A DNA stretch of 10,360 bases from Pseudomonadota bacterium. GTDB taxonomy: Bacteria > Desulfobacterota > Syntrophia > Syntrophales > JADFWA01. A model generated the notes under the pieces. That model made no database searches and had not been told where the DNA came from. It saw only the letters and a list, made by a program, of their open reading frames with translations. A program made the position numbers and the translations under genes. This document shows positions 1 through 10,360 of this stretch, in pieces. The stretch is from contig JADFWA010000110.1 in the NCBI GenBank assembly GCA_015222855.1, forward strand, positions 1 to 10,360, read 5' to 3'. Each line of letters starts with the position of its first letter. Position 1 is the first letter of the stretch.

Positions 1-2
1 CA

Positions 3-68
3 GATGAATATATAAAAAAAGTGGATGATATTCTTGCGGCTAAGGAAAAGGAAATCATGGAAATATAA
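3..68 (+). CDS. frr: Ribosome recycling factor, 3' end only
   Basis: Only the last 21 codons and the TAA stop are inside the window, and the 5' part lies upstream. The visible peptide reads DEYIKKVDDILAAKEKEIME plus a final I, which matches the end of the C-terminal helix of ribosome recycling factor. This protein splits post-termination 70S ribosomes together with EF-G in the cytoplasm. The position directly before uppS and cdsA is the usual frr context, often after tsf and pyrH, and supports the call. The identification rests on a short peptide plus synteny. The stop codon is 12 nt before a long palindromic repeat. Confidence 0.85.
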   Translation, partial: DEYIKKVDDILAAKEKEIMEI

Positions 69-79
69 ATCACACAGGC

Positions 80-240
80 AGGCACAAAGGCACAGAGGCA
101 CAAAGGGACAGAGTAAATATGTTCTATTGGTTTAATTGGTTCTATTAGTTCTATTGGTTAACCAATGAAACAAATGAAACTAATTGAACTAATAAAACTG
201 TTTTGTTCTTTTTTCTTTGTGCCTTTGTCACTTTGTGCCT
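80..240. repeat. Composite palindrome: octamer-repeat outer arms, nonamer-repeat inner arms
   Basis: This nearly perfect inverted repeat of about 160 bp has almost no loop. Its centre is the 14-bp palindrome ATTGGTTAACCAAT at 153-166. The outer left arm (80-111) is four tandem 8-nt units: AGGCACAA, AGGCACAG, AGGCACAA, AGGGACAG. The outer right arm (215-240), read on the minus strand, repeats the same octamer phase, and 23 of 26 positions match. The inner left arm (121-156) is four 9-nt units: GTTCTATTG, GTTTAATTG, GTTCTATTA, GTTCTATTG. The inner right arm mirrors them in the same phase, with 30 of 39 matching. Five of those nine mismatches would be G-U wobbles in RNA. The element fills most of the frr-uppS spacer. 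No T-run follows it, so it is not a standard intrinsic terminator. Confidence 0.9.
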
Positions 241-260
241 GAGTATCACAAACATCAACT

Positions 261-989
261 ATGGAAAGAATTGACAAAACAAAACTTCCTCAACACATAG
301 CCGTAATCATGGATGGTAATGGGAGATGGGCCAGAATCCATTCCGTGTCAAGGATAGAGGGTCACAGGAAGGGCTCCGAATCTGTGAGGGACATTGTGAG
401 AACATGTCGTGAGATCGGCATAAAGTATCTCACCCTCTATGCCTTTTCCGTCGAGAACTGGCTCCGCCCCGCCACAGAGGTGCGGGCGTTGATGGGCTTG
501 CTTGAAAAATTTCTGCGTTCAGAGCTTCAGGAGATGCAGGATAGCGACATCAGACTGATGGCCATAGGTGACATTGAGGGGCTTTCCAGAGGGGTAAAAA
601 AAGTTCTACGGGAAGCGATTGAAAAAACATCTGAAAATAAGGGAATGGTACTAAATCTGGCTCTCAGTTATGGCGGCAGAGATGAAATTGTCGAGGCGAC
701 AAAGAGGATATTGAAAGATAGTAATGCCGGCAAAATTACACACGAGGATATTACTAAAGAAATATTTTCAGATTATCTGTATACCTCGGGCATGCCTGAT
801 CCGGATTTGCTGATCAGGACGAGTGGCGAATACAGATTGAGTAATTTTCTCCTGTGGCAGTCGGCTTATACAGAATTTTATTTTACAGATACCTTGTGGC
901 CGGATTTTCGCGGAGAAAAACTTATCAAGGCTATCGCGGACTATCAGAACCGAGAAAGGAGATTCGGCCTGACAAGTGACCAGTCGTAA
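261..989 (+). CDS. uppS: Isoprenyl transferase (undecaprenyl diphosphate synthase)
   Basis: This cytoplasmic cis-prenyltransferase adds eight isopentenyl units to farnesyl diphosphate, giving the C55 lipid carrier of cell-wall synthesis. The 242-residue length is normal. Visible hallmarks are IAVIMDGNGRWA (13-24, with the metal-binding Asp18), H35, AFSVENW (61-67), LNLALSYGGRDEI (131-143) and the C-terminal signature from PDLLIRTSGE (181-190) through SNFLLWQ (194-200). The start is fixed by sequence: an in-frame TGA lies at 240-242, and no ATG, GTG or TTG occurs between it and 261. No Shine-Dalgarno motif is visible before the ATG, which sits 20 nt downstream of the palindrome. cdsA follows after 14 nt. 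The substrate comes from the MEP pathway, in which dxr, two genes downstream, acts. Confidence 0.97.
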   Translation: MERIDKTKLPQHIAVIMDGNGRWARIHSVSRIEGHRKGSESVRDIVRTCREIGIKYLTLYAFSVENWLRPATEVRALMGLLEKFLRSELQEMQDSDIRLMAIGDIEGLSRGVKKVLREAIEKTSENKGMVLNLALSYGGRDEIVEATKRILKDSNAGKITHEDITKEIFSDYLYTSGMPDPDLLIRTSGEYRLSNFLLWQSAYTEFYFTDTLWPDFRGEKLIKAIADYQNRERRFGLTSDQS

Positions 990-1003
990 AGAAGCCCTGC
1001 ATT

Positions 1004-1813
1004 ATGATGACCCCCCATATAAAAAGATGGATCACAGGAATCGTAGCGGTACCGATTATCTTTGCCATTATAATTTATGGTTCTAAGATGGTGTTTGCGG
1101 CTTTTGTCATGTTGCTTATTCTGGGAGCTGTAACAGAGTACAACAGTATGATTTTCGGAAAAGGGTTCTACTGGGAGAAGGTAGAAGGGTTAGTGATAGG
1201 CTTGTTGATACCCCTTGCGGCATGCCTTGGAGATATTCAGTTTGAATTTGCCATAATAACATTTCTCTTGATTATTGTATTTCTCTCTTTTCTGTTCAGG
1301 TTTAAAAACGGTTCAGTTGATCTTGCCAATTTAAGCAAGGTTGTATTCGGTTTTATGTATATCCCGCTTATGATGTCCTATCTTATATTTATACGAGATT
1401 TTGAAAGGGGGATATTATGGATATTTTTCATTATAGTTCTCGCGTTTTCCGGTGATATAGCCGCTTTTTACGTGGGCAAATCCATCGGTAAAAAGAAATT
1501 GATACCACATGTCAGTTCAGGAAAGACGGTGGAAGGAACGATCGGTCTGGTCGGTGGAAGTATCATAGGATGTGTCATATTTAAACTGTTATTTTTACCT
1601 GAGGTTTTGTTTGGTCACGCAGTATTATTAGGTCTTGTCGGGAGTATCCTCGGGCAGTTGGGAGATCTCTGCGAGTCTACAATTAAAAGGACTTCGGGTG
1701 TGAAAGATTCCGGCTTTTTCCTGCCGGGTCATGGCGGGATACTGGATCGGTTAGACTGTCTTCTTTTTATTATCCCCTTTGTTTATTATTACAAGGTATT
1801 TGTAATAAAATGA
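1004..1813 (+). CDS. cdsA: Phosphatidate cytidylyltransferase (CDP-diglyceride synthase)
   Basis: This integral inner-membrane enzyme makes CDP-diacylglycerol from CTP and phosphatidic acid, the branch point for all phospholipids. It has 269 residues and about seven to eight hydrophobic segments, for example 10-42, 62-75, 82-99, 113-130, 138-150, 178-198, 204-220 and 252-265. The family signature is clear near the C-terminus: S225, KR at 228-229, KD at 234-235, PGHGG at 241-245 and DRLD at 248-251. The upstream SGDIAAFYVGKSIGKKK stretch (149-165) is also characteristic. It starts 14 nt after uppS; an ATG-ATG pair leaves residue 1 or 2 open as the initiator, with only a weak AAGAAG upstream. 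Its product feeds PssA, encoded further along. The stop codon directly abuts an inverted repeat. Confidence 0.96.
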   Translation: MMTPHIKRWITGIVAVPIIFAIIIYGSKMVFAAFVMLLILGAVTEYNSMIFGKGFYWEKVEGLVIGLLIPLAACLGDIQFEFAIITFLLIIVFLSFLFRFKNGSVDLANLSKVVFGFMYIPLMMSYLIFIRDFERGILWIFFIIVLAFSGDIAAFYVGKSIGKKKLIPHVSSGKTVEGTIGLVGGSIIGCVIFKLLFLPEVLFGHAVLLGLVGSILGQLGDLCESTIKRTSGVKDSGFFLPGHGGILDRLDCLLFIIPFVYYYKVFVIK

Positions 1814-1906
1814 TTATTTAGCCACTAAGTCACTAAGACACAAAGGAAAAATGAAATTATACTACAATATTATAATCTTAGTGCCTTCGTGTCTTTGTGG
1901 CTAATA
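1814..1906. repeat. Octamer-unit inverted repeat between cdsA and dxr
   Basis: The left arm (1820-1844) contains AGCCACTA, AGTCACTA, AGACACAA in perfect 8-nt phase. The right arm (1878-1903), read on the minus strand, gives AGCCACAA, AGACACGA, AGGCACTA. The arms pair at 21 of 26 positions, and the five mismatches fall at every fourth base, which are the two variable positions of the AGNCACNA unit. TTATT-type flanks extend the stem outward, and ATTATA/TATAAT pairs in the loop region. The element begins right after the cdsA stop and ends about 15 nt before dxr, filling the spacer. There is no trailing T-run. Confidence 0.85.
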
Positions 1907-1921
1907 AGGTAACGTAATTAT

Positions 1922-3088
1922 ATGAAAAACATATCAATTCTTGGATCGACAGGCTCCATAGGCGTAAGCACGCTTGATGTGGCAGGCAGCAACCCTTCCA
2001 TGTTTAGGGTTGTGGCGCTGTCCGCCGGTAAGAATGTCAGCCTCCTGAAGGAACAAATTGATAAATTCAGACCAAAGGTTGTGTCTGTTCTTGATGAAGA
2101 TGGTGCTTACAGGCTCAAAGAAATGCTCGATTCGTCTCCACAGGTAAAGATTTTATGGGGAGCTGATGGATACAGAGAGGTTGCTTCCGTAAAAGAAGTG
2201 GATATGGTGGTCTCGGCCATAGTCGGAGCGGCGGGACTTCTTCCCACTATGGAGGCAATTGACGCGGGAAAGGATATAGCCCTTGCCAATAAAGAGACCA
2301 TGGTCATGGCGGGAAGTCTTGTCGTTGAAAAGGCCGCATCGAAAGGTGTAACGATATTGCCTGTTGACAGTGAACACAATGCCATTTTCCAGTGCCTGGC
2401 AGGCAGCAGGCGGGAGGATGTTAAGAGAATCATTCTTACCGCGTCCGGAGGCCCTTTTCTCTATCTGCCAGTGGAGGAACTCTCAAAAGTTAAGCTTGCC
2501 GATGCACTGAAACATCCCAACTGGGAGATGGGGAAAAAGATCACCATAGATTCCGCCTCCATGATGAACAAGGGACTTGAAGTTATCGAGGCAAAGTGGC
2601 TTTTTGATGTTGATATTGATAAAATTGATGTACACATTCACCCTCAAAGCATAGTCCATTCCATGGTGGAATACATAGACGGTTCGGTTGTGGCCCAACT
2701 GGGTGTTGCTGATATGAGGGGTCCGATATCCTACGCGCTTTCCTATCCGGAGAGGCTTTCACGAGAAGATCATGCCTTAAACCTGTTTGATGTGGGGCCT
2801 TTGGAATTTATTCCCCCGGATTTTGATAAATTCCCCAATCTGAAACTCGCGTACGTTGCCGGAAGAAAAGGGGGAACAATGCCTGCCGTTTTAAATGCCT
2901 CGAACGAGGTGGCCGTGGAGGCTTTTATTGCTGAGAAAATAGAATTTATGGATATGACGGTAGTTGTAAGAGATACTCTTTCCTCACATCGGCAAAAAGA
3001 GATTTCATCTATTGGAGATGTACTCGAAGCAGACAGGTGGGCAAGGGATAAGGCGGCAAAATATATCAAATATCAAAATGAAAAATGA
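1922..3088 (+). CDS. dxr: 1-deoxy-D-xylulose 5-phosphate reductoisomerase
   Basis: This cytoplasmic NADPH- and divalent-metal-dependent enzyme converts DXP to 2-C-methyl-D-erythritol 4-phosphate, the first committed MEP-pathway step. It has 388 residues; the E. coli enzyme has about 398. Motifs are the Rossmann loop GSTGSIGVSTLDV (8-20), NKET (123-126), VDSEHNAIFQC (148-158, with metal ligands D149 and E151), SGGPF (175-179), HPNWEMGKK (198-206) through SASMMNKGLE (211-220, with ligand E220) and HPQSIVHSMVEY (240-251). The ATG is preceded by AAGG at 1906-1909, a weak site with long (12 nt) spacing. The last eight codons (YIKYQNEK) and the stop lie inside the left arm of the downstream palindrome, so the native tail was probably replaced by repeat sequence. 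The catalytic core is unaffected. Confidence 0.97.
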   Translation: MKNISILGSTGSIGVSTLDVAGSNPSMFRVVALSAGKNVSLLKEQIDKFRPKVVSVLDEDGAYRLKEMLDSSPQVKILWGADGYREVASVKEVDMVVSAIVGAAGLLPTMEAIDAGKDIALANKETMVMAGSLVVEKAASKGVTILPVDSEHNAIFQCLAGSRREDVKRIILTASGGPFLYLPVEELSKVKLADALKHPNWEMGKKITIDSASMMNKGLEVIEAKWLFDVDIDKIDVHIHPQSIVHSMVEYIDGSVVAQLGVADMRGPISYALSYPERLSREDHALNLFDVGPLEFIPPDFDKFPNLKLAYVAGRKGGTMPAVLNASNEVAVEAFIAEKIEFMDMTVVVRDTLSSHRQKEISSIGDVLEADRWARDKAAKYIKYQNEK

Positions 3089-3186
3089 AAAAGTAAAATA
3101 ATTTGTCATTCTGAATTTATTTCAGAATCCCATTTTGCATTTTGCATTTTGATATTTGATATAATCCTTTTAACCTTTAACCTCAA
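3062..3186. repeat. Heptamer-unit palindrome overlapping the dxr 3' end
   Basis: The left arm is phased in 7-nt units: ATATCAA (3063), ATATCAA (3070), AATGAAA (3077), AATGAAA (3084), AAGTAAA (3091). The stem 3062-3080 / 3145-3163 is perfect over 19 bp. The right arm continues as AAAATGC heptamers on the minus strand. An internal hairpin ATTCTGAA / TTCAGAAT (3108-3115 / 3121-3128, 5-nt loop) closes the top. On the outer right side, 3166-3186 reads on the minus strand as two GGTTAAA heptamers joined to AGGATT. The element includes the dxr stop (3086-3088) and ends just upstream of the rseP ribosome-binding site. Confidence 0.9.
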
Positions 3187-3195
3187 TATACATTG

Positions 3196-3202
3196 AAAGG
3201 AG
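3196..3202 (+). promoter_or_regulatory. Strong Shine-Dalgarno fixing the rseP TTG start
   Basis: AAAGGAG lies 6 nt before a TTG at 3209. It is the best ribosome-binding site in the window and supports TTG as the rseP initiator. A nearby GTG at 3205 is out of frame. Confidence 0.8.
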
Positions 3203-3208
3203 AAGTGT

Positions 3209-4276
3209 TTGGTCGGTATAAACATAATATCTGTAGTCATTCTTCTGGGAGTATTGATCTTTGTCCACGAGCTTGGCCATTTTCTGGTGGCCAAGTGTTC
3301 AGGAGTAGGTGTATTGAAATTTTCTCTCGGGTTCGGTCCCAAATTGATAGGGAAAAAGATTGGTGAGACGGAATATATTATTTCACTGATACCACTGGGC
3401 GGCTATGTGAAACTTCTGGGGGAATCCTCGGAGGATGAAATATCGGAGGATGACGAGAAAAGATCTTTCCTGAGGCAACATGTGTCAAAAAGGATAGGAA
3501 TAGTTGCAGCCGGCCCCGCCTTCAATTTCCTTTTCGCCGTGGTCGTGTTTGCCATTATTTACATGGTTGGAGTTCCCGTTCTGACCTCGGAAGTCGGGGG
3601 TGTTCAGGAAGGGTTTCCCGCCTATGAAGCTGGAATTAAGGAGGGGGATATCATACTGGACATCAATGGGAAGGACGTCTCCAGTTGGTCTGAACTTGCC
3701 GGCATTATTTTTGATAGCAAAGGACAGGAACTAAAAATAAGGATAAGCAGAAATAATGAAATAAATGAAATAAGATTAAGGGCAAAACTGGTAAAGTCGA
3801 AGAATATTTTTGGTGAAGAGATTGATTCATATAAAATAGGCATAAGTGCAGCCCCTGACACCGTCATTGAGAGGTTAAATCCCTTCAGTGCATTTTGGGC
3901 CGGGATTGAACAATCATGGTTCATTACGAAAATCACGCTGATAAGTATTGCAAAAATGGTGAAAGGTGATCTCTCGCCCAAAACGCTGGGTGGTCCTATT
4001 CTGATCGCGCAGATGGCGGGTGCGCGTGTCCAGGAAGGGATAATGCCATTCGTATTTTTCATGGCTTTACTGAGTATAAACCTTGGGATAATTAACCTTC
4101 TTCCTGTTCCTCTCCTTGATGGGGGACACCTTTTCTTCTACATCATTGAACTGGTGTCGGGGAAGGAGGTAAATGTGAGATGGAGAGAAATGGCGCAGCA
4201 GATAGGATTCGTACTGTTAATAATGTTAATGATGTTTGTCTTTTATAATGATATAATGAGAATATTTGGTAAATAG
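3209..4276 (+). CDS. rseP: RseP/MmpA-type site-2 zinc metalloprotease
   Basis: This inner-membrane intramembrane protease cleaves anti-sigma factors and signal-peptide remnants within the membrane; its target here cannot be read from the sequence. It has 355 residues. The first transmembrane helix carries the zinc motif HELGH (20-24). GPAFNFLFA (102-110) is the conserved second element. One PDZ domain spans about 126-215, where E. coli RseP has two. The second active-site motif NLLPVPLLDGGH (296-307, with D304 as third zinc ligand) lies in a C-terminal helix, and a final helix is near 332-347. Initiation is at TTG with a strong AAAGGAG site. The dxr-rseP order is conserved in many bacteria. 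The gene sits between two repeat elements sharing an exact 37-bp sequence. Confidence 0.96.
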   Translation: MVGINIISVVILLGVLIFVHELGHFLVAKCSGVGVLKFSLGFGPKLIGKKIGETEYIISLIPLGGYVKLLGESSEDEISEDDEKRSFLRQHVSKRIGIVAAGPAFNFLFAVVVFAIIYMVGVPVLTSEVGGVQEGFPAYEAGIKEGDIILDINGKDVSSWSELAGIIFDSKGQELKIRISRNNEINEIRLRAKLVKSKNIFGEEIDSYKIGISAAPDTVIERLNPFSAFWAGIEQSWFITKITLISIAKMVKGDLSPKTLGGPILIAQMAGARVQEGIMPFVFFMALLSINLGIINLLPVPLLDGGHLFFYIIELVSGKEVNVRWREMAQQIGFVLLIMLMMFVFYNDIMRIFGK

Positions 4277-4449
4277 GCAAAGGATTATATCAAATATCAA
4301 ATATCAAAATGAAAAATGAAAAAGTAAAATGGAAAACCAACCGGTTTTTCTAGGATATTATTACATTGCACAATCCTCCTGATTTTACTTTTAAATTTCC
4401 TGTTTTGATATTTGCATTTTTTGCCCTTAACCCTTAGCCTTTAGCCTGT
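4277..4449. repeat. Heptamer-unit palindrome with extra GGCTAAA arm, between rseP and tsaB
   Basis: The left arm is in 7-nt phase: ATATCAA at 4287, 4294 and 4301, AATGAAA at 4308 and 4315, AAGTAAA at 4322. Positions 4294-4330 are identical to 3063-3099. The right arm 4382-4414 pairs with 4298-4330, with 12 and 10 perfect base pairs at the two ends. The top carries small hairpins: AAAACC / GGTTTT at 4333-4338 / 4343-4348, and AGGAT / ATCCT at 4352-4356 / 4373-4377. The distal part (about 4420-4449) reads on the minus strand as GGCTAAA, GGCTAAG, GGTTAAG, GGCAAAA. It is a second heptamer family that has only a GGCAAA remnant on the left side. It ends about 6 nt before the tsaB ATG. Confidence 0.85.
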
Positions 4450-4455
4450 AATATT

Positions 4456-5157
4456 ATGTTGACATTAGCGATCGATACATCTACAAAAACGGGAAGCGTT
4501 GCCCTTCTGAAGGGTGCTTCTATACTGGCGGAGTGTTTTACAAATGCGGGAATAAATCATTCGGAGACCTTACTGCCGACGATAGAAACCGTACTTTCAG
4601 TTGGAGGTGTAGAGATAGGAGAGGTTGATTTGTTCGCACTTACAACGGGCCCAGGTTCCTTTACAGGGCTTCGGATAGGTGCAAGTACCGTTAAAGGGCT
4701 TGCTCTTGCCACAGGCAAGCCGGTTGTGGGCGTATCCACAATGGATGCCCTTGCTTTGAATGTTGCTGATTCAACGATTACAATCTGTCCCATGCTGGAC
4801 GCCAGGAAAAGAGAAGTATATACCGCGCGTTACAGGCCCGTCAAAAACGGTATGCCTGAAAAGCTGGAAAGCGAAAAGGTTGTTGACGCTGAGGAATTTT
4901 TAAAAAGCTTGAACGAAGATGTCATATTTTTAGGTGATGGCGCAAAAAACTACGTTGGGCTTATTAGAGAAATCCTGCCTGACAGGTCATGTTTTGCGTC
5001 TCCCCATCTTCAATATGTAAAGGCTTCTGCTGTGGGCCTTATAGGGATGAAGAAATTTAGTGACGGGGATATACTGGAGTTAATGACTTTTACCCCTCAA
5101 TATCTCCGCCTTTCTGAGGCGGAAGTAAAAAAGGTCGCAGAGGCGGGAAGAAAATGA
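4456..5157 (+). CDS. tsaB: tRNA t6A37 biosynthesis protein TsaB
   Basis: TsaB is the non-catalytic ASKHA-fold partner of TsaD and TsaE in forming N6-threonylcarbamoyladenosine at position 37 of ANN-decoding tRNAs (cytoplasm). It has 233 residues, normal for the family. Visible motifs are LAIDTSTKTGSVAL (4-17), NHSETLLPTI (34-43), the signature TTGPGSFTGLRIG (63-75), GKPVVGVSTMDALA (87-100) and MLDARKREVY (113-122). No RimI acetyltransferase domain is fused. The ATG at 4456 has no Shine-Dalgarno motif, since the preceding bases are the pyrimidine-rich end of a heptamer array; TTG at 4459 is an in-frame alternative. TsaD and TsaE are not encoded in this window. Confidence 0.95.
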   Translation: MLTLAIDTSTKTGSVALLKGASILAECFTNAGINHSETLLPTIETVLSVGGVEIGEVDLFALTTGPGSFTGLRIGASTVKGLALATGKPVVGVSTMDALALNVADSTITICPMLDARKREVYTARYRPVKNGMPEKLESEKVVDAEEFLKSLNEDVIFLGDGAKNYVGLIREILPDRSCFASPHLQYVKASAVGLIGMKKFSDGDILELMTFTPQYLRLSEAEVKKVAEAGRK

Positions 5158-5191
5158 TTTTTCATCGAATTCCATGGGAGGTAAGTAGTTT

Positions 5192-5410
5192 ATGGAAAGG
5201 GCAGAAGAAGAGTTAATCGCAAAGTATATCGGTCAGGATGAAGAATTAAGAGAATGTGTTGAAGATCACAGGAAACTTGAAGCTGCGCTGGAAGATTTTA
5301 ACAGAAGAATCTATATTACACCGGAAGAAGAGTTGGAGAAAAAGAAGATTCAGAAGTTGAAACTTCTGGGTAAGGATAAAATTTTTAAAATTTTGGCAAA
5401 ATATCGATGA
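5192..5410 (+). CDS. Small DUF465 (YdcH-like) protein
   Basis: A 72-residue, highly charged, probably all-helical protein without signal peptide or membrane segment. The arrangement fits the DUF465/YdcH family: an N-terminal helix with H26 followed by K28 and L29, a short turn with the T43-P-E-E-E acidic cap, then a second helix with KKIQKLKLLGKDKIF (51-65). That family forms short two-helix hairpins and has no established molecular function. Initiation is well supported by GGGAGG at 5176-5181, 10 nt before the ATG. It starts 34 nt after tsaB with no repeat element in between, and its stop abuts a heptamer palindrome. Family assignment is from motif pattern only; reality as a gene is likely from the ribosome-binding site and composition. 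Confidence 0.8.
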   Translation: MERAEEELIAKYIGQDEELRECVEDHRKLEAALEDFNRRIYITPEEELEKKKIQKLKLLGKDKIFKILAKYR

Positions 5411-5515
5411 AATACAGGTTAAAGGCGAAAGGCTAAGGGCTAAAGGCTAAAGGTGAGCGGTTAAAAGCAAAAGGTTTTACCCTTAGCCCTTAGCCTTTCG
5501 CCCTTTGTCTTGTAT
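5411..5515. repeat. GGCTAAA heptamer palindrome between DUF465 gene and psd
   Basis: Starting at 5417, eight consecutive 7-nt units can be read: GGTTAAA, GGCGAAA, GGCTAAG, GGCTAAA, GGCTAAA, GGTGAGC, GGTTAAA, AGCAAAA. The right arm mirrors the first units, giving a perfect 20-bp stem 5424-5443 / 5483-5502. This is extended outward with bulges to ATACA / TGTAT at 5412-5416 / 5511-5515. An inner hairpin can form between GGTTAAAA (5459) and TTTTACC (5475-5481). The element begins directly after the upstream stop and ends 11 nt before psd. A T-rich tail is absent. Confidence 0.92.
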
Positions 5516-5526
5516 CTGGTAAGCTT

Positions 5527-6168
5527 ATGAATCATAATAGTATTATTGTTCGGGAAGGGTTTCTTTTTATTATACCCCTTGGAATTTTGACGGTTATTCT
5601 TGCCTATGCAGGGGTGGTTTGGGCGGCGGCCTTCTTCTTCATTGTTACTTTATTTGTTACATGGTTTTTCCGCAATCCGGAAAGAAAGACTCCTGAGGAT
5701 GAAAATGTAGTTGTATCTCCGGCCGATGGAAGGATTCTGAAGATAGAAGAGGTCATGGAAAATGCCATATTAAAGGGTAAATTTAAGAAAATAAGCATAT
5801 TTATGAACGTCTTCAATGTTCACGTAAACAGGATACCTTATTCCGGAAGGGTGGATGTTATCCAGTATAGAGAAGGCAAGTTTTTTTCTGCCAATCTGGA
5901 CAAGGCATCGTCTCTCAATGAAAGGAACTCAGTCCTTATTAAGACCGATGATGGGAGGGAGATTCTCACCATCCAGATAGCGGGAATAATAGCCAGGAGG
6001 ATCGTCTGCTGGATAAAAGAGGGGATAAAAATCGAAAGGGGGCGGCGTTTCGGTCTCATTCGCTTTGGATCGAGACTCGAAGTTTTCCTTCCCATTGATT
6101 CAACCATTTCGGTGAAAGTGGGAGACAGGGTCAAGGGGGGTGAGACACCGATAGGGTATCTGTCATGA
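5527..6168 (+). CDS. psd: Phosphatidylserine decarboxylase, short archaeal-type proenzyme
   Basis: This membrane-bound, pyruvoyl-dependent enzyme decarboxylates phosphatidylserine to phosphatidylethanolamine. It has 213 residues, typical of the short Psd/archaetidylserine-decarboxylase-like class rather than the roughly 300-residue E. coli class. Two hydrophobic helices (about 12-30 and 33-48) precede FRNPER (48-53). Conserved blocks are VSPADGRI (63-70), FMNVFNVHVNR (92-102) and NERN (131-134). The self-cleavage site is G181-S182 in RFGLIRFGSRLEVFLP, where Ser182 would become the pyruvoyl group, giving a large beta and a small C-terminal alpha chain. The final GGETPIGYL is also typical. The start has only a weak GGTAAG upstream. 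The stop overlaps the pssA start (ATGA), so the two are probably translationally coupled. Confidence 0.95.
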   Translation: MNHNSIIVREGFLFIIPLGILTVILAYAGVVWAAAFFFIVTLFVTWFFRNPERKTPEDENVVVSPADGRILKIEEVMENAILKGKFKKISIFMNVFNVHVNRIPYSGRVDVIQYREGKFFSANLDKASSLNERNSVLIKTDDGREILTIQIAGIIARRIVCWIKEGIKIERGRRFGLIRFGSRLEVFLPIDSTISVKVGDRVKGGETPIGYLS

Positions 6169-6959
6169 AAAACAGAGAAAGAAGAATTAAGAAAGACAGT
6201 ATGAAAAAAGGGATTTATATCCTGCCGAATCTCTTCACCACGGCAAGCCTCTTTTGCGGGTTTTATTCGGTGATTAACTCAATGAAGGGGGAGTTTTCTC
6301 TGGCGGCAACCGCGATTATATTCGCCATTGTCCTTGATAGTCTGGACGGAAGGATAGCCAGGATGACCGGCACGACAAGCAAGTTTGGCGCTGAATATGA
6401 TTCCCTGGCAGATCTGGTTGCCTTTGGTGTCGCGCCTGCAATCCTTTCATATACATGGGCGCTTTCCACCTTTGGCAGATGGGGATGGCTTGCCTCCTTT
6501 CTGTTTGTTGTCTGCGGAGCGCTCAGGCTTGCGAGATTCAATATCCAGATCGGCATTATAGAAAGCAGGATGTTTAACGGGCTTCCTATACCGGCTGCCG
6601 CTTCGGTTGTGGCAACGGGAGTACTCCTTTTCTATTATCTGGGGGGAGTTGGCCAGCTTAATCATCCGGCCATATTAATAGGCACAATCGCCCTCTCTTT
6701 ATTGATGGTTAGCAGTATAAAATACTACAGTTTTAAAGACTTGAACCTTTTTTCAAGAAAACCCTTTATGTCCTTTGTCTTGATTGTTGTTATACTGATT
6801 ATAGTGATTGCAGAGCCTCAGATAATGCTTTTTACGCTTGCTTTCGGTTATAGTATCTCAGGTCCCGCGTGGACGCTAACTAAAATTGCGAGGAAAAAGA
6901 GTGTTAAAAGGTCCGAAGAGCAGAGTCAGGAAACAAGAAGTAAGGGGTGGTTTGTATGA
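6165..6959 (+). CDS. pssA: CDP-diacylglycerol-serine O-phosphatidyltransferase
   Basis: This membrane enzyme makes phosphatidylserine from CDP-diacylglycerol and serine; its substrate comes from CdsA and its product goes to Psd, both encoded in this window. The CDP-alcohol phosphatidyltransferase motif is complete: D58, D61-G62, A65-R66, G75, D79, D83. The opening GIYILPNLFTTASLFCGFY (16-34) is typical of bacterial type II PssA. Further hydrophobic helices lie near 87-120, 145-160, 170-182 and 200-230. The ATG at 6165 overlaps the psd stop and gives 264 residues with a basic N-terminal extension; ATG 6201 (M13) is a reasonable alternative, and neither has a strong ribosome-binding site. The C-terminal tail is basic and hydrophilic. 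Confidence 0.95.
   Translation: MKNRERRIKKDSMKKGIYILPNLFTTASLFCGFYSVINSMKGEFSLAATAIIFAIVLDSLDGRIARMTGTTSKFGAEYDSLADLVAFGVAPAILSYTWALSTFGRWGWLASFLFVVCGALRLARFNIQIGIIESRMFNGLPIPAAASVVATGVLLFYYLGGVGQLNHPAILIGTIALSLLMVSSIKYYSFKDLNLFSRKPFMSFVLIVVILIIVIAEPQIMLFTLAFGYSISGPAWTLTKIARKKSVKRSEEQSQETRSKGWFV
6942..6947 (+). promoter_or_regulatory. Shine-Dalgarno supporting the asd ATG at 6956
   Basis: AAGGGG lies within the pssA coding end, 8 nt before ATG 6956. An upstream GTG at 6947 in the same frame overlaps this motif, so the ATG is the better start. Confidence 0.65.
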
Positions 6960-7972
6960 GGAAATACAATGTGGCCGTTGTTGGCGCAACGGGCGCTGTG
7001 GGAAGTGAAATGATTAATATCCTGGAGGAGAGGGATTTTCCGGTGAATGAACTGACGCTTCTTGCCTCGGAGCGCTCATGGGGAAAGGAACTGGAGTTTA
7101 AGGGGGAACCTTATCCTGTAAAGGTGCTGGATGAGAATTCTTTTGAAGGCATCGAGATAGGGCTCTTTTCGGCCGGTGGCAGTATAAGCGAGCGATTTGC
7201 ACCCATTGCCGCCCAGGCGGGTTGCGTAGTTATAGATAATACCAGCGCCTTCAGGATGGACCCCGATGTTCCTCTCGTTGTTCCGGAGGTGAATCCAGGG
7301 GCTATCGGACAATATAGGAAAAAAGGAATAATTGCGAATCCGAATTGCTCTACTATCCAAATGGTTGTGGCCTTGAAGCCTATTCATGACACAGCCAAAA
7401 TAAAGAGGATTGTGGTGTCCACCTATCAGGCCGTGTCGGGAACGGGCAAGGATGCCATTGAAGAACTTTCTAAGCAAACGAGCGCGCTTTTGAATCTTGA
7501 AGAGCCAAAGGTGGAGGTATATCCCCACAGGATTGCCTTCAACTGCCTGCCCCAGATAGATGTATTTCTGGATAACGGTTATACCAAAGAAGAGATGAAG
7601 ATGGTGAACGAGACCAGAAAGATCATGGAAGACGATTCGATAGCCGTTACCGCAACCACAGTGAGGGTGCCCGTTTTTTATTCCCATTCAGAATCGGTCA
7701 ACATTGAAACGGAAAGAAAAATTACCCGTGAAGAGGTAAAAGATATACTTTCAAGGGCGCCGGGGGTCACGGTTGTTGATAACCCCGGCAAATCTGAATA
7801 TCCTCTTGCAATAGATGCCGCCGGCCGGGATGATACCTTCGTCGGAAGAATAAGGGAGGATGAGTCGATAGCGAACGGTATCAATATGTGGATTGTATCG
7901 GACAACCTGAGGAAGGGCGCGGCCCTTAATACGATACAGATCGCGGAGGTCCTTATCAGGGAATATTTATAG
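6956..7972 (+). CDS. asd: Aspartate-semialdehyde dehydrogenase
   Basis: This cytoplasmic NADPH-dependent enzyme reduces aspartyl phosphate to aspartate 4-semialdehyde, feeding lysine/diaminopimelate, threonine and methionine synthesis. It is 338 residues from the ATG chosen here, the normal length of this class; a GTG at 6947 would add three residues. Motifs are VAVVGATGAVGSEM (6-19), SAGGSISERFAP (72-83), VIDNTSAFRMD (92-102), the catalytic block ANPNCST (127-133, nucleophile C131), STYQAVSGTGK (155-165) and VRVPVFYSHSES (237-248, with H244 as likely base). The start overlaps the pssA stop as ATGA and has AAGGGG 8 nt upstream. The TAG stop lies within the first unit of a heptamer array. Confidence 0.96.
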   Translation: MRKYNVAVVGATGAVGSEMINILEERDFPVNELTLLASERSWGKELEFKGEPYPVKVLDENSFEGIEIGLFSAGGSISERFAPIAAQAGCVVIDNTSAFRMDPDVPLVVPEVNPGAIGQYRKKGIIANPNCSTIQMVVALKPIHDTAKIKRIVVSTYQAVSGTGKDAIEELSKQTSALLNLEEPKVEVYPHRIAFNCLPQIDVFLDNGYTKEEMKMVNETRKIMEDDSIAVTATTVRVPVFYSHSESVNIETERKITREEVKDILSRAPGVTVVDNPGKSEYPLAIDAAGRDDTFVGRIREDESIANGINMWIVSDNLRKGAALNTIQIAEVLIREYL

Positions 7973-8012
7973 AGTGAAGAATGAAAAGTGAAGAGTGAAA
8001 AATGAATAAAGG
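7971..8012. repeat. One-armed AGAGTGA heptamer array between asd and rsmD
   Basis: Five units in perfect 7-nt phase start inside the asd stop codon: AGAGTGA (7971), AGAATGA (7978), AAAGTGA (7985), AGAGTGA (7992), AAAATGA (7999). They are followed by ATAAAGG and CTGAAGG (8006-8019), the latter containing the likely rsmD ribosome-binding site. Unlike the other elements, no complementary TCACTCT arm is present nearby. AAAATGA also occurs in the elements near 3076 and 4307, which links the families. Confidence 0.75.
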
Positions 8013-8015
8013 CTG

Positions 8016-8019
8016 AAGG
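8016..8019 (+). promoter_or_regulatory. AAGG ribosome-binding site for the rsmD GTG start
   Basis: AAGG, within GAAGG, lies 6 nt before the GTG at 8026. It appears to be part of the last unit of the heptamer array. Confidence 0.55.
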
Positions 8020-8025
8020 TTTTTT

Positions 8026-8574
8026 GTGAGGATTATTGGAGGGAAAGCAAAAGGGAGACGCATATTTGTACCAAAGGGTCGGATCAGGCCTACGTCGGAT
8101 ATGATCAAGGAAGCGCTTTTCAATATGCTGCCTTCAATGGAAGGAAAGTTGTTTCTTGATCTCTTTGCCGGAACAGGTAATATCGGCTTGGAGGCCCTGA
8201 GCAGGGGGGCTGCAAAGACCGTATTCGTTGAAGTGAATACCCTCTTCATCGAGGCAATCAAAAGGAACCTGAATACATGCGGTTTTGATAGTAACTATGA
8301 AATAGTATCGGCGCCGGTGGAGAAGGGTCTCAAACTGCTTGGCAAAAGAAGAGACCAGTTCAATATTATATTTGCCGATCCGCCCTATGAAAAAAATCTC
8401 ATAAAAAAAACTTTGCACTTACTTGATGGCAGTGATCTGATTTCAGAAGATGGTATCATGATTATACAGCATTCCTTGAGGGAAGAATTGGAGGGGGATG
8501 TCGGTAATTTTATACTGACAGACCGGAGAAGGTATGGCGATACTATAATTTCTTTTTTTGGATTAAGTTGTTGA
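8026..8574 (+). CDS. rsmD: 16S rRNA (guanine966-N2)-methyltransferase
   Basis: This SAM-dependent cytoplasmic enzyme methylates G966 of 16S rRNA in the small-subunit head. It has 182 residues, the standard size. It opens with MRIIGGKAKGRRI, the typical RsmD N-terminus, followed by RPTSDMIKEALFN (21-33). SAM-binding motif I is LDLFAGTGNIGLEALSRGA (44-62), the acidic loop of the second strand is FVEVN (67-71), and the catalytic DPPY is at 118-121. Initiation is at GTG 8026, supported by GAAGG 6 nt upstream and by alignment of the family N-terminus. coaD follows after 12 nt, a widely conserved pairing that supports both names. Confidence 0.95.
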   Translation: MRIIGGKAKGRRIFVPKGRIRPTSDMIKEALFNMLPSMEGKLFLDLFAGTGNIGLEALSRGAAKTVFVEVNTLFIEAIKRNLNTCGFDSNYEIVSAPVEKGLKLLGKRRDQFNIIFADPPYEKNLIKKTLHLLDGSDLISEDGIMIIQHSLREELEGDVGNFILTDRRRYGDTIISFFGLSC

Positions 8575-8586
8575 GGGAAGTAAATT

Positions 8587-9069
8587 ATGCATAAATTGGC
8601 GGTTTACCCCGGTTCGTTCGATCCCATTACCAACGGTCATATTGACATAATCAAGAGAGGACTCCGAGTTATTGATGAACTTATCATAGTGGTTTCTTAC
8701 AATCCTAACAAAACGGCGCTCTTCTCCGTTGAGGAAAGGATTGACATGATAAGAGAAGTAATAGGGGATGATCCAAGGGTCAAGATTGACAGCTTTTCGG
8801 GACTTATCGTTGATTATGCGAGAAAAGCGAATGCGGATGTTATTTTGAGGGGTCTTAGGGCAATGTCGGAGTTTGAATATGAGTTCCAGTTGGCCCTTAT
8901 CAACAGGAGACTTGACAGGGATATTGAGACGATGTTTCTGATGACAGGCTATAAATGGTTTTATACAAGTTCTCATATAATAAAGGAGGCTGCAAGTTTT
9001 GGCGGTTCGGTAAAGGGATTGGTTCCGGATCTTATCATCAAGAAGTTGCAGGAAAAATATTCAAAATGA
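8587..9069 (+). CDS. coaD: Phosphopantetheine adenylyltransferase
   Basis: This cytoplasmic hexameric enzyme makes dephospho-CoA from 4'-phosphopantetheine and ATP, the penultimate step of coenzyme A synthesis. It has 160 residues, the family norm. The nucleotidyltransferase motif is YPGSFDPITNGH (7-18, with the T/HxGH histidine H18). K42, RGLR (88-91) and the C-terminal TSSHIIKEAASFGG (127-140), the ISSTxxR/K-type motif, are all present. Translation is supported by GAGGGAAG at 8573-8580, which overlaps the rsmD stop and lies about 8 nt from the ATG. The stop overlaps the next start as ATGA (9066-9069), suggesting coupling. Confidence 0.97.
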   Translation: MHKLAVYPGSFDPITNGHIDIIKRGLRVIDELIIVVSYNPNKTALFSVEERIDMIREVIGDDPRVKIDSFSGLIVDYARKANADVILRGLRAMSEFEYEFQLALINRRLDRDIETMFLMTGYKWFYTSSHIIKEAASFGGSVKGLVPDLIIKKLQEKYSK

Positions 9070-10265
9070 AATTGGCAGCAAGAACAACCAGAATAAAACC
9101 CTCACCAACGCTTGCAATTACCATGAAGGCAAATGCATTGCGGGCAGAGGGGAGGGACGTTATAAGTTTTGGGGCGGGTGAACCGGATTTTGATACCCCT
9201 TACAATGTTAAAATGGCAGCAATAGAGGCCATAGAAGCGGGATTTACAAAGTACACGCCTGTGGGTGGCACGGATGAGCTTAAGGATGCCATCATAGGCA
9301 AGCTGCAACTGGATAATAACCTGACCTACAGAAGGTCGCAGATAGCTGTTTCCTGTGGGGCAAAACATACCCTCTACAATCTTGCCCAGGCCCTTTTCGA
9401 AGAGGGAGATGAGGTTATTGTTCCCTCGCCTTACTGGGTTTCCTATCCCGATATTATTCTCCTTTCCGGGGCAACGCCGGTGATTCTTGAGACGAAAGAA
9501 TCCGACGGATTTAAAATAGGTCCCGGACAACTCGATAGGGCTATTACGGAAAACACAAGAGCCGTTGTATTAAACAGCCCATCAAATCCTACCGGAGTTG
9601 TCTACTCCTATGCAGAGCTTGAAGCCCTGGCGGAGGTAATCGTAAAAAAGGATATCCTTGTGATTTCCGATGATATTTATGAAAAGATTATTTACGATGA
9701 TTGCCGTTTTTGTAATATAGCTTCCGTTAGTGAAGAGATGAAAAAAATGACTGTAGTGGTTAATGGTGTTTCAAAAACCTACGCCATGACGGGGTGGAGA
9801 ATCGGTTATATCGCCGGTCATGAGGATATTATTTCCGCCATTACAAAAATTCAAAGTCAGAACACATCGAACCCCACGTCCATCTCGCAAAAGGCGGCAG
9901 TAGAGGCACTGAACGGGAGTCAGGACATTGTGGCCATGATGGTGAGAGAATTTAAGGACAGAAGAGACTATATTGTGGAAAGGCTTAACAATATTCCCGG
10001 TGTCAACTGCATGAACCCAAAGGGAGCATTTTACGTATTTCCTGATGTATCCTCACTGTACGGGATGTCCTGTGATGGCAGGAAAATATCCAGTTCCACC
10101 AGTCTCGCGGAGTATCTTCTGGATGAAGCAAACGTTGCCGTTGTCCCCGGTGTTGCCTTTGGTAATGATGATCACATACGTCTTTCCTACGCCATGTCGA
10201 TGAAGGATATTGAAGAGGGCTTGCAGAGGATAGATGATGCCGTAACAAAACTGACGGCTTCGTAA
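9066..10265 (+). CDS. PLP-dependent aspartate aminotransferase (class I, AspC I-gamma-like)
   Basis: A fold-type I aminotransferase, most likely transferring the aspartate amino group to 2-oxoglutarate; some relatives also use prephenate, so exact specificity is open. From ATG 9066 it is 399 residues, the usual size. Motifs are GAGEPDFDTP (36-45), GAKHTLYN (98-105), SPYWVSYPD (121-129, with the ring-stacking aromatic residue), NSPSNPTG (170-177), SDDIYEKI (201-208) and the Schiff-base block NGVSKTYAMTGWRIG (233-247, with K237). HIRLSYA near the C-terminus carries the substrate-carboxylate arginine. An in-frame ATG at 8955 would add 37 residues that are only the out-of-frame reading of coaD, so 9066 is preferred; AGGA (9050-9053) lies upstream. 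With asd, it links oxaloacetate to aspartate-family amino acids. Confidence 0.93.
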   Translation: MKLAARTTRIKPSPTLAITMKANALRAEGRDVISFGAGEPDFDTPYNVKMAAIEAIEAGFTKYTPVGGTDELKDAIIGKLQLDNNLTYRRSQIAVSCGAKHTLYNLAQALFEEGDEVIVPSPYWVSYPDIILLSGATPVILETKESDGFKIGPGQLDRAITENTRAVVLNSPSNPTGVVYSYAELEALAEVIVKKDILVISDDIYEKIIYDDCRFCNIASVSEEMKKMTVVVNGVSKTYAMTGWRIGYIAGHEDIISAITKIQSQNTSNPTSISQKAAVEALNGSQDIVAMMVREFKDRRDYIVERLNNIPGVNCMNPKGAFYVFPDVSSLYGMSCDGRKISSSTSLAEYLLDEANVAVVPGVAFGNDDHIRLSYAMSMKDIEEGLQRIDDAVTKLTAS

Positions 10266-10287
10266 GATATATTTTACGTAACTACTC

Positions 10288-10319
10288 AGCCACAAAGTCA
10301 CCAAGACACAAAGTGTAGA
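10288..10319. repeat. Left arm of another octamer-unit element, cut by the window end
   Basis: Three 8-nt units AGCCACAA, AGTCACCA, AGACACAA (10288-10311) are followed by a degenerate fourth unit. The unit order matches the left arm at 1820-1843, and the first 26 nt differ at only two positions. It starts 22 nt after the aminotransferase stop. The complementary arm, if present, lies beyond 10360; 10320-10360 is AT-rich with nothing else recognisable. Confidence 0.75.
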
Positions 10320-10360
10320 AATTAATTATATTTTCCCTTAATCTCCGGAAAATTTTATTA

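Follow-up and report, generated by a model that had tools for sequence, protein, structure and literature searches.

Intergenic regions of cyanobacteria contain degenerate heptamer arrays (STRRs), which have been described as simple tandem repeats, and in eukaryotes the much longer Foldback (FB) transposons have long inverted arms of short tandem repeats. A bacterial system with a gene between its arms is the intervening sequence (IVS) of 23S rRNA. As far as the available part of one report goes (PMC4990558), the Coxiella burnetii IVS consists of an S23p-family ORF enclosed by terminal inverted repeats that form a hairpin, with tandem heptamers before the ORF in a number that varies by strain; one strain shows a large deletion in the ORF, and the function and origin of IVSs are called unclear. 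For Xanthomonas, the available part of a second report (PMC4692102) describes repeats of the heptamer GGGAATC; two genomes contain 70 and 75 convergent inverted pairs, respectively. The neighbouring genes of 90% of the repeats agree between two species, no general link to mobile elements is reported in that part, and the repeats are treated as G-quadruplexes with no cargo gene named.

In this work we analysed a stretch of 10,360 nucleotides (the window) from a MAG of 423 contigs. An earlier sequence-only reading had picked out seven features in its spacers and attributed them to a process that copies short units and folds back. Our analysis partly supports that interpretation. The seven features are probably gene-less copies of small mobile elements, the complete form of which is an ORF between inverted arms built from degenerate tandem units of fixed length. 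The window's genome is referred to as G000, the others compared as G001, G002, G003, G014, G030 and G116, and individual loci by L-numbers; all window features are given on the forward strand.

Phased repeats in the spacers of the window

Periods were compared with 500 dinucleotide shuffles per element. The best lag was 9 at 80-240 (period score 17.5, shuffle maximum 9.0), 8 at 1814-1906 (10.5, maximum 9.0) and 7 at 3062-3186 (17.5, maximum 13.5), 4277-4449 (23.0, maximum 14.5), 5411-5515 (19.0, maximum 12.5) and 7971-8012 (14.5, maximum 14.0). At 10288-10319 the score was 8.0 at lag 8, a value that 0.4% of shuffles reached. The five elements with two arms had inverted-repeat scores of 34 to 75, which exceeded every shuffle in four of them; the lowest, 34 at 4277-4449, was the same as the best of 300 shuffles. 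The periods of 7, 8 or 9 nt in seven features, and the inverted arms of five, were confirmed beyond chance.

One architecture with several unit lengths had also been expected throughout the genome, and this was borne out. We sampled 60 contigs (282 kb, the window's contig included), 57 by number order and three long ones picked for their hits. They contain 125 spacers that are 60 nt or longer. Of these, 32 had a period score of at least 12 (mean for the shuffles 0.0), and among the 20 that scored at least 14 the lag was 7 in 18. As a coding control, 0 of 81 windows of 105 nt reached a score of 12 (lags 7, 8, 10 and 11).

The region 80-240, first seen as a single inverted repeat, is indeed inverted but nested: an 8-mer element (CACAAAGG-type) with its left arm at 80-113 and its right arm at 211-240, both recognised by period and inverted repeat, surrounds a 9-mer (GTTCTATTG-type) hairpin at 121-199 (arms 121-159 and 160-199). 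A second, short 8-mer element (ATGATTATTTAGCCAC..GTGGCTAATAAGGTAAC) lies at 1810-1913 and provides the stop codon of cdsA. It is bordered by an 8-bp target duplication, with the left copy, GTAATAAA, at 1802-1809 in the end of cdsA and the right copy, GTAATTAT, with two mismatches, at 1914-1921 upstream of the dxr ATG. The element is present in G001 and missing from G002, where the empty site, at a gene-gene overlap, has a single GTAATCAA. No ORF remnant was found in the 1810-1913 element.

The 7-mer elements follow downstream. One with ATATCAA/AAAATGA units at 3062-3163 (inverted arms 3062-3092 and 3133-3163) lies inside the 3' end of dxr and encodes the final dxr residues; the element is absent from G001 and G002, where dxr lies almost next to rseP. 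The hexamer AATATA at 3060-3065, with another copy at 3185-3190, may be the left half of a decayed target duplication, as judged from the comparison with G001 and G002. An element of the same family occupies 4287-4421 (array 4287-4336, inverted arms 4298-4330 and 4382-4414). The surrounding region 4277-4449 had been taken as one element; its inverted arms stand, and an extra array of other units, TTTAGCC, is present at 4419-4447. The element at 5411-5515 has AAAGGCT units and forms a strong hairpin (RNA fold z -7.95). At 7971-8012 a single 7-mer arm remains (GTGAAAA/GAATGAA units, recognised by period), one-armed as first described, and it does not fold. The last feature had likewise been called a one-armed array, at 10288-10319, but is rather the left end (GTAACTACTCAGCCACAAAG..) of a two-ended 8-mer element at 10278-10360, truncated by the contig end at 10360; its complete relatives in the window's genome are mostly 95-215 nt long. 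The window copies sit between protein genes, not in 23S or 16S rRNA helices, and an Rfam scan of the window at gathering scores returned zero families.

Arms around one small ORF in coding relatives

Complete elements, found in the window's genome and in related ones, have such arms on both sides of one small ORF of about 100-130 codons. In the 7-mer elements the product is a four-helix/23S-IVS protein (PF05635/TIGR02436), with units of mostly 7-8 nt, and in the 8-mer elements it is GxxExxY (PF13366/TIGR04256), of a PD-(D/E)XK nuclease-like family, with units of mostly 8-11 nt. TIGR02436 was recognised in the coding relatives L337, L344 and L063 (E 7e-32 to 1e-25), the window copies having no ORF; the L337 protein also matches XCC0516 (2GSC; E 4.8e-12). 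Arms of the 8-mer type surround a GxxExxY ORF at L228, L287 and L299, and the L228 protein matches TIGR04256 with an E of 2.5e-40.

The flanks were scored at the best-scoring hits, not at every hit. The GxxExxY sample consisted of 20 of 30 PF13366 loci (10 partial or weak ones excluded) plus L228, minus two unscorable loci; the four-helix sample of 30 PF05635 loci plus L063; and the RAYT sample of 28 of 29 PF01797 loci, two of them unscorable. Inverted arms (score of at least 12) were found at 15 of 19 GxxExxY and 29 of 31 four-helix loci, the remaining four and two falling below threshold; for the control ORFs the figure was 50 of 224. Arms both inverted and periodic (z of at least 3) occurred at 6 of 19 and 19 of 31 loci, respectively, against 7 of 224 control ORFs. 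Many control ORFs have coding flanks, so part of this contrast is one between spacer and coding DNA; RAYT genes are the fairer control, and they had inverted arms in 22 of 26 cases, yet phased in none (0/26).

The short copies have the same arms as the coding copies. Eight of the nine window pieces tested match arms of coding loci above the null, obtained by mononucleotide shuffling with six repeats. Best matches were to L228 for 80-113 (score 20, null maximum 13.5) and to the four-helix locus L344 of G001 for 3062-3163 (31, maximum 21). The element 1810-1913 scored 34 against the L228 arms (maximum 15.5), 4287-4421 scored 33 against L344 (18.5), and the piece 10281-10360 scored 26 against L299 (16.5). 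Two of the matched loci, L337 and L063, belong to the window's genome: the four-helix element L337 was matched by 4419-4447 (23, maximum 12.5) and 5411-5515 (43.5, maximum 16.5), and L063 by 7971-8012 (23), which also matched the four-helix locus L345 (24; maximum 16.5 for both). The ninth piece, the 9-mer hairpin 121-199, gave nothing above the null against coding-element arms.

Arms and ORF travel together across genomes. Protein similarity between genomes correlated with arm similarity for the four-helix (r=0.349, n=50) and the GxxExxY loci (r=0.429, n=31), each with P=0.0005, the floor of 2000 permutations; for the outer flanks r was 0.196 and 0.146, respectively. Since protein similarity follows the arms more than the outer flanks, arm, ORF and arm act as one unit, and since some close pairs (L331/L332, L397/L411) also have the outer flank in common, part of the correlation reflects vertical descent. 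CACNAAG arms with GxxExxY are common to G002 and G116, which belong to different genera (flanks judged by eye).

The coding relatives resemble the 23S rRNA IVS in the inverted-repeat stem around a four-helix ORF. The known IVS, as far as the source describes it, lies in rRNA and is excised by RNase III, whereas the copies studied here lie in protein-operon spacers and on plasmids, the window copies have no ORF, and a second ORF family, GxxExxY, has the same architecture. We found no paper tying such repeat-built arms to these genes, the 23S rRNA IVS being the known special case, and a literature search with the letters of the repeats gave unrelated papers only. The L228 protein had zero matches among 50,697 phage records, four pattern stretches in viral contigs included zero true relatives, and PADLOC gave zero matches.

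Insertion and distribution of the elements

Insertion of the 8-mer family into DNA duplicates 8 bp of the target. Perfect duplications flank 8 of 31 complete 8-mer copies, in five genomes, against 0.11% of 930 swapped flank pairs. The corresponding test on complete coding elements covered 39 of 44 four-helix and 20 of 27 GxxExxY loci, which passed an arm and flank filter. No excess was seen for the four-helix elements (2/39 against 3.9% of swapped pairs) and no clear excess for the GxxExxY elements (3/20 against 5.3%); with no excess at the complete four-helix elements, insertion of the duplication type is established for one family only, that of the 8-mers.

This family is patchy and was found in 7 of 155 genomes. 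Its end pattern had 69 hits in G000, 55 in G030 and 0 in G014 (same genus). PF13366 was present in 6 of 6 pattern-positive genomes against 6 of 94 others in a 100-genome sample; in the seventh, G116, outside that sample, the gene is present in locus L228. Two of the 31 complete 8-mer copies (L228, L225) contain a whole GxxExxY ORF and two others a clear piece of its end (L025 in G000, E 1e-13; L251 in G030, E 4e-6). The other 27, the window's own included, showed no ORF remnant above the shuffled level, and their descent from coding copies therefore rests on the arms. Pairs of GTAAC ends more than 400 nt apart numbered three among the loci examined. Partial GxxExxY genes of G030 were considered as deletion forms and rejected, because those inspected, L299, L306, L310 and L229, stop at contig ends and are assembly breaks.

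An exact 9-mer pattern, run on 60 genomes, had at least 10 hits in G000 and at least one in G003, with zero in the remaining 58; it misses the window's own copy at 121-199, so these counts are lower bounds. No ORF was found between the 9-mer arms at the loci inspected.

Origin of the short copies

It is possible, though in our view rather doubtful, that a conventional transposase making 8-bp duplications mobilises the short copies as its MITEs, with both small ORFs as passengers or regulators. MITEs are alike in being short non-coding copies with inverted ends, 8-bp duplications (as in the 8-mer family) and a relation to a coding element; the elements here differ in ending in phased tandem units, and we know of no transposase partner for them. 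The 8-mer family, with its 8-bp duplication and GTAAC..GTTAC ends, resembles a DDE-type element, neither ORF family is a known transposase (the 8-mer partner with the same ends encodes GxxExxY), and one four-helix copy, L350, is embedded in a larger frame that has ends and a perfect 8-bp duplication of its own, which favours a separate transposase. On the other hand, no mobilising transposase was found in the families searched, IS66 and Y1_Tnp. IS66 (PF03050), a conjectured candidate given the 8-bp duplication and GTAA ends, had zero hits in G000 and only weak ones in G001 and G030 and was rejected as mobiliser, and a passenger ORF would not need the arm sequence to follow it across genomes as it does. 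A search for reverse transcriptase (PF00078) in the window's genome, which is about 80% complete, found none. Mobilisation by RAYT transposases (PF01797), with the short copies as variant REP/REPIN elements, is highly improbable. REP/REPIN are also intergenic palindromes linked to a small gene, G000 has three RAYT genes and, by eye, many GTAG-type palindromes; but REP arms have no tandem phase, the flank test with its inverted yet non-periodic RAYT arms rejected this origin, 0 of 11 RAYT flanks match any window piece above the null, and RAYTs occur in 29 of 41 relatives, against the few genomes with the 8-mer family.

That the elements are retained for their RNA structure, as RNase III sites, attenuators or hairpins between cistrons, and not as ends of mobile DNA, is unlikely, even though two of three window elements tested fold strongly as RNA (z -4.3 and -7.9), 23S IVS hairpins are cut by RNase III according to the part of the source available (PMC4990558), and 14 of 18 co-directional spacers have the purine-rich arm in first position (P=0.013 without one tie). 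Selected pairing in sense RNA would lean arm mismatches towards G-U, and the absence of such a lean, with 54 G-U and 50 A-C in 44 four-helix elements and 28 and 30 in 23 GxxExxY elements, counts against this explanation. Orthologous spacers vary freely between relatives, with presence/absence differences rather than the conserved terminators that would have spoken against a repeat family; intrinsic terminators (GC-rich stem and T-run) were rejected, 0 of 18 terminator-like sites lying inside an element in a scan limited to loops of 3-8. Still less probable is the generation of units at each site by slippage and template switching, without a heritable element, which is the unit-copying and fold-back process first proposed. 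By eye, the same spacer has different unit vocabularies in G000, G001 and G003; this process is nevertheless opposed by the arms that accompany the ORF between genomes and loci, by an arm family common to different genera (CACNAAG with GxxExxY), and by the target duplications of the 8-mer family. Copying and folding back may still describe the joint drift of unit sequences in both arms.

If the short copies are gene-less forms of mobile elements, they would have arisen through loss of the ORF, as suggested by two of the 31 complete 8-mer copies, which retain a remnant of it. The arms would be DNA ends recognised by the moving machinery, each unit perhaps binding one subunit. The ORF product would act on the arms, and the short copies may be mobilised in trans. 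Operon spacers may be filled because insertion is tolerated there.

With somewhat less than even confidence, we propose an unnamed, widespread bacterial class of minimal mobile DNA, in which one small ORF lies between inverted arms of phased 7-11-nt units; its product, a GxxExxY nuclease or a four-helix ring protein like Avd, would read the units of these arms one by one and mobilise the element. The 23S rRNA IVS, the STRRs, the Xanthomonas heptamers and many spacer palindromes would represent complete, rRNA-borne or gene-less forms of this class, and protein specificity would diverge together with arm sequence. The four-helix bundle and GxxExxY families and short repeats so far unexplained (STRR-type, other heptamers, spacer palindromes) would then become one testable thing, the 23S rRNA IVS would gain a place in a wider mobile family, and in some lineages a substantial part of the spacer DNA would be debris of one class of tiny elements. 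FB transposons share the architecture only. The GGGAATC heptamers of Xanthomonas and Nostoc are alike, in what is available of their description, as arrays in spacers and inverted pairs; their 90% placement between the same genes and the lack, in that text, of a general mobile-element link are counted against a mobile-element explanation.

Plasmids carry coding elements as well. We examined 14 of 17 four-helix and 3 of 7 GxxExxY plasmid records; among these named plasmids, with no control set, an inverted-arm score of at least 18 was reached in 12 of 14 and 3 of 3, respectively. The sequence-only reading had set the cyanobacterial STRR heptamers apart as a separate case, and no report connecting them with a gene or with inverted arms was seen in the partial sources available. 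Heptamer arrays of cyanobacterial plasmids, which we take to be the published STRR sequences, show the same architecture, with arms around four-helix genes, and the best lag was 7 on both sides of the gene at 11 of 13 such loci.

Repeat elements in the spacers of the window

The window is the full contig C6 of the source genome (G000), a 1.9-Mb MAG with 423 contigs. It bears a co-directional run of genes, named from their ORF sequences and not from a database search (uppS, cdsA, dxr, rseP, tsaB, a small conserved ORF, psd, pss, asd, rsmD, coaD and an aminotransferase), and their order is mostly conserved among the compared relatives. With gene limits as read from the ORFs, all spacers of at least 50 nt are occupied by one of seven features built from short tandem units (80-240, 1814-1906, 3062-3186, 4277-4449, 5411-5515, 7971-8012 and 10288-10319). 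Phased tandem structure was beyond that of shuffles in all seven, and so was inversion in the first five, except for 4277-4449, which merely equalled its best shuffle. An excess of phased-unit spacers was present across 60 G000 contigs. The main hunch of the sequence-only reading, that the features form one family, was borne out; its one-armed array at 10288-10319 is the left end of an 8-mer element truncated at the contig end.

Orthologous spacers differ in occupancy. In genome G002 cdsA overlaps dxr (GTAATCAAATGAAAA) and no element is present, whereas the junction consists of GTAATAAA, element, GTAATTAT and ATG in G000, and of TATAATAAA, element, GTAATTAG and ATG in G001, the cdsA stop codon being supplied by the first bases of the element. 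The element at the 3' end of dxr occurs in G000 only, the G001 and G002 genes almost adjoining there. At 3058-3088 this inserted 7-mer element codes for the last dxr codons in G000, and the protein ends differently in G001 and G002.

Insertion of the 8-mer family with an 8-bp duplication

The arm pattern of the 8-mer family (80-113/211-240, 1810-1913 and 10278-10360 in the window) has 28 matches in G000, and most aligned copies share fixed ends, GTAACTAYTCAGCCAC and its inverse. This end pattern was found in 7 of 155 genomes of the order, with 69 matches in G000, 55 in G030, 11 in G001, 3 in G003, 2 each in G115 and G116 and 1 in G002, one two-ended element possibly counting twice; G014, from the same genus as G030, had 0 matches. 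Such a patchy spread is the behaviour of a mobile family. A perfect 8-bp direct repeat lies exactly at the ends of 8 of the 31 complete, distinct copies (five genomes), compared with 0.11% of 930 swapped flank pairs, and none of the 31 scores as a 9-bp duplication. The 8-mer family is inserted as DNA with an 8-bp duplication, and it is the one family for which the mode of movement is shown at this level. IS66, considered as the maker of the 8-bp cut, had no match in G000. MAG contigs (for example C6, C299, C316 and C407 of G000 and C7, C129 and C170 of G030) break off within 8-mer elements or within the GxxExxY gene described below, so that these repeats interrupt assembly and the copy numbers are minimum values.

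Coding forms between arms of tandem units

At locus L228 of G116, the 8-mer arms enclose one ORF, encoding a GxxExxY protein (TIGR04256, E 2.5e-40; PF13366, E 4.3e-38). PF13366 was detected in 12 of 100 relatives, comprising 6/6 genomes with the 8-mer pattern and 6/94 others; the hypergeometric value of ~8e-7, calculated by hand, is overstated because four of the six pattern genomes belong to one family. GxxExxY genes are mostly flanked, as judged by eye, by inverted arms of 8-11-nt units whose sequence varies by locus. Among the 31 complete 8-mer copies, two contain the whole ORF (L228 and L225, the latter being the locus of L287), two retain a clearly recognisable part of its end (L025 in G000 and L251 in G030), and 27, including the window copy, have no ORF remnant above the shuffled level.

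Repeats of a similar kind surround the gene for the four-helix protein encoded in intervening sequences (IVS) of 23S rRNA, which prompted a test for PF05635. It was found in 52 of the 100 relatives, mostly flanked by inverted arms of 7-8-nt units (by eye). An arm score of at least 12 was obtained for 15/19 GxxExxY, 29/31 four-helix, 22/26 RAYT (PF01797) and 50/224 control ORFs, and in combination with a period z of at least 3 for 6/19, 19/31, 0/26 and 7/224, respectively, RAYT being the more useful contrast, as control ORFs are often flanked by coding DNA. RAYT genes have palindromic ends without phase, whereas GxxExxY and four-helix arms can be phased. No excess of target duplications was found at complete four-helix elements.

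The four-helix gene L342 (G001:C95) has GAGGAGCGGCCTGCGGC-like arm units of ~18-27 nt, so unit length is possibly not confined to 7-11 nt. At L350, L353, L347 and L357 (G002, G030) the four-helix arrays are enclosed in a larger frame whose ends resemble GGATCATCTCC..GGAGAAGAACC; at L350 this frame is itself flanked by a perfect 8-bp duplication, AAAAACAA. RAYT-type palindromes are a second, separate intergenic class in G000, where REPIN-like pairs are common in the examined spacers (by eye) and three RAYT genes (L049-L051, on C71, C294 and C394) have short palindromes at their borders, which at two of the genes are of the GTAG type. Many RAYT genes of the order (L252-L280) have on either side a short word in inverted orientation, e.g. 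GGGGTCAGGTCTTT or GGGGACAG, not of the GTAG type.

Nine window pieces were compared with the flanks of 42 four-helix, 18 GxxExxY and 11 RAYT loci; the null came from mononucleotide shuffling of the flanks. The piece 5411-5515 matched L337, a four-helix locus of the same genome (score 43.5, null maximum 16.5), as did 4419-4449 (23, 12.5). Locus L344 of G001 was matched by 3058-3165 (31, 21) and 4277-4340 (33, 18.5), L228 by 1806-1918 (34, 15.5) and 72-112 (20, 13.5), and L299 by 10281-10360 (26, 16.5), while 7971-8012 matched L345 (24) and L063 (23; null maximum 16.5). The inner 9-mer hairpin at 121-199 had no match in the same flanks (15 vs 17.5). An exact 9-mer pattern, which misses the window's own copy, matched 10 times in G000 and once in G003, and was absent from the remaining 58 of the 60 genomes. 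The 9-mer loci read contain no ORF; they are short hairpins, several nested within 8-mer elements.

Inheritance, nature and reach of the elements

Arms and ORF go together. Between genomes, protein similarity correlated with arm similarity for both four-helix (r=0.349, n=50) and GxxExxY loci (r=0.429, n=31), each with P=0.0005, the floor of the test, and more weakly with outer flank similarity (r=0.196 and r=0.146). Proteins and arms are alike, with surroundings at background, in L348/L354, L318/L323, L331/L339, L287/L228 and L307/L298, and likewise in the plasmid pairs L458/L459 (Aulosira, Nostoc) and L454/L455 (Geminocystis, Nostoc). L331/L332 and L397/L411 share their outer flank, so vertical descent contributes to the correlation. 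The correlation counts against units created afresh at each site by the copying process which the sequence-only reading had suggested. Template switching between arms, together with slippage within arms, would plausibly keep arms alike despite unit drift.

When the flagellar contig L083 was compared by eye with G003 and G001, arrays were seen in all seven spacers shown of G001 and in most of those of G003, with none near L083 3440-3585 and 9255-9515. Their units differ by genome, e.g. GTTCAGTG in G003 and GGTTAGAAGG in G001, which may reflect either repeated refilling of the spacers or word change of arrays at one site. In L391 (G003:C204) and L392 (G001:C114), spacers of the same flagellar operon likewise have their own vocabulary in each genome.

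Copies with arms but no ORF are observed. Tiny mobile elements with a central gene are the favoured interpretation, and we are fairly confident that the window features are gene-less copies of them. Some transcript-level bias would fit the arm order, as the purine-rich arm leads in 14 of 18 spacers between co-directional genes. In four-helix elements the 5' arm is purine-rich in 48 of 55 blocks, which may in addition provide the ORF with a site for ribosome binding. A role as RNA only is counted against by arm mismatches without G-U excess (54 G-U vs 50 A-C in four-helix elements, 28 vs 30 in GxxExxY elements) and by the lack of terminator-like sites inside any element in a scan for loops of 3-8. 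The arms would be recognition ends, perhaps with one unit bound per protein subunit. This is proposed because XCC0516 (2GSC), the solved relative matched by the four-helix protein, consists of five four-helix bundles arranged in a ring according to PMC4990558 and a reference title in PMC10053308, and the number of units per arm, judged by eye, is about four to five in many cases. The alignment of 31 GxxExxY proteins has one D and one K conserved in 90% of rows or more, and an ELK motif whose E and L are conserved in 60% or more, which would be expected of a PD-(D/E)XK fold; a search for a relative of solved structure found none.

In the accessible parts of the literature, the Coxiella IVS is described as having terminal inverted repeats that pair into a 28-bp stem and a strain-variable number of tandem heptamers 5' of the S23p ORF, with a large ORF deletion in one strain and older suggestions of transposition (PMC4990558). 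Excerpts on Xanthomonas and Nostoc heptamers report 70 inverted pairs in one Xanthomonas genome and 75 in another, 90% of the repeats having the same neighbouring genes in the two (PMC4692102). Other partial texts liken PF05635 to Avd of diversity-generating retroelements (PMC10053308), contain PF05635/TIGR02436-related terms (PMC10910872), place four-helix genes between housekeeping genes in a fish-pathogen genome (PMC5524665) and name GxxExxY just in passing. We found no publication linking arms, four-helix, GxxExxY and heptamers, which is weak evidence of absence as subscription journals were thinly covered.

PF13366 was present in 17 of 47 genomes reached via named loci, including Verrucomicrobiota and Gammaproteobacteria; among 26 such loci viewed by eye, inverted unit arms occur in many and are absent in some. 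L228 protein matches were absent from phage records. On plasmids, scored without control loci, inverted-arm scores of at least 18 were obtained for 3/3 fetched GxxExxY genes (Gemmatirosa, Bernardetia, Bacteroides finegoldii) and 12/14 fetched four-helix genes (13 of the 14 cyanobacterial), 11/14 of the latter with lag 7 on both sides. These records are complete sequences, so the arrays there (GGGAAAA, AGTAGGG, AGTCAGG etc.) are not caused by MAG assembly; presumably they resemble STRR heptamers. On the cyanobacterial plasmids L456, L460 and L457, four-helix elements lie between CRISPR genes, separating cas6 from cas4 in Anabaena sp. 90 and in Pseudanabaena, and cas10 from cmr3 in Picosynechococcus.
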